Source: Bacteroidales bacterium | GTDB lineage: Bacteria; Bacteroidota; Bacteroidia; Bacteroidales; UBA932 | NCBI GenBank assembly: GCA_015060325.1 | Contig: SUYQ01000004.1 | Span: forward strand, 62,001 to 126,000 | Length of the DNA stretch: 64,000 nucleotides | Reading direction: 5' to 3' | In this document: positions 1 through 64,000 of the stretch, piece after piece | Position numbering within the stretch: position 1 is the first letter of the stretch | How the letters are laid out: every line of letters starts with the position of its first letter | Position numbers and translations under genes: made by a program | The notes under the pieces: generated by a model | Database searches by the model: none | Seen by the model: only the letters and a program-made list of their open reading frames with translations | What the model was told of the DNA's origin: nothing

Positions 1-2068
1 TCAGCTTGATCTTCTTGGATCCTGTGCCTGTAGTGTCCTTGAGATCCCTGACCTTTGCCTCGAAGTTGTTTCCGAGACTGAAGCTCAGGCTGGCTGTCTT
101 TCCCTTGCTTGGGACACCCGCTGTATTTCCGGCATAGATGTTATAGTCCTGCGTCTTGACCTGTCCGTTCTTGTCAATATAAGTGAGAGTCCGGAATCCG
201 TTGAAGTAGGTTCCTTTTTCCGGGCTGAATGATGCTGATATCGACGGTGAAACCACATGCCTGATAGCTTGTAGCCTGCGATGCTTTCCAAAGTCGAACA
301 GACCATATATTCGGGTGCTCATCGATATGCTTCCTGAATAATTGTGAGTAGCTCCGAATGTGCCGAACGATTTTCCCTTTATATCTTCTACCCGGCCTGT
401 ATCAGGATTATATTGTTTTTCTGTCTTTCGGAAATGCCAGTTCATGCCGTAGCTTATGCTTGGCGTCACGTTGATATACTTGAACAATGTGAAATTCGGA
501 AGTCCTATCTGGAAGTTATGAGTCATTCCATTCTGGAACTTGTCCCAGAATCCAGGCTTGTTGAATTCACTTGCCTTGAAGTTGATACGGTTCTGGAATG
601 ACGTGTTGTAGCCGAAGGAGAACTTCTCGTAGAACTTCTCCTTACCTACTCTGTTCTTTTGTTTGAACGGATAGAAACGGCTTACTGACAACGTTACATT
701 CGGGAGAGTGAATGAATACGAGCTGTCTCGCGAGTTCTGGTTGTGCAGCGCATTGATCGACAGATTCACCTTTCCGTTCCAGTTCTTTGAATAGGAGATG
801 GATGATGATATCTGGTTCTGCAGAGCCTCCGTCACTGAAGTAGAGTTGTATCGGCTGTTAGAGGGGCTCGAGAAGTTTACCGATGCTGAAAAACTGGTTC
901 CAGGACGAGCCTTGGAATCTTGCGAGTGACTCCAGCGGACACCGAAGTTCCTCATCTGCTGGAAGTCGGAACTTCCCTTTTCTCCGACCTGGTCGTTGGA
1001 GTATGTGAGTGACACGCTACCGTTGCATTTGTAGTTGACCTTGTATCGCGAGTTAAGATCCACAGCCCATGAACCCAGTGTATAGATGTCTCCGGTCAGG
1101 GCAATGTCGAAATAATCACCAATGACGAAGTAGACACCGGCGTCACGTATGTAGAAACCACGTGAGACCTCCTCTCCGAATGTAGGGAAAAGTATACCCG
1201 TAGCCCTGTCAGGACGCTTAGGGATGAATCCGAAAGGCAGACCTATAGGCAGAGGTACATCAGCGATGACCGGGTATGCAGGGCCGAATACGGTCTTCTT
1301 GGAAGGGGATGTTATGACCTTTGCCGCTGTCAGATGGAGGTAGTAATGCGGATGCTCACAGTCACAGACTGTATATTTGCCATTAGTCATGTTGATGGAC
1401 TTGTCCGGCATCATCTTGATGTTCTTTCCGTGAAGTATGCCGTCCTCCTCCTGAGTGATCATGTTGGTGATCCTGGCCTTCTGCGTGTTGAAATTGTATC
1501 GGACCTCCTCCATCGTATATGACTTTCCTCCCTGTTCCATTACAGGTTTTCCGGTGATGACGCCGCTGGTGTCCTTGGTACCTCTGGCATAGAGGGTGGA
1601 AGTCTTAAGGTCATACTCCATATAATCGGCAGTCAGCTTCATGTTTCCGTAATTCACGGATACGTCACCGTAGTAGTATATCATCTGTTTTCCGTCGCTG
1701 AAATCCTCTATGATTGAATCTCGGGCCGTTGTGAATGCCGGTGAGTCAAGCGAACTCTTCTGCAGCATGTTCACTGAGTCTGCCCTATGGAGAGAGTCCA
1801 GTTTCATGTCTGCTTCCCTGGCAATCCTGACAGAGTCTGAAATCGCGGAGTCTTGAGAGGCAGAATCAGACAGAGAATTCAGTCTGGTGGATGAGCGTGG
1901 GAGAGAATCGGAAAGAAGAACCCTGTCAGCATCCGCTCCACGGCTGCGACGTGAGCGTCTGGTGTCTTGTGAGGATAAAGTAAAAGAACTCATAAGCATC
2001 GCAATAACCGCTATGAGTACAAATTTGTCTAAATGACGTTTTAAATTATCCTTATGAAAGAATGGCAT
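1..2068 (-). CDS. lptD: LptD-like LPS assembly outer-membrane protein (3' end beyond window)
   Basis: This protein would insert lipopolysaccharide into the outer leaflet of the outer membrane. The frame reads from an ATG at 2068 without interruption to the window edge, so about 689 residues are present and the C-terminus is missing. The first 35 residues look like a signal peptide. A Ser/Asp-rich stretch follows, then an OstA/LptA-like region (YYGDVSVNYGNMKLTADYMEY is its opening strand pattern, around residues 135-155, shown here only as the start of a repeated beta fold), the typical PxxPVIADVPLPIG-type segment near residue 265, and a long run of alternating aromatic beta-strands expected of the barrel. 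Bacteroidota LptD is longer and more diverged than the proteobacterial protein, and this matches that form. It is divergent from the amidase at 2172, an arrangement common in the phylum. The start is supported by a good promoter at 2127-2157. Confidence 0.82.
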   Translation of the reverse strand, partial: MPFFHKDNLKRHLDKFVLIAVIAMLMSSFTLSSQDTRRSRRSRGADADRVLLSDSLPRSSTRLNSLSDSASQDSAISDSVRIAREADMKLDSLHRADSVNMLQKSSLDSPAFTTARDSIIEDFSDGKQMIYYYGDVSVNYGNMKLTADYMEYDLKTSTLYARGTKDTSGVITGKPVMEQGGKSYTMEEVRYNFNTQKARITNMITQEEDGILHGKNIKMMPDKSINMTNGKYTVCDCEHPHYYLHLTAAKVITSPSKKTVFGPAYPVIADVPLPIGLPFGFIPKRPDRATGILFPTFGEEVSRGFYIRDAGVYFVIGDYFDIALTGDIYTLGSWAVDLNSRYKVNYKCNGSVSLTYSNDQVGEKGSSDFQQMRNFGVRWSHSQDSKARPGTSFSASVNFSSPSNSRYNSTSVTEALQNQISSSISYSKNWNGKVNLSINALHNQNSRDSSYSFTLPNVTLSVSRFYPFKQKNRVGKEKFYEKFSFGYNTSFQNRINFKASEFNKPGFWDKFQNGMTHNFQIGLPNFTLFKYINVTPSISYGMNWHFRKTEKQYNPDTGRVEDIKGKSFGTFGATHNYSGSISMSTRIYGLFDFGKHRRLQAIRHVVSPSISASFSPEKGTYFNGFRTLTYIDKNGQVKTQDYNIYAGNTAGVPSKGKTASLSFSLGNNFEAKVRDLKDTTGTGSKKIKL

Positions 2069-2111
2069 CAATAATTCTTCTTCTCCGTTTCCGACTTTTC
2101 CAAGTTTTTGT

Positions 2112-2119
2112 TAATTTTG
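2112..2119 (+). promoter_or_regulatory. -7 box of the amidase-MCE operon
   Basis: TAATTTTG fits the TAnnTTTG -7 element. At the expected -33 position (2088-2091) there is only TTTC, so the promoter is weaker than the divergent lptD one. Transcription would start near 2126 and leave a leader of about 46 bases before the ATG at 2172. The two divergent promoters overlap within 50 bases. Confidence 0.45.
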
Positions 2120-2126
2120 CATCCTG

Positions 2127-2157
2127 CAAATTTAAAACTAATTTCAATTTCTACAAA
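2127..2157 (-). promoter_or_regulatory. Promoter of lptD (Bacteroidota consensus)
   Basis: Read on the minus strand the sequence is TTTG, 19 bases, TAAATTTG, which matches the Bacteroidota primary sigma-factor consensus (TTTG, 19-21 bases, TAnnTTTG). Transcription would start about 10 bases further on, roughly 50 bases before the lptD ATG. It overlaps the leader of the divergent amidase gene. Confidence 0.6.
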
Positions 2158-2171
2158 ATTGATGTCTTCAT

Positions 2172-3284
2172 ATGGCCATAAAAACTAGAGTATTCGTCGT
2201 TTTAATAGCAGTCCTTGCTATCATTCATGTTTCACAACCGCTTAATGCACAATCTGCCAAAGGGTTGCGTACCGTTGTAATTGATCCTGGCCATGGGGGA
2301 GAGGATACAGGGGCGTTAGGACTTAAAAAGGCGAGTACCGGCTACCATGAAAAAGACATCGTTCTGTCCGTTTCTCTCCTGCTGGGTGAGAAGATAAAGG
2401 CGGCATATCCTGATGTAAAGGTCATGTATACCAGAGACAGGGATGTCTTCATTTCAAGAAATGACAGGGCGAAACTGGCAAATCAATATGCTGACCTCTT
2501 CATTTCAATTCACTGCAACGGCAACAATAATCTGGATGCACACGGCACATCTGTCCATATTCTTGGTCAGAAGTCCAAGAATACCGAAAACAAGATAGAT
2601 TATTTTGAAGAGAATCAGTCTGTTGCAAAGCGTAGAAACGATCTGATCGTTGTGGATGGCGATGACGTCAAGACTAAACGGATAGACTCGGATCAGGCAT
2701 CAGGTCACATTTCCGGATCACTTCAATGGAAGGCTATATATGAGAGTAGCCTGCTTTTTGCAACAGAGGTGATAGATAAGCTCATCAAGGAGCCATTGAC
2801 CCCTAGAGAAGTGGTTCTCGATCAGGATGTGTTTGACGTACTTGCCTATACATCACGTCCTGCTGTGCTTCTGGAGCTTGGTTTTGTTACCAATGCAAAG
2901 GAATATGCTTATCTGAAGACAGCTGAGGCTCAGGAAGAAATAGCAGAACGCCTTTTCCAGGCCTTTGCCGCATATAAACCCGTATACGATGCTTCTTTTG
3001 CCATAGATTTCGGCGAAGAGGAAGCGGGGCAGGACGTTCAGACGGCCGCTGACTATATATATTATGGTATACAGATAATGTGTGGATCCCGTGCCTTAAG
3101 AAATGGTGACCCTGCCTTCAAAGGATTTGAGGCATATTCGGTTCCTGCCGGCAACGTATATAAGTATATAATAGGTAGACATGAGACTAAAGAGGAGGCA
3201 CAGGCACAATTGTCCAAGGTGAGGAGATCTTTCCCTGATGCATTTGTTGTCAAAGTGCAGGGTGATAAGGTCTCACGTCCATAA
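2172..3284 (+). CDS. N-acetylmuramoyl-L-alanine amidase (Amidase_3) with C-terminal SPOR-like domain
   Basis: This zinc enzyme would cut the amide bond between N-acetylmuramic acid and the peptide stem of peptidoglycan, in the periplasm. Residues 1-26 are a signal peptide ending in LNA-Q. The Amidase_3 domain (about 33-270) has the zinc ligands in VIDPGHGG (His41), Glu60 in YHEKD and His114 in SIHCN. The catalytic Glu235 lies in LLELGFVTN. The last 75 residues (about 295-368) have the YYGIQI...FVVKVQGD pattern of a SPOR domain, which binds denuded glycan strands at division sites. The MCE gene follows after 28 bases and is probably co-transcribed. The length (370 residues) is normal for the Bacteroidota AmiC-like family. 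Confidence 0.9.
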   Translation: MAIKTRVFVVLIAVLAIIHVSQPLNAQSAKGLRTVVIDPGHGGEDTGALGLKKASTGYHEKDIVLSVSLLLGEKIKAAYPDVKVMYTRDRDVFISRNDRAKLANQYADLFISIHCNGNNNLDAHGTSVHILGQKSKNTENKIDYFEENQSVAKRRNDLIVVDGDDVKTKRIDSDQASGHISGSLQWKAIYESSLLFATEVIDKLIKEPLTPREVVLDQDVFDVLAYTSRPAVLLELGFVTNAKEYAYLKTAEAQEEIAERLFQAFAAYKPVYDASFAIDFGEEEAGQDVQTAADYIYYGIQIMCGSRALRNGDPAFKGFEAYSVPAGNVYKYIIGRHETKEEAQAQLSKVRRSFPDAFVVKVQGDKVSRP

Positions 3285-3312
3285 TAGGAACAGGTAAAAT
3301 AAATCAGATATC

Positions 3313-4236
3313 ATGAAGTACTCAAAAGAATTGAAAATCGGTTTCTTTGTCGTAACTGTATTGGTGGTTTCTTTCTTTGTGATCAACTATCTCCGCGGCA
3401 AGGATATCTTTAACAGAGAGATTGATCTGGTTGCATATTATGAGAATGTAGAAGGGTTGGCTGAGTCTGCTCCTGTCTATATCAAAGGTTATAAGGCTGG
3501 CCAGGTGACTTCTGTAGACTATCTTCCTGGAAAAGGTGTATTCAAGGTGGTATGCTCTGTCAAGAAACAGTTCAAGATTCCAAAGGATTCCAAGATGACC
3601 ATATATGCCGTTGATATAATGGGCGGTAAAGGTGTGAAGATAGATTTTGGCCAGGCAGAGAAGCTTGCAGGTGATGGCGCTACTCTGGCCGCGGCATATG
3701 AGCCGGGACTTCTTGACGGACTTGGAGCTCAGATCACACCTCTGGTAAGCAAGGTCAACAATACGCTCGACAGCCTTTCTGTCACCATTTCAGGTGTGAA
3801 CAGGATTCTTGGTGATGAGAATCAGGCCCATATTGCAAATACTCTGGCCCATCTTGAGTCTACCGTGAAGGACGTGTCCCTTGTGGCAGCTGCTATTGAG
3901 GACCGTTCGGATGAGATTGACAGATTCATCTGTGACCTCGTTGCATTGTCCGGCAAACTGTCGGTGATAGCTGACAAGGCAGACGCTGCTGTTGAAGGAG
4001 TGAACGAAGCGGTAGGTGTCGTTACTGATACTATTACTGAAGCTGATATTCAGGGAGTGATCGAATCTTTTCATGCTCTCCTGAACAATATCAACGATCC
4101 GGATGGTACTGTAGGAAAACTTCTTAAAGACGGATCGGTTTATGAGTCGCTGGATTCACTTTTAATCGACATAGATTCTTTGGTCAGGAAGATCCAGGAA
4201 AATCCAAAGAAATATATGAAATTATCAGTGTTCTAG
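3313..4236 (+). CDS. MCE (MlaD-type) lipid transport protein
   Basis: MCE proteins are anchored in the inner membrane and form hexameric rings that carry lipids across the periplasm. Residues 7-26 form one membrane helix right at the N-terminus. The MCE domain follows (about 37-115), with the family pattern VEGLAESAPVYIKGYKAGQV. The rest (about 130-305) is helical and heptad-like, as in other single-domain MCE proteins. Partner genes of the Mla system (MlaE permease, MlaF ATPase) are not in this window. It sits 28 bases after the amidase gene, a pairing seen widely in Bacteroidota. The substrate cannot be told from the sequence. Confidence 0.85.
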   Translation: MKYSKELKIGFFVVTVLVVSFFVINYLRGKDIFNREIDLVAYYENVEGLAESAPVYIKGYKAGQVTSVDYLPGKGVFKVVCSVKKQFKIPKDSKMTIYAVDIMGGKGVKIDFGQAEKLAGDGATLAAAYEPGLLDGLGAQITPLVSKVNNTLDSLSVTISGVNRILGDENQAHIANTLAHLESTVKDVSLVAAAIEDRSDEIDRFICDLVALSGKLSVIADKADAAVEGVNEAVGVVTDTITEADIQGVIESFHALLNNINDPDGTVGKLLKDGSVYESLDSLLIDIDSLVRKIQENPKKYMKLSVF

Positions 4237-4313
4237 CACGTCCTGCTGAAGAAAAATCGCGGTTTTGTTATTCTTGAATTATTCAAAATTATAACTTGCG
4301 TATTTATATGAAG

Positions 4314-4346
4314 TTACAGGAATTTACGTTTTGTAAGTTCCTGTAA
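4314..4346. promoter_or_regulatory. 14-bp stem-loop between the MCE gene and dnaA
   Basis: TTACAGGAATTTAC and GTAAGTTCCTGTAA pair over 14 positions with one G-T pair and a five-base loop. No T-run follows on either strand, so it is not a standard terminator. It lies 163 bases upstream of the dnaA ATG in a 272-base AT-rich gap that also holds a small palindrome (TTGAATTATTCAA, about 4274). It could be a 3' end-protecting hairpin for the upstream operon or an operator. The role is unknown. Confidence 0.45.
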
Positions 4347-4428
4347 TTCAGTAAATTAGTGATATGTATGTTGCGCCGGTGCACTCGCTTTGTCCTGTAA
4401 AATAAAATTAAAAAACAAGTGGAAAAAA

Positions 4429-4460
4429 TATTTTTTATTACTTTTTTTTCCTCATCTTTG
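4429..4460 (+). promoter_or_regulatory. Possible dnaA promoter
   Basis: CATCTTTG at 4453-4460 differs from the TAnnTTTG box at one position, and T-rich sequence sits at the -33 position. Transcription would begin near 4467, leaving a leader of about 42 bases. I found no DnaA-box (TTATNCACA) in this gap, so there is no visible autoregulation site. Confidence 0.35.
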
Positions 4461-4508
4461 TAGTCCAATTCGGAAAGCAATACTAAAACTTAATTTCAAC
4501 CCTTTTAA

Positions 4509-5933
4509 ATGACTCAGGAAAGACACATATCTGTTTGGAACAATTGCCTGCACTTTATTCAGCAGAACATAGATTCCAAACAGTTTTCAGTATGGTTCAG
4601 GCCCATCAGGCCGGTATCACTGACAGAGTCTACCCTGACCCTTGAAGTTCCATCTGAGTTTTTCCGTGAATATCTTGAAGATGCATATCTTGATATTCTC
4701 AAGGCAGCACTTAAGAAGGAATTGGGAGTAGGGGCGAAGTTGGTTTATGTAGTCACCTCAGTGCAGAAGCAGCCGGCGCTTGTTTATCCTGCCTCACATG
4801 GTAATGCTCCGGTCAATAAGACCATTTCTGTAGAAACCTACAGCAGGACGACAAATCCGGGGCCTTTTGTATTTCCCGGTATCCAGAGAGTGCAGGTCAA
4901 TCCGCAGCTCAATCCTGTATATTGCTTCGAGAACCTGGTGGTGGGTGAGTGCAACAAGATGGGATTCACAGCCGGTGAGAGTATTTCGGCTGCGCCCGGC
5001 AGGACTGCATTCAATCCGCTTTTCCTTTTCGGAGCATCGGGACTTGGAAAGACTCACATTGCTCAGGCGATAGGTATTGCCATCAAGAAGAAATATCCAG
5101 AGCTTGTCGTTCTTTATGTACCGGCAAACCGGTTCAAGACACAGTACATGGATGCTGTGAATGTAAAGAACAAGCTCACTGACTTCCTTGCATTCTATCA
5201 GAAGATGGATGTCCTGATCATGGATGATATCCAGGATCTTATGGGACCAAGCACGCAGAATGCCTTCTTCAATATCTTCAATCACCTGCACCAGTCAGGA
5301 AAACAGCTTATATTCACTTCTGACAGAGCACCTGCAGATCTTGAAAATTTCGAGGCACGCCTTCTTTCAAGACTCAAGTGGGGATTGTCTGTAGAGCTTC
5401 AGAAACCTGACTTCCAGACAAGACTTGATATGCTCAGGGCTCGTGCTTTCCGAGAAGGTGTGAAGCTTGGAGACGATGTGCTTGAGTTCCTCGCAGGAAG
5501 GATCAAGTCTAATTTCCGCGAACTTGAGGGTGCATTGATCTCGCTGATTGCAAATGCGACGTTGGCTCACAAGGAGATCACTGTGCAGCTGGCAGAGCAG
5601 ATCACAGAAAAGATAGTGGGCGAAGAACAGAACGATGTCACCATAGACAAGGTTCAGAGGGTTGTGTGCGATTATTTCAATATCACCCGCGATGACCTGC
5701 TTTCAAAGACCCGCAAGCGTCAGATAGTGCAGGCCAGACAGATTGCGATGTATATGTCGCGCAATCTTATCAGCAACTGCTCGCTCTCGACAATCGGTGC
5801 GGAGATAGGTGGGAAGGACCATGCTACAGTACTGCATGCATGCACGACGGTGGGTGATCTGATGTCTACGGACAAGACATTCAGACAGTATGTTACGGAT
5901 ATCGAGAAACTTCTCGTTCCGGTCAGACGATAA
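4509..5933 (+). CDS. dnaA: Chromosomal replication initiator protein DnaA
   Basis: DnaA binds the origin and melts it to start chromosome replication. All four domains are visible: domain I (residues 1-80, WNNCLHFIQQN...WFRPIRP), a linker, the AAA+ ATPase (about 140-345) with Walker A GASGLGKT at 175-182 and Walker B VLIMDDIQ at 235-242, and the DNA-binding domain IV with the signature KDHATVLHAC near the C-terminus. At 474 residues it is a normal Bacteroidota DnaA. It is not next to dnaN or recF, which is usual for this phylum. Its 3' end overlaps the convergent birA gene by 11 bases. No DnaA-box cluster lies next to it. Confidence 0.97.
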   Translation: MTQERHISVWNNCLHFIQQNIDSKQFSVWFRPIRPVSLTESTLTLEVPSEFFREYLEDAYLDILKAALKKELGVGAKLVYVVTSVQKQPALVYPASHGNAPVNKTISVETYSRTTNPGPFVFPGIQRVQVNPQLNPVYCFENLVVGECNKMGFTAGESISAAPGRTAFNPLFLFGASGLGKTHIAQAIGIAIKKKYPELVVLYVPANRFKTQYMDAVNVKNKLTDFLAFYQKMDVLIMDDIQDLMGPSTQNAFFNIFNHLHQSGKQLIFTSDRAPADLENFEARLLSRLKWGLSVELQKPDFQTRLDMLRARAFREGVKLGDDVLEFLAGRIKSNFRELEGALISLIANATLAHKEITVQLAEQITEKIVGEEQNDVTIDKVQRVVCDYFNITRDDLLSKTRKRQIVQARQIAMYMSRNLISNCSLSTIGAEIGGKDHATVLHACTTVGDLMSTDKTFRQYVTDIEKLLVPVRR

Positions 5934-6669
5934 AGGAGATTTCCTTGAAGGCGAATTCTTTGAGTTCGCCTTTTTCATTTGCTACAATAAGATGCCCCGC
6001 GTCAGATATGCCTCTGATTTTTCCGATGAATCTTTGGGATATGGTATTGTCAATGTATTCTGCATACTCGTTAAGACGCCACATCTGTGCCTTGTATAGC
6101 TGTGCAAGGCGGTTATATCCTCCTGAAATATTGCAGAAACGCTCAAGATATTCCGAAAGTATGTCTAGATATTCGTCAAGAAGTATGTGAAGATCGAAAT
6201 CTTCATCCGGATTGCTGAGCGACATGGATGTAGGATTTGGCAGAGCTGCATCAAAGTCGGTCTGATTCACGTTCAGACCGATTCCTACGATACTTGTGGC
6301 GATATGTTTTCCGGATATGCTGTTCTCTATAAGTATGCCACATATCTTTCTGTCTTCAACATAGATGTCATTCGGCCACTTGACCTTTGCCTCGATATGG
6401 TGTGAGGCCAGAAGGTCAACGACTGCCAGAGAAACCATCTGGCTGATGACAAACTGGTCATAAGCCTGCACATCAGGGCGGAGCAGTATACTGAAAAGCA
6501 GATTCTTTCCGCTCTCGCTTGACCATGTGTTTCCTCGTTGGCCTCGACCGGCAGATTGTGACAACGCTGACAGGACTGACAAATTGTCAAGGTCTGAAAT
6601 ACGCCTCCTGACCTCATCATTGGTCGAATCGGTCTTTTCTAGCCATATTATGTCATGCTTGCTTTTCAT
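5923..6669 (-). CDS. birA: Biotin--[acetyl-CoA-carboxylase] ligase
   Basis: This enzyme activates biotin with ATP and attaches it to a lysine of biotin carboxyl carrier proteins. At 248 residues it has only the catalytic and C-terminal domains and no N-terminal DNA-binding domain, so it is a class I ligase that does not act as a repressor. The biotin/ATP loop GRGQRGNTW (about residues 41-49) and the KWPNDIYV...KICGILIE segment (about 97-115) are intact. The stop codon lies within the 3' end of dnaA on the other strand. It is divergent from rsfS. Confidence 0.93.
   Translation of the reverse strand: MKSKHDIIWLEKTDSTNDEVRRRISDLDNLSVLSALSQSAGRGQRGNTWSSESGKNLLFSILLRPDVQAYDQFVISQMVSLAVVDLLASHHIEAKVKWPNDIYVEDRKICGILIENSISGKHIATSIVGIGLNVNQTDFDAALPNPTSMSLSNPDEDFDLHILLDEYLDILSEYLERFCNISGGYNRLAQLYKAQMWRLNEYAEYIDNTISQRFIGKIRGISDAGHLIVANEKGELKEFAFKEISFIV
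5948..5975 (+). terminator. Terminator after dnaA
   Basis: AAGGCGAA and TTCGCCTT form an 8-bp stem, followed by a run of T on the plus strand. It lies inside the 3' coding end of the convergent birA gene. Confidence 0.55.
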
Positions 6670-6685
6670 TGGTGCAGATTTTGAT

Positions 6686-6693
6686 TATATTTG
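6686..6693 (+). promoter_or_regulatory. -7 box of the rsfS-ftsH-cdsA transcript
   Basis: TATATTTG is a perfect -7 element. The -33 position has only TTTT. The predicted transcription start near 6700 lies downstream of the most upstream in-frame ATG (6669), so translation of rsfS should begin at 6729. Confidence 0.5.
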
Positions 6694-6728
6694 TCCGATT
6701 TTTCACAAAATTAACAATTATTCTAAAA

Positions 6729-7082
6729 ATGGACAAAAAAGTACTTAAGGTCATTGCTGATGCGATGCTTGAAAAGAAAGGGCAGGATGTTGTATCGCTT
6801 GATCTGAAGCCGATCGGAACAGCTATATCGGATTATTTCATAGTTTGTAATGCTGATTCTACTCCTGCAGTTGTAGCAATTGCAGACAATATAGAAGAAA
6901 GGATGATGGAGAAGTGCGGAAGAAAGGTTATACGCACTCAAGGTAAGGAGAATGCATTTTGGGTTATTATGGACTATGGAGATATTGTTGTCCATGTGTT
7001 CCAGACTCCATACCGTGCATTCTATCGTCTTGAAGATCTCTGGGCTGATGCACCTAGAGAAGTTTATGGCGATGAGGACTAA
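6729..7082 (+). CDS. rsfS: Ribosomal silencing factor RsfS
   Basis: RsfS binds ribosomal protein L14 on the large subunit and blocks subunit joining when nutrients are scarce. The 117-residue protein starting MDKKVLK has the family core IGTAISDYFIVCNADS and WVIMDYGDIVVHVFQ, then the FYRLEDLWADA C-terminal motif. A longer frame begins at 6669, but those extra 20 residues are hydrophobic and unlike the family, and they would start upstream of the predicted promoter. ftsH follows after 15 bases and is probably co-transcribed. Confidence 0.93.
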   Translation: MDKKVLKVIADAMLEKKGQDVVSLDLKPIGTAISDYFIVCNADSTPAVVAIADNIEERMMEKCGRKVIRTQGKENAFWVIMDYGDIVVHVFQTPYRAFYRLEDLWADAPREVYGDED

Positions 7083-7097
7083 TCTAACTTAGACAAA

Positions 7098-9086
7098 ATG
7101 GCAGAAAAGAATATCCCCAATCCCAAACGTAGATTTACATTCCGTATATCTTGGATTTATATCCTTCTGATCGGAGGACTCATCTGGTTCTTCTTCGGCA
7201 ACAGTGATCCTGAACCGAAGAAGATAGAATGGGAAGAGCTTCAGGAGATGTGGATGACAGGTGACATCAAGGAGGTTACTTTTGTCAGGAACGAATATGA
7301 GGGCGAGGTTACCATCAAGTCTGATAAGATTGATGATTATGCCGGCCAGTTCAAGGACGGTGTACCGAAGAAGTCTCCTCATTTCACTTTCATGGTTTCA
7401 AAGAGCTTTAATGCCGAAGAAGAATTCGGCAGGCTGAATGATTCGCTGAAAGTCCATATGCCTGAAGAATCGGTCAAGGTTGTAGTGGAAAACAGGGAGA
7501 GCTGGTGGGCAAAGTTCGAATGGCTCTTTTTCCCGCTTATCCTGCTTATACTATGGTTCTTTATGTTCCGTGGAATCAATAAGGGTGCTGCCGGTGGCGG
7601 CCCAGGCGGAGTCTTCAGTGTAGGAAAAGCTAATGGAAAGCTTGCCGACAAGGATTCAGTAAAGGTGACATTCAAGGACGTTGCAGGACTATATGGAGCG
7701 AAGGAAGAAGTGATGGAAATCGTTGATTTCCTGAAGAACCCAAACAAGTATACGACACTTGGAGGAAAGATTCCAAAGGGAGCTCTCCTGGTCGGCCCTC
7801 CTGGTACCGGCAAGACTTTGCTTGCTAAGGCTGTTGCTGGAGAAGCCAATGTGCCGTTCTTCTCAATTTCAGGCTCGGATTTCGTTGAGATGTTTGTCGG
7901 AGTAGGTGCGTCGCGTGTGCGTGACCTGTTCCGTCAGGCCAAGGAAAAGGCTCCGTGCATTGTCTTCATAGATGAGATCGATGCTGTAGGTCGTGCACGT
8001 AGCAAGAATGGGGGATTCTCGTCTAATGATGAACGTGAAAATACTCTCAATCAGCTGCTTACTGAGATGGATGGTTTCGGGTCAAATTCTGGAATCATAA
8101 TACTTGCAGCTACAAACCGTGCTGATATACTCGATAAGGCTCTCATGCGTGCAGGTCGTTTCGACAGGCAGATCCACGTTGAGTTGCCTGACCTCAAGGA
8201 AAGAATGGAGATCATTCAGGTGCATATCCGCGGTATTAAAGTAGCAGATGATTTCGATTTGGAATTCCTTGCAAAGCATACTCCTGGTTTCTCGGGTGCC
8301 GATATCGCAAATGTCTGCAATGAGGCGGCCCTCACCGCTGCACGACATGACAAGAAAGCCGTATCAAAACAGGACTTCCTTGATGCTGTAGACAGGATTG
8401 TCGGAGGACTTGAGAAGAAGTCAAAGATCATCACTCCGGAAGAGAGAAAGGCTATCGCTCATCACGAAGCTGGCCATGCTACTGTAAGCTGGCTGCTTCC
8501 GAACGCACATCCTTTGTTCAAGGTGACTATTGTTCCTCGCGGACATGCTCTTGGAGCAGCTTGGTATCTTCCTGAAGAACGTCAGCTTGTGACCAAGGCT
8601 CAGATGATGGATGAGATGTGTTCTCTCATAGGCGGACGTGTGGCTGAGGAGATTGTCAACGGTCAGCCTTCGACAGGAGCCCTCAATGATCTTGAAAGGC
8701 TTACCAAGATGGCTCAAGGAATGGTAACATATTATGGTATGAGTGAGAAGGTCGGTACAGTTTCATACTATGACTCGACGGGTTCGCGTGCCTATGATCT
8801 TAACAGACCATACAGTGAGAGGACCGCAGAACTGATTGACAGTGAGGTTAAGGCCCTCATAAATGAGATTCATGACAGGACTGAGGCCTTATTGAGAAAA
8901 AATTATGACGGATTCTGTCAATTGGCTGCTATTTTATTGGAGAAAGAAGTTATCTTTGCAGATGACCTTGAAAGAATCTTTGGTCCGAAGGCTGGTTCCA
9001 AGGCGGATGTCCAGCCGGAAGACCAGCCTGGTGAGCAGCCGGAGAATGATTCTGTAGAGGCAGCATCTGACCAGACCTATGAATAA
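7098..9086 (+). CDS. ftsH: ATP-dependent zinc metalloprotease FtsH
   Basis: FtsH is a membrane-bound hexamer that unfolds and degrades membrane proteins and some short-lived cytosolic regulators. Two membrane helices (about 15-33 and 134-154) flank a periplasmic domain. The AAA+ module has Walker A GPPGTGKT at 233-240, Walker [13 protein letters not shown] and the second region of homology ([22 protein letters not shown]). The protease domain has the zinc motif HEAGH at 456-460. The C-terminus (about 635-662) is an acidic, Gln/Pro/Asp-rich tail, common in this phylum. The gene overlaps cdsA by 8 bases, which suggests translational coupling. Confidence 0.97.
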
Positions 9087-9936
9087 TTTTATTAAAAGAA
9101 CGATATCTGGTATCGGGTTCGCGGCGATTATGCTCGCCGCGTTCCTGACCAACAAATATGTTTTTGGGGCAGTAATGCTCTTCTGCCTTATTGTCATGAT
9201 GTGGGAGTTTCTGAGGATGACTTGTGGAAAGGAATACAAGTATTCTCAGATTCTGTCTATCCTGTCCGGGGCGACCCTGTTTACTCTTGTATTTTGTTAT
9301 AGGGCATTTGATTTTCCGGGAAGATTGATCATCCTGTCATTCGTTCCAGTATTCCTATTGATGATCAACTCCCTGTATGTAAAGGATAAGTCACGTTTTG
9401 ATAAATTTGCAAACCTTTATACTGCAATTCTTTACATATCAGTTCCGTGGTCAGTACTGAATTTTGCGGTCTTCTCTCCTGAAGGAGTGTTCTCCGGGAA
9501 GCTCCTCCTGTGTTTCTTCTGTATAATATGGGGCTCCGACGTAGGAGCATATCTGTTCGGTATCACACTTGGACAGAAATATGGAAAGAAACTGTTTCCT
9601 TCGATATCTCCAAAGAAATCCTGGATAGGTTTTTGGGGCGGAATGCTCATGGCGATAACAGTATCTGTACTTCTGTTTACATTCGGATGGTTTCCAAAGT
9701 TCAGCGCGCATGATGTCGAAAATGTTTCCAACTATGTTGCGATGGCGATCCTCCTGCATGTGACAGGTGTTTATGGAGACCTTATAGAATCTCAATGGAA
9801 AAGGCATTATAACGTCAAGGATTCCGGAAACATAATTCCAGGACATGGTGGCCTGCTGGACAGATTCGATTCTGCCCTGATAGCTATTCCTATCGGAGTG
9901 ATCTATCTTGTCGTTGCTCATGTCCTTCCAATGTAG
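9079..9936 (+). CDS. cdsA: Phosphatidate cytidylyltransferase
   Basis: CdsA makes CDP-diacylglycerol from phosphatidic acid and CTP, the branch point to phosphatidylethanolamine and phosphatidylglycerol. The 285-residue protein is almost entirely membrane helices. The C-terminal signature is present (GDLIESQWKRHYNVKDSG and PGHGGLLDRFDS, about residues 232-265). It starts inside the last codons of ftsH. psd follows but has its own promoter. Confidence 0.95.
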   Translation: MNNFIKRTISGIGFAAIMLAAFLTNKYVFGAVMLFCLIVMMWEFLRMTCGKEYKYSQILSILSGATLFTLVFCYRAFDFPGRLIILSFVPVFLLMINSLYVKDKSRFDKFANLYTAILYISVPWSVLNFAVFSPEGVFSGKLLLCFFCIIWGSDVGAYLFGITLGQKYGKKLFPSISPKKSWIGFWGGMLMAITVSVLLFTFGWFPKFSAHDVENVSNYVAMAILLHVTGVYGDLIESQWKRHYNVKDSGNIIPGHGGLLDRFDSALIAIPIGVIYLVVAHVLPM

Positions 9937-9937
9937 A

Positions 9938-9969
9938 TTTGTCTAATTGACAAATAATTAGTACTTTTG
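9938..9969 (+). promoter_or_regulatory. Promoter of psd
   Basis: TTTG, 20 bases, TACTTTTG is a full match to the Bacteroidota consensus. Transcription would start near 9976, about 13 bases before the psd ATG. It begins at the cdsA stop codon, so psd can be expressed apart from ftsH-cdsA. Confidence 0.65.
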
Positions 9970-9988
9970 CTGCTCTATTGCAAGTTAT

Positions 9989-10648
9989 ATGACGATCATA
10001 CATAAGAATACATACGGCACATGGTTATTAGTATGGGCAATCTGCCTTCCGGTAGCGTTTGCCATCTTTTATTTCATACCATGGCCTTTCATATCTTATC
10101 CTTTGGCTACGATTCCTATGTTTTTCATGGGTTTCGTCACTTTCTTCTTCAGGGTTCCCAAGAGAAAACGTACCGGAGACGATAATTTCGTCACATCTGT
10201 TGCGGATGGGGAAGTGGTTGTCATTGAGAAGGTTTTCGAACCAGAGCATCTTAAGCGCGAATGCATTCAGGTCTCCGTTTATATGGATTTCTTCAATGTC
10301 CATGTAAATTATTGGCCTATAGACGGAAAGGTTGACTATTATAAATATCACCCAGGACGTTATATGTTAGCTTATCTTCCGAAAGCATCAGAACTCAACG
10401 AACACACCTCAGTAGGAATGGTAAGCAAATATGGACCGGTATTCTTCAAGCAGATTGCCGGTACTTTTGCCAGACGTATCGTCTCTCATGCAGTAGTCGG
10501 TAGAAAGTTCGTCAAGTCGCGTGAGTGCGGCATCATAAAGTTCGGATCGCGTGTAGATATGTTCCTGCCATTGGATGCTGACGTGAAGGTCGAATTGGGA
10601 CAATGTGTACGCGGTGCAGAAACCATTATCGCTGAATTGAAGAAATAG
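9989..10648 (+). CDS. psd: Phosphatidylserine decarboxylase (Psd-A type)
   Basis: The enzyme decarboxylates phosphatidylserine to phosphatidylethanolamine, the main membrane phospholipid of Bacteroidota. The 219-residue length matches the short prokaryotic type. Two membrane helices lie at the N-terminus (about 8-50). The self-cleavage site that forms the pyruvoyl group is the GS pair in IIKFGSRVDMF (about residues 181-191). The cdsA gene directly upstream makes the precursor CDP-diacylglycerol. pssA, the step between them, is not in the window. Confidence 0.92.
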   Translation: MTIIHKNTYGTWLLVWAICLPVAFAIFYFIPWPFISYPLATIPMFFMGFVTFFFRVPKRKRTGDDNFVTSVADGEVVVIEKVFEPEHLKRECIQVSVYMDFFNVHVNYWPIDGKVDYYKYHPGRYMLAYLPKASELNEHTSVGMVSKYGPVFFKQIAGTFARRIVSHAVVGRKFVKSRECGIIKFGSRVDMFLPLDADVKVELGQCVRGAETIIAELKK

Positions 10649-10649
10649 C

Positions 10650-11690
10650 ATGGAGGAACAGCTCATATATATAATAATGCTCGTTTCTATAGTAATTTCG
10701 GCATTATGTTCGACTTTGGAAGCGACTCTTCTATCAACACCTCTTTCATACATTACAGGACTTGAAGAGCAGGGGGTATCAGGTGCCAAGCTTCTAAAAC
10801 GTCTGAAGCAGAATCCCGATCGTCCGATTTCTGCCATCCTGTGTCTGAACACGATTGCCAACACTGTAGGAGCATCCGTAGTAGGTTCCCTTGTCTATGA
10901 TGTTTATGGCTCGGCTATTGTCGGAGTATTCTCAACTATATTTACATTAGCTATATTGATTTTCTCTGAGATAATTCCAAAGACAATAGGAACAAGTTAT
11001 TGGAGACGCCTTGCAATCCCGGCAGCATCGATAATCAATGTGATGATCATCATCGCTTTTCCGTTGGTGTGGGTGCTTGAGCATCTGACCAGCCTTATTT
11101 CATCAAAATCCAATCAGGTCAGTGTGAGTCGTGAAGATATCTCTGCAATGGTAAGCGTTGCCACTGAAGAAGAGGTGATTGAAAAGGATGAAAAGAAGAT
11201 GATCCAGAACCTTCTCAAGCTTGATGAGATGACTGCTCATGAGATCATGACTCCAAGTACTGTAGTTGAGATGGCAGATGGGTCGATGACTGTGAGAGAG
11301 TTTTATGATTCCGACCTTTCCCACTCCAGGATCCTTGTCTATGACGATGATAACAGCGATTATGTGATCGGTTATGTACTTAGGCAGACCGTGCTGGAAA
11401 AGATGGCTGAGGATAAGTTCAGGACCTCGATAAGGGAGATCAGCCGTCCTGTTCTGTCTTTTCCTGAAGATGAGTCTGTGGGCAACATATGGGAGAAGTT
11501 TCTTGAGAAGAAGGAACATATTTCAGTCATTATCGACGAGTACGGAACATTCCGTGGAATCGTTACCATGGAAGATGTGATCGAGACCATGCTCGGACAG
11601 GAGATTGTCGATGAGACTGACGAGGTAGTCGACATGCAGGAATATGCCAAGGAGCAGTGGGAAAAAGCTCAGAAGGACATCCTGAAATAA
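10650..11690 (+). CDS. CNNM/CBS-domain membrane protein (HlyC/CorC family)
   Basis: Proteins of this family are membrane proteins linked to divalent cation (mainly Mg2+) efflux. The N-terminal DUF21/CNNM region (about 1-165) has four hydrophobic segments, beginning LIYIIMLVSIVISALCSTLE. A CBS pair follows (about 190-320), including MTAHEIMTPSTVVEMA and ISVIIDEYGTFRGIVTMEDVIE. The protein stops soon after the second CBS domain, so the C-terminal CorC_HlyC domain found in many relatives is missing. The start is one base after the psd stop. A strong terminator follows. Confidence 0.85.
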   Translation: MEEQLIYIIMLVSIVISALCSTLEATLLSTPLSYITGLEEQGVSGAKLLKRLKQNPDRPISAILCLNTIANTVGASVVGSLVYDVYGSAIVGVFSTIFTLAILIFSEIIPKTIGTSYWRRLAIPAASIINVMIIIAFPLVWVLEHLTSLISSKSNQVSVSREDISAMVSVATEEEVIEKDEKKMIQNLLKLDEMTAHEIMTPSTVVEMADGSMTVREFYDSDLSHSRILVYDDDNSDYVIGYVLRQTVLEKMAEDKFRTSIREISRPVLSFPEDESVGNIWEKFLEKKEHISVIIDEYGTFRGIVTMEDVIETMLGQEIVDETDEVVDMQEYAKEQWEKAQKDILK

Positions 11691-11705
11691 TAACATAAAC
11701 ATAAT

Positions 11706-11738
11706 GATCCCCGAAAGTCAGAATAACTTTCGGGGATC
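11706..11738 (+). terminator. Terminator after the CNNM/CBS gene
   Basis: GATCCCCGAAAGT and ACTTTCGGGGATC form a perfect 13-bp stem with a 7-base loop, followed by TTGTTATG. It also marks the edge of the decayed region that follows. Confidence 0.75.
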
Positions 11739-11739
11739 T

Positions 11740-11943
11740 TGTTATGTAGTTACTTACCTGGTCGACCCTCTTGTAATATTCTTCGGTTTCGATATCCTGT
11801 ATCCATTTGTTTTCCGGAAGACGCTCTCTGTCGTCTACAGTCAAGCAGTTTACGCATGCAATTCCTGTGACATCAATGAATATAGGTTTGTTCTCTTTCT
11901 CAGCTTTCTCAAGACCTTCCTCAAAGTCATGTATTATTTCGAC
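11740..11943 (-). pseudogene. Remnant of a second dsbD (C-terminal thioredoxin domain)
   Basis: The minus-strand frame starting near 11970 reads VEIIHDFEEGLEKAEKEN, then KPIFIDVTGIACVNC, then VDDRERLPENKWIQDIETEE. It matches the C-terminal thioredoxin-like domain of the intact DsbD at 12252-14357 closely, and keeps a CxxC (CVNC). About 24 codons (72 bases) between the CxxC and the VDD motif are missing in frame compared with the intact copy, and similarity stops near the YITRS residues. There is no membrane domain, signal peptide or plausible start. I read it as a decayed duplicate. The intact gene lies 300 bases away in the same orientation. Confidence 0.8.
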
Positions 11944-11959
11944 TTCGCCCTCGAGTCCT

Positions 11960-12199
11960 AAGCTCTTCACTGAGGCTCAGATGGGCCAGATCCCTGAGGG
12001 CGAGGACTACAAGAGCTATCTCAACCCAGAGTCTCTTGTCATCGCCAAGGGTTATGCAGAGCGAGCTCTCCTCGAGGACAACTCAGGCATAGCAGTTCAG
12101 TTCGAGCGCGTAGGATATTTCTTCAAGGATCCGGACTCTACAGCCGATCACTTTGTATTCAACAAGACTACAGCCTTGAAAGACAGCTTCAAGTTCTAG
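11960..12199 (+). pseudogene. Remnant of glnS (C-terminal end of glutaminyl-tRNA synthetase)
   Basis: The plus-strand frame from 11960 reads KLFTEAQMGQIPEGEDYKS, then YLNPESLVIAKGYAERAL, then FERVGYFFKDPDSTADHFVF and ends ...ALKDSFKF-stop. This is the anticodon-binding barrel end of GlnRS (FERxGYF...DS...VFN.T..LKD.). Only 79 of the usual 560 or so residues remain, with no start, so it cannot encode an enzyme. Its upstream end overlaps the head of the dsbD remnant on the other strand. The native stop and a good terminator (12212-12250) are kept, which suggests glnS once ended here. A complete glnS must exist elsewhere in the genome. Confidence 0.82.
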
Positions 12200-12211
12200 T
12201 CATGATATAAC

Positions 12212-12250
12212 ACAAAAATAGGATGGCCGTTCGGTCATCCTATTTTTTGT
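12212..12250. terminator. Bidirectional terminator between the glnS remnant and dsbD
   Basis: ACAAAAATAGGATGGCCG pairs with CGGTCATCCTATTTTTTGT (one G-T pair), giving A-run and T-run flanks on both strands. It serves dsbD on the minus strand and the former glnS on the plus strand. Confidence 0.75.
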
Positions 12251-12251
12251 C

Positions 12252-14357
12252 TTATTTAATTTTCTTGAATTCTTTAAGACCTCTGTTCAGGAAGTTTTTG
12301 AAGTTATCTACATCCGTGTCATAGAATTGGGCTTCCGGCACGAGGATTTCTCCATTTGGTTTCAATAGAACATATGTAGGCTGAGACATTGTCTCATACA
12401 GTTCCTTTGCTATATAGCTGTTTGCCTCGCCTTTTCGTTTGAGGTATTCACCTGTTTCTATATTCTTGATCCATTTACTTTCAGGGAGTTTTTCCTTGTC
12501 ATCTACATAAAGGGCAATGACAACATATTCCTTCATCAGCTCTTCAACTTCAGAATCACACCAAACCTTTTCTTCCATTTCTCGACAATTGGTACATCCG
12601 TATCCTGTCACGTCAATGAAGATAGGCTTGTTTTCTTCCTTGGCTTTGATGAGTCCTTCCTCAAAGTCTTTGTAAATGGTCAGTTTTGTTTCCATTGGAG
12701 GCAAGTAACCTGCGAGCGCCTTCAGTGGTGCGCCGGTCAGTCCTGGAATCATATATACCACGAATGAGAATACTACTATTGCCAATCCTAAACGAGGTAC
12801 ACTTAGATGTTCAACCGGTTCGTCATGGGCAAAACGAATCTTTCCTAACAGATACAGTCCCAACAAGCTGAACACTACAATCCATATAGCAAGATATACC
12901 TCTCTGCTGAGGAGCCCCCAATGATATGTCTGATCCGGTATACTCAGGAATTTCAGACCGAGTGCTATCTCAATGAATCCGAATACAACCTTTACCGAAT
13001 TGAGCCATCCTCCTCCACTCTTCTTGAACTTCTTCAATAGGGTAGGGAAGAATGCAAAGAGAGTGAAAGGTATTGCAAATGCTATAGAGAATACAAGCAT
13101 TACAATTACCGGAATAAGGGATGAACCACTGTTTGTTACTGACTCCAGAAGCACTGTGCCTACAATTGGACCTGTACATGAGAATGATACCAAAACCAAT
13201 GTAAAGGCCATGAAGAATACTCCAATAAGTCCTTTTTTGTCAGAATTCTGGTCGCTTTTATTTACAAGTGATTGTGGTAGTGTTATTTCAAATGCTCCAA
13301 AGAACGAAATCGCAAATATCATGAATATGATAAAGAACAGGATATTTGGAAACCAGTGTGTTGCGATCTCATTGAAGTTGACAAGTACTCCGCAAGCTGA
13401 CAGAATCGCAATCGGTACAGTATAGATCAGAACGATGAATAAACCATACATTGCTGCTTTGAATCGTCCTGCACCAGCATTTTCAGATCCCTTCATAAAG
13501 AAGGATACGGTCATCGGCACCATTGGGAATACGCACGGTGTGATAATCATCGCAAGTCCGCTTAAAAACGCAATGAGTATCCACGACCAGATGCTGTTGT
13601 CTGACATTTGATTCTGAGAAGCTATTTCAACTCCAGATTCCCTCAGCTTGTTTTGAACAAAGGTGAGGTGCGCATTGTCATTTTCAAGAAGAGCCTGCAC
13701 CTTTGTTGCTTTTGAGCCGATTACTGTTGTATTCTCGATCTGTGTCTCAACAACAGTCTGCTCTTCAACAACATCCTGCTCTTTAGTTACAACAGGAGTT
13801 TCATCAGTATGGTCCTCTACTACAGGGGGAACGACTATCTGTGTTTCAACTGCAGGGGCTTCAGTCGCGGGCTTTGTCTTGATTGGCTCGGTATCCTCGA
13901 CTTCGTCAATAATAGGCATTACGGCGTTTTCAGGCAACACCGTCACTGTAAAATTATACCAGTTGGCACTACAAGCTCCGCCTGTGCATACATTGCTGAG
14001 AATCGTACCTGCGAATTTAGCTTCAGGAGCAGTCAGTCTTACGTTCTGAGCAATAATGATCTCATCGTAATAATGCTCGACAAGCTCGCCATCTTCCATT
14101 TCCTGCTTCGGCTTGCCGATCTCGTATGGCTTTCCTACAAGTTCGCCACCCTCGACCTCCATATCCATAAACTCTGTTGCCGAGAATTCATCGGTAAGAG
14201 TGTAGGTATGATAGCCTTTGGCAATCTTTCCTGTGAAGATCACGCGGTACTCGTTGTCTTTCTGCAGTTCGCAGTGATGAGTCCAGGTGATCTTGTCTTG
14301 CGCGAATGCTGTCAGGCTGACGAGAACCGCTGCAATGATTGTGATAAATCTTTTCAT
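12252..14357 (-). CDS. dsbD: Thiol:disulfide interchange protein DsbD
   Basis: DsbD carries electrons from cytosolic thioredoxin across the inner membrane to reduce periplasmic disulfides and feed cytochrome maturation. A signal peptide (1-19) is followed by an N-terminal sensor domain (about 20-145) with a Cys pair in SNVCTGGACSANW. A Val/Glu/Thr-rich linker of about 90 residues (about 150-240) is longer than usual. The eight-helix membrane domain (about 255-550) has the redox cysteines in TPCVFPMVP and FSCTGPIVG. The C-terminal thioredoxin fold has GCTNCREME. Length 701 residues. rny lies just upstream (5-base gap). A broken copy of its 3' end is at 11740-11943. Confidence 0.93.
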   Translation of the reverse strand: MKRFITIIAAVLVSLTAFAQDKITWTHHCELQKDNEYRVIFTGKIAKGYHTYTLTDEFSATEFMDMEVEGGELVGKPYEIGKPKQEMEDGELVEHYYDEIIIAQNVRLTAPEAKFAGTILSNVCTGGACSANWYNFTVTVLPENAVMPIIDEVEDTEPIKTKPATEAPAVETQIVVPPVVEDHTDETPVVTKEQDVVEEQTVVETQIENTTVIGSKATKVQALLENDNAHLTFVQNKLRESGVEIASQNQMSDNSIWSWILIAFLSGLAMIITPCVFPMVPMTVSFFMKGSENAGAGRFKAAMYGLFIVLIYTVPIAILSACGVLVNFNEIATHWFPNILFFIIFMIFAISFFGAFEITLPQSLVNKSDQNSDKKGLIGVFFMAFTLVLVSFSCTGPIVGTVLLESVTNSGSSLIPVIVMLVFSIAFAIPFTLFAFFPTLLKKFKKSGGGWLNSVKVVFGFIEIALGLKFLSIPDQTYHWGLLSREVYLAIWIVVFSLLGLYLLGKIRFAHDEPVEHLSVPRLGLAIVVFSFVVYMIPGLTGAPLKALAGYLPPMETKLTIYKDFEEGLIKAKEENKPIFIDVTGYGCTNCREMEEKVWCDSEVEELMKEYVVIALYVDDKEKLPESKWIKNIETGEYLKRKGEANSYIAKELYETMSQPTYVLLKPNGEILVPEAQFYDTDVDNFKNFLNRGLKEFKKIK

Positions 14358-14362
14358 ATCAA

Positions 14363-15904
14363 TTATTTAGCAAATGCTACCGAGCGTGTTTCCCGGATAA
14401 CTGTTATCTTGACCTGTCCAGGATATACCATCTCCTCCTGGATCCTTCTTGCGATTTCTGTTGACAATGCCTCAGAGTCCTGATCCGAAACCTGATCAGC
14501 TCCTACGATGACGCGAAGCTCGCGACCGGCCTGGATTGCATATGTCTTGGTTACTCCCGGGTATGAGTGAGCGATGTTCTCCATATCCTTGAGTCTCTTG
14601 ATGTAGGACTCGATCACCTCACGACGTGCACCTGGGCGTGCTCCGGAGATTGCGTCACCGACCATTACGAGAGGGGAGATGATCGAAGTCATCTCTACTT
14701 CCTCGTGGTGTGAACCGATTGCATTGCATACCTCAGGTTTCTCCTTGTATTTCTCGGCTAGTTTCATACCGAGAATTGCATGTGGAAGTTCAGGATCCTC
14801 GTCAGAAACCTTTCCTATATCGTGGAGAAGTCCGGCTCTCTTTGCAATCTTTGGATTAAGTCCAAGCTCAGAAGCCATTGTAGCACAGATGTTTGCGACT
14901 TCACGTGCATGCTGGAGAAGGTTCTGTCCGTATGATGAACGATATTTCATCCTACCGATAAGCTTAACGAGTTCGATGTGCATTCCGTGGATGCCGAGAT
15001 CGATACATGTCCTCTTTCCGGTCTCCATGATCTCTTCCTCAAGCTGCTTCTGAACCTTTGCCACAACCTCCTCGATACGTGCAGGATGGATACGGCCGTC
15101 GATCACAAGCTGATGGAGTGCGAGACGCGCCACCTCTCTTCTTACAGGATCGAATGCAGAAAGCAGGATTGCTTCAGGAGTATCGTCCACTACGATCTCA
15201 ACGCCGGTTGCCGCCTCGAGAGCACGGATGTTACGTCCTTCACGTCCGATGATACGACCCTTGATCTCGTCGCTTTCAATGTGGAAGACAGTCACTGCAT
15301 TTTCAATGGCAGTCTCGGAAGCAGTGCGCTGTATTGTGTTGATTACAATGCGCTTAGCCTCCTTGCTTGCTGTCAGGCGAGCCTCATCCATAGCATCGTT
15401 GATATAAGACTGTGCCTGAGTCCTGGCTTCAGCCTTCATGCTTTCCATAAGCTGGTTCTTAGCCTCTGCAGCTGTCATTCCTGCGATGGTCTCGATCTGC
15501 TTGATGGCTTCCTGGCGGAGCTTCTCGTACTCTTCTGACTTCTTGGTTGCAATCTCCACCTGGTTCTTGAGGTTCTCCCTGATTGCATCAGCCTCCTTGT
15601 TCTTGCGGCCAAGCTCGGCATTCTGCTGATTGAGGCTGTTCTCCTTCTGCTTCAGACGATTTTCGATGTCGCTGATCTGCTTGTTCTTCTCATTGATGTA
15701 CTGTTCGTGCTCGCTCTTGAGCTGGAGGAATTTTTCCTTTGCCTGGAACATCTTTTCCTTCCTGATGCTTTCTGCCTCAAGTTCAGCCTTCTGCAATATT
15801 TCCTCCTTCTGACCCTTTAGAAGCATCTTTCGGATCAGTATGTATGATGCAAGAGCGGCAACCGCTCCGCATACTGCGCATAAAATGTAGATTAAAATAT
15901 CCAT
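14363..15904 (-). CDS. rny: Ribonuclease Y
   Basis: RNase Y is a membrane-anchored endonuclease that starts mRNA decay. One N-terminal membrane helix (about 2-22) is followed by a long coiled coil (about 25-200). Then come the KH RNA-binding domain ([19 protein letters not shown], about 213-232) and the HD phosphodiesterase domain with LLHDIGK and GSHHEEVE (about 350-405). Length 513 residues is standard. On the minus strand it follows zapA, the 6S RNA and a terminator, and dsbD follows after 5 bases. Confidence 0.96.
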
Positions 15905-15934
15905 AATGTTATATATATATAGTGTTAGTTCATC

Positions 15935-15968
15935 AAAAAACCAGTCTGCTGTTATAAAGCAGACTGGT
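15935..15968 (-). terminator. Terminator between the 6S RNA and rny
   Basis: On the minus strand ACCAGTCTGCT and AGCAGACTGGT form a perfect 11-bp stem with a 7-base loop, followed by six T. It would end transcripts from the zapA/6S RNA side 30 bases before the rny start. Confidence 0.8.
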
Positions 15969-15981
15969 CAGGTTATTAAAA

Positions 15982-16166
15982 AGCCGTTAGCATGTTTGAC
16001 AGAAAATCTTAAAAAATAAGATTTGGGCTCCGGTAAATCGGTTCAGACATCCTCCGTCCCGCAAATGCGGAATCCCCATACGGGTCACCTAGGTCCGTCA
16101 TCCTCGTCCGAGTGGTCCCTGTTACATTATTAGCGTTGATTTCAGCAAAATATGTAACTAACGGCT
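15982..16166 (-). ncRNA. ssrS: Probable 6S RNA
   Basis: 6S RNA binds RNA polymerase holoenzyme and lowers transcription in slow growth. This stretch has no open frame, is richer in G+C than the gaps nearby, and lies directly downstream of zapA, the position of ssrS in many bacteria. Its ends pair (AGCCGTTAG at 16158-16166 with CTAACGGCT at 15982-15990), enclosing about 185 bases, the usual 6S length. Inside are several short stems separated by a bubble (GGACCACTCGGACGAGG..., CCCGTATGGGG, CCGCATTTGCGG, CCGATTTACCGG). A hairpin and T-run lie just downstream. The identification rests on position, size and fold, not on a covariance-model match. The 5' end may overlap the zapA stop codon. Confidence 0.62.
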
Positions 16167-16454
16167 GTTTTTATCAATGTTTTCAAGATAACCGTCAAGC
16201 TCTTTGAGAAGAGATTCTTCAGCATTTGCGATCATCTGGTGCTGTTTTTTCAGTCCGGCAACCACAATCGATCTGTTTAATGCTATGATGGACAGGATCT
16301 CGACAATGCTCTTGTCCGGATTGTCGTCAATCATAGCAGTGAGTTTATCATTAAGCTCTTTTGCAGCTACTCTGATCAACTCTTCATGCTCCGGAGACTT
16401 GCTCACCAGAGGAATGGTCTGTTCCGCAATCTTTACAGTAATATTCTGTCCCAT
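16158..16454 (-). CDS. zapA: Cell division protein ZapA
   Basis: ZapA bundles FtsZ filaments at midcell. The 98-residue protein begins MGQNITVKIAEQTIPLVS, the family beta-hairpin, and continues with the long helix pattern (EELIRVAAKELNDKL...IVEILSIIALNRSI). The N-terminal gene of the pair, a coiled-coil protein, ends one base upstream. A probable 6S RNA follows on the same strand. Confidence 0.82.
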   Translation of the reverse strand: MGQNITVKIAEQTIPLVSKSPEHEELIRVAAKELNDKLTAMIDDNPDKSIVEILSIIALNRSIVVAGLKKQHQMIANAEESLLKELDGYLENIDKNSR

Positions 16455-16455
16455 T

Positions 16456-16728
16456 TTATCCCTCCAGCATTGTTATGCATTTGTCAATCTCCTTGATGAG
16501 TCTGTCTATCTTCTTCCTGGCTTCAGCATTGTCAGCATTTCCGGCTTTGAATGCATCTGCAAGTTTAAGGTTATCAATAGTCCTTTCTAACTCTGTTATC
16601 TGCTTTGCGTATGCTTCATTTTGTGATGTAGACTTCTCTAGTTCGGCCTGGAGCCTCTTTCGCTCTGCCGATTCCGACTCATAAGCCTCGATCAGGCGTT
16701 TGATTCTTTCCTTTAAGCTGTCTATCAT
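16456..16728 (-). CDS. Small coiled-coil protein paired with ZapA
   Basis: The protein (90 residues from the MIDSLKERI start) is almost one continuous helix with heptad spacing (about 1-60 and 70-88) and is rich in Glu, Lys and Ala. I do not recognise a named family beyond conserved Bacteroidota partners of zapA. Its place upstream of zapA with a one-base gap suggests a role in Z-ring organisation, perhaps like ZapB, but that is inference. An in-frame ATG three codons upstream (16737) would leave almost no leader after the promoter at 16752-16782, so I prefer 16728. Confidence 0.65.
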   Translation of the reverse strand: MIDSLKERIKRLIEAYESESAERKRLQAELEKSTSQNEAYAKQITELERTIDNLKLADAFKAGNADNAEARKKIDRLIKEIDKCITMLEG

Positions 16729-16751
16729 CGCATACAAATCTACATACTATG

Positions 16752-16782
16752 CAAAAATAACAAACTGCTTTGATTTCTCAAA
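16752..16782 (-). promoter_or_regulatory. Promoter of the coiled-coil/zapA/6S transcript, inside a terminator hairpin
   Basis: On the minus strand TTTG, 19 bases, TATTTTTG matches the consensus. The -33 box lies within the hairpin at 16761-16809 that ends the korC transcript, so the terminator and the next promoter share the same bases. Confidence 0.6.
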
Positions 16783-16809
16783 ATAATTTGAGCAATTCAA
16801 AGCAGTTTG
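16761..16809 (-). terminator. Terminator after korC
   Basis: CAAACTGCTTTGA and TCAAAGCAGTTTG form a perfect 13-bp outer stem, with an inner stem (TTTGAG/CTCAAA). TTATTTTTG follows on the minus strand. It overlaps the next promoter. Confidence 0.65.
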
Positions 16810-16828
16810 CAGTAATATTTTTAAACTT

Positions 16829-17371
16829 TTATAGTTCTTCAACGCATTTCATGCCTTCCTCGATAGCCTTTTTGTTCAGGGCAATGAGGTCCGCATAGCG
16901 TGCAGGGATGCATTTCGCAAGTCCCTTGTCGATGTTGTCGAACGAGACGATAGGCTTGATCTTGAGATATGCTCCCATCACTGCCATGTTGTAAACCTTC
17001 GAGTTTCCTACCTGTGCGGCTACATCTATTGCATTGATCCTGCAGATCTTGATGTCAGTTCTGGTAGGTGGGTTGATGATGCCGTTAGGGTCATAGATGA
17101 GCAGACCTCCTGGCTTTACAGCGCTCTCGAACTTGTCGAGCGACTGCTGGTTAAGGATGATGGCTGTATCGTATTTTGTAACGATAGGGGAGCTGATCTT
17201 CCTGTCGCTTACGATGACGCACACGTTTGCTGTACCTCCACGCATCTCAGGGCCATATGAAGGCATCCATGTCACCTCCATATCCTGCATGATTGCGCAG
17301 TAAGCGAGAATCTTTCCCATAGAGAGGACTCCCTGTCCTCCGAATCCTGCTATAATGATTTCCTCTTTCAT
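16829..17371 (-). CDS. korC: 2-oxoacid:ferredoxin oxidoreductase, gamma subunit
   Basis: This is the gamma subunit of an enzyme that oxidatively decarboxylates a 2-oxoacid to the acyl-CoA and reduces ferredoxin, an anaerobic route. The 180 residues open with the family motif EEIIIAGFGGQGVLSMGK and carry SYGPEMRGGTANV. It is the last gene of a four-gene operon (ferredoxin, alpha, beta, gamma). A repeat element (17391-17475) has inserted between it and the beta gene. The substrate could be 2-oxoglutarate or a branched-chain 2-oxoacid. Confidence 0.9.
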   Translation of the reverse strand: MKEEIIIAGFGGQGVLSMGKILAYCAIMQDMEVTWMPSYGPEMRGGTANVCVIVSDRKISSPIVTKYDTAIILNQQSLDKFESAVKPGGLLIYDPNGIINPPTRTDIKICRINAIDVAAQVGNSKVYNMAVMGAYLKIKPIVSFDNIDKGLAKCIPARYADLIALNKKAIEEGMKCVEEL

Positions 17372-17390
17372 ATTTTCAATGTTGTTTTAT

Positions 17391-17475
17391 AGATTTCTCC
17401 ACTCACTTCGTTCGGTCGAAATGACAGTATTACAATTTCCATTGCGGTCGAAATGACAGAGTTGTCGAGAAATCT
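17391..17475. repeat. Dispersed palindromic repeat element, copy 1
   Basis: The 85-bp element is bounded by AGATTTCTC and GAGAAATCT and holds two copies of CGGTCGAAATGACAG. It fills the gap between korB and korC, ending on the korB stop codon. Relatives in the window are at 42520-42720, 54453-54515 and 58341-58389. There is no coding capacity. Confidence 0.7.
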
Positions 17476-18248
17476 TATTCCTGTTTAAGAACGTCCTTGA
17501 TGTCACCGAGCGGATATTTAGGGAACATGTTCTCCACCATCCACTTGTTTGCCGCTGTAGGGCTCATCTTCCAGCCTGAGTTACATGTGGCAACGATCTC
17601 TACGAATGAGAGTCCGATGCCCTTCTGGCTGTATTCGAATGCCTTTCTGATGGCGTTCTTAGCCTTGCGGGCAGCAACAGCCGTATGAACTGACTGACGT
17701 GTGATGTATGCTGTTCCGTCAAGCTGCGCGATCATAGGAGCGAGCACAAGAGGGAATCCGTTGAGCTTTGCATCACGTCCGTAAGGAGTTGTAGCGGTCT
17801 TCATGCCGAGCAGGGTAGTAGGGGCCATCTGACCTCCTGTCATACCATATATACCGTTGTTGATGAAGATCACGACGATGTTCTCTCCGCGGCTGCATGC
17901 GTGGATGATTTCTGCCGTACCGATCGATGCGAGGTCGCCGTCTCCCTGATATGTGAATACATATTTCTCAGGGTTGAGTCTCTTTGCTGCAGTCGCGAGC
18001 GCAGGAGCACGTCCGTGAGCGGCCTGCTGCCAGTCTACGTCAAGGTAGTTGTATGCAAATACAGAGCAGCCTACAGGGCTGACTGCTATGGTCTCCTCCT
18101 GGATGCCCATCTCTTCGATGACTTCTGCGATGAGCTTATGTACTGTACCGTGAGAACATCCTGGGCAGTAATGCATTACATTGTCTGTGAGAATAGGAGT
18201 CTTCTTGTAGACGATGTTCTCGGGTTTCTTGATATCTTCGATATTCAT
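17475..18248 (-). CDS. korB: 2-oxoacid:ferredoxin oxidoreductase, beta subunit (thiamin diphosphate binding)
   Basis: The beta subunit binds thiamin diphosphate and Mg2+, where the 2-oxoacid is decarboxylated. The cofactor motif GDGDLASIGTAEIIH...NNGIYGMTGGQ is intact (about residues 100-142). The N-terminal CPGCSHG motif (about 28-34) is the family's conserved cysteine segment. At 257 residues the length is normal. korA lies upstream with a 9-base gap. The downstream gap to korC is occupied by a repeat element. Its need for thiamin diphosphate links it to the thiamin uptake locus at 40.3 kb. Confidence 0.93.
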   Translation of the reverse strand: MNIEDIKKPENIVYKKTPILTDNVMHYCPGCSHGTVHKLIAEVIEEMGIQEETIAVSPVGCSVFAYNYLDVDWQQAAHGRAPALATAAKRLNPEKYVFTYQGDGDLASIGTAEIIHACSRGENIVVIFINNGIYGMTGGQMAPTTLLGMKTATTPYGRDAKLNGFPLVLAPMIAQLDGTAYITRQSVHTAVAARKAKNAIRKAFEYSQKGIGLSFVEIVATCNSGWKMSPTAANKWMVENMFPKYPLGDIKDVLKQE

Positions 18249-18257
18249 AGTGCTTGC

Positions 18258-19340
18258 TTATTTCAGATTGTTGAACTTCTTGAACGCCTCTACAATTTCG
18301 TCAGGAGTGTAGATGATACCGCCCTGTCTTCCGTAGAATCCTACCGGACATGCTCCGTTCACAGCGAGCTTCACGTCGTCTACCATCTGGCCGAGGTTGA
18401 GCTCGATGCTCATCATGCTCTTTACCTGGCCGGAAAGTTCCTGAAGCCTCTTTGACGGGAACGGGAAGAGGGTCACAGGTCTGAGGAGACCTGCCTTGAT
18501 ACCTTCCTCGCGGAGCTGGTCGACTACAGCTTCGCAGATACGTGCAGAGCATCCGAATGCCACGAAAAGATATTCTGCATCCTCTGTCTGGTACTCTTCA
18601 TATTTGACTTCCTGCTCCTTGATGACCTCATACTTTGCAGCGAGCTTCTGGTTGAAGCGCTCCTGCACGTCAGACTCGAGGGCGAGGGAAGTGATCACAT
18701 TGTATGGTCTGTCAGCAGTCTTTCCTGTGGTAGCCCAAGGTGCCACCTTGAGGAGTTCCTCCTTTGTCATGCGTGGCTTCTCGGGGCGAAGCTCCACCTT
18801 TTCCATCATCTGGCCTACGATACCGTCGGCAAGGATGATGACCGGTGTGCGGTACTTGAACGCGAGGTCGAATCCCCAGTCTACGAAGTCGTACATGTCC
18901 TGTGCTGAAGCAGGTGCAAGCACGATTGCGTTATAGTCGCCGTGTCCGCCGCCCTTTACACACTGGTTGTAGTCACTCTGACTTGGCTGGATGGTTCCCA
19001 GACCAGGGCCGCCACGCTGGCAGTTTACGACAACGCAAGGGAGCTCTGCTCCTGCGAGGTAGCTGAGGCCCTCGCACATGAGGCTGATGCCCGGCGAGCT
19101 TGACGAAGTCATGACCTTCTTTCCGCAGCATGCACCGCCGTATACCATATTGATAGAAGAAGTCTCACTTTCTGCCTGAAGCACCACCATGCCTGTTGTA
19201 AGCCATGGTCTTTCCTTCATGAGGGTTTCCATTACTTCAGACTGCGGAGTGATAGGATAACCGAAGTATCCGTCCGCACCGTTGCGTATTGCCGATATGG
19301 CAATCGCCTCGTTTCCTTTCATCAGAATTTTCTCTGCCAT
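18258..19340 (-). CDS. korA: 2-oxoacid:ferredoxin oxidoreductase, alpha subunit
   Basis: The alpha subunit takes part in substrate binding and CoA-dependent acyl transfer. The 360 residues begin MAEKILMKGNEAIAISAI and show GYPITPQSEVMETL (about 30-43) and the SSSPGISLM region (about 82-90), all typical. Proteins of this size and shape are often labelled VorB (branched-chain 2-oxoacid) or KorA (2-oxoglutarate). The sequence by eye does not settle which. The gene lies between the ferredoxin and beta genes with gaps of 5 and 9 bases. Confidence 0.9.
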   Translation of the reverse strand: MAEKILMKGNEAIAISAIRNGADGYFGYPITPQSEVMETLMKERPWLTTGMVVLQAESETSSINMVYGGACCGKKVMTSSSSPGISLMCEGLSYLAGAELPCVVVNCQRGGPGLGTIQPSQSDYNQCVKGGGHGDYNAIVLAPASAQDMYDFVDWGFDLAFKYRTPVIILADGIVGQMMEKVELRPEKPRMTKEELLKVAPWATTGKTADRPYNVITSLALESDVQERFNQKLAAKYEVIKEQEVKYEEYQTEDAEYLFVAFGCSARICEAVVDQLREEGIKAGLLRPVTLFPFPSKRLQELSGQVKSMMSIELNLGQMVDDVKLAVNGACPVGFYGRQGGIIYTPDEIVEAFKKFNNLK

Positions 19341-19345
19341 ATCCC

Positions 19346-19564
19346 TTAGATTTTAACTCTGTAAACAGTGATCACCGAATCAGGGCATACGACTGCACAG
19401 TTTGAACATCCTATGCATGCGTCACCCACCATTTCGGCATAGTGATAACCCTTACTGTTGACCATTTTGGCGAGCTCGATGCTCTTGGTCGGACAGTTCT
19501 CAACGCAGACGCCGCAGCCTTTGCACTTCTGCGTATCTACTTCGATTGCTCCTTTGAATGCCAT
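19346..19564 (-). CDS. korD: 2[4Fe-4S] ferredoxin subunit of the 2-oxoacid oxidoreductase
   Basis: The 72-residue protein has two classic cluster motifs, CKGCGVCVENCP (about 14-25) and CIGCSNCAVVCP (about 51-62), separated by the usual spacer. It passes electrons from the enzyme to free ferredoxin. It is the first gene of the operon. Its ATG, first four codons and 5' leader are duplicated 170 bp upstream around an inserted hairpin element, so its translation initiation region has been rebuilt by that event. Confidence 0.93.
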   Translation of the reverse strand: MAFKGAIEVDTQKCKGCGVCVENCPTKSIELAKMVNSKGYHYAEMVGDACIGCSNCAVVCPDSVITVYRVKI

Positions 19565-19596
19565 TATAAATAGTGTTTAGTGGTTTGTATTAATGT
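19553..19596. repeat. 44-bp direct repeat, gene-proximal copy
   Basis: The 44 bases cover the first four codons and leader of the ferredoxin gene. The identical second copy is at 19723-19766, giving a period of 170 bp. Confidence 0.9.
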
Positions 19597-19722
19597 TTTT
19601 TCGTTGTATTGTCGTCTGCCACAAGTCGCAATTCAAATTCCTTCAACCCCCGGCGACCCTGTCGCCACCCCCGTGGGGTATTTCGGTCCTGCCCGGACCG
19701 GTCGGCTCTGCCGACTTGGCTA
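19597..19722. repeat. Inserted hairpin-rich element between the 44-bp repeats
   Basis: The 126-bp insert has no open frame but a run of small hairpins: GGCGAC/GTCGCC, ACCCC/GGGGT, GGTCC/GGACC and GTCGG/CCGAC. It is much richer in G+C than its flanks. It looks like a mobile palindromic unit of the kind scattered in Bacteroidota genomes. There is no transposase. Confidence 0.65.
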
Positions 19723-19734
19723 TTTGAATGCCAT
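19720..19734 (-). other. Minicistron Met-Ala-Phe-Lys-stop created by the duplication
   Basis: The distal 44-bp copy repeats the korD start region and reads ATG GCA TTC AAA, after which the junction with the insert gives TAG. If the original promoter lies upstream, ribosomes would first meet this five-codon frame with the native leader. Whether it is translated is unknown. Confidence 0.5.
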
Positions 19735-19766
19735 TATAAATAGTGTTTAGTGGTTTGTATTAATGT
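19723..19766. repeat. 44-bp direct repeat, distal copy
   Basis: This copy is identical to 19553-19596. The gap from 19565 to 19940 otherwise holds the inserted element and the promoter of the amidohydrolase gene. I see no other gene in it. Confidence 0.9.
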
Positions 19767-19885
19767 GATGTTTTAACGGTTTTCTCCTTTTTAGTTACAA
19801 AACCAAGTAAAAGTACAACATTTTAATCGAATTGTCAAATTAATTTTGATTTTATCTTTGAGTCTGCAATATTCTTGGTTCGGCA

Positions 19886-19917
19886 TTTGCGGATAAATAT
19901 TTATTTATGTATCTTTG
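19886..19917 (+). promoter_or_regulatory. Promoter of the amidohydrolase-PNP operon
   Basis: TTTG, 20 bases, TATCTTTG is a full consensus match. Transcription would start near 19924. This is downstream of the most upstream in-frame start (19875) and just before the ATGs at 19932 and 19941, so it corrects the start of the next gene. Confidence 0.7.
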
Positions 19918-19940
19918 AAAACTTTAAACAAATGTATTTT

Positions 19941-21206
19941 ATGGGATCGATTTTGTTGAAAAATATTGCTGTAGAGGGAGTTGCCACTGATATTCTCATC
20001 GAGGGCAACCTGATCTCAAAAATAGATGCAGCCATCGATGAATCAGCTTTGCCCCATGGAACAGAGATAGTTGAATGTACCGGCAAAGCGGTTCTTCCGG
20101 GCCTTGTGAACATGCATACCCATGCCGGCATGTCGATGATGAGAGGCGTAGGGGAGGATATAGCATTCCATGAATGGATAGACAGGATCTGGAAAGTGGA
20201 GTCCAGGATAGATGAGGAATATGTATATCATGCCACCAGGCTGGCCTGCCTTGAAATGATCAAGACCGGTACGACAACCTTCAACGACCATTATTGGCAT
20301 ATGCCTATGGCCCATAAGGCGGCCGTCGAGATGGGACTTCGTCCTGTGCTGGCATACGTGATATGTGACCGAAACGATCCGGAAGAATCCGAGCGACAGA
20401 AGCTTCAGTGCAGTCAGATGTATGATGAAGCCATGACATGGAATGACATGACTCAGTTTGCGATCGCAATCCATGCAATATACTCTGTAAGCGAGCCTCT
20501 AATGCTCTGGGCTGTCGATTTTGCCAGGGAGCGTGGCCTCAAGATCCACATCCATCTTTCGGAGACGAGAAAGGAAATAGAAGACTGCAAGGCCCAGCAT
20601 GGGGGGCTGTCACCTGTGGAATACCTTGACCGCCTGGGAGTTCTTGGAGAAGACGTGATTGCAGCGCATACACTATGGCTTTCGGAAAACGATATCCGCA
20701 TACTTGGAGAAAGGAAAGTCACATGCGTACATAATGTCAATTCCAATCTGAAGCTGGCTTCCGGATACCGCTTCCTTTATAACGAACTTCGCGATGCAGG
20801 TGCAAATATCTGTCTTGGAACAGACGGATGCGCCTCGTCGAACAACCTCGATATGCTGGAGACCATCAAGACCTCTGCCATGATACAGAAGGCATGGAGG
20901 GACGATCCGACAGCGATGCCTCTGGAGGAACTTATTGCCGCGGCAACTGCAAATGCCGGAAAGGCCCTGGGGCAGAATCTGGGCAGGATAGAGGAAGGTG
21001 CGCTGGCTGACCTTATAATCATAGATACTGATAATTACAATTTCATATCTCCGGGTTCGTTCCTTGCCAACTTCATATATTCGGCCCATTCCGACTGCGT
21101 TGACTCGATGATATGCAACGGAAGGTTTGTGATGCGCGAAAGAGTGGTGGAGGGCGAAAAGGAAATCCTGGAACAGGCCAGAAAAGTAATGACAAAACTC
21201 ATTTAA
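19941..21206 (+). CDS. Amidohydrolase of the MTA/SAH deaminase family
   Basis: Relatives deaminate 5'-methylthioadenosine, S-adenosylhomocysteine or adenosine using a zinc ion. Metal-ligand motifs are in order: NMHTHAGM early in the protein, HIHLSET in the middle, AHTLWLSE after it, and LGTDGCASSNNLDM. The start MGSILLKN fits the family. The frame is open further upstream, but that part lies before the promoter. An ATG three codons earlier (19932) is an alternative. The purine nucleoside phosphorylase gene follows after 29 bases, which supports a nucleoside salvage role: deamination of an adenosine-type nucleoside, then phosphorolysis. Confidence 0.83.
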   Translation: MGSILLKNIAVEGVATDILIEGNLISKIDAAIDESALPHGTEIVECTGKAVLPGLVNMHTHAGMSMMRGVGEDIAFHEWIDRIWKVESRIDEEYVYHATRLACLEMIKTGTTTFNDHYWHMPMAHKAAVEMGLRPVLAYVICDRNDPEESERQKLQCSQMYDEAMTWNDMTQFAIAIHAIYSVSEPLMLWAVDFARERGLKIHIHLSETRKEIEDCKAQHGGLSPVEYLDRLGVLGEDVIAAHTLWLSENDIRILGERKVTCVHNVNSNLKLASGYRFLYNELRDAGANICLGTDGCASSNNLDMLETIKTSAMIQKAWRDDPTAMPLEELIAAATANAGKALGQNLGRIEEGALADLIIIDTDNYNFISPGSFLANFIYSAHSDCVDSMICNGRFVMRERVVEGEKEILEQARKVMTKLI

Positions 21207-21235
21207 TGCTACCCTTAAAGTAAATATGACATATT

Positions 21236-22063
21236 ATGGATCCAAGAGTAGAAAAAATAATGAAGGCTGCCGAATTCATTGCAGCAAAGCTTGAAGGTAA
21301 AAAGCCATTTGCAGGCATCGTTCTGGGCAGCGGATTGGGAAAGCTTGCTGAAAAGATTGAAAACAAGACAGTCATCCCATATAAGGATATACCTGGCTTC
21401 CCTGTATCAACTGCAGTCGGTCATAAGGGTAACTTCATTGCCGGAGAACTTGGAGGAAAGTTCGTAGTGGCTATGCAAGGACGTTTCCATTATTATGAAG
21501 GCTATCCTATGGAGCTTGTAACCCTGCCTATCAGGGTCATGAAAGTACTTGGCATACAGTATCTTTTCGTGTCCAATGCAGCGGGAGGAGTCAACTTTGA
21601 TTTCAAGGTAGGCGACCTGATGGTGATAACAGACCATATCAATCACCTTCCGAACCCTCTCGTAGGACCAAACATGGAGGAGTTCGGTCCACGTTTCCCG
21701 GATATGACCCGTCCATATGACAAGGAGCTGCGCAGAATGGCGTTCGAACTTGCTGCAAGACATTGCATCGAACTCAAGAGCGGAGTCTATTTCGCCGGTA
21801 CAGGCCCTTCCTACGAGACTCCTGCGGAGTATAAGTATTTCCGTCTTATCGGTGCTGATGCGGTAGGAATGTCAACAATTCCTGAAGTCATTGTGGCACG
21901 TCATTCAGATATTCCTGTATTCGGCATGTCTGTCATCACAAACGAGGCACATGACGATTATGCTGAGGATTATGTAAATGATGGGGATGATGTCGTGCAG
22001 GCAGCAGATGCTGCTGCGGACAAGATGACCTTGCTTTTTTCTGAAATTATCCGATCGTTATAA
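21236..22063 (+). CDS. Purine-nucleoside phosphorylase (PunA/PNP family)
   Basis: The enzyme splits purine nucleosides with phosphate into base and ribose-1-phosphate. The 275-residue protein is of the trimeric PNP type, with [13 protein letters not shown] (about 30-42), the phosphate-binding GHKGNFIAG and [10 protein letters not shown] segments, VSNAAGGVN, and [28 protein letters not shown] (only part shown: AVGMSTIPE near residue 210). Trimeric enzymes usually prefer inosine and guanosine, which fits the upstream deaminase. The stop codon overlaps the ATG of the next gene (TAATG). Confidence 0.93.
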
Positions 22064-22995
22064 TGAGAATCATCAATAATATCATGGTTGCAGCATTATG
22101 TGCTGCAACCATTTCATGTACGGACCTTAAGCCGCTTGAGGAAGATATCGCCGACCTGAAGGAGCAGCTGGCACAGCTTCAGGGAAAGTGTGAGTCGATG
22201 AATGAATCCCTCGACGCCCTTTCTGTTGTTGTGGACGCGGTAGCCAACCGAGATTTCGTGACAAGTGTCCAGAATACTTCAAACTCTGAAGGACAGGGAT
22301 TTACAATCACTTTCGTGGATAGCCCGACAGTTACAGTATGGATTCCGGCTCAGAAGGAAACACCTGACGAGGTGCCGCCTGTCCAGGCGCCTGTAATCTC
22401 TGTGAAACAGGGGGAAGACGGATTCTGGTACTGGGCTGCTGACGGTGAATATGTCCTTGATCAGGATGGTGAGCGCGTTCCGGTCGGGACAGACGGAGTC
22501 ACTCCGCAGCTGAAGATAGAAGAAGGGAAGTGGTATGTGACATATGATGACGGTGCTTCATGGGAGTATCTTGCAGATGTGCCGGTTCATAGTGCGGGTG
22601 GCTATGTCTTCAGTGGTGTGGATCTGTCGGATCCGGCCAAGGTGATATTGACACTTGCTGACGGCCAGAAGATAACATTGCCGGTTGCGGTTGACGGACT
22701 TTTGTCGCTTTCAGTCGACTCGAGCGCAGCTCATGTTCCAGGGGACGTAGTTACTGTAAGATATTCTGCCTTGAAGAAGGTATCTGTGATTGTCGATGAC
22801 GTGGATGTCCAGTATTCAGAGGTGGCTGTTTCGGATGAAAAGACAGGAGAGATCCGTATTCAGACACGCTCGGACGTGGCTCTTGTGAAGCAGCGTGCAT
22901 TCCTTATCTTTACTATAGACGGATGTCCCGACCAGGATTGGAGACTGTTGAGTTTCAATTCTTCCGGTAGGGCTGTCATCTCTGATATCAAATGA
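22063..22995 (+). CDS. DUF4988-domain lipoprotein
   Basis: The function is unknown. A lipoprotein signal (about 1-19) ends ATISC. A short coiled coil follows (LEEDIADLKEQLAQLQGK, about 24-41), then the DUF4988 beta region, with its recurring lines (GEYVLDQDGERVPVGTDG, about 128-145) and a C-terminal all-beta part. DUF4988 occurs at the N-terminus of many Bacteroidota surface proteins, including polysaccharide lyases and peptidases. This protein has no catalytic domain and may be a binding or anchoring partner of the next gene product, with which it overlaps by four bases (ATGA). Confidence 0.75.
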   Translation: MRIINNIMVAALCAATISCTDLKPLEEDIADLKEQLAQLQGKCESMNESLDALSVVVDAVANRDFVTSVQNTSNSEGQGFTITFVDSPTVTVWIPAQKETPDEVPPVQAPVISVKQGEDGFWYWAADGEYVLDQDGERVPVGTDGVTPQLKIEEGKWYVTYDDGASWEYLADVPVHSAGGYVFSGVDLSDPAKVILTLADGQKITLPVAVDGLLSLSVDSSAAHVPGDVVTVRYSALKKVSVIVDDVDVQYSEVAVSDEKTGEIRIQTRSDVALVKQRAFLIFTIDGCPDQDWRLLSFNSSGRAVISDIK

Positions 22996-25331
22996 TGATG
23001 AAATACTTTCATAAGTTCATATTCCTGATTAGCGCATGTGCTTTCTGCTCGTGTGCAGACTTGTCGGATCTGGAATCGGATATAGAGGATGTACGACAGG
23101 ATATAAATGAGCTCGGCAAAGAGTGTGATGCCATCAATTCGCGCATAGAATCACTTCAGCAGCTTGTAGCGCAGATCCAGGCGCGTGAAGAGATAACAGG
23201 AGTGTCGGAAATCAAGGATGTATATGATGAGGTCATTGGCTATATAATCACATTCAAAAATGCTGAGACCATCACTCTTTATCTGCCTGTTATCCTGGAT
23301 ACGCCGTCAGGGCCTGTTCCTCCTGTCATCTCGGTAATTGAAGATGAAGAAGGAATATGGTGGACCATGAACGGGGAGTATATACTTGATGCACAAGGAG
23401 ATAAGGTTCCTGTCGGACGTGATGCCGTATCACCTGTGCTTAAAGTGGAAGGGGACTGCTGGTATGTGTCACTTGACGATGGCATGACCTGGGAGGAAAT
23501 GTCCGTAGGTTCTGCACCCGGATATCAGGGAACCGGCGTCGGATCGGTGAAGGACGGGACGGACGAAGTCGAGTTTGTCCTGACTGACGGGACCGTATTC
23601 AAAATACCCAAATCAAAGACAGCTACGCTGGATATCAGCTATAACAGGAATGTTGTATCCGGATCCAGGATCAGCATATATTATAAGTATTCCAGCTCTA
23701 CAGGAATAGCCGATATCACCTGCTTTGGAAACAGAAATGTCGGCAACGTATCCGTCAGCCATAGATCTCAATACTCTGACGGATATATCTATGTTGACAT
23801 CAGTCCTGACCATGATGTCTCAATGCAGAAGGTCTATGTATACATGGATTATGGCGAGGGTACCCTGGTAAGGACTCTGGAGTTTACTGAATATGGATAC
23901 TTCGATATCGATCCGGTGGCTCCGATTCCGGCTTCCGGTGGTGAAATATCCTTGAATGTGAACAACACGGGTTATCCATATGTCTATTCGGAGATCGTTC
24001 AAGGTGGCGACTGGCTGTCGCAGGAAGGGAATATCTACACGGCAAAGGCAAATTCAAGCCATCAGGCGCGTGTGGGCGCAGTGAATTTCGAACCTCGTAC
24101 CTCAGCTTTGGGTAAGGCTAATTTTACCAAGACCGTATATATAATTCAGCTGGGAACAGGAACATTCCCGTGTTATGAAGAATATGCCGGTATATGGAAG
24201 CTGTCCGGTTCAGATCAGAGAATCGAAATCCGTCTGGACTATACCAGGAACCGTGGTTACGTTGTGAACGGTCTTGAAACGAATATGCTCTCAGCCGTTT
24301 ACGACCCGTCAACCGGCAATCTTGATATTCCGTCACGAGGCTATACCTTCAAGCTGTCGACTGACAAGAATTCACTCACATCAAACTATACAAGTGGGGT
24401 GTTCCAGCGCCAGGGAGTCGCTACCTACTATAAGGACGGTGAGATTCTGAAGCTTAACGCAGCTGCCTCAGGCTACACGCCGCTCAATCTTGTCATTCTC
24501 GGAGACGGCTATCAGGAGAAGGATCTCCGTCATGGAGGAAAGTTCGAGAGGTCTGCAAGGTCTGCCATGGATGCGTTCTTCAGCGTCGAGCCACTGAAGA
24601 GCTTCAAGGACAGGTTTGATGTATATATGGTAGCCTACAAGTCTGTGGATGAGGGAGTTGACATCGAGAGCCAGGGCCTGAAGGTGAACACATACTTTGA
24701 TACTTATTGGAATGGTAACTCTACTGCAATGTGGGTTTATGATTCCGGACGGGACAAGGTAATAAATGTTGTAAAGAATACTTTGGGCTTGTCTTCTGAT
24801 TCAAAATATTATAGAACAGTTGTTCTGGTACTTGTAAATACAGATGTGGTTGCAGGTTCCTGCGGCTATCCGTACAGGGAAAGATATTCAAATACGAGCC
24901 TTTTGGGAGAACCTTACGCTTCGTTTGCCATAGCCGTGCTTCCTGCAAACAATTCCATGGGTACGCGAGGGCTTGTCAGGCATGAACTTGGAGGACATGC
25001 ATTCGGTCGTCTGGGAGATGAGTATGAATCCAAGTCATACGGAAGCGATCTGGATGAATGGCATGCAAAAGGCTTCTACAGGAATGTAACTACGGACAGG
25101 AATTCCTGGAACTGGGATACCTTCATAGGCAGATCCGGCTATGCTGATGTGACCTATGTGTCGCGCAATAACTATTGGTGTGCTTCCCAAGGAGGTATAA
25201 TGTACAACAACAACGGAGAATTCAATGCCCCTTCGCGGCAGATCATCTACGAGAGAATCATCCGTCAGACCGAAGGGGCTGGAAGTTATAGCTTTGACAA
25301 GTTCCTTGAGTACGACAAGCGTAATCTATAG
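22992..25331 (+). CDS. Secreted lipoprotein with DUF4988, beta domains and M64-type peptidase domain
   Basis: The 779-residue protein opens MMMKYF, with a lipobox ending CSC at about residue 20. A coiled coil and DUF4988 region (about 25-190) mirror the preceding gene. A BACON-like beta domain with IPASGGEISLNVNNTGY follows (about 300-380), then a lipocalin-like barrel (about 395-475). The C-terminal 290 residues resemble peptidase family M64 (IgA peptidase type): GYTPLNLVILGDGYQEKDL opens it and the metal site is RHELGGHAFGRLGDEYE (about 658-674). Note that the first pair is spaced HExxxH, not HExxH. It probably acts on host or dietary glycoproteins at the cell surface. Its 3' end overlaps nadE by six bases. 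Confidence 0.8.
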   Translation: MMMKYFHKFIFLISACAFCSCADLSDLESDIEDVRQDINELGKECDAINSRIESLQQLVAQIQAREEITGVSEIKDVYDEVIGYIITFKNAETITLYLPVILDTPSGPVPPVISVIEDEEGIWWTMNGEYILDAQGDKVPVGRDAVSPVLKVEGDCWYVSLDDGMTWEEMSVGSAPGYQGTGVGSVKDGTDEVEFVLTDGTVFKIPKSKTATLDISYNRNVVSGSRISIYYKYSSSTGIADITCFGNRNVGNVSVSHRSQYSDGYIYVDISPDHDVSMQKVYVYMDYGEGTLVRTLEFTEYGYFDIDPVAPIPASGGEISLNVNNTGYPYVYSEIVQGGDWLSQEGNIYTAKANSSHQARVGAVNFEPRTSALGKANFTKTVYIIQLGTGTFPCYEEYAGIWKLSGSDQRIEIRLDYTRNRGYVVNGLETNMLSAVYDPSTGNLDIPSRGYTFKLSTDKNSLTSNYTSGVFQRQGVATYYKDGEILKLNAAASGYTPLNLVILGDGYQEKDLRHGGKFERSARSAMDAFFSVEPLKSFKDRFDVYMVAYKSVDEGVDIESQGLKVNTYFDTYWNGNSTAMWVYDSGRDKVINVVKNTLGLSSDSKYYRTVVLVLVNTDVVAGSCGYPYRERYSNTSLLGEPYASFAIAVLPANNSMGTRGLVRHELGGHAFGRLGDEYESKSYGSDLDEWHAKGFYRNVTTDRNSWNWDTFIGRSGYADVTYVSRNNYWCASQGGIMYNNNGEFNAPSRQIIYERIIRQTEGAGSYSFDKFLEYDKRNL

Positions 25332-27128
25332 GATAATATCTTGAAACAGTGCGCTGGATGCGTCAGAAGGCATGTTCCATGCTCCGCGAGGGGAGAGTGA
25401 TACCGAACCTACAGCCGGACCGTCAGGGAGGCACGAACGTTTGAACTGCTGGTTGAAGAATCTTCTCAGGAAGGTCTTCAACCATTTCTTGATGGTGTCG
25501 TCGTCGTAGCTGAATGCCTTCTTTGCCAGGAAGAAGATCTTATCAGGGCTGTATCCGAGTCTCACGAAGTTATAGATGAAGAAGTCGTGCAGTTCGTACG
25601 GTCCGACCAGGTCTTCTGTAACCTGCTGGATCTCACCTTTTTCATTAGCCGGCAGCAGCTCGGGGCTGATAGGAGTGTCGGCTATGTCGAGGAGCACCTG
25701 TCTCTCTGCCGGGAACCTGTTCTCTGCTGCCCAGATGACAAGGCTGCGTACCAGCGTCTTAGGAACGCCGGCATTCACTCCGTACATCGACATGTGGTCA
25801 CCGTTGTATGTTGCCCAGCCTAGAGCCAGTTCGGACAGGTCGCCTGTGCCGATCACCATTCCCCATGTCTGGTTTGCAATATCCATGAGAATCTGTGTCC
25901 TTTCGCGTGCCTGAGAGTTTTCGTATGTGACGTCATGGTCTGCAGGGTTGTGCCCTATGTCCTTGAAATGCTGGTCACAGGCATCCTTGATCGATATTTC
26001 GCGTGATGTGATCCCTAGAGAATCCATCAGTTCCGATGCATTGTTCTTTGTACGGCTTGTAGTGCCGTAGCCGGGCATGGTGACTCCGATTATCCTTTTT
26101 CTGTCCCAGCCAAGCTTGTCGAAAGCCATGGCAGCTACAAGAAGTGCCAATGTGCTGTCCAGACCTCCTGAGATGCCGATTACAGCAGTCTTGCACTGTA
26201 TATGGTGCAGTCTGGTTGCTAGTCCCGCTGTCTGTATATCCAGGATCTCCCTGCATCTTTGATCCAGGTCGTGGGCAGGAGCGAAAGGATGAGGCTCGAC
26301 GTGTCTTTTAAGCTCGGCTTCGAAATCAGTCTCGCAAGGTGATCCCAACTCGATCTTAGTATATGCATCACACCCGTGGCATCCGGTAGAGTCTGCTCGT
26401 CTTAGGTTCTCGATCTTCTCTATATCCACATCAGCGATGACAAGAGAAGACTTTACCTGGAATCTCTCGTTTTCAGCAAGGCATTCTCCTGTTTCCCAGA
26501 TGCTTGCGGCACCTGCGTGTACGTAATCGGTAGTTGATTCGCCGAATCCGGCGCCTGCATGGATACAGGCGCTGATCTTGCACAGCGACTCACTCTCCAG
26601 AACGAGCCTGCGTCGCCTGTCGGTCATGATCAGCTCGTTTTCGGCAGAAGGATGTACAACTATGTGAGCTCCTGCCTCAGAGGAAAATGCGAATGTGGCA
26701 TCTCCAATTGCAAACAGCATGTCAGACCCCATCAGGCATTCCTGGCCTGCATACTTCAGGGTGCATATTGCCTGAGGCATATCAGGAACTATACCCATTA
26801 TTTCGCCATCCCTGATGACTATGCTGCACGAGATCACTTTCCCGTCGAAGCCTACAGGAGCCCCTGCAATTACGGTTGTTGAAGTGCCTCTGGTGTGTTC
26901 TGCAATGGCCATGATGCCTTCTTCAGCTCCTTTAAGAAGGAGGGAATGACGGAATATGTCTCCGCATGTTGCCCCGGTAACGGAAAGCTCCGGAAACACA
27001 ACAAGCGAAACCTCCTCTTTGAAAGCTTCGCTTGTCAGTCTGCAGATCTCTTCCGTATTGTATCTTGTGTCGGCGACCCTTACTGTCGGAACAGCTGCCG
27101 CAACACGGATGAAACCATTATTTTTCAT
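25326..27128 (-). CDS. nadE: Glutamine-dependent NAD+ synthetase
   Basis: NadE makes NAD+ from nicotinic acid adenine dinucleotide, ATP and glutamine. The N-terminal nitrilase-like glutaminase domain (about 1-270) has the catalytic Glu in VVFPELSVTG and a cysteine-containing segment before GAGFGESTTDYVHAG. The C-terminal synthetase domain has the ATP P-loop GISGGLDSTLAL (about 318-329) and GTGDLSELALGW. 600 residues is shorter than the common 640-680 form, with the reduction mostly near the C-terminus. The PUR protein gene lies just upstream (3-base gap). Confidence 0.93.
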   Translation of the reverse strand: MKNNGFIRVAAAVPTVRVADTRYNTEEICRLTSEAFKEEVSLVVFPELSVTGATCGDIFRHSLLLKGAEEGIMAIAEHTRGTSTTVIAGAPVGFDGKVISCSIVIRDGEIMGIVPDMPQAICTLKYAGQECLMGSDMLFAIGDATFAFSSEAGAHIVVHPSAENELIMTDRRRRLVLESESLCKISACIHAGAGFGESTTDYVHAGAASIWETGECLAENERFQVKSSLVIADVDIEKIENLRRADSTGCHGCDAYTKIELGSPCETDFEAELKRHVEPHPFAPAHDLDQRCREILDIQTAGLATRLHHIQCKTAVIGISGGLDSTLALLVAAMAFDKLGWDRKRIIGVTMPGYGTTSRTKNNASELMDSLGITSREISIKDACDQHFKDIGHNPADHDVTYENSQARERTQILMDIANQTWGMVIGTGDLSELALGWATYNGDHMSMYGVNAGVPKTLVRSLVIWAAENRFPAERQVLLDIADTPISPELLPANEKGEIQQVTEDLVGPYELHDFFIYNFVRLGYSPDKIFFLAKKAFSYDDDTIKKWLKTFLRRFFNQQFKRSCLPDGPAVGSVSLSPRGAWNMPSDASSALFQDIIL

Positions 27129-27131
27129 GAA

Positions 27132-27464
27132 TTAAAGTTCTTCAAAGTTGACGTCTGAGAATTGTCCTCCCTGATCACCGTCCTTGAGGCAGTTCGTCTT
27201 TATATAGCTGATCACTTCTTCAAGTCCTTCAGTGAATTTCTCGAAATCTTCCTTGTAAAGGAAAATCTTGTGCTTGTCATATGCAAAATGACCGTTGCTG
27301 TCCATCCTGCGCTTGCTTTCCGTGATTGTCAGATAATAGTCTTTACCCTTTGTTGCCTTGACATCAAAGAAGTATGTACGCTTTCCAGCTCTTACGGGTT
27401 TTGAATAAACATCCTCGCCTGAGCGCTCCTGAGCATTAGCTCCATCAAATTCCTCACTATACAT
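27132..27464 (-). CDS. PUR-family (DUF3276) nucleic-acid-binding protein
   Basis: These small Bacteroidota proteins fold like the eukaryotic Pur-alpha repeat and bind DNA or RNA in vitro. The 110-residue protein has the pattern KRTYFFDVKATKGKDYYLTI (about 28-47) and HKIFLYKEDFEKFTEGLEEV (about 65-84). A -7 box (TAACTTTG on the minus strand, 27491-27498) lies just upstream. The cellular role is not established. It is divergent from nusB and forms a two-gene unit with nadE. Confidence 0.85.
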   Translation of the reverse strand: MYSEEFDGANAQERSGEDVYSKPVRAGKRTYFFDVKATKGKDYYLTITESKRRMDSNGHFAYDKHKIFLYKEDFEKFTEGLEEVISYIKTNCLKDGDQGGQFSDVNFEEL

Positions 27465-27520
27465 AGCTAATCTTTTTTAGTAAATCTCTACAAAGTTAGG
27501 GATTTTTCTGAAAATCGGTG

Positions 27521-27528
27521 TATATTTG
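27521..27528 (+). promoter_or_regulatory. -7 box of the nusB-yajC-ybbR-coaE operon
   Basis: TATATTTG matches the -7 element. No clear -33 box is seen. Transcription would start near 27535, which supports the nusB ATG at 27551 over the earlier frame at 27518. Confidence 0.5.
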
Positions 27529-27550
27529 CATAAATTTTTGCGGATTAAAT

Positions 27551-28510
27551 ATGCTTAACAGAAGAATTCTAAGGATTAAGGCTTTTAAAGAACTCTATGG
27601 AAGCGTCCTGTCCGGCGATATGTCCCTATCAAAGGCACAGACCAGAATGGAGCTTTCGTGTGAGGCGACAAGAGACCTTTACCTATATATGCTCGCCATT
27701 GTATCTCCTCTTACAAAGATTGCAAGAGAGAGGATAGAGGCGGTGCAGAAGAAGTTCAACAAGACCGAAGAGGAACTCAATCCTAACACGAAGTTCGCCG
27801 ACAACGCATTGGCAAAGCTCCTTGACGAGGATGCGGATTTCCAGAAACTTGTTTCAAAGAAGAAGCTCTCATGGGACCAGTACGACCTTCTTCTCAAGAA
27901 GGTCATGACTTCTGTCGCATCCAAGGACTATTATCAGGCTTATATGTCCGGTGATGAGCGTTCGTTGAAGGAGGACTGCAAGCTCTTCACTAAGATATTC
28001 GAAGAGGAATTCGTTGATAGTGAGGAACTCGAGATGATCCTTGAGGAAAAGTCACTTCACTGGAACGATGACCTTGCCTATGCGCTGACATGGTGCTGCC
28101 GCACTTTCAGGTCTTTGGCTGACGGTGAGTCATGGAGACTGCTCCCTCTGTACCAGAGCGATCTGATGAAAGGGGAGGGCGTTGAAAGCGACAGGCTCTT
28201 TGCCAACAGGCTCCTGCAGCATTCTTTCGCCGGATTCGATAAGTATTCAGCGATGATAGCCGAGTCTGTCGTGGGTTGGGAAAAGGAGCGTCTGTTCTCG
28301 ACAGACGTCCTGCTCATCACAATGGGACTTGCCGAGGCTGCAAATTTCCCGACAATCCCAGTGAAGGTCACAATCAACGAGTATGTCGAGCTGGCCAAGT
28401 TCTACGGAACCCCTAAAAGCCGTTCGTTCGTAAATGGACTCCTTGACAGACTGATCCAGAAGATGGTCAATGAAGGACAGATTGTCAAAGAAGGGAAAGG
28501 ATTATTGTAA
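27551..28510 (+). CDS. nusB: Transcription antitermination factor NusB (long Bacteroidota form)
   Basis: NusB works with NusE (S10) and boxA RNA in rRNA antitermination. The 319-residue protein begins MLNRRILRIKAFKELYGS and ends with the true NusB fold (about 180-310: LLQHSFAGFDKYSAMI...VTINEYVELAKFYGTPKSRSFVNGLLDRL, whose key part is INEYVELAKFYG). The extra middle section is typical of this phylum. It heads the conserved block nusB-yajC-ybbR-coaE. Confidence 0.88.
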   Translation: MLNRRILRIKAFKELYGSVLSGDMSLSKAQTRMELSCEATRDLYLYMLAIVSPLTKIARERIEAVQKKFNKTEEELNPNTKFADNALAKLLDEDADFQKLVSKKKLSWDQYDLLLKKVMTSVASKDYYQAYMSGDERSLKEDCKLFTKIFEEEFVDSEELEMILEEKSLHWNDDLAYALTWCCRTFRSLADGESWRLLPLYQSDLMKGEGVESDRLFANRLLQHSFAGFDKYSAMIAESVVGWEKERLFSTDVLLITMGLAEAANFPTIPVKVTINEYVELAKFYGTPKSRSFVNGLLDRLIQKMVNEGQIVKEGKGLL

Positions 28511-28531
28511 ACTATTAATTTATAAAAAGTT

Positions 28532-28960
28532 ATGAAATATTATTTTAATCTATTGATTCAGAGTGACGGAACAGCTGAGGTTACCGGTGTTGATGCTCCT
28601 GCTACTACTGCACAGAATAACCTTACCATTGATCAGAAGGCTCCAGGTGCTAATTCGGAACCTAAAGGCGAGGCTTCAAAACCGCAGCAGGGCAGCGGAT
28701 GGACAATGTGGATAATGCTCGGACTCATCTTCGTTGTGATGTGGTTCTTCATGATACGTCCACAGAGGAAGCAGCAGAAGGAGCTTCAGAAGTTCCGTGA
28801 TGCTCTCAAGAAGGGAGATAAGGTCGTTACCATCGGTGGCATCTATGGTACAGTTGTGGAACTTAAGGAGCACACCGTCCTCATCGAGGTTGACAACGGT
28901 GTGAAGATCCGTGTAAGCAAACAGGCTCTCATCAAGGATTTCTCTGAATCACAGCAGTAA
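28532..28960 (+). CDS. yajC: Preprotein translocase subunit YajC
   Basis: YajC associates with SecDF and the Sec channel in the inner membrane. The 142-residue protein has an unusually long, Ala/Thr/Gln-rich N-terminal part (about 1-50), then one membrane helix (MWIMLGLIFVVMWFFMI, about 65-81) followed at once by RPQRKQQKE, the family signature. The gene is 21 bases after nusB and 14 before ybbR, so one operon is likely. Confidence 0.92.
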   Translation: MKYYFNLLIQSDGTAEVTGVDAPATTAQNNLTIDQKAPGANSEPKGEASKPQQGSGWTMWIMLGLIFVVMWFFMIRPQRKQQKELQKFRDALKKGDKVVTIGGIYGTVVELKEHTVLIEVDNGVKIRVSKQALIKDFSESQQ

Positions 28961-28974
28961 GATCCTTTTTCCAG

Positions 28975-29949
28975 ATGAGAGGATTCATAAAGAAAGTATT
29001 GAAAATGCTGAATCTCAGCGGGAGAGAGTGGATTATCCTTCTGCTCGCTCTCCTGCTGGCATCCAGCATATGGCTTATACATAAGCTCTCTCTGGAATAC
29101 AATGTATATCTGAGTGTGGATGTTGTTGCTGAAAGTAATATCGAAGGCAGGGCAAAAACATCTTCTTCCGGGGCTGAGGTGATGGCTAAATGCCGCACTA
29201 CCGGATGGAGGATATTGTATGCATATATGACCCGTAACAACAGTGTACGTGTCAAGTTTCCTTCAGCAATGATGCACCATGACGGTGAGGACCGTTTCTA
29301 TGTCGCTTCAGATCGTCTTCATGAATATGTTGAAGATATCTTTGGCAGCAATGTGTCTGTAGATTACTTTGTTGCAGACAAGGTGTATTTCAAGTTTCAG
29401 GAAGAGGTCTACAAGAAAGTTCCGGTAAGGCCGGTGTCTTCATTGTCCTTTGACACTCAGTATGTCCCGACCACTCCTCTTCAGGTCATACCTGATTCGG
29501 TTACCGTCTATGGTGATGAGATGCACCTTGAAGCTTTGGAGTATGTCACTACCGCTACCATCAAGCATGCCTCGGTCACAGAGGACCTGAATGGAATGAT
29601 TTCACTTACTCCGATAAAAGGCATGCGCTTTTCAGTTGATGAAGTGCATTATAAGATGGATGTCGTGAGATATGTCGAAATAGAGTGCGAAAATGTGCCT
29701 GTCGAGGTTATCAATACTCCTCCGGGCAAGCAGTACGTGGCGGATCCTCTTTACGTGGACGTGACGCTTGAATGCGAGTTCCCTCTTAAGGCAAATCCGA
29801 AGAAGGGGCTTTACCTTGTTGCTGACTATGATGAGTACAGACAGTCTATATCCGGTAATGTCATAGTAAAGCCGTCTGCACTTCCGTTCGGTACTATAAA
29901 TCATGAGATATCCCCTGTCTTTGTAAAAGTGAGGGAGGATAACCGATGA
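28975..29949 (+). CDS. YbbR-like domain protein
   Basis: One N-terminal membrane helix (WIILLLALLLASSIWLI, about 18-34) is followed by repeated YbbR beta domains facing the periplasm (for example KVPVRPVSSLSF, TTPLQVIPDSVTVYGDE, NVPVEVINTPPG). In other bacteria YbbR/CdaR binds and regulates the c-di-AMP cyclase, but here the phylum-specific role is unknown. The gene overlaps coaE by four bases. Confidence 0.83.
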   Translation: MRGFIKKVLKMLNLSGREWIILLLALLLASSIWLIHKLSLEYNVYLSVDVVAESNIEGRAKTSSSGAEVMAKCRTTGWRILYAYMTRNNSVRVKFPSAMMHHDGEDRFYVASDRLHEYVEDIFGSNVSVDYFVADKVYFKFQEEVYKKVPVRPVSSLSFDTQYVPTTPLQVIPDSVTVYGDEMHLEALEYVTTATIKHASVTEDLNGMISLTPIKGMRFSVDEVHYKMDVVRYVEIECENVPVEVINTPPGKQYVADPLYVDVTLECEFPLKANPKKGLYLVADYDEYRQSISGNVIVKPSALPFGTINHEISPVFVKVREDNR

Positions 29950-30548
29950 TTCTGGTTGTCACAGGCGGAATCGGCAGCGGAAAGTCCCAGGTATGCGGTA
30001 TTTTAAGTAAAATGGGCCTTTCGGCCCAATATAATGCGGATCTACGGGCAAAGGCTCTATATGAGGAGCATCCCACTTTGCTCGCACAGATTGAAAAATC
30101 ATTGGGTTGCAGCTTCAGAGATCGTGATGGTCGTTTTGTTCCCTCTTTGCTGGCGTCAAGAATATTTACTGACCGCCAAGCCTTGGAAACAGTCGAAGCT
30201 CATCTTTTCCCGGCATTGATGGAGGATTTTCATTCTTTTGCCGGATCATGTGGGGAGGATATCGTGGTCTTCGAGTCGGCCACAGTGCTGGAAAAATCTC
30301 AGTTTGATGGGTTTGGTGACAAGATAATCCTTGTTGACGCTCCATTTGAGACAAGACTTGAACGGGCATGCAGACGTGACGGTTCAGCGCGTGAAGAAGT
30401 ACTTGCCCGAATGCTTAACCAGAAACTTATGAATGATCTGTCAGCGGGGGCTGTAGATCCTCGCATCGACTGTGTGATCGTGAATGACGGAACACTTGAA
30501 GACCTGGAAAGCAGAACCGGAAATGCAATTAACAGTTTAATAAGATAA
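29946..30548 (+). CDS. coaE: Dephospho-CoA kinase
   Basis: CoaE carries out the last step of coenzyme A synthesis, phosphorylating the 3'-hydroxyl of dephospho-CoA. The P-loop GGIGSGKS is at about residues 7-14. The LIDAP-type motif appears as ILVDAPFETRLERACRRDG. Length 200 residues is standard. Translation is probably coupled to the ybbR-like gene. Confidence 0.92.
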   Translation: MILVVTGGIGSGKSQVCGILSKMGLSAQYNADLRAKALYEEHPTLLAQIEKSLGCSFRDRDGRFVPSLLASRIFTDRQALETVEAHLFPALMEDFHSFAGSCGEDIVVFESATVLEKSQFDGFGDKIILVDAPFETRLERACRRDGSAREEVLARMLNQKLMNDLSAGAVDPRIDCVIVNDGTLEDLESRTGNAINSLIR

Positions 30549-30551
30549 GAA

Positions 30552-30983
30552 ATGAAGACAGACCTTACCAAAGTGCTGGCTATATCAGGCCAAAGCGGAT
30601 TGTACCTTTATATTTCATCTACTCGCAGCGGTGCAGTTGTAGAAGCTCTTTCAGATAAGAAGAGAAGTGCAGTCAGCGCTTCAAGCAAGATTACCTCTCT
30701 TGCGGATATTTCCATCTATACAGATGATGAAGAAGTGAAACTTCAACAGGTGCTGCTGAATATGAAGGAGGTCCTCGGCGATGCAGATGCTCCGTCTGCC
30801 AAGTCAAAGCCAGAGGAACTCAAGGCTCTTTTCGAGAAGGCTCTGCCTACGTATGACCGCGACCGTTTCTACGTGTCTCATATGAAGAAAGTGGTCGAGT
30901 GGTACAATGCCCTCAAGAAATACGCTTCCCTTGACTTCGTGAATCCGGATGAAGAGGCAGAAGAAGCTCCTGAGCAGGAATAA
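30552..30983 (+). CDS. DUF5606-domain protein
   Basis: The 143-residue protein starts MKTDLTKVLAISGQSGLYLY, the signature of a small family restricted to Bacteroidota. The N-terminal 75 residues look like an SH3-like beta fold (ISSTRSGAVVEALSD...SITSLADISIYT type strands). The C-terminus is acidic. The function is unknown. Its constant place after coaE suggests a housekeeping role. Gaps of 3 bases on each side put it in the operon. Confidence 0.82.
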   Translation: MKTDLTKVLAISGQSGLYLYISSTRSGAVVEALSDKKRSAVSASSKITSLADISIYTDDEEVKLQQVLLNMKEVLGDADAPSAKSKPEELKALFEKALPTYDRDRFYVSHMKKVVEWYNALKKYASLDFVNPDEEAEEAPEQE

Positions 30984-30986
30984 TCG

Positions 30987-32306
30987 ATGCAGAAGAGACT
31001 ACAGACTATTACCTTGGGCTGCTCGAAGAACAAGGTTGATACCGAGCATATCCTTTCCCAGTTGGATGATCTTTATGAGATCGTGCCTGAGGGGGAGGAT
31101 ATTCCCGTTGATGTACTCCTTATAAATACATGTGGATTCATTGGAGATGCCAAGGAGGAGTCTATACAGACCATATTGGAAAGTGTTGAAAGGAAGGCGC
31201 GTGGAGAAGTGGGTAAGATAGTTGTATTTGGCTGTCTCTCACAGCGTTATAGCGCGGAAATGCCGGAGCTCATACCTGAAGTTGATGCCTGGTTTGGAGC
31301 TAGGGATTTCGATCCTGTCATAAGAGAACTGGGGGCAGAACCGTCGGCTGACAAGCGATATGAGCGCTATCTTACGACTCCTTCGCATTATGCCTACCTC
31401 AAGATTTCTGAAGGATGTGACAGACGCTGCTCCTATTGTGCCATTCCATTCATAAGAGGGGCCCATAAGTCGGTACCGATGGAAGATCTTGTTGCAGAGG
31501 CGGAAAGACTTGCATCCAATGGTGTGCGCGAACTGATCATCATTGCACAGGACACAACCTACTACGGTCTTGATCTTTACAGACGCAGGGCATTGGCGGA
31601 ACTTCTCCAGAAACTCTCTGAAGTCGAAGGCATAGAGTGGATAAGGATACATTATTCCTATCCTGCGGCTTTCCCTGAAGATGTCCTGGACCAGATGGCG
31701 GACAATCCAAAGGTATGCCGCTATATGGACATACCGCTTCAGCATATTTCCGACAAGGTGCTCGACAACATGCATCGTCATGTTGACGGGGCATGGACAC
31801 GTGAACTTATACGCAAGATGCGCGAAAGAGTGCCGGGAGTCGTGCTCCGTACGACAATGATCGTAGGTCATCCTGGAGAAGGAAAGCGTGATTTCAACGA
31901 ACTGCTGGAGTTTGTGCGGGAGGCTCGTTTCGAACGTCTAGGTGCATTCAGATACTCTGAGGAAGAGGGTACCTATGGTGCCGAGAATTTCAAGGACAGC
32001 ATATCTTCCAGAATCAAGCAGGAACGTCTTGATGAACTGATGACTCTCCAGAGTGAGATATCCCTGGAGTTCAACGAGTCCAGAGTCGGGTCCGAGATAG
32101 AAGTCATTGTTGATGATTTTGTTGATGGGGTATATGTCTGCCGCAGTGAATTTGAAAGTCCTGAGGTGGATGGCGAGATTCTTGTCAGGCATGAATCGTC
32201 GGTGATGGGTGATGTTGACCCGTATTCCCTGATCGGAGAGTTCATCAGGGTCCGCATCATCGGAGCTGACGAATATGACCTTATTGCAGAACCATTGGAG
32301 ATCTGA
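30987..32306 (+). CDS. rimO: Ribosomal protein uS12 methylthiotransferase RimO
   Basis: RimO is a radical SAM enzyme that methylthiolates an aspartate of ribosomal protein S12. The N-terminal UPF0004 domain begins TLGCSKNKVDTEH. The radical SAM cluster motif is CDRRCSYCAIP (about 146-156). A TRAM RNA-binding domain ends the protein (about 370-438). Length 439 residues is typical. The next gene starts five bases on. Confidence 0.95.
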   Translation: MQKRLQTITLGCSKNKVDTEHILSQLDDLYEIVPEGEDIPVDVLLINTCGFIGDAKEESIQTILESVERKARGEVGKIVVFGCLSQRYSAEMPELIPEVDAWFGARDFDPVIRELGAEPSADKRYERYLTTPSHYAYLKISEGCDRRCSYCAIPFIRGAHKSVPMEDLVAEAERLASNGVRELIIIAQDTTYYGLDLYRRRALAELLQKLSEVEGIEWIRIHYSYPAAFPEDVLDQMADNPKVCRYMDIPLQHISDKVLDNMHRHVDGAWTRELIRKMRERVPGVVLRTTMIVGHPGEGKRDFNELLEFVREARFERLGAFRYSEEEGTYGAENFKDSISSRIKQERLDELMTLQSEISLEFNESRVGSEIEVIVDDFVDGVYVCRSEFESPEVDGEILVRHESSVMGDVDPYSLIGEFIRVRIIGADEYDLIAEPLEI

Positions 32307-32310
32307 TGCC

Positions 32311-33129
32311 ATGAAGCGTATTTTGTTACTTTTATCTGTTGCTTTGACCATTGTCTCATGTGGACCCGGTAAGCACATCATGCATGTAGAAATGAGACAG
32401 CCTTCCAGGGCAGGAGTCGATCTAGTCGGAAAAAACGTGTCTGTCGTATTTGTAGAGAATGACGATGAAAGGGCAACTCAATTCAATAACGGTATGGCAG
32501 ATGGCTTTGCCTATACTCTTGAACAGGAATATGGTACTGGAGAGGGAAGTATAGGAGTATATAGTATGCGCAAGGAAAATGGGGTCGATCATTCTTCGCG
32601 CGAAATGATGCTGGATCTTCTTGTAGATACAGATTCTGATATAGTCTTTTTGCTTGATGAAGTCCAGTTAGGAGCAATGGAAGCTGCACCATCGTCAGTT
32701 GTTGTACCTTTCACAATGAAGATGTATTGCTTTGACGGAATGGACGAGTCTGAGCAGGTCAAGTCTTTCTCCGGCAGCAGCACTGCACGTACAGACGGAT
32801 GGGATGCCGGTGTCTTATTGGCGGATTCATTCAAGTCCCAGTGGAAGACCGAGGCTTATTCCTTGGCTTATTTTGATAATGAAAAGTGGTATAAGGCATT
32901 GGACAAGGCTGAGGCATATGATTGGAAAGGGGCTATTGATCAGTGGTTCAAGCTGTTGGATACCAATGACCTGCTGCGACGTTCGTGTGCTGAATATAAT
33001 ATTGCTGTAGCCTGTTATATGTCAGGAGATTACGAACTGGCCGAACAATGGCTTGACAGAAGCGATGCTGACAACAAGCTTCCGAATATGTCTGACTCTC
33101 TTAGAAAAAGAATAGCTTCACGCAAATGA
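32311..33129 (+). CDS. DUF6340-family lipoprotein
   Basis: The function is unknown. The start at 32311 gives a clean lipoprotein signal ending VSCGPGK (about 13-20). An earlier in-frame start overlaps rimO and would hide it. The body has alternating strands (VSVVFVENDDE, DSDIVFLLDEVQLG) and, near the C-terminus, TPR-like helices (WFKLLDTNDLLRRSCAEYNI, LAEQWLDRSDA). It resembles small Bacteroidota outer-membrane lipoproteins. It is probably co-transcribed with rimO. Confidence 0.72.
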   Translation: MKRILLLLSVALTIVSCGPGKHIMHVEMRQPSRAGVDLVGKNVSVVFVENDDERATQFNNGMADGFAYTLEQEYGTGEGSIGVYSMRKENGVDHSSREMMLDLLVDTDSDIVFLLDEVQLGAMEAAPSSVVVPFTMKMYCFDGMDESEQVKSFSGSSTARTDGWDAGVLLADSFKSQWKTEAYSLAYFDNEKWYKALDKAEAYDWKGAIDQWFKLLDTNDLLRRSCAEYNIAVACYMSGDYELAEQWLDRSDADNKLPNMSDSLRKRIASRK

Positions 33130-33147
33130 CGTGAAGCTATTCTTTTT
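33105..33147. terminator. Bidirectional terminator between the DUF6340 gene and the aldo/keto reductase
   Basis: AAAAAGAATAGCTTCACG and CGTGAAGCTATTCTTTTT form a perfect 18-bp stem with a 7-base loop. It covers the last codons of the upstream gene and touches the stop of the convergent gene. Confidence 0.85.
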
Positions 33148-33988
33148 AGAATGTCTGTGCAATGATCCTGCTGGCATAGTCCAGGTCCGTGTAGTCTCGG
33201 GTACCTCCGTCATGGAGATTGAGTGTCTTCAATGTATTCATGTCCTCGTCAGACAGATTGAAGTCAAATATTTCGAAATTCTCCCTCATGCGTTCAATTG
33301 AAGTTGACTTAGGTATTACAGGGATACCTTGCTGAACGAGGAAACGGAGTCCTACCTGAGATGCGGTCTTTCCGTATTTTGAGCCGATGGCAGTCAACAA
33401 CTCATGGTTGAAGAAATTATCCTTGCCTTGTGCCATAGGTGCCCATGCCATGACTTTGGTATCAGTCTTGGCAAGGAGCTCACGTATCTGAAGCTGCTGG
33501 CTGAATACATTCGTCTCAAGCTGGTCTACAGCAGGTGCAACATTGACATGGCATGCCAGGTCATGGAAACGGTCCGGACGGAAGTTGCTCAGTCCGATGG
33601 CCCGGGTCTTTCCTTCTGCAAGAAGTTTCTCGAGGGTCCTGTATGTGCCGTAGTAGTCGCCGAAAGGCTGGTGGACAAGCAACAGGTCGACATAGTCTGT
33701 CTGCAGTTTTCTGAGACTTTCCTCGAAGGAGGATCTTGCACGTTCTTCTCCTGCGTTGGTGATCCATATCTTGGTGACAATGAAGAATTCCTCGCGCGGA
33801 ATGCCGCTATCTGCAACAGCTTTTCCTACACATTCTTCATTGGCATAGAATTGGGCGGTATCTATGAGCCTGTATCCGACTGAAATGGCGTCTCTCACGC
33901 AGCGTTCGCATTCTGCAGGGCTGACTTTGAATACTCCATATCCTATAAGCGGCATTTCAATACCGTTATTCAACTTTATTGTGTCCAT
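33146..33988 (-). CDS. Aldo/keto reductase
   Basis: The protein is an NADPH-dependent oxidoreductase of the AKR superfamily, related to 2,5-diketo-D-gluconate reductases. The (beta/alpha)8 barrel motifs are present: NNGIEMPLIGYGVF at the start, the catalytic Asp and Tyr in RLIDTAQFYANEE (about 46-58), Lys in IVTKIW and His in LLVHQPF, and the cofactor end IPVIPKSTSIERMREN. The 280-residue length from MDTIKLNNG is normal. An earlier in-frame ATG at 34018 adds ten atypical residues. The physiological substrate is unknown. Confidence 0.9.
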   Translation of the reverse strand: MDTIKLNNGIEMPLIGYGVFKVSPAECERCVRDAISVGYRLIDTAQFYANEECVGKAVADSGIPREEFFIVTKIWITNAGEERARSSFEESLRKLQTDYVDLLLVHQPFGDYYGTYRTLEKLLAEGKTRAIGLSNFRPDRFHDLACHVNVAPAVDQLETNVFSQQLQIRELLAKTDTKVMAWAPMAQGKDNFFNHELLTAIGSKYGKTASQVGLRFLVQQGIPVIPKSTSIERMRENFEIFDFNLSDEDMNTLKTLNLHDGGTRDYTDLDYASRIIAQTF

Positions 33989-34089
33989 ATGTACTATATT
34001 TTCCGTTTCATGCTGCAAAAATAATGATTTAATTTGTATATTCGCTGAATGTAATCAGGCCAATGTGCCGTTTTGACCCGAAACATTCT

Positions 34090-35760
34090 ATGGTAAACAT
34101 CTTTTGCGTCAACACCCAGACAAGCAAGACCTTTCCTGAAGGTACGACATTGCTTGACATGCTTCCGCATCTTCTGCCGGAATCATCTTCTGATCAACCT
34201 ATAATCGCTGCCAAAGTGAACAATGTATGCCAGGGACTCAAGTACCGTGCGTTCAACAGCCGTCAGGTCGAGTTCATCGATTATACTTCATATGCGGGAA
34301 GAAGCGTATATTGCAGTTCGTTATGCTTCCTGCTGTGCAAAGCCGCGCTGGATGTGTTCCCCGGTTGCAAGATTGTGCTCAGACGTCCGATCTCCAAGGG
34401 CTATTTCTGTGCTATAGAAAAGAATGACGGAACAGTTCTGGTACAGGAGGATGTGGAAAGGATAGATGCACGGATGAAGGTTCTGGCTGAAATGGATATG
34501 CCGTTCCGCCGTCATGAGGTCCGTACAGAGGAGGCGATCGAAATGTTTGCAGGAATGGGATACCATGACAAGGTACGCCTTCTGGAGACAGCAGGAGATG
34601 TGTATGTCAATTATTATACTTTGGACGGCACTCCTGATTATTACTATGAGGCATTGCTTCCTAGTACAGGCTATCTCAAGTTGTGGGGACTGTCACTCTA
34701 TCGTGACGGACTCCTGCTTCGCGTACCTGACAGGCATGATCCTTCCAAGCTGGCTCCGTTTACCGAGCAGCCTAAGACTTTCGATGTCTTCAGGGAGAAT
34801 CTCAGGTGGAACAATATCATGAGGCTCGATAACGTAGGAGATGTCAACATGGCCTGCCAGAGAGGGGAGGCCGGGGACCTCATCAAGATAGCGGAGGCAC
34901 TTCAGGAGAAGAAGATCGTGCAGATTGCCGAGGAGATCGAGAGACGCGTGGCTCTGGAGGACCCTGTGAAGATAGTACTCATCACCGGACCGTCAAGCAG
35001 CGGCAAGTCGACTTTCTGCAAGCGTCTGAGCATACAGCTGAAGGCGTGCGGTCTGCATCCTATATCATTCTCTACCGATGACTATTTCGTAAACAGGCTT
35101 GATACTCCGCTCCTTCCGGACGGCTCGTTTGACTTTGACAATTTCGACACTGTCGATCATGACTATCTTCAGAGCGATGTGCTGAAACTGCTGGCGGGGG
35201 AGGCTGTGGAAGTTCCTGAGTATAACTTCGTTACGGGACTTCGTGAGTTCAACGGCAAGAAACTTAAGCTGGAGCCTGGAATGGTGCTGCTCATTGAGGG
35301 TATCCATGCCTTGAACCCTCGTCTGACAGACAAGGTGCCGGAATCCTCAAAATACAGGATTTTCATCAATACCGTTACAAGCATCTCGCTTGATGACCAC
35401 AACTGTATCCCGACAAGTGACAACCGTCTTATCCGTCGTATCGTGCGTGACTTCAACAAGGGTGCATTTTCTGCCCGGGATTCCATCATGAACTGGCCTA
35501 ATGTCCGCCGCAGCGAGGTGCAGTGGATCTATCCATATCAGGAATGTGCGGATGTGCTGTTCAATTCGACCTACATCGTGGAGTTCCCGGTGATCAGGGC
35601 GCATGCGGAGAGGATTCTCATGACAGTACCTAAGAACTGTCCGGAATACGCTGAGGTCCATCGTCTTATGAAGTTCCTGAGCTATTTCACTCCTGTATCC
35701 GACAAGGATGTTCCTGCAACGTCGCTCCTTCGTAGCTTCATCGGAGGCAGCAGTCTGTAA
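34090..35760 (+). CDS. Nucleoside kinase with ThrRS-like N-terminal domains (uridine kinase family)
   Basis: This is a fusion common in Bacteroidota and Firmicutes. Residues 1-60 resemble a TGS domain (VNIFCVNTQTSKTFPEGTTL), about 60-230 resemble the second additional domain of threonyl-tRNA synthetase, and about 270-550 form a PRK/uridine kinase domain with P-loop ITGPSSSGKSTFCKRL (about 299-314) and the FDNFDTVDH substrate segment. It probably phosphorylates uridine/cytidine or another small substrate. The assignment beyond the family is not certain. A start nine codons upstream (34063) is possible. Confidence 0.83.
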   Translation: MVNIFCVNTQTSKTFPEGTTLLDMLPHLLPESSSDQPIIAAKVNNVCQGLKYRAFNSRQVEFIDYTSYAGRSVYCSSLCFLLCKAALDVFPGCKIVLRRPISKGYFCAIEKNDGTVLVQEDVERIDARMKVLAEMDMPFRRHEVRTEEAIEMFAGMGYHDKVRLLETAGDVYVNYYTLDGTPDYYYEALLPSTGYLKLWGLSLYRDGLLLRVPDRHDPSKLAPFTEQPKTFDVFRENLRWNNIMRLDNVGDVNMACQRGEAGDLIKIAEALQEKKIVQIAEEIERRVALEDPVKIVLITGPSSSGKSTFCKRLSIQLKACGLHPISFSTDDYFVNRLDTPLLPDGSFDFDNFDTVDHDYLQSDVLKLLAGEAVEVPEYNFVTGLREFNGKKLKLEPGMVLLIEGIHALNPRLTDKVPESSKYRIFINTVTSISLDDHNCIPTSDNRLIRRIVRDFNKGAFSARDSIMNWPNVRRSEVQWIYPYQECADVLFNSTYIVEFPVIRAHAERILMTVPKNCPEYAEVHRLMKFLSYFTPVSDKDVPATSLLRSFIGGSSL

Positions 35761-35770
35761 CATCTGGTGA

Positions 35771-35816
35771 TATAATGCAAGACGGATGACCTTCTGGCCA
35801 TCCGTCTTGCATTATA
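35771..35816. terminator. Bidirectional terminator after the nucleoside kinase gene
   Basis: TATAATGCAAGACGGATG pairs with CATCCGTCTTGCATTATA, and the stem continues for 21 bp with one mismatch near the loop. Convergent genes lie on both sides. Confidence 0.75.
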
Positions 35817-35827
35817 TGTGGGATGAT

Positions 35828-36112
35828 TTAGAAACCTCCTTCAAGCTCCATGAGCTTATCCATATTATCCATAGTCCATTCCTGTATGGCAGCTTCTGCT
35901 TTCTTCTGATCAGCTTCAGAGAGACTTTCTCCCCATGCTTCCATTTCTTCAGCCAATTTTTCTCCCTTTGCTTCATTTCCTGATACAGCAGCATTGTAAA
36001 GCTGTTCCATGTATGAAACCGCTTTCTGTTCAACTGTCTGTTTCTTTTCTGAGTTTCCGCCGCAAGCCACGAGGAGGCCGAGTGCAGCGAAGATAATCAT
36101 AATCTTTTTCAT
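35828..36112 (-). CDS. Small lipoprotein of unknown function
   Basis: The 94-residue protein has a lipoprotein signal (MKKIMIIFAALGLLVACGGN, Cys17). The rest is highly charged, Glu/Ala/Lys-rich and helical, with no domain I recognise. Proteins like this are frequent in Bacteroidales genomes. It is monocistronic, with a terminator on its 3' side. Confidence 0.6.
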   Translation of the reverse strand: MKKIMIIFAALGLLVACGGNSEKKQTVEQKAVSYMEQLYNAAVSGNEAKGEKLAEEMEAWGESLSEADQKKAEAAIQEWTMDNMDKLMELEGGF

Positions 36113-36194
36113 GTCTGTTGGGTTTAATCTGTTAATTGTTGAGCGAAGTTAATAATATTTTTGGAAATGCCTGCATAATATCAAAAAAGTTTAC

Positions 36195-36202
36195 TACATT
36201 TG
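36195..36202 (+). promoter_or_regulatory. -7 box of the membrane protein gene at 36254
   Basis: TACATTTG matches TAnnTTTG. The -33 box is not clear. It leaves a leader of about 45 bases. Confidence 0.45.
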
Positions 36203-36253
36203 CTTTTGTTGTACTAACCGCTTGACATTTATTAACCTTTAAATATTAACATT

Positions 36254-36751
36254 ATGGATTTCAAAACACTTCTTCCCGATTTCAATGCAATCGGAAAAAC
36301 TGAATGGGGTAGAATTTCAATGGACACTAAAAACCCTATGAACCTTATAATGGCACTTGGTGCTGTACTTATGGTAGTATTTGTATTCCTCTCATGGAGC
36401 ACACTTGTTGTAGAAGATGAGAGCTACACTAAGGCGGGTATTTCTACTTGGTATGGAGTTTTTGCTCTTATTATGGGACTTGTAGCTCTTGTAGGAGTAT
36501 TGTACAATCATACATCATTGGCATTCAGTGCTGCTGTACTCGGACTTGTTTTCGGTCTCATGGGCGTACTTATCGTGCCTGAAATGGTTATTGAAGGTGA
36601 GGTCAATTCTCCAGATGAAATTAAGGATGGAATGAAAGATTTGAAGAAGATGGGCTATGATTGTGAGTTGAAACATCTTGGCGCAATTCTCTATATGGTT
36701 GCTTCTGGTGTAACTGCACTTGTAGCATACCTTAAGATCGCAAAGAAGTAG
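36254..36751 (+). CDS. Four-helix membrane protein of unknown function (paralogue A)
   Basis: The 165-residue protein has four predicted membrane helices (about 32-50, 67-85, 90-110, 142-160). The pattern STWYGVFALIMGLVALVGVLY, then NHTSLAFSA, then HLGAILYMVASGVTALVAYL (each within one helix) recurs in the protein at 38194-38991, so the two are paralogues. No catalytic motif is visible. It has its own promoter and terminator. Confidence 0.7.
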   Translation: MDFKTLLPDFNAIGKTEWGRISMDTKNPMNLIMALGAVLMVVFVFLSWSTLVVEDESYTKAGISTWYGVFALIMGLVALVGVLYNHTSLAFSAAVLGLVFGLMGVLIVPEMVIEGEVNSPDEIKDGMKDLKKMGYDCELKHLGAILYMVASGVTALVAYLKIAKK

Positions 36752-36770
36752 TACAACCTATTTTCATATG

Positions 36771-36800
36771 AAGACCGGCAGTTTTGTCGGTCTTTTTTTT
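36771..36800 (+). terminator. Terminator after the membrane protein gene at 36254
   Basis: AAGACCGGCA and TGTCGGTCTT form a 10-bp stem with one G-T pair and a four-base loop, then eight T. Confidence 0.85.
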
Positions 36801-36853
36801 GTTTCTGTCTATCAAAAATTATAAATTTGTAAGGATTATAATATATCTATCAT

Positions 36854-37504
36854 ATGCGCAAGTTCATTCTTTCTCTATTTTTTACGCTGAGCAGCATTTG
36901 CTTGGTATCAGCTCAGGACTGGGCTAAATTCGGCAGATATGAAAAAAGCAATTCCGAGGTCACTCAGAAACCGAAAGCTGTTTTCATGGGTGATTCGATC
37001 ACAGATGGATGGGCAACCAAGGATCCTGACTTTTTTTCTGACAACAATTTCATCGGCAGAGGCATTTCAGGCCAGACGACTTCGCATATGCTTGTCAGAT
37101 TCCAGAGAGATGTTGTGGATCTCGCTCCGAAATACGTTCTGATACTTGCCGGGACAAATGATATTGCAAAGAACAATGGTGACATTACTCTTGCAAACGT
37201 TCTTGGCAATATAAAGTCGATGTGTGAGATTGCCAAGGCCAACAAGATCAAGCCTGTGATCTGTTCTGTGCTTCCTGCTGACAGGTTCGGCTGGCGCCCT
37301 GGAGTAAAACCGGCAGAAGAAATCGTCAAACTCAATAAGATGTTGAAGGAATATGCTGACAGTCAGAAGATAATGTATATAGACTATTATTCGGTTCTTG
37401 CTGACGAAAACGGCGGCCTTCCTGCCAAGCATGCATCTGACGGAGTACATCCGAATCTCAGCTGCTATAAGATCATGGAGCAGATAGTTCTTGATACACT
37501 TTAA
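36854..37504 (+). CDS. Secreted SGNH/GDSL-family hydrolase
   Basis: The protein is an esterase or acetylhydrolase with a signal peptide (about 1-20, ending VSAQ). The four SGNH blocks are all present: FMGDSITDGW (Ser nucleophile, about 42-51), GRGISGQTT (Gly), LAGTNDI (Asn) and DGVHPNLSCY near the C-terminus (Asp and His). Relatives deacetylate sugars or cleave lysophospholipids. The substrate here is not determined. PAP2 and a second membrane protein follow with short gaps (18 and 5 bases), so the three are likely one operon. Confidence 0.87.
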   Translation: MRKFILSLFFTLSSICLVSAQDWAKFGRYEKSNSEVTQKPKAVFMGDSITDGWATKDPDFFSDNNFIGRGISGQTTSHMLVRFQRDVVDLAPKYVLILAGTNDIAKNNGDITLANVLGNIKSMCEIAKANKIKPVICSVLPADRFGWRPGVKPAEEIVKLNKMLKEYADSQKIMYIDYYSVLADENGGLPAKHASDGVHPNLSCYKIMEQIVLDTL

Positions 37505-37522
37505 TTCTCTCGTTTCAGCTGA

Positions 37523-38188
37523 ATGATGAAAAGAAGATTACTGGAGTTCTGCAGAGACCACCGCTGGATGCTTTTGAGCTTTCTGGTTGTATGGCTATGC
37601 CTTTTTGTATTTGACTGCATCTATCCGAAGCTCCAGACTCATCTGATGCTGAACAGCTGTCATTCTCCTCTGCTTGACACTGTCTTTAAATATGTTACAG
37701 TACTTGGGGAGGCCTTTCCAGTTTATGTCGGTGTCGCTTTCCTGCTCTGGAATGTAAATTCCATATGGAATAGGCGTAACGGACTTTTTATACTTCTTTC
37801 TCAGGGACTTACTTGCATAATCACTCAGGCACTCAAGTTTCTGTTTGCCCATCCGAGGCCAGCTACTTATTTTGATCAGATGGGGGCAGAACTTCCACCT
37901 ACAGTTCCTGGCGAAGGGCTCCGCAGAGCGATGAATTCATTTCCTTCGGGCCACACATCGGCAGCATTTGCCCTATTTGTCTGCATTGCATTGATCACAC
38001 CGCGAAAGTGGGCGCCTTTATGGGTGGCAGCCGCATGGGCTGTCGCATATTCCCGCATCTATCTTTCACAGCATTTTCTGGAAGATATATTGCTTGGATC
38101 GATGATTGGTGTCATTTCCACTTGCATAGTATATCTATGCATGAATGATCATTTCAATAGAACATATTCTCCAACAATTAAACTATAA
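37523..38188 (+). CDS. PAP2-family membrane phosphatase
   Basis: The protein is an integral membrane phosphatase acting on lipid phosphates such as undecaprenyl diphosphate, phosphatidic acid or phosphatidylglycerophosphate. The three phosphatase motifs are KFLFAHPRPATYF (about 112-124), PSGHTSAAF (about 149-157) and SRIYLSQHFLEDI (about 183-195). Six hydrophobic segments are expected. Its length of 221 residues is normal. It is next to a secreted SGNH hydrolase and a membrane protein. Confidence 0.88.
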   Translation: MMKRRLLEFCRDHRWMLLSFLVVWLCLFVFDCIYPKLQTHLMLNSCHSPLLDTVFKYVTVLGEAFPVYVGVAFLLWNVNSIWNRRNGLFILLSQGLTCIITQALKFLFAHPRPATYFDQMGAELPPTVPGEGLRRAMNSFPSGHTSAAFALFVCIALITPRKWAPLWVAAAWAVAYSRIYLSQHFLEDILLGSMIGVISTCIVYLCMNDHFNRTYSPTIKL

Positions 38189-38193
38189 CGATT

Positions 38194-38991
38194 ATGAGTA
38201 GTAAATTTTTACCAGATTCTGAAGCACTGAAGAAGACAGACTTCAGAAACCCATCTTTTGACAAAAGCAACAAGAAATCAGTTCTGTTGCTCCTTTTAAG
38301 TGTAGCAATGTTAGTTGTGGTGTTCATTCCATGGTTCTGCGTCGGCGTGGAGGTTGAGGATGTGGCGTCTGTCAAATTGAGAGCATTCGGATTTCAGACG
38401 TGGTACGGAATAGTTGGCGGAGTACTGGCTCTGATTGCACTGGCTGGAGCGCTTTACAGACATCTCTCGCTTTCATTCTGTGCTTCACTTGCGGCAGTGC
38501 TTGTCGGAATCTATGCCTTGAATACTTATCCTGCTGCCAGACTGGTTTATGATATTGACGGAGATATCAAGAAAGACCTTAAGAGTAAGGTCACTGACAA
38601 CGATAGAAGATCACGTGATTATTATGATGATTATTATGATGATTATTATGAGAGTGAGGTAAGTTCTGGTGAAAAAGCTATGGCAAAGCTTCTTCTGGCA
38701 TTGGAAGATGGACCGAAATTCAAGGTGCCGGCAGTTGTGGTACAGGGTGTTGCGATGTTGGTCGAAACAATTGACCAGGATGCAGTATATGAACTGATTG
38801 AGGATAATGGGGGAAAAGAAGTTCTGGATAATATTGATATAATCAATCATCGTCTAGGCGCCATACTTTACCTGATCTTTGCGGCTCTCGCTGCAGTAAT
38901 TGCATATCTGTTGATTACGAGACCCAACAAGGAAGTGACCATGGAACATCCTGTTCCAACAGCTGATGATGTAACAACTCTGAACGCATAG
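38194..38991 (+). CDS. Four-helix membrane protein of unknown function (paralogue B) with Asp/Tyr repeat
   Basis: The protein resembles the one at 36254 in helix order and in the segments QTWYGIVGGVLALIALAGAL and HRLGAILYLIFAALAAVIAY. It differs by a 90-residue loop between helices 3 and 4 that holds a DYYD repeat (about 142-153). The repeat is encoded by three 12-base units (GATTATTATGAT), so its length could change by slippage without a frameshift. The function is unknown. It is the last gene of the SGNH-PAP2 operon. Confidence 0.7.
   Translation: MSSKFLPDSEALKKTDFRNPSFDKSNKKSVLLLLLSVAMLVVVFIPWFCVGVEVEDVASVKLRAFGFQTWYGIVGGVLALIALAGALYRHLSLSFCASLAAVLVGIYALNTYPAARLVYDIDGDIKKDLKSKVTDNDRRSRDYYDDYYDDYYESEVSSGEKAMAKLLLALEDGPKFKVPAVVVQGVAMLVETIDQDAVYELIEDNGGKEVLDNIDIINHRLGAILYLIFAALAAVIAYLLITRPNKEVTMEHPVPTADDVTTLNA
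38617..38652 (+). repeat. Three tandem 12-bp units encoding DYYD
   Basis: GATTATTATGAT is repeated three times (the last base of the third unit is G). The repeat is in frame in the membrane protein gene and encodes its acidic/aromatic loop. Confidence 0.9.
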
Positions 38992-39012
38992 GCAGATGCC
39001 GTTATAATAAAT

Positions 39013-39045
39013 AAGGGTTGGTCTTGAAACAAGGCCAACCCTTTT
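39013..39045. terminator. Bidirectional terminator between the membrane protein gene and rnpB
   Basis: AAGGGTTGGTCTTG and CAAGGCCAACCCTT form a 14-bp stem with one G-T pair and an AAA loop. It ends the plus-strand operon and, on the minus strand, lies just after the rnpB 3' end. Confidence 0.8.
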
Positions 39046-39051
39046 AGCAAT

Positions 39052-39392
39052 AGGCAGAACAGTAAGCCGGGTTCTGTTTTATCTTGTCATTTATCTTCGC
39101 AACCTACCCCCTGGAATAGAACGAGTAGCCCTTTTGCCCTTGCGGGTGTTCCAGTATACATGGTCTTGCTGGTCCTGGTGCCGTCACCGCCGTATGTCGC
39201 CACACGACGTCGTGAGCTCTTGCCTCGCGGTTTCACCCTTACCCTTGCGGGCGGTCTGTTTTCTGTTACGGCATTCATAAGATTACTCCCATCTGTGCTT
39301 TCCACAGCAGGATACTCTGCCCAGTCCGGACTTTCCTCTGAAACGAGTTTCAGCGACAAGTCATTCTACCTACATAGCTTATCTATTGTTCT
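39052..39392 (-). ncRNA. rnpB: RNase P RNA (class A)
   Basis: This is the catalytic RNA that trims tRNA 5' leaders. On the minus strand the conserved 5' segment GAGGAAAGTCCGGAC appears at about 39326-39340, and the conserved 3' segment (GGTAGGTTGCGAA...AACCCGGCTTAC) ends it. The ends pair as GCAGAACA with TGTTCTGC (P1 stem). The size of about 340 bases fits. A -7 box (TACCTTTG on the minus strand, 39394-39401) lies right before the 5' end. The exact ends are approximate. Confidence 0.96.
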
Positions 39393-39410
39393 GCAAAGGT
39401 AGTTATAATT

Positions 39411-39440
39411 TTTGCAAATACTTTTTTTTACTTACTTTTG
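39411..39440 (+). promoter_or_regulatory. Promoter of the glutaminyl cyclase gene
   Basis: TTTG, 18 bases, TACTTTTG. Transcription would start near 39447, 20 bases before the ATG at 39467. It is back to back with the rnpB promoter. Confidence 0.55.
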
Positions 39441-39466
39441 TGACAAATTTGAATGTTCGTCATACC

Positions 39467-40270
39467 ATGAGAACCAATATTTTGTTTATACTGGCCGTGC
39501 TTCTTGTTTTATCATGCTCAAATTCCAATGCTGGTAAAGGCAAGTCCTCAGATACTGCCGTTGAAGATCCGGTCATCGGATTATATGGGCTTGAGGTTGT
39601 AGCAGAGTATCCTCATGATGTGACATCATATACCCAAGGTCTATTCTTCCAGGACGGTCAGATGTATGAGAGTACCGGTCTGAACGGGAAATCAACATTC
39701 AGAAAGGTAGATATGGCTACTGGTAAGCCGCTCTATCGTCTTGATTTTGATGAGAAATACTTCATAGAAGGCTCGGTGATATTTGGTGATAACCTTTATG
39801 TCCTGACTTGGGATACCAATATGGCATTTGTGTATGATGCAAAGACTTTCAGTTATAAATATGCCTACAACTATCCTAGAGAAGGGTGGGGCATCACTAC
39901 TGATGGCAACAGTCTGATCGCATCTGATGGAAGTTCATTCCTGTATTTCATGGATGCCGATATGAAACTGGAGAAAAAGATCCAGGTTACAGTGGATTCC
40001 AAGCCTCTCAGATGGCTGAATGAACTTGAATATATTGACGGAAAGATCTGGGCTAATGTCTATACCTATGATGAGATAGTGATCATCGATCCTTCAAATG
40101 GAAAGGTGGAGGGTGTGATTGACTGCAGAGGTCTGCTGCCGGATGAACTTCGTACATATGATACGGATGTACTTAATGGTATAGCATACAATCCGGAAGA
40201 CGGAAAGATATATCTTACAGGAAAGAACTGGCCGAAGCTCTATGAGGTGAAGCTGGTGGAAAAGAAATAA
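39467..40270 (+). CDS. Glutaminyl-peptide cyclotransferase (bacterial beta-propeller type), lipoprotein
   Basis: The enzyme converts N-terminal glutamine of exported proteins to pyroglutamate. This matters in Bacteroidota because signal peptidase cleavage often leaves Gln first. The ATG at 39467 gives a lipoprotein signal ending LVLSC (Cys15). An earlier in-frame start lies upstream of the promoter. The five-bladed propeller motifs are clear: YPHDVTSYTQGLFFQDG (about 48-64), YESTGLNGKSTFRKVD, REGWGITTDGN, LNELEYIDGKIWANVY and GIAYNPEDGKIYLTGKNW. Length 267 residues is normal. Confidence 0.9.
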   Translation: MRTNILFILAVLLVLSCSNSNAGKGKSSDTAVEDPVIGLYGLEVVAEYPHDVTSYTQGLFFQDGQMYESTGLNGKSTFRKVDMATGKPLYRLDFDEKYFIEGSVIFGDNLYVLTWDTNMAFVYDAKTFSYKYAYNYPREGWGITTDGNSLIASDGSSFLYFMDADMKLEKKIQVTVDSKPLRWLNELEYIDGKIWANVYTYDEIVIIDPSNGKVEGVIDCRGLLPDELRTYDTDVLNGIAYNPEDGKIYLTGKNWPKLYEVKLVEKK

Positions 40271-40295
40271 AGAGGGCCGTTCAGGCGGCCAGGAA

Positions 40296-40381
40296 ATATA
40301 GCAGGGGTGCCACGGGCGACTGTGGCTGAGATCATACCCATGAACCTGATCCGGATAATGCCGGCGTAGGAAAGCGTATCT
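40296..40381 (+). promoter_or_regulatory. TPP (thiamin pyrophosphate) riboswitch
   Basis: The conserved parts of the thi element are in order: GGGGTGCC (40304-40311), GGCTGAGATCATACCC (40324-40339), GAACCTGATCCGGATAAT (about 40342-40359) and GCCGGCGTAGGAAAG. When TPP binds, expression of the downstream gene should fall. The next gene, a TonB-dependent receptor, starts about 57 bases on, a leader long enough for an expression platform that hides the start. I did not see a clear terminator, so control is probably at translation. Confidence 0.95.
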
Positions 40382-40437
40382 CATTGTACATTAAGGTTTT
40401 GCCTTTTTGTCTGCCCCTTGCATTAATGTGTTACATT

Positions 40438-42888
40438 ATGCGAGGTTTTTTATTTTTTACAGCGATCATGTCGCTGATTCCGGGCATCGCACAAGGTGCG
40501 GAGCCTGAAGGCACAGTCGAGAAGCTCGACAGTGCAGTAGTCTCTGTTTCCAGAGCCGGGGATTCTACCCCGGTCACTTACACGATGGTTTCAAGTGAGC
40601 AGCTGCGTTCGGTCAATCCGATGAACTCTTTGCCTATGGCGCTGGCGCTTCAGCCTTCCGTTGTGACTGTTAATGAAGGTGGTACTGGCCTAGGGTATTC
40701 GAAGATGACTGTCCGAGGCTCCAAAGGATCGCAGATCAATGTGACCTTGAACGGCATAACTCTCAATGATGCAGAGTCGCAGGAGGTGTTCTGGGTCAAT
40801 ATTCCGGCTTTGTCCAGCCTGCTTTCAAGCGTCCAGCTGCAGCGTGGCCTTGGCACCTCGGCTGCCGGTCCTGGGGCTTTCGGAGCAAGTATAAACATGA
40901 GTACTGCGAGCGTCGGGGCAGATCCTTATGCGTCTGTAGATCTTGGGTATGGATCATACGGAACGTTTACGGCTTCAGCAGCTGTAGGTACAGGATTGAT
41001 GAAGTCAGGATTGTATTTTGATTTTGCTTATTCAAGAGGACTTACAGACGGGTATATAAGGAATGCATTCGCAGATGTTCAGTCTGCTCTTGCGGTTCTG
41101 GGATGGATGAATGAAAGGAATTCGCTGCGGCTTACCTGGCTATTCGGTGACCAGCATACCGGCATTACATGGCATGGAATAGACTTGGCTCAGTATGAGG
41201 CTGACAGACGGTATAATCCGGCTGGAGAGTATTACGATGCTTATGGTAATGTGCGTTACTATGATAATGATACAGACAACTATACGCAGCATCATCTACA
41301 GCTTAACTATACACGCCGGTTAGCGGAACGCCTTGTGTGGACTTCGACCTTCAACTGGACAAAAGGAGACGGATATTATGAGAATTACAAGTCTGGGAAG
41401 AGCTTCTCAAAATATAATTTCGAGGATGACCGGGAAGGAGATTTCATAGTGCGCGAAGCTATGGACAATCATTACTTCGTCTTGAATTCGGATGTCCGCT
41501 ATACTTCTGATCTTCTGTCTGTTACTGGAGGCGTGAATCTTTCCAGGTATGACGGAGACCACATAGGCAAGGTGCTTTGGAGTGATGTTCTGGGGGCGGA
41601 CTATGACTATGGGTCACACAAATGGTACCTCAATAATGGTCTGAAGCATGAAGCAAATGCATTTGTCCGTGCCGAGTGGAGTCCGCTTGCATGGATGACG
41701 GCGTATGCAGATCTGCAGTACAGGGGAGTGTGGCTGGATATGGCAGGACCGGAGGATGACCAGATCCCGCTGGACTATTCCACTGACTGGCAGTTTCTTA
41801 ACCCTCGGGCTGGACTGTCCTTCCATTGGGATCAGCATCAGAAGGCATATGTCTCGGCAGCGCTTGGTCATCGTGAACCTGGTCGCAGCGACATCAAGGA
41901 GAATATAAAGAATGCATGGGTGGCTCAGCAGGCAGGCATTGACAGTGAGGGAGTTACGTTGAAGCCGGAGAAGATGCTCGATGTAGAGGTCGGCTACAGC
42001 TATGTTTCCGAAAAGGTCTCAGCTTCAGCAAACATCTACCTTATGGAGTATTGGGACATGCTTCTGGAGACAGGACGTCTGTCGAATGTGGGCTATGCGA
42101 TCAAGGAGAACGTGTCGCGTTCATGGAGAAGGGGAGTCGAACTTGCTGCTTCTTGGCAGGCTCTTCCGTGGCTTCGCGCAGATGCCAATCTTACCTTGAG
42201 TCTCAACCGCATCAAGGACTATACTGAGTTTGTCCAGCATGTTGATACATATGACTATTGGTCAGAAACCGGCAGGACCACTGCCATGAATTATGGTACG
42301 ACCACCATGCTCATGTCCCCGTCAGTCACAGGAATGGCCCGGCTGTCTTTCTCTCCATGGCGTGGAATAGCTTCCAATTCGCTGAAAACCATCATGTTGT
42401 CACTGGATGGAAAGTATGTCGGCAAGCAGTATATGGATAATACCATGACAGACAGCCGTTCGATCCCGGCCTACTTTGTCTCGAATCTGTCGTTGAGTTA
42501 TGAGATCCCTCTCAGGAAGAGATCCTTCGCTGCCGCTCAGGATGACACCTGTCATTTCGACCGCGATGTCCACACTTCTCATTCCGACCGCGATGCCCGC
42601 TCCTGTCATTTCGACCGCGATGGTCACACTGCTCATTCCGATCGCGATGCCCACTCCTGTCATTCCGACCGAGGTGGTCACATTTGTCATTTCGACCGAG
42701 CGGAGCGAGTGGAGAAATCTAAACTACGTGTATCATTCTACATCAACAACCTCTTCAACAACATGTACTACGCCGACGGCTGGTGCTGGAAGAACATCGT
42801 TGAAGAAGACGGAGCCCTGATAGACGGCATCGGCGTCTACCCTCAGGCTCCGCTCAACTTCATGCTCAAACTCAGCTGGCAGTTCTGA
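40438..42888 (+). CDS. TonB-dependent outer-membrane receptor, predicted thiamin importer
   Basis: This 816-residue barrel should import thiamin or a thiamin precursor. The function is inferred from the TPP riboswitch directly upstream, the usual arrangement for thiamin receptors in Bacteroidales. A signal peptide (about 1-20) precedes a plug domain (MNSLPMALALQPSV, VRGSKGSQINVTLNGITLND, LSSVQLQRGLG, about 60-160). A 22-strand-type barrel ends in FMLKLSWQF. Residues 695-761 are translated from an inserted repeat element and consist of His/Asp-rich units; the element is in frame and the strands on either side (YFVSNLSLSYEIPL and KLRVSFYINNLFNN) are intact. I use the ATG at 40438; 40426 is an alternative, and the frame also opens upstream with TTG inside the riboswitch region. 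The genes for the inner-membrane thiamin transporter and thiamin pyrophosphokinase are not next to it. Confidence 0.85.
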   Translation: MRGFLFFTAIMSLIPGIAQGAEPEGTVEKLDSAVVSVSRAGDSTPVTYTMVSSEQLRSVNPMNSLPMALALQPSVVTVNEGGTGLGYSKMTVRGSKGSQINVTLNGITLNDAESQEVFWVNIPALSSLLSSVQLQRGLGTSAAGPGAFGASINMSTASVGADPYASVDLGYGSYGTFTASAAVGTGLMKSGLYFDFAYSRGLTDGYIRNAFADVQSALAVLGWMNERNSLRLTWLFGDQHTGITWHGIDLAQYEADRRYNPAGEYYDAYGNVRYYDNDTDNYTQHHLQLNYTRRLAERLVWTSTFNWTKGDGYYENYKSGKSFSKYNFEDDREGDFIVREAMDNHYFVLNSDVRYTSDLLSVTGGVNLSRYDGDHIGKVLWSDVLGADYDYGSHKWYLNNGLKHEANAFVRAEWSPLAWMTAYADLQYRGVWLDMAGPEDDQIPLDYSTDWQFLNPRAGLSFHWDQHQKAYVSAALGHREPGRSDIKENIKNAWVAQQAGIDSEGVTLKPEKMLDVEVGYSYVSEKVSASANIYLMEYWDMLLETGRLSNVGYAIKENVSRSWRRGVELAASWQALPWLRADANLTLSLNRIKDYTEFVQHVDTYDYWSETGRTTAMNYGTTTMLMSPSVTGMARLSFSPWRGIASNSLKTIMLSLDGKYVGKQYMDNTMTDSRSIPAYFVSNLSLSYEIPLRKRSFAAAQDDTCHFDRDVHTSHSDRDARSCHFDRDGHTAHSDRDAHSCHSDRGGHICHFDRAERVEKSKLRVSFYINNLFNNMYYADGWCWKNIVEEDGALIDGIGVYPQAPLNFMLKLSWQF
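42520..42720. repeat. Dispersed repeat element inserted in frame in the TonB receptor, copy 2
   Basis: The 201-bp element runs from AGATCC to AAATCT and belongs to the family at 17391, 54453 and 58341. Its middle is a tandem array of roughly 27-base units based on TGTCATTTCGACCGCGATG, pairing into 54-base higher units. Its length is a multiple of three, no stop codon occurs in the receptor frame, and it adds 67 residues. Confidence 0.85.
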
Positions 42889-42959
42889 TTGCGCCCGTCT
42901 GTAATCAGTTTCCGACGCCTTCAGCCTGGCGACTAAGTCTCTGCTAGTCAGTGACATAC

Positions 42960-42997
42960 AAAAAGCGCGTGCTCCCCAAAGGCGGCACGCGCTTTTT
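42960..42997. terminator. Bidirectional terminator after the TonB receptor gene
   Basis: AAAAAGCGCGTGC and GCACGCGCTTTTT form a perfect 13-bp stem with a 12-base loop. Confidence 0.85.
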
Positions 42998-43076
42998 GTA
43001 AGTTGCAGAGTGTCAGGTGGTTGCGCACCAGGCAATTGGCGTCTGAAGTTTGCGGTGCCTGTGTCTGAGATGCGGC

Positions 43077-43649
43077 TTAAGACGGAAGCTGGCGGGAAAG
43101 GTCGACTTTATGGAATTTGTAGCCGAGACGCTTCAGCTCGAGGGCAGCTCCGGTCTTGTACATGACCTTGACAGTGCGGGCGAAGATGTGGAATGCCTTG
43201 ACGGTCTGATGCTCGATCTGCTCATGCTGGATGAATGTAGCGGCCTTCTGGGCGCAGCACAGAAGTATGTTCATCATCTGCTTGGCCTCTACTGAATCAA
43301 GCGACAGACCAAGGATGTTCTGTACTATGTTCTCGTCCATGTCATCGAATCCGCGAGGACCGTGGAGAACCTTGTAGTCGGAGCCGTGATGGCGTCCCCA
43401 GTCCGCATCCCACCAATGAGCGGCAGCCATTCCGGCATATCCTGCACATGCAATGGCGAAATCCGGGTATGCATTTACCTCAGGAAGGGCATCTGCAATG
43501 TATTCCGGTGCCCATTCCTTCCATTTGCAGTCTATGTCCTCGGATGCAAGCAGCTCTCCGTCAAGCATACCAAGGCTTGTGCACATCTTGAGGATCTCCT
43601 GCTGGAGATTTGCCTCATATGTATCGTAGTACTGTATGTTCTCTTCCAT
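43077..43649 (-). CDS. Conserved-looking protein of unknown function
   Basis: The 190-residue protein has no signal peptide and no domain I recognise. Two stretches are hydrophobic and Ala/Cys-rich (DFAIACAGYAGMAAAHWWDA, about 84-103, and MMNILLCCAQKAATF, about 144-158) and may pair as helices. A WWDADWGRHHGSDY segment (about 99-112) is rich in Trp, Asp and His and could bind a metal, but this is a guess. Codon use is like the neighbours. EamA lies 54 bases upstream on the same strand. Confidence 0.6.
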   Translation of the reverse strand: MEENIQYYDTYEANLQQEILKMCTSLGMLDGELLASEDIDCKWKEWAPEYIADALPEVNAYPDFAIACAGYAGMAAAHWWDADWGRHHGSDYKVLHGPRGFDDMDENIVQNILGLSLDSVEAKQMMNILLCCAQKAATFIQHEQIEHQTVKAFHIFARTVKVMYKTGAALELKRLGYKFHKVDLSRQLPS

Positions 43650-43703
43650 ATCTTATCTTAATTTAGTCTGCGAATATAGTCAATTCAGGTGAAATAAATG
43701 TTG

Positions 43704-44648
43704 TCAGTGGTGCTTGCGTGTGTTCTGGTGCATGACGACTACGGTCACAGCTGCGAGGATCAGGATTATCCCTATAAGTGACTTGAGGTAGAGATGCTCG
43801 TCCAGAAATGCTACTCCTAGAATGACAGCAGTGACAGGCTGGAGTGCTCCAAGGATTGAGGTCATGGTAGGACCTATGCGGCGTACTGCCTTCACTCCGG
43901 TAAAATTCGATACCATTGTAGACCACAAGCCAAGTCCGAGTACCAGCAGCCAGCTCTTTCCGTCGGGTATCATGGTAAGTCCATCCTCAAAGATCAGGGC
44001 GCAGATGACGAAGTAGACAGCACTGAGCAGCATTATCCATGTCGTGAACTTCACTACCTCTATCTTGTCTGCCCTCAGGCGTTTCATAAGGATATAGTAT
44101 GCAGAAAACGAGAATGCGGAAATCAGTGAGCAGGTGAGTCCGAGCGTTGTGTTTCCGCCGTCAACTACAAGACTGTCGCCGGAAGCAAGGAGATATACAC
44201 CGAAAATGGAAACTGCGATCGCACCGATGTCCACAAGTGATTTGTGCTCCCCGAATATGAACATCATGCAGAGCGCTACAATCACCGGATACATGAAGTT
44301 GATGGTCGATGCGATACCGCTGGAAATATTGGCATACCCGATAAGAAGGGTAACGGAGGTCACAGCTCTTAAAATGCTTAGAAGGATTATCTTCCAGGCT
44401 TCGTCAAAAGTACCGATCTTCAAGGTCTTCTTCTTGCTGAACGCATATACCATCAGCACAAGTGCTGCGATTCCCCAACGGTATGAAAGTATGTCGAAAT
44501 TTGTCAGTCCGACAGCAATCAGACCGAGGCTGAAGAGGGGAGAGAAACCGAAAGAAGCAGAGGAGATCACGGCATAAAAGATGCCGTTTAATCTTATCCG
44601 TCTCTTCTTTTTCTCATACATTAGCTGGTGGGGAGTCATATTGTTCAT
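43704..44648 (-). CDS. EamA/DMT-family transporter
   Basis: The protein is a drug/metabolite superfamily exporter in the inner membrane. The 314 residues hold ten hydrophobic segments in two EamA repeats (about 15-150 and 160-305). Family features are visible: a helix-1 motif GIFYAVISSASFGFSPLFS, the end of repeat 1 FGEHKSLVDIGAIAVSIFGV, and the repeat 2 segment LGALQPVTAVILGVAFLDEH. The substrate is unknown; relatives export amino acids or nucleobases. Confidence 0.9.
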   Translation of the reverse strand: MNNMTPHQLMYEKKKRRIRLNGIFYAVISSASFGFSPLFSLGLIAVGLTNFDILSYRWGIAALVLMVYAFSKKKTLKIGTFDEAWKIILLSILRAVTSVTLLIGYANISSGIASTINFMYPVIVALCMMFIFGEHKSLVDIGAIAVSIFGVYLLASGDSLVVDGGNTTLGLTCSLISAFSFSAYYILMKRLRADKIEVVKFTTWIMLLSAVYFVICALIFEDGLTMIPDGKSWLLVLGLGLWSTMVSNFTGVKAVRRIGPTMTSILGALQPVTAVILGVAFLDEHLYLKSLIGIILILAAVTVVVMHQNTRKHH

Positions 44649-44714
44649 TTTCTAGCTAAGTATCTTATTTACAATCAGTTATGTTTGATATAATTCTTTC
44701 TTATTGTTTACACA

Positions 44715-44760
44715 TGTTTATGAAACAAAAATGTTATACTATTAAACAAATATGTTTCAT
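44715..44760. promoter_or_regulatory. Nested inverted repeats between the EamA and cinA genes
   Basis: TGTTTATGAAACA at 44715-44727 is a palindrome with a three-base centre, and its ATGAAACA half recurs as TGTTTCAT at 44753-44760. TGTTTA (44715-44720) and TAAACA (44743-44748) also match. The 122-base gap is very AT-rich. It could be an operator for the EamA gene or a weak terminator for cinA. Confidence 0.35.
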
Positions 44761-44770
44761 TAATTGATGC

Positions 44771-46045
44771 TTAATTATTTATATCGTTTACAACTCTTCT
44801 CCTTAAAATGTCCAATGCATTGGCGGCAAATCGCTCGATATTGCGTTTTCTGTCACCATTGAACTGTAATTTATACGTGCTGGTTCCTCTCTCTGAACTT
44901 ACTCCGATCCATACCGTGCCTACCGGTTTGTCGTCGCTGCCTCCGCCTGGGCCGGCAATCCCCGACGTTGCTACAGAGAAGTCGCTTCCAGTGATTCTTC
45001 TCACTCCTTCTGCCATTGCAGCCACGCATTCGCTGCTGACTGCTCCATGTTTAGAGATAATTTCGGAAGGAACGCCAAGTATACCGGTCTTTACGCTGTT
45101 TGCATAAGAGGTGACGGAGCCGAGGAAGTACTCCGAGGAGCCTGGTACCGATGTGAACAATGCTGCTATAGTGCCTCCTGTGCATGATTCTGCAGCGCTT
45201 ACAGTCTTTCCTGCGGCAGCAAGGAGGCGGCCTATGCACTCTTGTAGGGTATCATCCTGCTCGGAATACATATATTCCCCTAAAACAGGCTTTAAACGGG
45301 CCAATTCGGCCTCAATACGCTTCTCCTGGTCTGCGCGTACGCCTCCGTAAATGGAGAGCCTTAAACGGACTCCTGTGAGCGGATTTGGCAGATAGGCCAG
45401 ATGCATGTCTTCAGGAAGACTGTCTTCCCATGGTTCGATCAGTCTGGACAATGCTGACTCAGCAAGGCCGAAAGTCATGACTGTTCTGTGGTAAATATCT
45501 GATAATGAGTTGTTTGCTTTTATATCTTCGAGTACGTCCGGCATTGCTCCAAGCGCTTCGAAAGGGACTCCGGGCAGTGAATAGAGAGTAGCTGGATGTC
45601 CGAAACGTCCTTCAGGAAACCTGAACACCATTATGGGAGCTGTGCCAAGTCTGTTCGGAATCACCTCACAGGTGTCAGGTACGGATGCCTGTGCAAGGTT
45701 TGTTTCCAGCATATCAAGCCCTCTTGCGCTGAGTATGCGGTGGATGATGGCCAGCTGAGCTGCATCTGTCCTATATGATTCAGAGCCAGACAGTTCTGCA
45801 AGGGCCTTCTTGGTTATGTCATCCTTGGTCGGGCCCAGACCGCCTGTCACTATCACTATGTCGTTGTGCTGCAGTTCGTGCTCGAGATTGTGGATGATGG
45901 CATCGTGCTCGTCTCCTATTGACAGCATGCGTGTTGCCTTGATACCCAATGAGTTAAGGGCACGGGAAATATGGGATGAATTGGTGTCGACGATCTGTCC
46001 GATCAGTATTTCATCTCCGATTGTACAAATGGATGCCGTTGTCAT
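44771..46045 (-). CDS. cinA: CinA-family protein (nicotinamide-nucleotide amidase / competence-damage inducible)
   Basis: The N-terminal MoCF-like domain (about 1-170) opens TASICTIGDEILIGQIVDTN and has TGGLGPTKDDITKKALAEL. The C-terminal PncC-type domain (about 265-420) has AAESCTGGTIAALFTSVPG and ATSGIAGPGGGSDDKPVGTV, typical of NMN deamidases, which recycle nicotinamide mononucleotide to nicotinate mononucleotide. The full two-domain form of 424 residues suggests both ADP-ribose pyrophosphatase and deamidase ancestry. Its ATG is one base after the pyrD stop, so it is expressed with pyrD. It shares a pathway with nadE at 25.3 kb. Confidence 0.9.
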   Translation of the reverse strand: MTTASICTIGDEILIGQIVDTNSSHISRALNSLGIKATRMLSIGDEHDAIIHNLEHELQHNDIVIVTGGLGPTKDDITKKALAELSGSESYRTDAAQLAIIHRILSARGLDMLETNLAQASVPDTCEVIPNRLGTAPIMVFRFPEGRFGHPATLYSLPGVPFEALGAMPDVLEDIKANNSLSDIYHRTVMTFGLAESALSRLIEPWEDSLPEDMHLAYLPNPLTGVRLRLSIYGGVRADQEKRIEAELARLKPVLGEYMYSEQDDTLQECIGRLLAAAGKTVSAAESCTGGTIAALFTSVPGSSEYFLGSVTSYANSVKTGILGVPSEIISKHGAVSSECVAAMAEGVRRITGSDFSVATSGIAGPGGGSDDKPVGTVWIGVSSERGTSTYKLQFNGDRKRNIERFAANALDILRRRVVNDINN

Positions 46046-46046
46046 G

Positions 46047-47084
46047 TTATGCCTGTGTCTTTTCAAGGTGCTTGATTATCTTCTTTATAAGAGCAGGTCC
46101 CTCGTATATGAATCCGGTGTAGATCTCTACCAGTGAGGCACCTGCGTCAATCATCTCCTTGGCATCGGCTCCGGACATGATGCCGCCTACTCCGATTATC
46201 GGCAGCATTCCTTTTGAGTGCTCATGGATATGACGTACAAGCTCTACGTTCTTTTTATGTAAAGGTGCTCCAGAAAGGCCTCCATTGCCGATTTTTTCAA
46301 TCTTGTCCTGCTCGATGGTCAGATCTTCACGGCTTCTTGTTGTGTTTCCGGCAACTATTCCGTCGATTCCAGACCTGAGACAGTAATCGACGATGTCGTC
46401 AATCTGCTTTGTCGACAGATCCGGAGAAACCTTCAGGAGTATAGGCCTGTATGTATCATGATACATCCTCAGATGCAGAAGTCTGTCAACTATGTCCGAG
46501 AGGAATGAAATATCCTGTAATGAGGTGAGCCCCACAACATTAGGGCAAGATACATTTACAACGAACATGTCGACGAAGTCATACATGAGGCCGAAAGACT
46601 GTTCGTAGTCCTTTGCAGCATCCTCATTGATGCTGCTGGTATTTTTAGATATGTTTGCTGCTACGATTACCTCAGGGCGCTCTTTCTTCAGATGGTCAAC
46701 GGCATTCTTTACTCCCTTGTTATTGATGCCGTAACGATTGATGATAGCCTTGTCCGAAGGTATTCTGAAGCATCTAGGCTTAGGATTTCCATCCTGTGGC
46801 TTGGGAGTCAGAGAGCCAATTTCGACGAATCCGAAGCCGAAATTGGCCATATCGTTATAGAATTCGCCATTCTTGTCCAGACCACCCGCAAGTCCGACCG
46901 GGTTAGGAAACTTCAGTCCGAAAAGTTCCTTTTCCAGCTTGGATGATTTTCTCTTGTATATGAGACGTATGAAGGAATGTGCCAATGGTATGTGTCTCAG
47001 GAACTTCAGAAAAGAGAAAAGAAGGTTATGGGCCGTTTCCGGATTGAAACAGAAAAGTATAGGTTTAAGAAAGTACTTGTACAT
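46047..47084 (-). CDS. pyrD: Dihydroorotate dehydrogenase (quinone), class 2
   Basis: PyrD oxidises dihydroorotate to orotate in pyrimidine synthesis and passes electrons to membrane quinone. The 345-residue protein has the class 2 N-terminal helical extension (about 1-50, hydrophobic, membrane association). FMN and substrate motifs are LKFPNPVGLAGGLDKNGE, YGINNKGVK, VNVSCPNVVGL (catalytic Ser), and GNGGLSGAPLHKKNVELVRH and IGVGGIMSGADAKEMIDAGA (FMN phosphate site). It is followed by cinA in a two-gene unit. Confidence 0.95.
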   Translation of the reverse strand: MYKYFLKPILFCFNPETAHNLLFSFLKFLRHIPLAHSFIRLIYKRKSSKLEKELFGLKFPNPVGLAGGLDKNGEFYNDMANFGFGFVEIGSLTPKPQDGNPKPRCFRIPSDKAIINRYGINNKGVKNAVDHLKKERPEVIVAANISKNTSSINEDAAKDYEQSFGLMYDFVDMFVVNVSCPNVVGLTSLQDISFLSDIVDRLLHLRMYHDTYRPILLKVSPDLSTKQIDDIVDYCLRSGIDGIVAGNTTRSREDLTIEQDKIEKIGNGGLSGAPLHKKNVELVRHIHEHSKGMLPIIGVGGIMSGADAKEMIDAGASLVEIYTGFIYEGPALIKKIIKHLEKTQA

Positions 47085-47116
47085 ATCCTGATATGATTTG
47101 TAGTTGTGTTAACTTA

Positions 47117-47146
47117 CAAATATACGAAAAAAATGCACCGCTCAAG
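47117..47146 (-). promoter_or_regulatory. Promoter of pyrD-cinA, overlapping the upstream terminator
   Basis: On the minus strand CTTG, 18 bases, TATATTTG. The -33 box falls in the loop of the terminator hairpin at 47132-47155. Transcription would begin near 47110. Confidence 0.5.
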
Positions 47147-47155
47147 CGATGCATT
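47132..47155 (-). terminator. Terminator after the XRE-family regulator gene
   Basis: On the minus strand AATGCATCGC and GCGGTGCATT form a 10-bp stem with one G-T pair, followed by a run of T. Confidence 0.65.
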
Positions 47156-47176
47156 CATATAATGTGGGCAGAAGAA

Positions 47177-47656
47177 TTACATTTCCTGGAATGTACCATC
47201 GTCAAACATTACGATTATTTTCGATACATTTCTTTGTTTTATAATACTTTGCGTAGTCTCTTTTAAAGTGTTGATTGCGCTCGAGGTTTGCGTAGATTCG
47301 GTAAAGACCGGGGAGTGTAAGGGATTATTTGATTCCTGGACACTTGAGGTATGGAGGGTAGGCTGCTCAGCTTCCTCATCCTCGAAAAGCAGGCCAGATG
47401 GTCTGTCTGATACAGGAGTGGGGGAAGGGGAGAGATCTGTTTGAGCGCTTTTATACATTTTTCCTTTTCCGAGCATGAGCCACTCCATGTTAAGCTGCGG
47501 GTATGAGGTCATGATTGCTTTCATAAACTCATAGCTTGGGTTGTTTCTGCCGGACAGAACATGCGAAACACTTGCACGTACTACTTTGATAGTGTCGGCA
47601 AACTGTGATTGTGAGATATTTTCTGCGTCGAGAAAGTGTTTCAAACGTGTATTCAT
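47177..47656 (-). CDS. XRE-family helix-turn-helix transcriptional regulator
   Basis: The 159-residue protein has an N-terminal helix-turn-helix (about 1-65: TRLKHFLDAENISQSQFADT, then VSHVLSGRNNPSYEF), followed by a Ser/Thr/Gln/Pro-rich tail with little structure and a short C-terminal hydrophobic-basic end (IIKQRNVSKIIVMFDDGTF). This layout recurs in Bacteroidales single-domain regulators with a disordered tail. The ATG at 47656 is preferred because the -7 box (TACTTTTG on the minus strand, 47687-47694) lies between it and the more upstream ATG. Its target genes are unknown. Confidence 0.8.
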   Translation of the reverse strand: MNTRLKHFLDAENISQSQFADTIKVVRASVSHVLSGRNNPSYEFMKAIMTSYPQLNMEWLMLGKGKMYKSAQTDLSPSPTPVSDRPSGLLFEDEEAEQPTLHTSSVQESNNPLHSPVFTESTQTSSAINTLKETTQSIIKQRNVSKIIVMFDDGTFQEM

Positions 47657-48178
47657 AATTGTAATGTTTGATATCACAAAAGTAACTATAAAATATTTAA
47701 CATGCAAAATTATCATCAGTTAAATTTTGTAACGCACTGCTGTAGAAACTTAATATTAAATCCAAATCAATGCATTAATTAAAATAATTTAAATAACTGA
47801 TAATAAGTAATATAATACTTTAAATAATATATATTTATGGGCCATTTGCACTATATCTGGGGGTATTACGGCGACATTTACGATATAATACTAAAGTGTA
47901 CATTTATTTAGGTTATCATAAATCGCAGATATATAATGGATTAGCAATATGCAAAAACATAAATAAGAATAATTTATATCACATTTGTATTGTTTACAAA
48001 ATTAAGCAGGCAACAAGATAAAGAAGATGTTAATTTTTACAAAGGTTAACACAGATAATCACATTTGTTGCGGTTACTTTTGTGAACTCATTGAAATCAG
48101 CTCAAAATTTTCAGATGAACTGAGAATTGTATATTTTTGTAAAATAATACAGATGATAACAAATATTGAATTCTCACA
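47657..48178. other. Long AT-rich intergenic region between the XRE regulator and queA
   Basis: The 522-base divergent gap has no credible open frame. It holds the XRE -7 box at 47687-47694 and a candidate queA promoter at 48108-48139 (TTTT, 20 bases, TATTTTTG). The segment 47700-48000 is strikingly AT-rich except for a short G-rich patch (about 47838-47875, GGGCCATTTGCACTATATC and GGGGGTATTACGGCGAC parts). A GTTAA/TTAAC inverted repeat lies at about 48029-48050. I see no RNA gene. Confidence 0.5.
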
Positions 48179-49387
48179 ATGATACCGGAAATACATATAG
48201 AAGACTATAATTATGACCTGCCAGATGAAAGGATAGCCAAGTACCCCCTTCCAGAGAGGGATGCTTCTAAATTACTTTTCTATAAGGATGGTCTTGTAAC
48301 TGAAAACAGCTTCAAAGATATAGTGCAGATCCTCCCATCCGACCATCTTATGGTCTTCAATGACACTAAGGTGGTACCTGCAAGACTGCATTTCCAGCGT
48401 GAAACGGGTGCTCATATCGAGATTTTCTGCCTCGAACCTGTTCTTCCTGAGGAATATGTGTCGATGTTTGCAGTTACAGACAGGTGCAGATGGAAATGTA
48501 TTGTCGGAAACGTGAAGAGATGGAAGAGTGATACATTACATCTGTATAATCCTTCTGGGGATGCTTCTATCACTGCTTTAGATCTGAAGGCAGACCTTAT
48601 CGAGCGTGATGGGGAGACTTCCATCGTGGAATTTTCGTGGAGGGACGGCTCTCCTTTTTCAAAGGTCCTGGAGGTCTGCGGAAACATACCTATTCCTCCG
48701 TACCTCAACAGGGATACTGAGGATATAGACCTCGAACGTTATCAGACTCTATATGCCAGATACAGAGGTTCCGTGGCTGCCCCTACTGCCGGTCTGCATT
48801 TCACAGATAACGTTCTTAAATCTCTGAAAGATAAGAATATAGATATACAGACCGTGTGTCTTCATGTCGGTGCCGGCACCTTCCTGCCTGTAAAGAGTTC
48901 GCTTGTTGCCGAGCATGCGATGCATCGTGAGCCGTTCGTGGTGACCTTGAATTTCCTGAAAAAGCTTCGGGATTCACTTGGAAGGGTCATCGCAGTCGGA
49001 ACGACTTCGGTCAGAACCCTTGAGTCACTATATTATATAGGTGTCAGCTGTATCGAAGACGGACAGCCTGCAGATGTCGATCAGTGGGCTCCATACAGCC
49101 GGACATATGACCATACCATGGCTCAGGCCCTCCAGGCGCTGATTTCATACATGGATGATCATGAAATGCAGAGCCTTCAGATAGGAACCCGCATCATTAT
49201 CGTACCGGGATACGAGTTCAAGGTAGTTGATGTGCTTGTGACAAATTTCCACCAGCCTCAGAGTACCCTTCTGCTGCTCATATCCGCTTTTGTAAAAGGA
49301 GATTGGCACAACATCTATGATTTCGCCCTGACCCATGACTTCCGCTTCCTGAGCTACGGCGACAGTTCGGTGCTGTTCAGAAGGTGA
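48179..49387 (+). CDS. queA: S-adenosylmethionine:tRNA ribosyltransferase-isomerase
   Basis: QueA transfers and isomerises the ribosyl part of SAM onto 7-aminomethyl-7-deazaguanine in tRNA, the next-to-last step of queuosine synthesis. Motifs include YDLPDERIAKYPLPERDASK (about 9-28), LMVFNDTKVVPARL (about 56-69), YQTLYARYRGSVAAPTAGLH and HVGAGTFLPV, and near the end VTNFHQPQSTLLLLISAF. The 402-residue length is somewhat longer than the proteobacterial form (about 356). No preQ1 riboswitch is visible upstream. Confidence 0.93.
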   Translation: MIPEIHIEDYNYDLPDERIAKYPLPERDASKLLFYKDGLVTENSFKDIVQILPSDHLMVFNDTKVVPARLHFQRETGAHIEIFCLEPVLPEEYVSMFAVTDRCRWKCIVGNVKRWKSDTLHLYNPSGDASITALDLKADLIERDGETSIVEFSWRDGSPFSKVLEVCGNIPIPPYLNRDTEDIDLERYQTLYARYRGSVAAPTAGLHFTDNVLKSLKDKNIDIQTVCLHVGAGTFLPVKSSLVAEHAMHREPFVVTLNFLKKLRDSLGRVIAVGTTSVRTLESLYYIGVSCIEDGQPADVDQWAPYSRTYDHTMAQALQALISYMDDHEMQSLQIGTRIIIVPGYEFKVVDVLVTNFHQPQSTLLLLISAFVKGDWHNIYDFALTHDFRFLSYGDSSVLFRR

Positions 49388-49391
49388 TATG

Positions 49392-49422
49392 TTTGAATAT
49401 TTCGCATATTTTTATACCTTTG
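49392..49422 (+). promoter_or_regulatory. Promoter of the acyltransferase gene
   Basis: TTTG, 19 bases, TACCTTTG is a full consensus match, starting 5 bases after the queA stop. Transcription would begin near 49429, 13 bases before the ATG. Confidence 0.65.
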
Positions 49423-49441
49423 CCCCTTGTACTAAAACTTT

Positions 49442-50593
49442 ATGGAAACTATGATTGATTTATCTGAATTCGAGAGCATCAGTCCTTATACCGACGAAGA
49501 GGCCTCGGAGGCATTGGCAAAACTGGCAGAATACCCTGTCGTAGGGATTGCTTCGCAGCATTTCTTTCCGGAAGAATCTCCCGATTTTCTACAGAATATA
49601 CTCAAGCAGATCAAGACAGTAGACCAGTTCCAGGAAGTGGTCATGAGCAAGTTCGTACGTTGGGTGCTTGACCATACCGCACATAATTTTTCATATGACG
49701 GTATATCAAACATCGACCCTGACAAGAAGTTCCTTGCGATGTCGAACCATCGTGACATCATTCTTGATCCGGCCATCACCCAGCTTGTCCTCTTTACGAA
49801 CGGCATTCCGATGACTGAGATCGCTGTCGGTGACAATCTTATCACCAGCAAGGAAATCGAGTATCTGATCCGTTCAAACCGTATGATCAAGGTCATCCGT
49901 GGTGTGTCTGCACGTGAACTTTATCTGTCATCGCAGATGCTCTCCAAATACATCCGTCTCAATATCACCAACCAGAGACGCTCTATCTGGCTTGCCCAGC
50001 GTCAGGGACGTACAAAGAACGGGTATGATATCACGGAGCAGGGTCTTCTCAAGATGCTTGACATGAGCGGTGATAAGGACTTCCAGCAGAATTTCGAGGA
50101 ACTCAATATCATCCCTATGAGCATATCGTATGAGATTGAGCCATGCGATATACTGAAGGCACGCGAGATCGTCATCTCCAAGACTCAGAAGTATGTCAAA
50201 GCCAAGGGCGAGGACCTCAACAGCATCATGGTCGGCATCATGCAGCAGAAGGGTAACATTCACCTCAACATCGGCAAGCCGCTTACATCAGAGGAGATTG
50301 CAGCAGCAGCCTTGTGTGACAAGAACGACAGATATCAGCTGATCCGTCATGCTGTGGACGTCAGAGTCATTCAGGGATATAAGCTGTGGGGCAACAACTA
50401 TATCGCATATGACATACTGAATGATACAGACAAGTATAGCGGCAATTATACTCAGGAGGATAAGGATAAGTTTGTTGCCTATATGGAACATCAGCTGGGT
50501 ACGGTCGAGCCTGAGCTTGACAGGGCCGAACTCCGGGAGGTATTCCTCGGAATCTACGCTAACCCTGTGGTAGCAAAGGAAACCATGATATAA
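49442..50593 (+). CDS. Glycerophosphate acyltransferase-like protein (PlsC superfamily)
   Basis: The acyltransferase block I motif is NHRDIILD (HxxxxD, about residues 98-105), and block III-like residues follow near GVSARELYLSS. The PlsC domain spans about 85-290. The protein has no clear membrane helix. The C-terminal 90 residues (YKLWGNNYIAYDILNDTDKY) are specific to this subgroup in Bacteroidota. It may transfer acyl chains to glycerol-3-phosphate or to a lipid such as ornithine or glycine lipids. The exact substrate is not clear. Confidence 0.82.
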   Translation: METMIDLSEFESISPYTDEEASEALAKLAEYPVVGIASQHFFPEESPDFLQNILKQIKTVDQFQEVVMSKFVRWVLDHTAHNFSYDGISNIDPDKKFLAMSNHRDIILDPAITQLVLFTNGIPMTEIAVGDNLITSKEIEYLIRSNRMIKVIRGVSARELYLSSQMLSKYIRLNITNQRRSIWLAQRQGRTKNGYDITEQGLLKMLDMSGDKDFQQNFEELNIIPMSISYEIEPCDILKAREIVISKTQKYVKAKGEDLNSIMVGIMQQKGNIHLNIGKPLTSEEIAAAALCDKNDRYQLIRHAVDVRVIQGYKLWGNNYIAYDILNDTDKYSGNYTQEDKDKFVAYMEHQLGTVEPELDRAELREVFLGIYANPVVAKETMI

Positions 50594-50595
50594 TA

Positions 50596-50630
50596 AAAAT
50601 AAAGCAGAGCTGAGGGCTCTGCTTTATTTT
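50596..50630. terminator. Bidirectional terminator between the acyltransferase and the antiporter
   Basis: AAAATAAAGCAGAGC and GCTCTGCTTTATTTT form a perfect 15-bp stem with a five-base loop. It serves both convergent genes. Confidence 0.9.
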
Positions 50631-51608
50631 TTAATTCATGAACAGCCAGGTCATGTATCCGGCTTCCATCAGAAGAAGTATTGCTCCTTCAAATTTGTCC
50701 AGTTTGTTTTTCTTGAATGTGTAGACGCTTAGAATAAGGAAGATGGCTGATATCATCATTGTCCCCACGTCTACCGGAGTCATGGCTCCGAACTTGAGAG
50801 GATGGATCAAGGCAGATCCTCCAAGAATCAGCAGGATATTGAAGATATTCGATCCCAGTACATTTCCCAAGGCAAGCTGGCTGCGTCCCTTGAGTGCTGC
50901 GACGACACAGGTTGCAAGTTCCGGAAGTGAAGTTCCGGCCGCCATGATGGTGATCGCGATAAACTTCTGGGACATATGGTAATGAACAGCAATCTCTGTT
51001 GCGGAATCTACAAACAGACGGCCTCCGAATACAAGTCCTCCCAGACCGGCTGCAATCAGAATCAGGGATTTGCCTGTACTGAATACCTTGATGGAGTCTT
51101 CTTCCTCTTTTGATGGACCGGCAGCTTCAACTGCTGCATTCTTGGGCTTTCTTAGAAGAATCCAGAAATACCATGCAAGCAATGACAGCAGGATGAGACC
51201 GTCTACGCGCGTCAAGGTGTCCGTTCCTGCGCCGAAGATGGAATGTTTCATACCCAGGCCGATCAGAAGAGCTGTAGCCAGGAGGTTCAAGGGCAGATCT
51301 CTACGTATTGTTTCTTTAGAAATAGCCAGAGGCAGTATCACTGCAGTTATGCCTAGTATGATCAGAGTATTGAATATATTGGAACCCACTATGTTTCCTA
51401 TTGCCATATCCGCCTTTCCTTGGAATGATGATATGAAACTTACCACCATTTCCGGAGTGGAGGTTCCTATGCCGACGATAGTGAGGCCGATGACAAACTC
51501 GCTCAGACCTGTCTTCTTGGCGATGCTTGATGATCCGTCAACCAGCCAGTTTGCTCCAAAAAGAATCAGAAGCAGACCGGCGATGAGTAAAAGAAACTGT
51601 AATGCCAT
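50631..51608 (-). CDS. Calcium/sodium antiporter (CaCA family, YrbG-like), copy 1
   Basis: The protein is an inner-membrane exchanger with ten predicted helices in two inverted repeats. The alpha-repeat motifs are GIGTSTPEMVVSF (about 46-58) with VGSNIFNTL, and AAGTSLPELATCV (about 220-232) with LGSNIFNIL, all with the Na+/Ca2+-coordinating Glu and Asn. An acidic loop (KEEEDSIK, about 160-167) separates the repeats. A second copy is at 56322-57263. The start MALQFLLL is preferred over 11 earlier residues. Confidence 0.9.
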   Translation of the reverse strand: MALQFLLLIAGLLLILFGANWLVDGSSSIAKKTGLSEFVIGLTIVGIGTSTPEMVVSFISSFQGKADMAIGNIVGSNIFNTLIILGITAVILPLAISKETIRRDLPLNLLATALLIGLGMKHSIFGAGTDTLTRVDGLILLSLLAWYFWILLRKPKNAAVEAAGPSKEEEDSIKVFSTGKSLILIAAGLGGLVFGGRLFVDSATEIAVHYHMSQKFIAITIMAAGTSLPELATCVVAALKGRSQLALGNVLGSNIFNILLILGGSALIHPLKFGAMTPVDVGTMMISAIFLILSVYTFKKNKLDKFEGAILLLMEAGYMTWLFMN

Positions 51609-51666
51609 TTTGCTAAATTGATTTTCAAAACAATTTGGCAAAATTACAAAAAATCGTCAAATTATT

Positions 51667-51674
51667 TATCTTTG
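51667..51674 (+). promoter_or_regulatory. -7 box of the NfeD gene
   Basis: TATCTTTG matches TAnnTTTG. No good -33 box is seen at the right distance. Transcription would begin near 51681, 21 bases before the ATG at 51702. Confidence 0.45.
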
Positions 51675-51701
51675 TATGAATTACTGTAATCAGTGAATGA
51701 T

Positions 51702-53027
51702 ATGAAACGCCTTATATTTATATTTTGCATCATATTGGCCAGTATTCCGGTCAACGCCTCAGATTCACTCAATGTCTTCTATCGTATTCGTCTGGACCAG
51801 GATATCGACAAGGCAGCCCAGAGATTGGTAGTGCTAGGACTGGAAAAAGCTGAAAAAGCAGGTGCTGACTATATTCTTCTGGATCTGGATACTTATGGAG
51901 GAGCTGTTGATGCAGCAGACAGCATCAGATCTGCCATATTGCGTCATGATAAGCCTGTTATAGCTTTTATCAACATGCAGGCAGCTTCAGCCGGCGCACT
52001 GATTTCGATAGCGTGTGATTCCATATATATGAAGACCGGCAGTTCCATCGGCGCAGCTACGGTAGTTGATCAGACTGGGGCTGTGATGCCGGACAAATAT
52101 CAGTCGTTCATGAGAGGGATGATGCGTTCCACCGCGGCCGCTACAGGAAGGGATCCCTTGATTGCCGAGGCCATGGTTTCGGCCGACAGCGTGTTGAGTC
52201 TTACCCCGGAGGAAGCTGTCAAGGTCGGCTACTGCAACGGGATATGTGAAAGCGCAGAGGAGGTTGCAAGCCTTGTTTCAGGGGATAAACCATACAGGAT
52301 CAGGAATATGGAGGATGATATGACATGGTTTGATAAACTTATTCAGATCCTCCTGAATCCTATTCTTCAGTCAATCTTCATGATGATGATAATAGGGGGT
52401 ATCTTCGTCGAGATCCGTACTCCTGGCATTGGTCTTCCGCTTGTTACGGCAATCGTGGGCGCTGTCCTGTATTTTGCTCCAGCTTATGCTGAGCATCTTG
52501 CGGAAAACTGGGAGATTCTCCTTTTTGTATCCGGTCTCATATTGATTGCATTGGAAATATTTGTAGTAACCGGATTCGGAGTCTGTGGCATTCTGGGAAT
52601 CATTCTTGTTATAGCGTCTCTTTCGCTTGCAATGGTTGATAATGTCGAGTTCCGCAGTCTGGACGGAAGCTTCAGCCTGAAGCCTCTTCTTCAACCGTTG
52701 GCCATCGTGGTGACCTCCTGTACTGCCGCTGCTTTTGGATCGATATGGCTGGTCTCGAAACTATATAGGACACGTTCCTTCGATCATGTAGCCTTACGAC
52801 AGGAAATGAAGGCGGATGAAGGATACACGGGTGTTGTTTCCGGACTTGATGTACTGGTCGGAAGCACGGTTACGGTATTCTCTGACATGCGGCCTGGAGG
52901 AAAGGTACAGGCCGAGGATGGGCATATATATGAAGCGACCCTTAAGTTCGGTGGCTTTGCTGCAAAAGGTACGAGGCTTAGAGTACTTAACGCCGAACAG
53001 GGGAGACTTTATTGCGAGGTAATATAA
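51702..53027 (+). CDS. NfeD-family membrane protein with ClpP-class serine protease domain
   Basis: Full-length NfeD proteins combine a periplasmic serine protease with membrane helices and a C-terminal OB fold; they are linked to membrane quality control with stomatin-like partners. Here a signal peptide (about 1-20) precedes the protease part (about 25-200) with LLDLDTYGGAVDAADSIRSA and AASAGALISIACDSIYM (Ser in SAG). Four membrane segments (about 215-335) and an NfeD OB domain (about 365-440, YTGVVSGLDVLVGSTVTVFS) follow. The 441-residue length is the long form. Three residues upstream the frame begins at GTG (51693). No stomatin gene is next to it. Confidence 0.9.
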   Translation: MKRLIFIFCIILASIPVNASDSLNVFYRIRLDQDIDKAAQRLVVLGLEKAEKAGADYILLDLDTYGGAVDAADSIRSAILRHDKPVIAFINMQAASAGALISIACDSIYMKTGSSIGAATVVDQTGAVMPDKYQSFMRGMMRSTAAATGRDPLIAEAMVSADSVLSLTPEEAVKVGYCNGICESAEEVASLVSGDKPYRIRNMEDDMTWFDKLIQILLNPILQSIFMMMIIGGIFVEIRTPGIGLPLVTAIVGAVLYFAPAYAEHLAENWEILLFVSGLILIALEIFVVTGFGVCGILGIILVIASLSLAMVDNVEFRSLDGSFSLKPLLQPLAIVVTSCTAAAFGSIWLVSKLYRTRSFDHVALRQEMKADEGYTGVVSGLDVLVGSTVTVFSDMRPGGKVQAEDGHIYEATLKFGGFAAKGTRLRVLNAEQGRLYCEVI

Positions 53028-53030
53028 AGG

Positions 53031-54437
53031 TTACTTGCGCTTGAGGGCGACTACGTTTTCGACGTGGTGCGTGTGCGGGAACATGTCGACAGGGCGTACC
53101 GCTGTGATGACATAGTCCTGGCAGAGGATCTCCAGGTCGCGTGCCTGTGATGCAGGGTTGCAGCTTACGTAGACCATGCGGTCAGGTGCAGCATTCAGGA
53201 TCACCTTTGCGACGTCCGGATGGATGCCGGCTCTAGGCGGGTCAAGGATGATGACGTCAGGACGGCCGTGCTCCTGGACGAAGGCATCTGTAAGAATGTC
53301 CTTCATGTCGCCGGCGTAGAAGTCGCAGTTTGTGATGTTGTTGGCTTCAGCATTGATCTCCGCATCAGCTATCGCTTCCGGAACGTATTCTATGCCAATT
53401 ACTTTCGATGCCTGACGGGAGACAAACTGGGCGATGGTTCCAGTTCCTGTATAAAGGTCGTATACAACCTCAGAACCTGTCAGAGCCGCAAATTCACGTG
53501 CCACGCTGTAGAGCTTGTATGCCTGCTTGGTGTTGGTCTGGTAGAACGATTTGGGACCGATCTTGAACTTGAGACCTTCCATGTATTCATAGATGGCATC
53601 CTCGCCTTTGTAAAGGATGCATTCCTGGTCTGAAATAGAGTCGTTGGCCTTGCCGTTGATCACGTAGTAGAGCGAAGTGATCTGCGGGAACTTTGCTGCA
53701 ACTGCATCGAGCAGGGCAGTGCGCGCCTGGGCGTCCTCATAATAGAAACATACGATCAGCATCACGTTGCCTTCCTGTGTCGTGCGCACTATCATGTTTC
53801 TGAGGAATCCTTCGTGTTCGCGAATGTTGAAGAATGTAAGGCCGTTTTCCAGAGCGTATTTCTTTATGAAGAGACGGATTCCGTTCGACGGCTCAGGCTG
53901 AAGGTAGCAATGGTCGATGTCAAGCACCTTGTCGAAGAAGCGGCCTACATGGAAGCCGAGGCCGTACTTCTCCTTTTCGCTGAGCACCTCTGCATCTTCA
54001 TTGTCGAAGATCCACCTGCGCTGCGAGAACGTAAACTCCAGCTTATTACGGTAATAGGTGGTCTCATCTGAAGCAACGATAGGGGATATTTCAGGTACAT
54101 CCAGATGGCCTATACGCACCAGCTGGTCGTAGACCTGCTGCTGCTTGGCCTGAAGCTGCATTTCGTACGGGAGCGGCTGCCATTTGCATCCGCCACAGAC
54201 TCCGAAATGCTTGCAGAAAGGCTCAAGACGGTGCTCGGAAGGTTTTACCATGCGGAGGATGAATCCTTCCATATAGTTCTTCTTCTTCTTTGTGACCTTA
54301 ACGTCCACAACGTCGCCCGGTACCGCGAATTGCACGAACAGTACTGCTCCGTCAACCTTGGCCAAAGCCTTGCCCTCTGCTGCAACCGCTTCGATCACAA
54401 CATTTTCCAATATGATATCCTGTTTCTTTCTCGCCAT
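53031..54437 (-). CDS. rlmD: 23S rRNA (uracil-C5)-methyltransferase (RlmD/RumA family)
   Basis: The protein is a SAM-dependent enzyme that methylates a uracil of 23S rRNA. It has a TRAM domain (about 5-60), a [4Fe-4S] cysteine set (CKHFGVCGGC at about 70-79, with the fourth Cys further on), and a methyltransferase domain with DLYTGTGTIAQFVS, LDPPRAGIHPDV and the catalytic Cys in YVSCNPASQARDL. I start it at MARKKQD (54437). A longer frame to 54554 adds residues NCHPERAKRDEGS, which are translated from the repeat element at 54453-54515 and are not part of the enzyme. The Bacteroidota protein of this family may modify U1939 or U747. Confidence 0.9.
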   Translation of the reverse strand: MARKKQDIILENVVIEAVAAEGKALAKVDGAVLFVQFAVPGDVVDVKVTKKKKNYMEGFILRMVKPSEHRLEPFCKHFGVCGGCKWQPLPYEMQLQAKQQQVYDQLVRIGHLDVPEISPIVASDETTYYRNKLEFTFSQRRWIFDNEDAEVLSEKEKYGLGFHVGRFFDKVLDIDHCYLQPEPSNGIRLFIKKYALENGLTFFNIREHEGFLRNMIVRTTQEGNVMLIVCFYYEDAQARTALLDAVAAKFPQITSLYYVINGKANDSISDQECILYKGEDAIYEYMEGLKFKIGPKSFYQTNTKQAYKLYSVAREFAALTGSEVVYDLYTGTGTIAQFVSRQASKVIGIEYVPEAIADAEINAEANNITNCDFYAGDMKDILTDAFVQEHGRPDVIILDPPRAGIHPDVAKVILNAAPDRMVYVSCNPASQARDLEILCQDYVITAVRPVDMFPHTHHVENVVALKRK

Positions 54438-54452
54438 AATCTGTCGGTTTAT

Positions 54453-54515
54453 AGATCCCTCGTCCCGCTTCGCTCGCTCGGGATGACAATTGAGCAAAGG
54501 TTTCGGGATGACAAA
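54453..54515. repeat. Dispersed repeat element, copy 3
   Basis: The 63-bp element begins AGATCCCTCGTCCCGC, contains GGGATGACA twice and lies directly upstream of rlmD. It belongs to the family at 17391, 42520 and 58341. Confidence 0.7.
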
Positions 54516-54520
54516 ACAAA

Positions 54521-54541
54521 AGCCCCAGAAAGTCTGGGGCT
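54521..54541 (-). terminator. Terminator after the Na/Pi symporter gene
   Basis: AGCCCCAGA and TCTGGGGCT form a 9-bp stem with a three-base loop, followed on the minus strand by TTTTGTTTT. Confidence 0.75.
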
Positions 54542-54566
54542 GCAAAATTATCAAATATTCATGAGA

Positions 54567-56315
54567 TTAGGAAATCTTGAAACGGCATTTCTCAAGATCC
54601 TGCGAAACATTGATCATGAAGTCTCCCATCTTCTCCAGCTCATTCACTATATCCATATAGTAGACGCTGGTCTGGTAGTTCTTTCTCTCATGCTCGATGC
54701 TCTCGATCTCCTCGTCACGCAGGTCATTACGCATGTTGTTGATGCGCTCCTCAGCTGCATAAGCGTTCGAAACCTCTTCAAGAGTGCCGTCATCAGCCTT
54801 GGTGAGGTTGGCGATCATCGCATCATAAGCATTCTCCACAACGTCAATCATACCGTTCAGCTTGCGCACCGTCTCAGCATCGAACTCCTTCTTGTGAATG
54901 TTCCTGCGGGAAAGTATACGGCTTATTGCTTCGCCAGAGTCTCCCAATGATTCCATCTCACCGATGATCTTGTACATGGCCTTGATCCGGATCGATGTAT
55001 TCTGGCTGATCTCCTGTGCTGAGACCTCATTGAGGAAGGATGCGATCTCATATTCGATCCTGTCTGAAATCTCCTCATACTTGACCAGTTTGGCGCGGTA
55101 CTCTTCAAATTTCTCGTTGTCTTTCTCGTTTATGGCAGAACGCACATAACCCAAGCCCTTGCGGGAAATCTGAGCAAAATGTATTATCTCCTTGCTTGCC
55201 TGCTCGAGGGCCAGCTCCGGAGTCGCCAGTGGGCCGGCGTTGATGTACTTGAGCCTGTGTATCTCTTTATCGTCAGCTTCCTGTTTACCTTTGATGATCT
55301 TGCATACCAGTTTCTCTATTGTCGGTATGAACCATATGAGAATCAAGGTGTTGATGGTATTGAAGAGGGTATGCAGCATTGAAAGGCCGTACAGGGCGGC
55401 AGTCTGTGAATCCGACTGGGCTCCGTCAACGCCTTCAACAACTGCAAAGCCTTTGGCGGCCGGGTCTGGGAGTCCGAAAACTCCGGCTGTTACTGCTCCG
55501 ACCATCTTGAGGAACACTCCGAAGAAAATCAGTGCCCAGACAACTCCGAACACGTTGAAGACAGTGTGGGCGAGTGCGGCTCTTTTCGCCGAGGTATTTC
55601 CTACAGCAGCAGCGATATTTGCTGTGATAGTGGTTCCGATATTTTCACCAAGTACCATTGCGCAGGCCATATCGAACTTTATCCATCCGAAATTGAGCAT
55701 CATGATTGTCAATGCCATGGTTGCGCTGGATGACTGGAGTATCAGGGTAAGTACTGTTCCAAGTACCAGGAAAAGAAGAACGGAACCGAATCCGCGTCCC
55801 TGCCATCCTTCTATAAATGCCAGTACGTCAGGTGATTCGCTCAGATCCGGTACCGAGTCCTTCATCAGCGAAAGGCCGAGGAAGAGTAGTGAGAATCCGA
55901 CGATCAGTTCGGATATGTTCCTTCTGCTGCTCTTCTTTGAACATGATAGGACAAATCCCACGGCCATCAAAGGCACTGCCAAGACAGATATATCGGCCTT
56001 GAATCCGAGCCATGACACAAGCCATGCGGTAACTGTCGTACCGATGTTGGCTCCCATGATTACGCTGATAGCCTGAGCCAGCGTCAGAAGTCCGGCATTG
56101 ACAAAACTTACCACCATCACGGTGGTCGCCGACGATGACTGGATCACTGACGTGACTCCAAGGCCGGTAAGAACTCCTTTAGCCGGATTGGATGTCATGG
56201 ATGAGAGAAAGCCTCTGAGTCTGTCTCCTGCAGCTTTCTGAAGTCCGGAGCTCATGAGGTTCATTCCGTAAAGGAACATACCCAAGGCTCCTAGAAGCAT
56301 GAAAATGTTTCCCAT
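54567..56315 (-). CDS. Na+/phosphate cotransporter family protein with PhoU-like tail (NptA/YjbB type)
   Basis: The membrane part (about 1-345) holds two copies of the Na/Pi signature, QSSSATTVMVVSFVNAGLL (about 60-78) and QSSSATMALTIMMLNF (about 195-210). The C-terminal 210 residues are helical and PhoU-like (IHFAQISRKGLGYVR... MESLGDSGEAIS...). Such proteins export or exchange phosphate. The antiporter gene follows upstream by six bases, so both are in one operon, which fits coupled ion transport. Confidence 0.88.
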   Translation of the reverse strand: MGNIFMLLGALGMFLYGMNLMSSGLQKAAGDRLRGFLSSMTSNPAKGVLTGLGVTSVIQSSSATTVMVVSFVNAGLLTLAQAISVIMGANIGTTVTAWLVSWLGFKADISVLAVPLMAVGFVLSCSKKSSRRNISELIVGFSLLFLGLSLMKDSVPDLSESPDVLAFIEGWQGRGFGSVLLFLVLGTVLTLILQSSSATMALTIMMLNFGWIKFDMACAMVLGENIGTTITANIAAAVGNTSAKRAALAHTVFNVFGVVWALIFFGVFLKMVGAVTAGVFGLPDPAAKGFAVVEGVDGAQSDSQTAALYGLSMLHTLFNTINTLILIWFIPTIEKLVCKIIKGKQEADDKEIHRLKYINAGPLATPELALEQASKEIIHFAQISRKGLGYVRSAINEKDNEKFEEYRAKLVKYEEISDRIEYEIASFLNEVSAQEISQNTSIRIKAMYKIIGEMESLGDSGEAISRILSRRNIHKKEFDAETVRKLNGMIDVVENAYDAMIANLTKADDGTLEEVSNAYAAEERINNMRNDLRDEEIESIEHERKNYQTSVYYMDIVNELEKMGDFMINVSQDLEKCRFKIS

Positions 56316-56321
56316 AGATGT

Positions 56322-57263
56322 CTAGTTAATGAGATATATACTATATGTAATGAATATTGATAACATTATGCTGCCTGATATTCTTCCTATTTGTCCCTTT
56401 ATTCCGCATATCAGCGGCAAAATTGCTGCGAAAATCATCACAGAATAGTCAACTATTGTGATGTTTGCAGAATCCAGGGTAGAAACCTGGGAACTGAGGC
56501 CCAGGATCAATGCTATATTGAAGATGTTCGAGCCTACAATGTTTCCAAGAGCCATCTGGGTGTTCTTCTTGCATGCAGCTACGACTGAAGCGGCAAGTTC
56601 CGGCAGGGAAGTGCCGCATGCAATCAAGGTGATCGATATGACAGCTTCACTCATTCCCCATCTCCTTGCTATCACGATAGCATTGTCTACAAAGAAGTCA
56701 CAGCTTGTGATAAGGACTCCCAGGCCTATTATGATAAGGCCTGCAGCCTTCCATAATGCCATTGGCTTTTCTTCATGTACAGATTCGGTCTGTACAGGAT
56801 TTTTCCGGTCTCTGCGGAATGAGTACCACATGAAGACGACAAATATTGCAAGCAGGACAAGGCCGTCATACCAGGCTATCTGAGGCTTGTTCATTTCTGT
56901 GAAGAAGTCGAAGGACAGCAGTGTGAGAATTACCGATAATGCTATGCATACAGGGATCTCAAACTTCATGTTCTGTTTCTGGATGGCGATAGGGAAGAAC
57001 AGGGCTGTGACTCCCAGTATTCCCATTACATTGAATATGTTGGAACCTACTACATTGCCGATTGCAACGTCAGAATTTCCCTGAAGAGCTCCCGAAAAAC
57101 TGACGGTCAGTTCCGGCATGGATGTTCCGATACCCACTATGGCTGCTCCGATCACAAAGTCGGAAACCTTGTACTTCTTGGCGATGGAGACAGCTCCGTC
57201 CACCAGCCAGTCTGCACCCAGGACAATGCCAACGAGAGATACTGCTATGATTATGAACTCCAT
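56322..57263 (-). CDS. Calcium/sodium antiporter (CaCA family), copy 2
   Basis: This protein is the paralogue of the one at 50631-51608, about 7 kb away. Matching motifs: GIGTSMPELTVSF (about 47-59), VGSNIFNVMGI, ACGTSLPELAASV (about 215-227) and VGSNIFNIALI. 313 residues, ten helices. It lies between the Na/Pi symporter (6 bases) and a small membrane protein (3 bases) in one minus-strand operon. Confidence 0.9.
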   Translation of the reverse strand: MEFIIIAVSLVGIVLGADWLVDGAVSIAKKYKVSDFVIGAAIVGIGTSMPELTVSFSGALQGNSDVAIGNVVGSNIFNVMGILGVTALFFPIAIQKQNMKFEIPVCIALSVILTLLSFDFFTEMNKPQIAWYDGLVLLAIFVVFMWYSFRRDRKNPVQTESVHEEKPMALWKAAGLIIIGLGVLITSCDFFVDNAIVIARRWGMSEAVISITLIACGTSLPELAASVVAACKKNTQMALGNIVGSNIFNIALILGLSSQVSTLDSANITIVDYSVMIFAAILPLICGIKGQIGRISGSIMLSIFITYSIYLIN

Positions 57264-57266
57264 AAA

Positions 57267-57704
57267 TTACTTTATAAGGTTGCTTACTTTATCAAAACTA
57301 TGTTCGTGGACAGCTGAACAAGGTTCATATCTATATGGTATATATTCCAGCAGCTGCATGTATGCCTTGGTTTTATTGTAATAGACATCCATTCTGAGGG
57401 TGCTTCCCTGACTTTCCTGAGTGTGTCTGAAATCCATAGGGGAGGTGAGTGCCGATTTAAGCCTGTCACGCATTTCGTTTCCGTAGAATATCTCCTTTTT
57501 CTGGAATTTCTCTCCGTTGTCCTTATGTCTGTATGCGGTTTTAAGGATGAATGCAAGAACAAGACCTGTGACGATGGTGAAGAATCCGAGGATGTTCAGC
57601 GGATCAGATGATGGGATGATTACAAGAACAGTTCCGGTGATTGTCAGTATTGATGATATGACTATATCTTTGATAGAGCGTACTCTAATGAATTTATCTT
57701 CCAT
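57267..57704 (-). CDS. Small two-helix membrane protein of unknown function
   Basis: The 145-residue protein has two membrane helices at about 13-31 and 37-54, then a basic cytoplasmic-type C-terminal half with no domain I recognise (KEIFYGNEMRDRLKSALTSP, about 76-95). It is the first gene of the antiporter-Na/Pi operon, with gaps of 3 and 6 bases, so it may modulate these transporters. That is inference from position only. Confidence 0.6.
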   Translation of the reverse strand: MEDKFIRVRSIKDIVISSILTITGTVLVIIPSSDPLNILGFFTIVTGLVLAFILKTAYRHKDNGEKFQKKEIFYGNEMRDRLKSALTSPMDFRHTQESQGSTLRMDVYYNKTKAYMQLLEYIPYRYEPCSAVHEHSFDKVSNLIK

Positions 57705-57825
57705 AATTAATTGAATATTAGTAAGTTATGATTATATTATAGGGTTTGCCTGATACTAGTGTGTACCATGCGGCTGCAGCACGCTGATAATCAAGCGTGC
57801 AGAAACAGATAATTATGGAAAATGA

Positions 57826-58212
57826 CTAAATGACCAGCTTTCTCAGAGATATGAGAAGCCTTTCTGGGGCATAAGTACCGGAATAATCGCTTCGGCAGAG
57901 GGCGAGAGCGTGGAATATGGATTTTATATCGATGCTTTTGCCCGCCTTGACTGCGAACGAATTTAAACTGCATCCGGAGGATGATGTACGTTTTGCCGTC
58001 TGGAGATTTCTTGCAGGAGCTGAATAAGAGTTATGACGGGAAATTCCATATTCTGATGGATTTTCAGACTCATTGATTTCTGTATGGTCGCTGCAGAGAG
58101 TGTCCGTGATATTCTGATCAAGAATGGCCTTGCATTCCTGGCTGTCGGTCCTGTCTGAGAGAACCATGGCCAGAAATGCTGTGACGATCAGTATCAGATA
58201 TCTCTTGTTCAT
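57826..58212 (-). CDS. Small secreted protein of unknown function
   Basis: The 128-residue protein begins MNKRYLILIVTAFLAMVLS, a signal peptide with a likely cut after about residue 20. It has three or four Cys residues and no domain I recognise. The middle is Asp/Glu/Ser/Asn-rich and the C-terminal 40 residues (SIDIKSIFHALALCRSDYSG...) look folded. A -7 box (TATCTTTG, minus strand, 58221-58228) with ATTG 19 bases upstream suggests it is expressed, with a very short leader, so I use ATG 58212. It borders the repeat cluster. Confidence 0.5.
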   Translation of the reverse strand: MNKRYLILIVTAFLAMVLSDRTDSQECKAILDQNITDTLCSDHTEINESENPSEYGISRHNSYSAPARNLQTAKRTSSSGCSLNSFAVKAGKSIDIKSIFHALALCRSDYSGTYAPERLLISLRKLVI

Positions 58213-58220
58213 AATCATTG

Positions 58221-58251
58221 CAAAGATAAAATAAAAATGCTGATTGGCAAT
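58221..58251 (-). promoter_or_regulatory. Candidate promoter of the small secreted protein
   Basis: On the minus strand ATTG, 19 bases, TATCTTTG. The predicted start is within a few bases of the ATG, giving an almost leaderless mRNA. Confidence 0.45.
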
Positions 58252-58340
58252 TATGCATTACTTATTCTTAGTCCAACTTAACATAATGACAATTGTGTAA
58301 CAAGGGCCTGAGGGGAGTATTGCGGACAGATTTAGCCCAA

Positions 58341-58389
58341 AGATCCTTCGCTCCGCTCAGGATGACAGGTGTGACAAACGAGATGACAA
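58341..58389. repeat. Dispersed repeat element, copy 4
   Basis: AGATCCTTCGCTCCGCTCAG leads to GGATGACA and a second GATGACA 30 bases on. It is the shortest of four family members in the window. Confidence 0.65.
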
Positions 58390-58409
58390 TATGTTATCTA
58401 CAACCAATC

Positions 58410-58425
58410 AGTTTTGCAGATTTAT
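58410..58425. repeat. 16-bp direct repeat flanking repeat A, left copy
   Basis: AGTTTTGCAGATTTAT here and at 58594-58609 bracket the 153-bp repeat copy A. Confidence 0.75.
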
Positions 58426-58573
58426 GTCATGGACATGCAACGGGCTGACAATCAGCAGAATGCCTATCAACACGGTGGGTCAAAATGACCCACCGTGTTG
58501 ATGGTTAAGTTATTGGTAGATAAGGAGTTGTGTGACCATTGGTACTGTGTGGATAACGGATTGATGCTTATTA
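58421..58573. repeat. 153-bp direct repeat, copy A, with a 17-bp perfect hairpin
   Basis: It matches 58957-59109 at an offset of 536 with only a few differences, mostly near the end. It carries ATCAACACGGTGGGTCA and its complement TGACCCACCGTGTTGAT with an AAA loop (58466-58502). Near its end it has TGTGGATAA (58548-58556), a perfect DnaA-box sequence that copy B lacks. No T-run follows the hairpin. Confidence 0.9.
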
Positions 58574-58593
58574 CAACCATTTACATTCTATTT

Positions 58594-58609
58594 AGTTTTG
58601 CAGATTTAT
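58594..58609. repeat. 16-bp direct repeat flanking repeat A, right copy
   Basis: It is identical to 58410-58425. Confidence 0.75.
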
Positions 58610-58637
58610 CATTTTTTCAAATTAAGTACCAATTCCA

Positions 58638-58677
58638 GACCGTCCATCACCAAATTGCACGAAAAGCTGTCGGACGC
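58638..58677. repeat. 40-bp unit 1 (GACCGTCCATCA...CGGACGC)
   Basis: This unit and 58711-58750 are both exactly 40 bp with conserved ends (GACCGTCCATCA and TGTCGGACGC or TGCCGGACGC) and diverged centres. The CGTCC and GGACG ends can pair. Confidence 0.65.
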
Positions 58678-58710
58678 GCCCGAAAATCGTGCAGAAACAC
58701 CCCAAAACGT

Positions 58711-58750
58711 GACCGTCCATCATAAATTCAGTCATTTTTCTGCCGGACGC
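58711..58750. repeat. 40-bp unit 2 (GACCGTCCATCA...CGGACGC)
   Basis: Second copy of the 40-bp unit, 73 bp after the first. Confidence 0.65.
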
Positions 58751-58804
58751 TTAGATCATGAATCAGGAATTATTTGACAGTGCCTTCATTTAACCGATCT
58801 CTGC

Positions 58805-58840
58805 AGGTACTACATAAAACTAGCTATTTATGTAGTACCT
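58805..58840. repeat. Hairpin 1 (14-bp arms)
   Basis: AGGTACTACATAAA and TTTATGTAGTACCT form a perfect stem with an 8-base loop. Its sequence matches hairpin 2 at 58877-58914 except for a C-G to G-C exchange at one base pair. Confidence 0.85.
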
Positions 58841-58842
58841 AT

Positions 58843-58863
58843 CATTAAATCATTCATTTAATG
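58843..58863. repeat. Small hairpin between hairpins 1 and 2
   Basis: CATTAAAT and ATTTAATG form an 8-bp stem with a five-base loop. Confidence 0.6.
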
Positions 58864-58876
58864 GCCATTTGGGTGA

Positions 58877-58914
58877 CAGGTAGTACATAATAACCGGTTT
58901 TTATGTACTACCTG
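58877..58914. repeat. Hairpin 2 (14-bp arms)
   Basis: CAGGTAGTACATAA and TTATGTACTACCTG form a perfect stem. The ten-base loop contains the palindrome AACCGGTT. Confidence 0.85.
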
Positions 58915-58956
58915 CGATTTACTAGTATGAACCAGTGTGAATGAAGAAAAGTCCTG

Positions 58957-59109
58957 TTTATGTTATGGACATGCAACGGGCTGACAATCAGCAGAATGCC
59001 TATCAACACGGTGGGTCAAAATGACCCACCGTGTTGATAGTTAAGTTATTGGTAGATAAGGAGTTGTGTGACCATTGGGACTTCGGGGATAGCGGATTGA
59101 TGTTCATTA
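58957..59109. repeat. 153-bp direct repeat, copy B, with a 19-bp perfect hairpin
   Basis: This is the second copy of the repeat at 58421-58573. The hairpin extends to 19 bp (59000-59040) through a single change (G to A) that lets two more bases pair. The copy ends one base before the -33 box of the lipoprotein promoter at 59111. Confidence 0.9.
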
Positions 59110-59110
59110 T

Positions 59111-59142
59111 TTTGCTTATTATTATAATAATGTATAGATTTG
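59111..59142 (+). promoter_or_regulatory. Promoter of the surface lipoprotein gene
   Basis: TTTG, 20 bases, TAGATTTG is a full consensus match. Transcription would start near 59149, so the ATG must be 59165 and not the in-frame start at 59144. Confidence 0.7.
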
Positions 59143-59164
59143 TATGTCTAAAATTATATCCGTG

Positions 59165-60913
59165 ATGAAACGTTCATTGATTTTTCTTCATTCTGCGCTT
59201 CTTCTTTCATTGACTTCATGCGTAAATGAAGAATACGATCTTAACAAAATTGAAGTTGGCGATATCGGACTTCTCGAGGGTGCTGTTGCACCGCTCGGAT
59301 CTACCGATAAGATAATGATTTCAAATATTGTCGATCTCGATCAGGCAGGAGATTTTCTCAAGACTGACGAACAAGGCAATTTCTACCTGCTGATGTCTGA
59401 TGAGGATCTGCTTTCGGAGACAGTCGAAATTCCAGATTTCAAATTTGATGGATACGACGATGAGAATCCTCATGATTTTACAATTGATAGCCCGATAGTG
59501 ATCCCGGCTTCTCTGGACCCTTCGTTCGAGACTCCTGTGATTGAGTTCACGGATGTTGAATATGACATTGAGATTGATCAGAGGAATATCCCGGATCTGG
59601 TTAAAGGTATTGAATATGCCGACGTCACTTCTGATCTCATAGTCAAGTTCGAGTATGACAAGTCTTCTCTTCCTTTCACTCAGGTAATGATCTCAAAAGG
59701 AACGAAGATCACTTTCCCAGAATGGGTTGTCCTAGGTCAGCTCCCTGCAGGATGCAAGAGGATTTCCGACTATGAGCTTGAGCTTGACTCCGATCTTGCA
59801 ATAAGGCCGTCAGGTTCCGAGATAGACTTCCCTCTCGATGCTGTCGATTTTACCAAACTCCCTGATGGTCAGGGAATTATAGGTGAGTCGCATCTATATC
59901 TGGATGCAGTCGTGTCTCTCACCGGAGGTATATATCTTAGAGCAGCTGACTGCCAGGCAGCAGGTAGCTACAAGCCTGTCATCACTACATATCTCCATAT
60001 GGATCCTATGACGATCGAGTATGCAAGACTTACAGGAGTAAATCTCGGAGACAAGGCTCATTTCTCGCATGACATGAATCTCAAGGATCAGCTTCCTGAA
60101 TTCCTGCGTAGCGATAATATAAACTTTGACTTCAATAACCTGAGCCTCAGGATGTGGTATGTCAACAGCCTTCCTTTCTCTGGTAATGTAAATGCCAATG
60201 TAAAGACTTTCGATAATTCTGGTGCAGAGCCTCTTCATCAGTACGATGTCACATCGGCTTTCCAGGTAAGCACCAAAGAAGGCAATGTCATTGAACATAT
60301 TTATACAGATAACGGTGCTGACGGTACTGAGAAGCTTGAGGGCTTGAATTCTATAATGAATCCTGTTCCTGAGTATCTGTCTGTCTCTGCTGATATTGTT
60401 GTTGACGATATTGCTACACAGAAGAACCCTGACCCGGCATTCGGTGTGATTGCTCCAGGTGATGAATACCATATTTCATGCGGGTATTCTCTCAAGGCTC
60501 CCCTTTCATTCGGCAAGAACCTTTCAATTGACTTCAGTCAGGACATAACAGGTCTTGGTCTGGCAATCACTGACGTAGAGGTTCCTGAGGCACAGCTCAA
60601 GCTGAATCTTGTCAATGCCCTTCCTCTTGACTTTGAACTTTCGGCACAGGCTCTTGATGAGGACGGAAATGTTCTCCCGTCAATCAATCTGGAAATAGAT
60701 GGCGCCATCAAAGGCGGTACTTTGGAATCACCTGCTGTAAATCCTCTGGCATTGAATATTACATGTGAGGGAGAGCTGAAGCTTGACGGCATCAGACTTT
60801 CATTGGCTGCCAAGGCAGCATCTGACAATGCGGTACTCAATAAGAACCAGTATATGCAGCTTACTGACATGGCTCTTACATTGCCTGCCGGCCTGACAGT
60901 ATCCGTTGAATAG
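59165..60913 (+). CDS. Large surface lipoprotein of unknown function
   Basis: The 582-residue protein begins MKRSLIFLHSALLLSLTSC, a clear lipoprotein signal (Cys19). The rest is predicted almost all beta, acidic, with few charged repeats, and shows internal periodicity of Ig-like or late-embryogenesis-type domains (IPDFKFDGYDDENPHDF, VVSLTGGIYLRAAD, VSADIVVDDIATQK, LELNLVNALPLDFELSAQAL-like strands, the last around residue 480). The segment VEVPEAQLKLNLVNALPLDF recalls LEA14-like lipid-binding folds, but this is a guess. It is followed 41 bases on by a DUF5723 protein. The two probably work together at the outer membrane. Confidence 0.68.
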   Translation: MKRSLIFLHSALLLSLTSCVNEEYDLNKIEVGDIGLLEGAVAPLGSTDKIMISNIVDLDQAGDFLKTDEQGNFYLLMSDEDLLSETVEIPDFKFDGYDDENPHDFTIDSPIVIPASLDPSFETPVIEFTDVEYDIEIDQRNIPDLVKGIEYADVTSDLIVKFEYDKSSLPFTQVMISKGTKITFPEWVVLGQLPAGCKRISDYELELDSDLAIRPSGSEIDFPLDAVDFTKLPDGQGIIGESHLYLDAVVSLTGGIYLRAADCQAAGSYKPVITTYLHMDPMTIEYARLTGVNLGDKAHFSHDMNLKDQLPEFLRSDNINFDFNNLSLRMWYVNSLPFSGNVNANVKTFDNSGAEPLHQYDVTSAFQVSTKEGNVIEHIYTDNGADGTEKLEGLNSIMNPVPEYLSVSADIVVDDIATQKNPDPAFGVIAPGDEYHISCGYSLKAPLSFGKNLSIDFSQDITGLGLAITDVEVPEAQLKLNLVNALPLDFELSAQALDEDGNVLPSINLEIDGAIKGGTLESPAVNPLALNITCEGELKLDGIRLSLAAKAASDNAVLNKNQYMQLTDMALTLPAGLTVSVE

Positions 60914-60954
60914 AATGAAGTTACACCTACAGAAAAACATTAAACATCATATAC

Positions 60955-62358
60955 ATGAAAAGACTGTTTTGCATTGCACTGATTGCACTATCATTCGCTG
61001 CAACCACATCTGCTCAACATAACCTGAGAACAGGATATTTCCTTGACGGATATACATATAAACATAAGTTGAATCCCGCATTCGGAGGTGACAGAGGCTA
61101 TTTTGCCATCCCGGTGATCGGCTACACTACTGCTGGAGTCGAAACCAATCTCTCACTTTCTACCCTGCTCTACCCTACCAATGACGGAAAACTCACGACT
61201 TTCCTCAGTCCTACAGTTTCTGCCGAGGATTTCCTCAGCAAGATCCACGACAACAACCCGTTGAATGTTAATGCAGATATCAGTGTGATATCTTTGGGTT
61301 TCAATGCTGGAAAGAGCTATAATACCATAGACCTTTCTGTGAAGGCAGATGCGAGAGTTAATATACCCGGAGCATTGTTCTCTTGGGCAAAACAATATGG
61401 TAATCATCTGGATATGAGTTCGTTCGGACTGAATGCCAATGCCAGACTGGAACTCTCTTACGGCTATTCCCGTCCGATCTTCAACTGGATGAGAGTCGGT
61501 GCCAAGATCAAGCTCCTTGCCGGCCTTGCACGCGCCAGCTATAATATGGACCAGCTTACGCTTGACATGAATGAGTCAAGGTGGACGGCTGTTTCGGAGG
61601 GAAGCGGTTTCTATTCCGCTCCCGGTATCGGTCTGAAGACTGAAAACAATGTGGTGAACGGCTTTGAGTTTACAGACGCGTCAACAATGCTGAGTGAGGC
61701 TCTGAGAGTCAAGAATTTCGGTGCTGCTATCGATCTCGGTATCTCCATGGACTTTGTAAAATACCTTACAGTCTCAGCCTCTATAACCGATCTCGGTTTC
61801 ATCAATTGGACCGGAAGCAGACTTGGCAGAGATATGGAGACAATAGGATATGAGGGAATCGACCATATCGGTACTGACGGCACTGACATCGGACAGCAGT
61901 TCGGTGACCTTGGAAACGAACTCCTTGAGCTTATTTCTCCACGCGTGCTTTCAGACGAAGATAAACTGATGGACATGCTCAGCATGACAGCACATGTCGG
62001 TGTTGAGTTCAGAATGCCTTTCTGGCAAAGACTTTCTGTCGGCGCTCTCGGCACATATCGTTTTGACGGACCGTACAGCTGGTGGGAAGCCAGAGGATCT
62101 GTAAATCTCGCTCTCTTCAGATGTCTCTCATTGTCAGGTAATTACTCATATTCTACTTTTGGAGAATCTTATGGCGCAGCTTTGAATTTCCATCCTAACG
62201 GAATCAACCTCTTTGTCGGTGTCGACTCATTCAAACCGCTGCTGAACGTGACACCGCAATATGTTCCGATCGACTCGTTCAACACCAATCTTGCAATCGG
62301 TCTGAACATTGCCTTCGGAAAATATCACGGAAGATTCCCTAAGAAAGTCAGGAAGTAG
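60955..62358 (+). CDS. DUF5723-family outer-membrane protein
   Basis: The 467-residue protein has a signal peptide (about 1-20, ending TSAQ) and then the family opening HNLRTGYFLDGYTYKHKLNPAF (key part TGYFLDGYTYKHKLNPA, about 24-40). The body is an alternating-strand barrel similar to FadL/PorP-type proteins (SYGYSRPIFNWMRVGAKIKL region; GALGTYRFDGPYSWWEARGS). DUF5723 proteins are limited to Bacteroidota and have no assigned function. It forms a two-gene unit with the preceding lipoprotein. Confidence 0.78.
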   Translation: MKRLFCIALIALSFAATTSAQHNLRTGYFLDGYTYKHKLNPAFGGDRGYFAIPVIGYTTAGVETNLSLSTLLYPTNDGKLTTFLSPTVSAEDFLSKIHDNNPLNVNADISVISLGFNAGKSYNTIDLSVKADARVNIPGALFSWAKQYGNHLDMSSFGLNANARLELSYGYSRPIFNWMRVGAKIKLLAGLARASYNMDQLTLDMNESRWTAVSEGSGFYSAPGIGLKTENNVVNGFEFTDASTMLSEALRVKNFGAAIDLGISMDFVKYLTVSASITDLGFINWTGSRLGRDMETIGYEGIDHIGTDGTDIGQQFGDLGNELLELISPRVLSDEDKLMDMLSMTAHVGVEFRMPFWQRLSVGALGTYRFDGPYSWWEARGSVNLALFRCLSLSGNYSYSTFGESYGAALNFHPNGINLFVGVDSFKPLLNVTPQYVPIDSFNTNLAIGLNIAFGKYHGRFPKKVRK

Positions 62359-62368
62359 TCAGATCACT

Positions 62369-63013
62369 TCACATCTTTGAAGGGCCGAGGTAAACCTTGG
62401 CCCTTTTCCAATTCCCGAAGTGGAGATCGGAATCCTTTATCATGAAGTTGCAGAAGCTGTCTGCACCGCCGAAATCAAGGGCCAGCAGCTCCTCTGAAGC
62501 TATCTGGAGCAGGTTGGACATATCAGGCATGGCGGTACCTGTTTCTTCTGCGCTGGCCTTGCCAAGCAGTCTGCATACAGGTGCATCATCCGCACATTCT
62601 GAGAATACGATCTCGAGTTCCGGATCTGTCAGAGACTGGTCCTCGTCGTCTGTAAGCATGCATGTGTTGAATGTCTCGAAATTGATGGCCTTTGCGTATT
62701 TGACCATGCAATGACCCTTCGGCCACTCTCCCCTTCCATTCTGAGTCGGGCTGTCATATCCGTGCCAGCTGTCTATGGCTGCAAAGAAATACAGCATACC
62801 TTCATGAGGCAGTCTGCCTTCAGGATCGAACGGTATCAGGTCTTCGCAGTTTATCTGGCAGAGAAAGGTCAGGGGATAGTCATAGGTCTCCCCTTCTTCA
62901 GTTACCTCGATTGTCGGATATTCCATATTCGCCGGCATATCAGGATCTCCCCACCATTTGCTTGCGCAGAAAAGTATTCGTTCTGTCTTCTTGAATGAAA
63001 GTTGAATTGCCAT
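62369..63013 (-). CDS. DUF1963 (YwqG-like) protein
   Basis: The 214-residue cytosolic protein has the family features SKWWGDPDMP, YPLTFLCQINCEDLIPFDPE and EGMLYFFAAID (about 17-78), and LLQIASEELLALDFGGADSF with an aromatic-acidic end. The function of the family is unknown; some members are found near toxin or stress genes. It converges with the DUF5723 gene (10-base gap). Confidence 0.8.
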   Translation of the reverse strand: MAIQLSFKKTERILFCASKWWGDPDMPANMEYPTIEVTEEGETYDYPLTFLCQINCEDLIPFDPEGRLPHEGMLYFFAAIDSWHGYDSPTQNGRGEWPKGHCMVKYAKAINFETFNTCMLTDDEDQSLTDPELEIVFSECADDAPVCRLLGKASAEETGTAMPDMSNLLQIASEELLALDFGGADSFCNFMIKDSDLHFGNWKRAKVYLGPSKM

Positions 63014-63025
63014 TATTGTAGTTTT

Positions 63026-63646
63026 TTAAAAAGTTAGCGACATTCCCAATGAAAATGATTCGACCCACGCAGTGTTTCTGTTTGTCCATTCAAGCGTGAT
63101 GATATCGTTTCCATCGATTATCTGCGGATGGGTACAGGTCAGACGTATTGCTGCAATCAGATCCAATTTGGTGTCTCTGCTCAGGCTAAGCCTGTATCCT
63201 CCTCCTAATTTTCCTGTCCAGATCTCCTGTGGTTCGCTTTTGATGCTTACTCCTGTTCCGATGTCAACAAAGGCAAGCCATCTGTCACTGAGGGCGTCCT
63301 TGCCGAAAAGATAAGTTGCCCTTAAGGATATGGGGACCGCATTGTGAAGATCTGCAATTCCTGTAACTCCCGCATACATGGATAGATTCCAATGCTTGTT
63401 GAAATTGTATCCTATATGCAGAAACGCTTCTGCATTGCTCCAGTAGCCGTTCATTACCTCACGCCTGTTTACACGGTATCCGTCAGGATCGAAATAGTTG
63501 TATCTCATATTGCCATGCACTGTGCCTACATAGCTCCATTCTGCGCCGAATGTAAGCCCTGAATAATCATCCACAGGTCTCCCCTGCCCATTAACATTAT
63601 TGTTAAATGTGCATATAATCAATGATATGAGCAGCAGTCTCTTCAT
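63026..63646 (-). CDS. Small outer-membrane beta-barrel protein
   Basis: A signal peptide (about 1-20, ending VNGQ) precedes an eight-strand-type barrel (FGAEWSYVGTVHGNMRYNYF, AFLHIGYNFNKHWNLSMYAG, ISLRATYLFG, KLGGGYRLSLSR, final strand VESFSLGMSLTF). Such PorT/OmpW-like barrels are abundant in Bacteroidota. The function is unknown. It is followed in the minus-strand direction by the DUF1963 gene (12-base gap) and preceded by a second barrel gene (5 bases). Confidence 0.72.
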   Translation of the reverse strand: MKRLLLISLIICTFNNNVNGQGRPVDDYSGLTFGAEWSYVGTVHGNMRYNYFDPDGYRVNRREVMNGYWSNAEAFLHIGYNFNKHWNLSMYAGVTGIADLHNAVPISLRATYLFGKDALSDRWLAFVDIGTGVSIKSEPQEIWTGKLGGGYRLSLSRDTKLDLIAAIRLTCTHPQIIDGNDIITLEWTNRNTAWVESFSLGMSLTF

Positions 63647-63651
63647 GTTTT

Positions 63652-64000
63652 CTAAAACCTGTAGCTTATTCCTATTTCGGGGATTATCACCTGGATCAGA
63701 CCGTTTCTATATGCCCGTGTCAGTATGTATTCATCTACTTCGGAGATATGGATTCCCAGAATCGGCGCCAAAGACAGAGATACGTTTATCTTTCTGGCAA
63801 ACAGGCACTGCATTCCTACCCTGCCTTTCAGCCCGAAGAAGAGTCCTTGGGGGCCCATGAAGTCCTGTGATATGCCTGCAGCAAAGCCGGGACCGGCATA
63901 GAAGCGCACGGGAACCCCGTTACGGGATTCCATCTGTGCAAAAATGATGTTCCATGTGAATGCTGCACTGACTCCTGGACGGGTTCCCCGTCCGGTAAAC
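63652..64000 (-). CDS. Outer-membrane beta-barrel protein (5' end beyond window)
   Basis: The frame is open to the window edge (from codon 63999), so at least 115 residues of the C-terminal part are present. It has alternating strands (VSAAFTWNIIFAQ, RFYAGPGFAAGISQD, LFFGLKGRVGMQCLFARKIN, VSLSLAPILGIHISE) and ends PEIGISYRF, the terminal aromatic residue expected of a barrel. It precedes the barrel gene at 63026 and is probably in the same operon. Confidence 0.7.
   Translation of the reverse strand, partial: FTGRGTRPGVSAAFTWNIIFAQMESRNGVPVRFYAGPGFAAGISQDFMGPQGLFFGLKGRVGMQCLFARKINVSLSLAPILGIHISEVDEYILTRAYRNGLIQVIIPEIGISYRF

What the first reader, a model, noticed from the sequence alone, without database searches (positions are those of the whole stretch)
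42520..42720. Dispersed repeat inserted in frame into the predicted thiamin TonB receptor and translated as His/Asp-rich units
Seen: a 201-bp block with the ends and core words of a repeat family found elsewhere in the window lies inside the receptor gene at codons 695-761. It keeps the frame, holds no stop, and encodes six units of nine residues of the type C/S/A-H-F/S-D-R-D-x-H-x. It falls between two normal barrel strands near the C-terminus, likely at a turn. Known: Rickettsia palindromic elements can insert in genes and be translated. Inference: this is a similar case in Bacteroidales, where the 27-base period protects the frame, and the His/Asp units could bind metals or simply be tolerated.
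Basis: partly seen in the sequence, partly recalled or inferred. Interest (0 to 1): 0.8.

Follow-up and report, generated by a model that had tools for sequence, protein, structure and literature searches.

The report
Mobile-like DNA hairpins translated inside genes
In a likely gut-dwelling Bacteroidales bacterium a 201-base dispersed hairpin repeat lies in frame inside an outer-membrane receptor gene and is predicted to be translated as a floppy 67-residue loop, and the same genome carries such in-frame repeats inside at least eleven housekeeping genes, so likely mobile DNA has repeatedly added tolerated loops to its proteins.

Summary
Bases 42520-42720 hold two inverted hairpins of different class (28 and 36 bases, heads facing) with five 27-base half-hairpin units between them, in frame in an 816-residue TonB-dependent receptor behind a TPP riboswitch. 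The genome (likely genus Cryptobacteroides) holds 135 and 104 copies of the two hairpin classes, reversed-pattern control 0. In 79 stretches around listed copies I curated 27 islands in frame in 19 genes; in 11 genes (murB, metG, mutS, aroC, gcvT, lpdA, tilS and others) one NCBIfam match spans an insert. Unit spacings are multiples of 3 in 24 of 24 cases inside genes, 54 of 163 elsewhere. Inserts are read in four different frames, so the peptide is hardly what is selected. Relatives carry other lengths or other hairpin classes at the same turns of the receptor, murB and tilS. AlphaFold2 leaves the receptor insert unstructured. Best reading: CGTC/TGTC-type REP dimers, comparable to Rickettsia palindromic elements, inserted at permissive turns, tolerated and translated. 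Half-unit arrays and recurrent turns are the new part.

The parts
40293..40389 (+). TPP riboswitch upstream of the receptor gene
   Evidence: Rfam RF00059, 61.5 bits, gathering score 54.3
40438..42888 (+). TonB-dependent receptor gene that hosts the insert (816 residues plus stop)
   Evidence: open frame; Pfam Plug and OMP_b-brl_3; TonB receptors as best fold matches
42520..42720 (+). in-frame insert, 201 bases, residues 695-761: two inverted hairpins, heads facing, with half-hairpin array between
42520..42547 (-). left terminal hairpin, short class (AGATCC...GATGACA; in the reverse direction TGTCATCC...GGATCT)
   Evidence: 104 copies of the class in the genome
42545..42679 (+). five 27-base units, each opening with the 5' half of a long hairpin (TGTCATTTCGACCG type)
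   Evidence: copies at 42545, 42572, 42599, 42626, 42653
42685..42720 (+). right terminal hairpin, long class (TGTCATTTCGACC...GGAGAAATCT), read as CHFDRAERVEKS
   Evidence: exact match to the 30-base pattern; 135 copies of the class

Best explanation
The 201-base block is a head-to-head pair of dispersed REP-type hairpins with a tandem array of half-hairpins between them, lying in frame in a TonB receptor gene, where it was likely inserted as mobile DNA at a permissive turn, likely grew by 27-base steps, and is predicted to be translated as a disordered, tolerated loop. Shown: two inverted hairpin ends, more than 200 genomic copies, complementary hairpin arms that covary, in-frame copies in many genes, spacings that are all multiples of three inside genes but not elsewhere, and different states of the same turn in relatives. 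Inferred: insertion by a transposase acting on the hairpins, growth by duplication of head halves, decay by in-frame deletion, exposure of the loop to the periplasm, translation, and absence of a selected function.
For: Copies: 135 and 104, reversed-pattern control 0. Hairpin: 306 of 316 copies matching a general pattern in the 79 stretches have fully complementary arm triplets, of 10 triplet types (12 with the inner pair); the next inner pair, which the pattern limited to C or G, is C-G or G-C in 315. Dimers: among the 306, 54 head-to-head neighbour pairs, 48 of two different arm types, against 11 tail-to-tail. Genes: 27 curated islands in 19 genes; one NCBIfam stretch spans an insert in metH, mutS, metG, lpdA, an LL-diaminopimelate-type aminotransferase, murB, gcvT, aroC, tilS, aroE and rsmE. 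Frame: 24 of 24 unit spacings divisible by 3 in genes, 54 of 163 elsewhere; per array, all spacings are multiples of 3 in 12 of 12 in-gene islands with two or more heads; 0 of 25 hairpins in the closed reverse frame. Relatives: receptor turn stretch of 33 residues in 49 of 76 parsed loci against 99 here; G066 carries a two-hairpin version, and G026 a version 39 bases shorter that keeps the last six bases. DNA match of the turn to the hairpins: 34, 33, 24, 18 and 15 in five distinct turns, control maximum 14. Structure: insert residues 695-758 at pLDDT below 50 between strands 679-692 and 761-770. MurB with three inserts keeps its fold (best match 4jay, TM 0.90 by target length); the first and third insert fall in stretches under pLDDT 50, the second in blocks of about 67.
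Against: No transposase is tied to the hairpins: none of 7 Y1-transposase loci has one of six searched classes within about 1.5 kb. No target-site duplication and no empty site from the same species was obtained. Head-to-tail pairs are common (63), unlike the published CGTC families. Complete hairpins are also absent from the second, open, reverse frame (0 of 25), so the empty closed frame is weak evidence. The curated set was chosen for open frames. That no split gene was seen rests on reading 30 of 49 candidate pairs by eye, and gene-breaking insertions may be lost by selection. Translation and tolerance are inferred from open frames and family matches; there are no expression data. The genome is a draft (93 percent complete).
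Confidence: 0.85

Rival explanations
1. The His/Asp units are a functional periplasmic module, for example metal-binding or contacting TonB, kept and amplified by selection.
For: Five near-regular nine-residue units rich in His and Asp in one receptor; growth in multiples of three.
Against: The same hairpins in other genes are read in other frames or strands and give unrelated peptides. Orthologues at up to 86 percent identity over the covered part, such as P0004 and P0006, have a short turn. The array is predicted unstructured. Growth in multiples of three is also seen in arrays of mutS, aroA, aroC, aroK and tilS.
Confidence: 0.08
2. A plain expanding minisatellite that arose locally in the receptor gene, without a mobile element.
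For: A 27-base tandem array; insert length differs between relatives.
Against: Both ends are dispersed hairpins with over 100 copies each. Head-to-head pairs of different arm types recur, 48 of 54. A relative has the two hairpins with hardly any array.
Confidence: 0.04
3. Assembly or binning artefact: repeat sequence wrongly placed in the receptor.
For: Draft assembly of 43 contigs; repeats are a common source of misassembly.
Against: Frame is kept on both sides. Other genomes of the genus have related elements at the same turn. Eleven further genes show the same pattern with family models spanning the inserts. The protein's 90-percent cluster covers 12 contigs and 35 member sequences, though how many carry the insert was not seen.
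Confidence: 0.03

Closest known systems
CGTC-tagged REPs (Di Nocera and others 2013, PMC3733652; passages and sections 6 and 15 read)
   Same: Tag CGTC or TGTC at one end, A-T and T-A as first stem pairs, short stem and loop, head-to-head dimers (heterodimers in some families), high copy number, no dedicated transposase found, in-gene copies that encode peptides; Bacteroidetes is among the five phyla listed.
   Different: Here arrays of 5' half-hairpins sit between the dimer partners, head-to-tail pairs are common, the window's hairpins end in ATCT (published tails mostly CCA), and the same turns of the same proteins are hit in several species by different hairpin classes. The paper reports about the same site for different REPs only in recB of two Xanthomonas species.
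Rickettsia palindromic elements (RPE)
   Same: Palindromic repeats that lie in frame in genes and add segments to proteins. PMC3733652 states that RPE-4 and RPE-6 of R. conorii are CGTC repeats and that R. conorii proteins with RPE-1 at the N-terminus are expressed.
   Different: Other phylum; hairpins of 26-36 bases in dimers and arrays. No RPE sequence was compared here.
REPINs / RAYT-mobilised REPs (GTAG-tagged; recalled, and abstract and passages of PMC3733652)
   Same: Dispersed hairpins in inverted pairs.
   Different: No GTAG tag, and no hairpin of the family near any of the 7 Y1-transposase matches of the genome.

Membership tests
[quoted passage not shown]
   TGTC at the window's right hairpin and array units and, reversed, the left one; CGTC itself in the class found in G056, G021 and G026
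CGTC-tagged REPs | A-T and T-A as first two stem pairs, stem of 8-9 and loop of 4-5 | tested here: inconclusive
   AT...AT was part of the search pattern, so it is not independent there; 306 of 316 have complementary triplets next to it. Stem 8 with loop 5 holds for the short class only if two G-A mismatches are counted as pairs (read from the sequence).
CGTC-tagged REPs | unpaired tail, mostly CCA | tested here: not met
   both window hairpins end in ATCT, read directly. The patterns contained ATCT, so the other copies are a biased sample. The paper gives CCA as the usual, not universal, tail.
CGTC-tagged REPs | mostly head-to-head dimers, tail-to-tail rare, head-to-tail negligible | tested here: inconclusive
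   head-to-head 54, tail-to-tail 11, head-to-tail 63 within 300 bases
CGTC-tagged REPs | no dedicated transposase flanked by the repeat | tested here: met
   7 Y1-transposase loci, none with a hairpin of six searched classes within about 1.5 kb
Rickettsia palindromic elements | palindromic repeat in frame in many unrelated genes | tested here: met
   27 curated islands in 19 genes
Rickettsia palindromic elements | sequence homology to an RPE family | not tested
   no RPE sequence was fetched
RAYT-mobilised REPs | GTAG tag and a RAYT gene flanked by the repeat | tested here: not met
   the window's hairpins carry TGTC, not GTAG; no hairpin beside the 7 Y1 matches
TonB-dependent receptor (host protein) | plug domain and beta-barrel | tested here: met

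The most novel reading that the evidence does not exclude
Cryptobacteroides species host several families of hairpin elements whose half-units grow in frame inside housekeeping proteins, and the same few turns in each protein are hit again and again by different families: a standing, lineage-wide generator of new disordered protein loops, some of which may be kept for use.
Probability: 0.3. Interest if true: 0.8.

Novelty: new variant of a known kind. Interest (0 to 1): 0.66.

Why it matters
Insertion of mobile DNA into essential genes is expected to be destroyed by selection. Here one genome keeps in-frame copies in murB (three), tilS (four), aroA, aroC, aroE, aroK, ispE, metG, mutS and others, and its relatives show the same turns at different stages: short, one hairpin, two hairpins, arrays, or remnants. 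That would make the birth, growth and decay of protein insertions readable step by step, give a natural map of permissive sites in essential proteins, and warn that annotated insertions in these genomes may be translated repeats and not domains.

Tried and rejected
Metal-binding module: rejected as the general explanation because other reading frames occur. Local minisatellite: rejected because both ends are dispersed. A Y1 transposase as visible mobiliser: seven loci examined, no hairpin nearby. Split genes: 49 candidate left/right pairs at 37 islands; I read 30 pairs (28 islands; both frames at least 140 residues) by eye and judged them two separate genes or antisense frames, with some upstream genes running on into the repeat before their stop; no clear split gene; the 19 other pairs were not read. 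A protein search restricted to the insert found only the window's own cluster among 24 candidates, which says little, since that search needs shared exact words. In one search my pattern parsed 76 of 110 loci; 34 were dropped, and L062, which is not among the turns printed there, was read. The first orthologue script missed many loci and was redone, where 3 of 110 lacked one half. ORFs include antisense frames and leaders; I removed them by eye when curating the 27 islands, so that set is in frame by choice. The 79 stretches rest on capped lists of places (searches list fewer than the 120 and 104 counted), so not every copy was covered. Of 30 proteins scanned with NCBIfam, 11 had no family at the thresholds used: six antisense or doubtful frames and L214, L218 (+), L217, L198 and L230. 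The names GH95, YfhO-like, ferredoxin and dipeptidyl peptidase are my own recognition; no model spans those inserts. Literature: eight library searches, whose lists are capped at 10-20 papers, showed no title or abstract on such elements inside Bacteroidales genes; PMC3733652 was read in passages and two sections, others only as search listings.

Full report
What is there. The block is at 42520-42720, 201 bases, inside an 816-residue frame counted from ATG 40438. It opens with an inverted short hairpin (42520-42547), continues with five 27-base units that each begin with the 5' half of a longer hairpin, and closes with one complete long hairpin (42685-42720). The receptor has plug and barrel domains, its model matches TonB receptors best, and a TPP riboswitch lies just upstream, so thiamin as the ligand is a fair inference.

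The ends are dispersed. The window belongs to a 2.47 Mb draft genome of 43 contigs. Named loci with related receptors are uncultured Bacteroidales or Bacteroidia, Candidatus Cryptobacteroides and two Rikenellaceae bacteria, from which I infer the genus. The long hairpin has 135 copies and the short one 104, with 0 for the reversed pattern. In a sample of 101 genomes of the genus 35, this one included, carry the long hairpin; this one has by far the most (next highest 30). A general pattern found 316 hairpins in the 79 fetched stretches, and 306 have fully complementary arm triplets of 10 types. Neighbouring hairpins within 300 bases are head-to-head in 54 cases (48 of two types), tail-to-tail in 11, head-to-tail in 63.

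Many copies are inside genes and in frame. A scan of the 79 stretches gave 230 islands; 33 lie in open frames of at least 240 residues with flanks on both sides, antisense frames included. After removing antisense and leader cases by eye I kept 27 islands in 19 genes (listed in the script, checked). NCBIfam models cover an insert in a single stretch in 11: metH, mutS, metG, lpdA, an LL-diaminopimelate-type aminotransferase, murB, gcvT, aroC, tilS, aroE and rsmE. Six score above the curated cut-off of such a model (mutS, metG, lpdA, murB, gcvT, aroC), and tilS does with its N-terminal domain model; metH, the aminotransferase, aroE and rsmE score below the cut-offs of the models that span the insert. 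aroA and aroK match in two stretches, of which only the better is shown, and the ispE stretches shown end before its insert. MurB has three inserts and tilS four.

Frame and peptide. Spacings between successive half-units are multiples of three in 24 of 24 cases in the in-gene islands and in 54 of 163 elsewhere, counting spacings up to 40 bases. Per array, 12 of 12 in-gene islands with two or more heads have only multiples of three. The in-gene set was chosen for open frames, but an open frame does not by itself demand such spacings. Of 25 complete hairpins found in the named genes (two in leaders, one with 8 mismatches), 13, 3 and 4 are read in the three forward frames and 5 in one reverse frame; none is in the reverse frame that holds a stop, and none in the remaining open reverse frame. 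Peptides therefore differ wholly between genes, which speaks against selection for the His/Asp sequence.

Relatives. Among 110 receptor loci the turn is usually short: in 49 of 76 parsed loci the measured stretch is 33 residues, here 99. G066 (L063, and L091 with the same C-terminal tail) has both hairpins with almost no array; G026 (L062, and L092) has the left hairpin and only the last bases of the right one, 39 bases less; L093 has the left hairpin. L101 and L067 show more decayed hairpins, the latter of other class and orientation; their DNA scores 18 and 15, against a control maximum of 14 over 912 control windows, so L067 is only just above it; L103 (13) is not above it. That the close relatives share one old insertion is likely but not proven by a tree. 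Two receptors in other genomes, G024 and G031, have a stop in the matched part.

The same turns elsewhere. For murB and tilS I aligned the 30 best-scoring loci each, out of 87 and 99 genomes with a match, own included. At the first murB insert site 8 of 30 show a readable repeat-derived peptide, from at least three hairpin classes, one with three tandem half-units and a complete hairpin tagged CGTC. At one tilS site 4 of 30 do. These tallies are by eye; DNA was looked at for seven of the eight murB cases. The CGTC class has 28 copies in G056, 15 in G021, 5 in G026, 1 each in this genome, G066 and G024, and none in G032 and G039.

Structure. AlphaFold2 with 66 sequences gives a mostly confident barrel, while the first 150 residues, plug included, are poorly predicted; residues 695-758 have pLDDT below 50 and no secondary structure, between strands 679-692 and 761-770. 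That this turn faces the periplasm follows from TonB-receptor topology (recalled), not from a computation. For MurB (29 sequences) the model matches known MurB structures, best 4jay with TM 0.90 by target length; its first and third insert fall in stretches under pLDDT 50, the second in blocks of about 67.

Mechanism. Shown steps: dispersed hairpins, dimers, in-frame presence, spacings in multiples of three in genes, different states in relatives. Inferred steps: a transposase inserts hairpin dimers; most landings in genes are lost; those at turns that keep the frame persist; head halves duplicate in tandem; elements shrink by deletions that keep the frame. No transposase was linked to the hairpins, as PMC3733652 also states for CGTC repeats.

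Known or new. CGTC-tagged REPs, including RPE-4 and RPE-6, are the closest kind, and in-gene REPs that encode 20-30 or, in clusters, 43-82 residues are described (PMC3733652, sections 6 and 15). Tag and lack of a transposase agree, but the tail differs and head-to-tail pairs are common, so I say it works like these and is probably related, without filing it as a certain member. New, as far as the eight searches show, are the half-hairpin arrays with frame-selected spacing and the repeated use of the same turns by different hairpin families across species.

Noticed in passing
window 39047-39372 (-): Bacterial RNase P RNA (RF00010, 182 bits) upstream of the receptor.
   Followed up: no
window 58421-58573 and 58957-59109: A 153-base direct repeat, 94 percent alike, that holds a near-perfect palindrome around CACGGTGGGTCAAAATGACCCACCGTG; a short-class hairpin lies just upstream at 58341-58366.
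   Followed up: no
window 19553-19596 and 19723-19766: A 44-base exact direct repeat 170 bases apart.
   Followed up: no
L243:2722-2829 (aroK) and L201:2501-2611 (ispE): In-frame tandem half-unit arrays in two further housekeeping genes, 24-base period in aroK and seven-residue units in ispE, the same build as in the window.
   Followed up: partly
L313:2437-2586 (tilS of G039): Near the fourth tilS insert site a relative carries four 33-base tandem units GHDDVVTRDRD or close to it, of unclear origin.
   Followed up: no
L251, L207, L218, L257 of G000: Several genes run on into the repeat at their 3' end, giving C-terminal extensions, for example CHSERSEESLQQK.
   Followed up: no
L171-L177: Seven Y1-type transposase matches in the genome, four over the Pfam cut-off, none with a family hairpin within about 1.5 kb.
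   Followed up: yes
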